From: Nanoarchaeota archaeon
GTDB taxonomy: Archaea; EX4484-52; LFW-46
Length of the DNA: 5,745 nt
Direction of reading: 5' to 3'
NCBI GenBank assembly: GCA_018897155.1
Contig: JAHILE010000051.1
Span: 1 to 5,745 of the forward strand
Shown piece by piece: positions 1 through 5,745 of the stretch. Position 1 is the stretch's first letter, and each line of letters opens with the position of its first letter. Made by a program: the position numbers and the translations under genes. Under the pieces are notes generated by a model. That model ran no database searches, had not been told where the DNA came from, and worked only from the letters and a program-made list of their open reading frames with translations.

Positions 1-660
1 AATTTCAATCCATTTGCTCCATTGTTTTATGAACTGATAATCAACCGGGCTGAACTCTTTTGCGAATTCAAGCGTTGCAGCAACATAGTTCAGGTATTTC
101 TCATCGCCTTTTTGAGAATATATATAAATGCCGTCATACACTAGGTATGGATTATTACCAATCCTCACCGCTTTTATGCAAGCATCTGATAATGTATCTT
201 CGCACGGGTCCGGCGAAAGATTTGCAAGCCCAAGCGCACTGGAATCTCCTGTCACGGTTACAACAGGCTCTCCGAATGCCTGAAGCTTGATATATTCTAT
301 TGTATTATCTAGTGAACCCGTGATATCTTTCGAGTACACGGCACCGCCCACTCCCGCAGCCAATATTCCAAATACTGCCAAAAGAGGCAATACGCCGATT
401 TCTGTTTCAGGCTTTTTTCCCGTAGGATATTGTTGAGCGTTCTCATCGGCAATAAAGTTTCTGAAAAGAGCATCGTGTTTCCTTGAGTCTGACGTAATTG
501 CGGCAAGAACTTTATTCAAATCAGATGTATCGCCGAAGTACGAGTTTGCGATACCTATGTACACTTTATTGAGAGAATTATCAACTGTTTTAGAGAGGCT
601 GCCTGCGGCTTCTTCAATGTATCTACCTACAAGACTGATTCCGTTTTCAACTCCTTTCAT
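1..660 (-). CDS. Hypothetical single-pass membrane protein, 3' end beyond window
   Basis: This frame is open from an ATG at 660 to the left edge (220 codons, no stop), so the C-terminus is missing. I do not recognise the family. Residues 1-85 are polar and largely helical. Residues 88-108 form one hydrophobic, Ala/Gly-rich membrane segment (starting IGVLPLLAVFGILAAG). The remainder is a soluble domain with a cysteine pair (C153, C161) and aromatic-rich strands; if it lies outside the cell the pair could be a disulfide (inference). ATG 660 was chosen because GAGGGG at 675-670 could act as a ribosome binding site 9 bases upstream. The frame stays open upstream to a TAA at 837-835, with only TTG codons (744, 717) as earlier possible starts, so a longer N-terminus is possible. 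It has its own probable promoter and is separated from serS by about 190 bases. Coding is well supported; function is unknown. Confidence 0.72.
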   Translation of the reverse strand, partial: MKGVENGISLVGRYIEEAAGSLSKTVDNSLNKVYIGIANSYFGDTSDLNKVLAAITSDSRKHDALFRNFIADENAQQYPTGKKPETEIGVLPLLAVFGILAAGVGGAVYSKDITGSLDNTIEYIKLQAFGEPVVTVTGDSSALGLANLSPDPCEDTLSDACIKAVRIGNNPYLVYDGIYIYSQKGDEKYLNYVAATLEFAKEFSPVDYQFIKQWSKWIEI

Positions 661-824
661 ACCACCAATCCCCTCACAAACATCATGAAACTCTCGTCGA
701 GTTTCAAGCCATTTCAAGGTTTGTTTTGCGCTGAAGCAGGCCAAACCATTGAAAGTGTTACTATTCGTATACGGTGAACCACTATCAAAGAGTAACGCTA
801 CACTATTATTATGTGACGAATGGG

Positions 825-833
825 TATATAAAT
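825..833 (-). promoter_or_regulatory. TATA box candidate for the partial membrane protein gene
   Basis: On the minus strand this reads ATTTATATA, a good archaeal TATA box. It predicts transcription starting near 803. That leaves a leader of about 140 bases before the chosen ATG at 660, unusually long for an archaeon, so either the leader has a role or translation starts earlier (TTG 744 or 717). Confidence 0.45.
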
Positions 834-892
834 GTTAGAAAGAGTGATTTTTAAGGATTTTCTGCTAAAATTGGAGAAATACGGCAGGGGAT

Positions 893-905
893 AAAGAAAA
901 AATAA
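893..905 (-). terminator. Poly-T terminator candidate downstream of serS
   Basis: The minus strand reads TTATTTTTTCTTT about 120 bases after the serS stop, and before the TATA box of the next gene. Archaeal RNA polymerase commonly terminates on such U-runs without a hairpin. No strong stem precedes it. The rest of the 838-1027 gap is AT-rich and holds no ORF or RNA gene that I can support. Confidence 0.4.
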
Positions 906-1027
906 GGCAAATGATAAATTATATATTTTTCAGCCGTCATTCAAGCATAGGATGTTCCTTTAGCTTCGGATTATATTCTACACTTATGTTGATTTAGAGG
1001 ATTTGCTTTTGCAATATGAAATAATAT

Positions 1028-2329
1028 TCATTTCGCATTATTTCCCATTTTGCCGGCAATGATTGTTATCCCGCCCATGTACGGCACAAGAACATCCGGC
1101 ACTTTAATTGTCCCGTCTTTCTGCTGGTAATTCTCGATTATTGCGACCATCGCCCTTGAAGTGGCGATCGCAGTAGAATTCAAAGTATGCACAAGTTCTG
1201 GTTTGTCTGATGTTGATTTTCGAAAGCGCACAGCAAGCCGCCTTGACTGGAAATCAGTGCAGTTGGAACATGAAACAACTTCGCGGTATGCGTTCTGCGA
1301 CGGCATCCACGCCTCTATGTCGTATTTTTTCGAGGCGACAACGCCCATGTCGCCGACGCATATATTGACCACATGATACGGAATTTTTAGCTGCTGAAAT
1401 ATCTCTTCTGCAATTTTCAGCAACTCGTCATGGATTTTCCACGAATCTTTCGGCTCGGAAAATACGAACATCTCGACCTTGTTGAACTGGTGCACACGGA
1501 AAATTCCTTTTGTGTCTTTTCCGTGCGAACCCGCTTCCTTCCTGAAACAGGGGCTTACGCCCGCATATTTCAGCGGAAGGTCTTTTGCATCAAGAATCTC
1601 GTTCATGTGCATAGGGCCGATCGCATGCTCTGAAGTCGCAATTAAGTAAAGGTCTTCGCCTTCGATTTTATACATCACTTTCTCAAAGTCGGACATATCG
1701 GTTACGCATTCATACGGCTTTCTCTGAATCATGTACGGCGGCTCTACAAGTGTAAAGCCTTTTTTTGCGAGTATTTCGAGTGCGAATCTAATCAATGCAT
1801 AATCAATGAGCACAAGCTCGTTTTTGAGGTAATAAAAGCGAGAGCCGGAAACATTTGCCGCGCGCTCCAAATCCGCAATGTCGAGTTTTTCAATTATGTC
1901 AACATGGCTTTTCAGCGGAAAATCGAATTTCGGGATTGTGCCCCATTTCTTTATTTCGACATTTTCGGTATCGTCTTTACCGGCAGGAACCGTTTCGTGA
2001 AGAATGTTCGGAAATTTCATCAGAGCCGTGCGAATCCCTTCTTCCTCTTTTGCGATTTCGGAATCAAATTCCCTGATTTTGTCCGAGAGCTTTTTCATTT
2101 TTTCGATGATTACATTGGCGTCCTTTTTTTCCTTTTTCAATTTAGCGACTTCCTCCGCAAGCTTGTTTCGCTCGCATTTTGCATCGTCTGCTTCTTTTGA
2201 AAGCGTGCGCCAGACTTTGTCCTGCGTGATGACTTCATCAACAAGAGGAATCATTTCTTTTGCGCCTCTTTTTTTCAGGTCGCTTATGATAACATGCGGC
2301 GTCTCGCGGAACAATTTTATGTCAAGCAT
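1028..2329 (-). CDS. serS: Seryl-tRNA synthetase (class II, archaeal standard type)
   Basis: This cytoplasmic enzyme activates serine with ATP and charges tRNA-Ser. The 433 residues match the usual family length. Residues about 33-103 are the charged, Lys/Glu-rich antiparallel coiled-coil arm that grips the long variable arm of tRNA-Ser. The catalytic domain follows, with the serine-binding TSE motif (T232-S233-E234), motif 2 (FRKEAG at 262-267 with R263, then FRVHQFNKVE ending at E286), the EVVSCSNC stretch (349-356), and motif 3 at 383-402 (LNSTAIATSRAMVAIIENYQ, key R392). The LNSTAIATSR wording of motif 3 is typical of archaeal SerRS; many bacteria have NGSG. It is the standard enzyme, not the rare methanogen type, which lacks this N-terminal arm. 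The ATG at 2329 is supported by a TATA box 27 bases upstream, implying a leaderless mRNA. All key residues that I can place are intact. Confidence 0.97.
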   Translation of the reverse strand: MLDIKLFRETPHVIISDLKKRGAKEMIPLVDEVITQDKVWRTLSKEADDAKCERNKLAEEVAKLKKEKKDANVIIEKMKKLSDKIREFDSEIAKEEEGIRTALMKFPNILHETVPAGKDDTENVEIKKWGTIPKFDFPLKSHVDIIEKLDIADLERAANVSGSRFYYLKNELVLIDYALIRFALEILAKKGFTLVEPPYMIQRKPYECVTDMSDFEKVMYKIEGEDLYLIATSEHAIGPMHMNEILDAKDLPLKYAGVSPCFRKEAGSHGKDTKGIFRVHQFNKVEMFVFSEPKDSWKIHDELLKIAEEIFQQLKIPYHVVNICVGDMGVVASKKYDIEAWMPSQNAYREVVSCSNCTDFQSRRLAVRFRKSTSDKPELVHTLNSTAIATSRAMVAIIENYQQKDGTIKVPDVLVPYMGGITIIAGKMGNNAK

Positions 2330-2352
2330 ATCATTACTTAGAAATTCAAGAG

Positions 2353-2359
2353 ATTTAAA
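2353..2359 (-). promoter_or_regulatory. TATA box of a leaderless serS promoter
   Basis: The minus strand reads TTTAAAT, preceded by a purine-rich AAACC that could serve as a TFB recognition element. Its centre (2356) is 27 bases from the A of the serS ATG, so transcription should begin at or next to the start codon. No Shine-Dalgarno sequence is visible before the ATG, consistent with a leaderless message. Confidence 0.6.
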
Positions 2360-2366
2360 GGTTTAT

Positions 2367-2380
2367 GAAAGGAAAAACCG
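2367..2380 (-). terminator. Poly-T terminator candidate for the rhomboid transcript
   Basis: The minus strand reads CGGTTTTTCCTTTC, two T-runs just before the serS TATA box. It is well placed to end a transcript from the rhomboid gene and the small gene behind it before serS begins. The call rests on sequence composition and position only. Confidence 0.3.
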
Positions 2381-2415
2381 CCATTGATTGGATTTAACTC
2401 GGCGGGTTTATGAAG

Positions 2416-2515
2416 TTCTGCGTTAGCAGAATTTGGGCGAGCCGCAGCGAGCCATAAAACTGCATGTTATATTCTCCGAACGAAGTAAGGACGAGGAGCG
2501 AAGCGACGAAGAAGT
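2416..2515. repeat. Intergenic palindrome, short direct repeat and purine-rich GAGCGAAGCG-type element
   Basis: The gap between serS and the small gene at 2532 has three kinds of structure. At 2416-2431 there is a perfect stem TTCTGC-GTTA-GCAGAA. At 2437-2453 GCGAGCC occurs twice, 10 bases apart. From about 2477 to 2515 the plus strand is almost pure purine plus C, built from GAA/CGA/GCG steps including GAGCGAAGCG. This last stretch resembles the GAGTGAAGCGCAGCGAA of the repeat inside cbf5 at the right edge, suggesting a dispersed repeat family (inference). No tRNA, box C/D RNA or ORF was found here. Confidence 0.5.
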
Positions 2516-2531
2516 CAACGGTGGGGGCTCA

Positions 2532-2774
2532 TTAAACGAAATACCTTTCTGCCAGAATTATGGCTTCTTGCGTCTTTTTATCAATCTCTTCCATATTTAG
2601 TTTGCCCTGAACTATTTTCAAGATTTCTTCTGCTCTACCCTTTTTTGAAGAAAAGCTTGAGACTGACAAATTATAAACGTTCGTTCCAGCAGGAAATTTA
2701 TCGATTTGAATTACGGTTGTATCACCCACAATTTGGTATTTCATTGCACCTACGGGGGTGCTACGTTGTGCCAT
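2532..2774 (-). CDS. Small hypothetical protein (80 aa) downstream of the rhomboid gene
   Basis: I do not recognise this protein. From the ATG at 2774 it is 80 residues: a short N-terminus, a strand-rich part (MKYQIVGDTTVIQIDKF, then NVYNLSVSSF), a basic turn (SSKKGR), and an amphipathic helical C-terminus ending LAERYFV. It has no cysteines, membrane segment or signal peptide, so it is probably cytoplasmic. The frame extends upstream to a TTG at 2840 that would overlap the rhomboid stop, but there is no ATG or GTG before 2774. Another ATG at 2744 (70 aa) has AGGTG only 2 bases ahead, too close for a good ribosome site. The 2774 start is favoured because its A is the last base of a TAA that ends a 16-codon mini-ORF starting at the rhomboid stop, which would allow coupled translation. 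Probably co-transcribed with the rhomboid gene. Confidence 0.55.
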   Translation of the reverse strand: MAQRSTPVGAMKYQIVGDTTVIQIDKFPAGTNVYNLSVSSFSSKKGRAEEILKIVQGKLNMEEIDKKTQEAIILAERYFV

Positions 2775-2824
2775 TAGGGGATAAAAAGCGTACTTTTCGC
2801 GCGCATTCCGCGTACCAACATCAT
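2774..2824 (-). other. 16-codon mini-ORF linking rhomboid and the 80-aa gene
   Basis: An ATG overlaps the rhomboid stop as TGATG (shared A at 2824) and opens a frame encoding MMLVRGMRAKSTLFIP. Its stop overlaps the ATG of the 80-aa gene as TAATG (shared A at 2774). Both junctions overlap by one base, the classic geometry of termination-reinitiation. It may be a leader peptide, a coupling device or coincidence. It is too short to judge as a protein. Confidence 0.25.
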
Positions 2825-3459
2825 CAGAAACCAAAGGCAAAAATATATCCCTTCAGATAGTACAAAATCGCATTTATCAGCATAACGTAACTTACCAGCG
2901 CGACTACCGCAACTGCAAGGCTTCTTTTCCAATCAGGAATCCAGAATTTGCCAAGCGCAATTCCGATAAAAAACCCGATGATGTGCGAAACAAAGGCAGT
3001 ATTGCTCACAACGCCCTGTGAGATTGCAACAACGTTATAGATAAAATACATGAGCGCAGAGACGCCGACAGGAGCTAATAGCAGCAATGAAAAACGCATC
3101 GGCTTTGTAAGCATTGCAAGCGCAGCAAGCGTGAAAATCGCAGCTGATGCCCCGAGCATTCCCGCGCCGGGATAAACCGGAATGCTTAAGAGAAAAGACA
3201 GAATGCCTCCTGCAAAAAACGCAAATAAGAGCTTTTGCGCGCCTAAATCGCGCTCCGCAAATCCGCCAAAAATGTAGAGAAACAGCATATTTCCCGCAAG
3301 ATGGGTGATGCTTGCATGAGCAAAAATTGCAGTTATCAAAAGAAGGTAATTTTTTGAAAGAAGCGCGGAATAGCTGAATGCAAGATCCGCTCCGTAGAAC
3401 CATGAATATATGCTGGCAGCTATTGAAGCCAGTATGAGTGTGTTCGTTATTCTGCCCAT
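2824..3459 (-). CDS. Rhomboid family intramembrane serine protease
   Basis: Rhomboids cleave membrane proteins within or next to their transmembrane segments, using a Ser-His dyad buried in the membrane. Numbering from the ATG at 3459 (211 residues), the hallmarks are HLAGNMLFLYIFG (H53, N57), the catalytic motif GASA with Ser105, and the catalytic His159 in SHIIGFFIGIALG. At least six hydrophobic segments are visible, giving the six-helix core plus a possible extra C-terminal helix before LKGYIFAFGF. The frame extends 24 codons upstream to a TTG at 3531, but the ATG at 3459 fits better because a TATA box is centred about 27 bases before it and the upstream residues look like translated promoter. 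Substrate unknown. It diverges from the DUF106 insertase-like gene, so two membrane-protein handling functions are adjacent, though separately transcribed. Family assignment is firm. Confidence 0.92.
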   Translation of the reverse strand: MGRITNTLILASIAASIYSWFYGADLAFSYSALLSKNYLLLITAIFAHASITHLAGNMLFLYIFGGFAERDLGAQKLLFAFFAGGILSFLLSIPVYPGAGMLGASAAIFTLAALAMLTKPMRFSLLLLAPVGVSALMYFIYNVVAISQGVVSNTAFVSHIIGFFIGIALGKFWIPDWKRSLAVAVVALVSYVMLINAILYYLKGYIFAFGF

Positions 3460-3482
3460 ATTCCGTATATCTCCGGCAATAC

Positions 3483-3489
3483 ATATATA
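3483..3489 (-). promoter_or_regulatory. TATA box of a leaderless rhomboid promoter
   Basis: The minus strand reads CTATATATG across this site. Its centre lies about 27 bases from the A of the ATG at 3459, predicting a leaderless or nearly leaderless transcript. This is the main evidence for the shorter N-terminus. GGAG lies 11 bases ahead of the ATG but would be at or near the 5' end of the RNA. Confidence 0.55.
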
Positions 3490-3511
3490 GATTTGGTAGC
3501 CTGATAACGCC

Positions 3512-3519
3512 TTTTTATA
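3512..3519 (+). promoter_or_regulatory. TATA box for the DUF106-ribosomal protein operon
   Basis: TTTTTATA here predicts a transcription start near 3541 and a leader of about 16 bases before the ATG at 3557. That leader contains GTGAT (3549-3553), a match to the archaeal anti-Shine-Dalgarno. The site is only about 25 bases from the oppositely directed rhomboid TATA box, so the two promoters may compete or be co-regulated. Confidence 0.45.
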
Positions 3520-3521
3520 GA

Positions 3522-3566
3522 TTAGCGCCAAATGTTAGGCATATTTATGTGATGATATGGCGCTAA
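3522..3566. repeat. 9-bp inverted repeat across the divergent promoter
   Basis: TTAGCGCCA (3522-3530) and TGGCGCTAA (3558-3566) are perfect reverse complements separated by 27 bases. The left arm abuts the TATA box of the plus-strand operon; the right arm covers the first codons of the DUF106 gene. The spacing (36 bases centre to centre) could suit a dimeric regulator bound at two sites, or a stem in the DNA, but the right arm also encodes Met-Ala-Leu-Thr, so chance is possible. Confidence 0.4.
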
Positions 3567-4264
3567 CAGAGTTTTTCAACATCATTTTCGCACCCTTTAT
3601 GGCACAAGGTCCTATGTTTGCGATATCTATTGTCTCCCTCATGATTTCATTCACATTTTCAGCCCTTTATTTAGTCTTTGTAGACCAGCAAAAAATGAAG
3701 CGGATAAAGGCAGAAATCAAGGAATCACAGGAAAAAATGAAAAAAGCCCAGAAAGAGCACAATGACAAAGAAATAAAAAGCTTGTTTTCAAACAGTATGA
3801 AGCTCCAGAACGAAATGATGAAGCTCACCTTAAAGCCGATTATAGTTTCAATGCTTTTGTTTTTCATCGTAATCCCGTGGATGTACGCGAATTATGGTGA
3901 TGTAAGCGCAAAAATCGTTGACGGAAAAGGCATACTTGTTTACGGCGCATTGAGTGAAAATATAAGCGCCACAAACAGCACATTTAGATTTTCCGGCAAC
4001 ACAGACAGCAAGATATATGATATCGGCAACAAATTCGAGTTTGCAGGCAAGACGTGGAACACGTCATACCAGTCCGATGCGCGCGGATATTTCGAAAAGC
4101 TGCGCAATGTCCCTGTTTACGGCATGCTGACGCTTGAAAATGCGCGCTTCAAACTGCCGTTTCGTTTCCCGGGAATCGGCGACAATGTCGGATGGCTCGG
4201 ATTATACATCATAATTTCAATACCTTCCACAATGCTATTCAGGAAGATTTTAGGAGTGGATTAA
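3557..4264 (+). CDS. DUF106 membrane protein, YidC/Get1/EMC3-like insertase
   Basis: This is the archaeal DUF106 (Ylp1) family, distant relative of YidC/Oxa1, Get1, EMC3 and TMCO1, thought to help insert proteins into the cell membrane. The 235 residues show the expected layout: a hydrophobic N-terminus with TM1 at about 20-42, a highly charged cytoplasmic coiled coil at 43-90 (DQQKMKRIKAEIKESQEKMK onward), TM2 at about 92-112 (IVSMLLFFIVIPWMY), a soluble segment of about 95 residues (113-205), and TM3 at about 212-230. The middle segment carries three N-X-S/T sites (N135, N140, N168), fitting an extracytoplasmic, possibly glycosylated loop that may be longer than usual in the family (inference). 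GTGAT precedes the ATG by 3 bases. It heads the plus-strand operon, just ahead of rpl34e as in many archaea, but adk, the usual upstream gene, is replaced by a divergent rhomboid gene. Confidence 0.88.
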   Translation: MALTEFFNIIFAPFMAQGPMFAISIVSLMISFTFSALYLVFVDQQKMKRIKAEIKESQEKMKKAQKEHNDKEIKSLFSNSMKLQNEMMKLTLKPIIVSMLLFFIVIPWMYANYGDVSAKIVDGKGILVYGALSENISATNSTFRFSGNTDSKIYDIGNKFEFAGKTWNTSYQSDARGYFEKLRNVPVYGMLTLENARFKLPFRFPGIGDNVGWLGLYIIISIPSTMLFRKILGVD

Positions 4265-4267
4265 AAA

Positions 4268-4525
4268 ATGGTACAATTAAGTAGCATTGAAATAATGGTG
4301 CTTACTTTTGAATTAATGAAGAAAGGATATGGCTTCAGAGAAACTGGAAATAAAACCTACGAAATATTTGATGGCAAAGGGGCTCTTGGGCACGTAAATA
4401 TGGCAAGCAATGAATTATTATTTGATGGGTTCAATAGCTTTGGTGACAAAAATTTTGCAGATATTGTCAAAAAATATCTTCCAAAAGAATATATTTTAAA
4501 GATTATTCCAGAACATCTTATTTAA
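4268..4525 (+). CDS. Hypothetical 85-aa protein between DUF106 and rpl34e
   Basis: I do not recognise this protein. It starts 3 bases after the DUF106 stop, with GGAGTG (4253-4258) inside the end of that gene as a likely ribosome site 9 bases from the ATG, so translation is probably coupled. The protein is compact and soluble: an N-terminal helix (SSIEIMVLTFELMKKGYGF), a short strand/turn section with repeated DG/G turns (TYEIFDGKGALGHV, NELLFDGFNSFGD), and a C-terminal helix ending in IIPEHLI. There are no cysteines, signal peptide or membrane segment. Its codons are visibly more AT-rich than those of DUF106, rpl34e or cbf5, which hints at a later arrival in this operon or weaker selection on codon use. 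It is not part of the conserved archaeal gene order. Tight packing supports it being a real gene; function unknown. Confidence 0.68.
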   Translation: MVQLSSIEIMVLTFELMKKGYGFRETGNKTYEIFDGKGALGHVNMASNELLFDGFNSFGDKNFADIVKKYLPKEYILKIIPEHLI

Positions 4526-4546
4526 GACGTAATTCGATGTGATACT

Positions 4547-4816
4547 ATGACATCCCCAAGAAACAATACAAAATCGGCAATATGGAAGAAAATTCGCGTT
4601 CCTTCAGGCGTTTCACGATTGCACATAAAGCGCAAAAAGGTAAATGCGGCGCACTGCGCAGTATGCAAAACAGAGCTTTCCGGAGTTCCAAGCAAAAGAT
4701 CTTATGAGATGCGAAAACTTTCAAAGACCGAAAAGAGGCCCGAGAGAATGTACGGCGGCGTGCTTTGCGGAAACTGCGTAAAGGAGAAACTAAAGGCGTC
4801 TATAAGGGCAAAGTAA
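4547..4816 (+). CDS. rpl34e: Large subunit ribosomal protein L34e (eL34)
   Basis: This is a component of the archaeal/eukaryotic large ribosomal subunit, absent from bacteria. The 89 residues are strongly basic and carry the family signature: a zinc ribbon from HCAVCKTELSGVP (C37, C40) paired with GGVLCGNC (C74, C77), and the highly conserved region RSYEMRKLSKTEKRPERMYG (51-70). Length and motif order are normal for archaeal eL34. The N-terminal basic tail probably threads into rRNA. TGTGAT lies 3 bases before the ATG, the same arrangement as in front of the DUF106 gene. It sits where expected, downstream of DUF106, but is separated from it by an unfamiliar 85-codon gene and followed by another unfamiliar gene in place of cmk. 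Confidence 0.96.
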   Translation: MTSPRNNTKSAIWKKIRVPSGVSRLHIKRKKVNAAHCAVCKTELSGVPSKRSYEMRKLSKTEKRPERMYGGVLCGNCVKEKLKASIRAK

Positions 4817-4825
4817 AATACTATC
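4814..4825 (+). promoter_or_regulatory. Weak internal TATA-like site before the Cys-cluster gene
   Basis: TAAAATACTAT lies just at the end of rpl34e, with its centre about 28 bases from the ATG at 4849. It could drive a leaderless internal transcript. The match is weak, and the gene may simply be read through from the operon promoter. Confidence 0.2.
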
Positions 4826-4848
4826 TGTTTTCATAGGTTGGGTATTTT

Positions 4849-5163
4849 ATGAAGAATTTATATTTTCCGGAATTTTTGAGAGGTACTGAAACGCGCGGTC
4901 ATGCATGGATTGGAAAAAAGAAGACTGTTACAACTATTGAAAATAACCCTCTTCTTGGAGAATCGCTTAAACTTCAATTAAGTGCTATGAATGATGAGCA
5001 AATATATGGTGCGCTTAAATCAGTATGTCATGGTTGTGATGATTCTTGTGTGTATGCTACATGTGTGATTATGCAGCAGTTAAAAAGCGATTTTAAAAAC
5101 AATAGCTTAAAAGAACGTACTGCCGAAGCATACATAAACGGAGAGCCGTCAATATTATTATAG
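4849..5163 (+). CDS. Hypothetical 104-aa protein with a four-cysteine cluster, in the cmk position
   Basis: I do not recognise this protein. Its notable feature is a cysteine cluster in the middle: C60-x2-C63-x3-C67-x4-C72 (VCHGCDDSCVYATC), followed by a helix (VIMQQLKSDFKNNSLKERTAEAY). All four cysteines lie within 13 residues, compatible with a metal or Fe-S site, or with disulfides. The N-terminal 45 residues are basic, with no signal peptide or membrane segment. It occupies the slot between rpl34e and rpl14e where many archaea carry cmk (cytidylate kinase), yet it has no P-loop (GxxGxGK) and is far too short to be a kinase. There is no strong ribosome site; AGGTTGGG at 4835-4842 is a poor match. 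Codon use is AT-rich, like the 85-aa ORF. Two in-frame stop codons, one in each 12-bp repeat unit, close the frame. Confidence 0.66.
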   Translation: MKNLYFPEFLRGTETRGHAWIGKKKTVTTIENNPLLGESLKLQLSAMNDEQIYGALKSVCHGCDDSCVYATCVIMQQLKSDFKNNSLKERTAEAYINGEPSILL

Positions 5164-5182
5164 ATTAAATTATAGATTAAAT
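5159..5182 (+). repeat. 12-bp perfect tandem duplication spanning stop codon and rpl14e leader
   Basis: TATAGATTAAAT occurs twice back to back. The first copy contains the TAG stop of the 104-aa gene; the second repeats that stop in frame and supplies an AT-rich TATA-like stretch about 24 bases before the rpl14e ATG. It looks like a recent small duplication, possibly strengthening a promoter for rpl14e. Confidence 0.7.
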
Positions 5183-5186
5183 AAAT

Positions 5187-5191
5187 GGTGA
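5187..5191 (+). promoter_or_regulatory. Shine-Dalgarno GGTGA that decides the rpl14e start
   Basis: GGTGA, the core of the archaeal ribosome binding consensus, stands 5 bases before the ATG at 5197. It overlaps an in-frame upstream ATG at 5185, which has no such site. This selects the downstream start and a protein beginning MPAIETGRVC. Confidence 0.7.
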
Positions 5192-5196
5192 AAAAT

Positions 5197-5472
5197 ATGC
5201 CAGCTATAGAAACAGGCCGCGTCTGTGTAAAAACAGCGGGCAAAGATGCAGGAAAATATTGCGTGATTACGAAAGTCATTGACACGAGTTTTGTCGAGAT
5301 TACCGGGCCTAAAGCTTTGTCCGGCGTTGCAAGCCAGAAAACAAATATCAAACATCTGGAAGCAACAGCTGATAAGGTCGAAATAGCCGCCGGCGCAAAA
5401 GACGAAGACGTTCTTTCAGCAGTTGAAGCTGCGAAGCTTGATAAAAAATTTAAGGCAGGCGTGAAGATATAA
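5197..5472 (+). CDS. rpl14e: Large subunit ribosomal protein L14e (eL14)
   Basis: This is a large-subunit ribosomal protein of archaea and eukaryotes. The 91 residues begin with the family's KOW-like SH3 barrel: IETGRVCVKTAGKDAGKYCV, then VIDTSFVEITGP, and the conserved NIKHLEAT near residues 51-58. The C-terminal third is an Ala/Lys-rich helix (DEDVLSAVEAAKLDKKFK). A start at 5185 would add four residues, but the GGTGA site favours 5197. Length is normal for archaeal eL14. It ends 2 bases before the cbf5 ATG, the usual archaeal pairing, so the two are almost certainly co-translated. Confidence 0.95.
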   Translation: MPAIETGRVCVKTAGKDAGKYCVITKVIDTSFVEITGPKALSGVASQKTNIKHLEATADKVEIAAGAKDEDVLSAVEAAKLDKKFKAGVKI

Positions 5473-5474
5473 TT

Positions 5475-5745
5475 ATGCCGACGCAAACACTTCTTTTGAA
5501 GCAGGAATCCGAAACAGACGAAAAATACGGATGTGCGCCCCAGAATCGTAAAATCAAAGAGTATGTGATTAATGGGCTCGTCAATCTTGACAAGCCGCGC
5601 GGCCCGACATCGCATGAAGTTGCGGCGTGGGTGCGAAATATTTTTGGGAGTGTAAATACCCAAAAAGCTTCGAGTGAAGCGCAGCGAAACGAGATGATTT
5701 TTGGGAGTGTAAATACCCAAAAAGCTTCGAGTGAAGCGCAGCGAA
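5475..5745 (+). CDS. cbf5: Cbf5/TruB-family tRNA and rRNA pseudouridine synthase, 5' part, with in-frame repeat insertion
   Basis: Cbf5 is the catalytic subunit of the archaeal H/ACA ribonucleoprotein that turns uridines of rRNA into pseudouridine. Only the first 90 codons are in the window. After a variable N-terminus comes the conserved opening of the catalytic domain: GLVNLDKPRGPTSHEVAAWV (residues 35-54), as in archaeal Cbf5. The family normally continues with a short link to KAGHSGTLDP, which contains the catalytic Asp. Here the protein instead enters IFGSVNTQKASSEAQR, then NEM, then the same 16 residues again, and the window ends. The reading frame is kept, so this looks like an insertion between the first helix and the catalytic loop rather than a disruption. 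Whether the catalytic segment follows cannot be seen. The ATG sits 2 bases after the rpl14e stop; GTGA at 5461-5464 may be its ribosome site. Confidence 0.9.
   Translation, partial: MPTQTLLLKQESETDEKYGCAPQNRKIKEYVINGLVNLDKPRGPTSHEVAAWVRNIFGSVNTQKASSEAQRNEMIFGSVNTQKASSEAQR
5640..5745 (+). repeat. Two copies of a double-hairpin repeat, in frame inside cbf5
   Basis: Bases 5640-5688 and 5697-5745 are identical over 49 bases, with a 57-base period (19 codons). Each copy holds two palindromes: TTTTTGGG ... CCCAAAAA with a 10-base loop (5641-5666 and 5698-5723), and GCTTC-GAGT-GAAGC (5667-5680 and 5724-5737), then GCAGCGAA. The 8-base linker between copies is ACGAGATG. The window stops at the last base of the second identical stretch, so more copies may follow. 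This arrangement resembles palindromic elements that insert in frame into genes (known from Rickettsia), but homology to them is not claimed. Confidence 0.85.

Follow-up and report, generated by a model that had tools for sequence, protein, structure and literature searches.

A palindromic repeat within an archaeal cbf5 gene as a probable member of a dispersed element family held in frame in conserved genes

Palindromic insertions that remain in frame within protein-coding genes have so far been something of an oddity of bacteria, with Rickettsia as the best-known case; there, the short palindromic repeats termed 'RPEs' lie in intergenic DNA and also, in frame, within a wide range of unrelated conserved genes (PMC10969869, PMC2229807). 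In R. conorii, one gene interrupted by RPE-1 is truB (PMC3733652), which is the bacterial relative of cbf5. The RAYT-associated GTAG and CGTC REPs are stem-loops of 20-40 bp, arranged in tandem or in pairs, some of which lie within genes (including uvrA and uvrB) and code for 20-30 amino acids (PMC3733652). Finally, the 'double-hairpin' elements described from the mitochondria of Allomyces and other fungi comprise two hairpins per unit, and are optional between relatives (PMC7218506).

The stretch of archaeal DNA analysed here ('the window') is 5,745 b long and represents the entire contig C51 of a MAG from a DPANN-type archaeon (62 contigs, 1.43 Mb, 96% complete). The contig stops at position 5745, within a repeat in cbf5, and the repeat stops there for that reason. 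A reading of this DNA from sequence alone had described a perfect repeat in the cbf5 frame, and this description holds: 49 nt (5640-5688 and 5697-5745) recur with 100% identity at a spacing of 57, and both copies are in frame with an ORF (5475-5744, plus strand) whose first 49 residues match the Cbf5 DKCLD domain. The same sequence-only reading took the element to be 49 bases long; its palindromic character was borne out, but the repeating unit is better drawn as a left hairpin (arms at 5641-5648 and 5659-5666) followed by a core, for a total of 57 nt, with 49 nt remaining only where the contig stops (Table 1). Its location ahead of the Cbf5 catalytic loop was confirmed by comparison with the only available relative from the same genus (G001), in which the corresponding stretch reads WVRNIFSQFGVTKAGHSGTLDP. 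That stretch equals the window's in length, and the left hairpin might either have replaced native residues or have arrived with the element.

Table 1. Features at the right-hand end of the window
Feature	Position	Strand	Basis
KOW / ribosomal L14e-like gene directly upstream of cbf5	5185-5472	+	Pfam KOW, 4e-5; L14e, 0.004, under cut-off
5' part of cbf5 (rRNA pseudouridine synthase), open at contig end	5475-5745	+	ORF; DKCLD (Pfam), E 6e-19; alignment to intact Cbf5 proteins, among them that of G001
Repeat unit 1, 57 nt = 19 codons, left hairpin + family-A core	5641-5697	+	Period 57; architecture common to most family copies
Left hairpin TTTTTGGG-agtgtaaata-CCCAAAAA, 8 bp	5641-5666	+	Sequence; RNAfold
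Family-A core GCTTCGAG-stem-CGAGATGA	5667-5697	+	Covariance model R1, 60.5 bits
Repeat unit 2, broken off by contig end	5698-5745	+	Sequence; direct repeat; contig boundary

The repeat is not confined to cbf5. A BLASTN comparison against the genome placed it at 45 sites, and because dozens of related copies are found elsewhere in the genome it lies far beyond what chance would produce. The search of the source genome and its relatives that had been proposed from the sequence was carried out with a covariance model (R1, built after the alignment of 30 copies and applied at E<=0.01), and it yielded 63 copies in this genome, among which the C51 core is the top match, and 55 in the congener. The latter is MAG LFW-46 (CABMCT01), placed by its authors in p__EX4484-52 as a sister to Nanohaloarchaeota (PMC8561730). 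Elsewhere in the order, 13 of 32 genomes contain between 1 and 10 copies, and none was detected in 27 genomes of archaea outside it; nor did Rfam return a match at gathering score in nine of the loci that bear copies.

The part common to the copies can be written as AAAAGCTTCGA-[variable stem]-CGAGATGATTTT. In most of them a second hairpin (TTTT...AAAA), with a stem that varies from copy to copy, lies upstream of the conserved core hairpin (GCTTCGA-stem-CGAGATGA), giving a unit of 42-66 nt where measured. A pattern with a fixed gap of 19 N found no match in the genome, since the core stem varies in length, and variable-gap patterns were used in its place, along with the covariance model. The arms of the hairpin structure covary (a score of 0.158, versus 0.082 for shuffled alignments; 0/500), and the signal vanishes when the partner is slid by 1-3 columns. 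The core-adjacent arm has a reverse complement of at least 8 nt upstream in 39 of 65 copies, versus ~4% when upstream sequences are swapped between copies, and at the fourth and fifth bases outside the core the two ends pair with each other in 50 and 35 of 65 copies, respectively (40.8 and 16.6 expected; 0/500 shuffles). A 'family B' (AAAAGCCGAGAG...GAACGGATTTT and AAAAGCCTAGAG...GAAAGGATTTT), which agrees with family A in its frame and left hairpin, was represented by at least 19 copies in 252 kb of sequence read; in chains linked at runs of T and A, family-A copies alternate with those of family B (AAAAGCC..GGATTTT) and with additional hairpin modules (L048:2400-3000 and other loci of this genome). 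The majority of copies are intergenic, those that no frame spans lying mainly in gaps between ORFs, and insertion has occurred at short T-rich targets, with T-rich direct repeats on the flanks.

Other copies lie within the ORFs of conserved proteins, namely those for methionyl-tRNA synthetase (metG), RlmH, an aminotransferase, a methyltransferase, UvrC (which holds two copies), KsgA, PEP synthase (ppsA), topoisomerase I (topA), a glycosyltransferase, GatA, GatB and a leucyl-tRNA-synthetase-like protein, with an additional copy at the C-terminus of UvrA. NCBIfam supports the family assignment of ten proteins scanned, and in the interrupted genes long family matches persist on both sides of the insert. 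All twelve genes tested against orthologues in the congener have a clean empty site there, the inserts amounting to 14-36 aa: RlmH, for example, reads GRNDL[ISNHSQTDLGWKASSGAKQNEM]IFVIGG as compared to GRNDLIFVIGG, and topoisomerase reads YENE[KIISQSSKLFEQGS]KIEKEA as compared to YENEKIEKEA. (The congener's methyltransferase, L175, has a different in-frame insert of its own, FGTQSSQKLAERHD, elsewhere in the gene.) The intragenic units are free of stop codons, and their length is 3n in all 11 measurable cases versus 18 of 32 other copies, a comparison in which in-frame cases are favoured by the choice of genes whose ORF spans a copy. Among five flanking gene pairs checked with Pfam, only one gene, for a glycosyltransferase truncated beside palindromic copies (L047:1739-2640), may have been broken by the elements. 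Translation of the core would proceed through either strand and through several frames, and because copies run both ways in this manner it is the DNA or RNA hairpin that is conserved, while the peptide is incidental. The peptide IFGSVNTQKASSEAQR, which the sequence-only reading had noted, is indeed encoded twice in frame in the window, but it is one product among several of the same hairpin.

Cbf5 itself provides a second case. Alignment with the proteins of relatives beyond the genus identified, in a genome from another family of the order (G012), an insert KPQLEKPGTSEASERIF after WVRDIF, at the point corresponding to the window's insertion, where its sister genomes read WVRDIFSLKKAGHSGTLDP. 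The DNA of this insert, within cbf5 at L152:318-1373, is a family-B unit (TTTTCAAG..CTTGAAAA-GCCGGGAACG..GAACGGA) flanked by two copies of ATTTTC, and the empty site in the sisters is GACATTTTC|TCACTC. The G012 protein has its full length, and when it is aligned along solved chains of archaeal Cbf5 the insert appears as a gap. Its insertion is independent of that in the window, and in view of both the insert and the full-length alignment, related palindromes have entered Cbf5 at one site on two occasions, and at least one of them is retained in a full-length frame. The proposal that an archaeal palindromic element is tolerated in frame within an essential gene, in parallel with the RPEs, is thereby upheld, by this independent insertion and by the precise empty sites in the congener for twelve other genes.

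Among the described systems, the RPEs would appear to be the closest kin in behaviour, in that the archaeal palindromic repeat is likewise in frame in protein genes (12 genes, in addition to cbf5). Measured against RPE descriptions, however, the archaeal element does not appear to be a member of that group: an RPE is ~105-146 bp in length and encodes one conserved peptide, whereas the archaeal unit measures 42-66 nt and is found in several frames, on either strand. The element falls outside the REP classes as well, because their tags are absent (the archaeal ends carry GTAG in 0 of 65 copies and CGTC in 1 of 65), and at the four Y1 loci of the genus no RAYT (Y1) gene is flanked by the archaeal core. 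The double-hairpin elements of fungal mitochondria resemble the archaeal unit in their two hairpins, in their variable stems and in a presence that is optional between relatives, but they reside in organelle DNA, and are not known to be used in frame as widely as the archaeal family.

The evidence taken together makes it very probable that the repeat belongs to a dispersed family of non-autonomous palindromic elements, from one DPANN-type order and held in frame in conserved genes. It is dispersed, its arms covary, it is present or absent between congeners, and its insertions in conserved genes are exactly in frame, whichever way the copy points and in more than one frame. An explanation of the inserts as archaeal pre-mRNA introns, cut by the tRNA-splicing endonuclease, draws on the wealth of hairpins in the element and on a proven crenarchaeal intron in the same gene and at a nearby position (PMC2738675). 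That intron, however, is assigned inside the catalytic Asp codon, whereas the window insert precedes KAGHSGTLDP, has no bulge-helix-bulge (BHB) and is an in-frame 3n unit from a dispersed family; moreover, no genic unit departs from 3n length or contains a stop, a constraint that would not apply to an intron. The canonical BHB intron was rejected, with 0 of 14 insert sites fitting it and BHB scores that mostly resemble those of control positions, and introns are accordingly a very unlikely explanation. Least probable of all are two further suggestions. One, that the window's cbf5 is a pseudogene or that the family marks decaying genes, could appeal to the absence of the downstream half of cbf5 from the assembly; yet Cbf5, which is expected to be essential, is present in 29 of the 34 genomes of the order, the window's frame is open and undamaged as far as the contig end, and the other interrupted genes retain long family matches on both sides. 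The other, that the peptide module encoded by the repeat is useful and under selection at the protein level, could appeal to the recurrence of peptides of the KASSEAQRNEM type in Cbf5, RlmH, GatB and UvrA; yet elsewhere the element is read in different frames and in antisense (NHLADGSKL, SSRSANASLEAFE, KIISQSSKLF), and most copies are intergenic.

The position of the repeat at a contig end also raises the question of whether the tandem copy, or the whole repeat, might be an assembly artefact or chimera. The contig stops exactly inside copy 2, the remainder of cbf5 (the catalytic TruB_N part) is missing from the rest of this assembly, and contigs C2, C46 and C23 (L053, L054 and L048) end in one identical family copy, with overlaps of 141 and 116 nt; because these three contigs also stop in a family copy, assembly breaks at repeats of the family are usual in this genome. 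Against this stand the twelve other genes that hold inserts well within contigs, the 55 copies in a congener that was assembled separately, the tandem copies within contig C59, and the first cbf5 copy being in frame with a genuine Cbf5 start, so that an artefact on this scale is highly improbable. For the second cbf5 copy alone, which may be a genuine tandem unit or may have arisen in assembly, an artefact is distinctly more conceivable, albeit still the unlikely outcome; the unit arrays of equal period inside contig C59 make a genuine tandem plausible. Recent duplication had been deduced from the two copies being perfectly identical: the identity stands, but it may partly reflect assembly at the contig end, and the empty sites offer firmer ground.

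As a dispersed non-autonomous family, the element would presumably spread as selfish DNA. Its cores seem to carry few stop codons, and insertions of 3n length may therefore survive selection, to be translated as 14-36 extra residues that presumably occupy loops, with most other copies persisting between genes. Two MITE-like traits were found, namely empty sites in the congener and T-rich direct repeats indicating a short target duplication; in the stretches around copies, no autonomous partner transposon with common ends was found. The mobilizing enzyme, the weakest part of this scheme, would act in trans, and might be a Y1/HUH (IS200/IS605-like) transposase, which is only a candidate. Y1 matches number three in the genome, all different genes (L194:1356-1829, L195:1541-2104 and L196:1963-2454), and one in the congener; several genomes that carry copies have no Y1 match. 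A Y1 transposase as a flanked partner is unsupported, none of these four loci being flanked by an element core.

A bolder suggestion, somewhat improbable in our estimation, is that the core-adjacent arms are written from the target, such that the ends pair and repeat a T-rich target (TTTNN...n'n'AAA-core-TTTNN). If the arms are indeed target-derived, then the element would choose or copy its target by base pairing, as part of a modular arrangement, families A and B having one frame in common (AAAAGC...GATTTT) and joining up in arrays; this would amount to a target-guided or self-templated insertion of hairpin DNA, undescribed in archaea.

In-frame hairpin insertion is known from bacteria such as Rickettsia, and the present case is its archaeal counterpart; no description of in-frame palindromic elements in archaea was found in the literature searched, which consisted mainly of open-licence papers. 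With dozens of copies, empty sites and independent insertions in Cbf5, such a counterpart would show that hairpin DNA repeatedly lengthens essential enzymes across domains, and it makes testable the tolerance, and perhaps the use, of these insertions by small genomes. It also serves as a warning for DPANN genomes, in which the inserts inflate the annotation of proteins and cause assemblies to break. Outside the archaea, matches to the core pattern in Hydrogenimonas and a Campylobacterales MAG (L085, L086, L099, L111 and others) proved to be parts of a longer repeat of several hairpins, which has its AAAGCTTCGA..CGAGATGATTT arms in common with the archaeal core; there it is intergenic except for two copies that overlap short ORFs; either kinship or convergence with the archaeal core could account for it.
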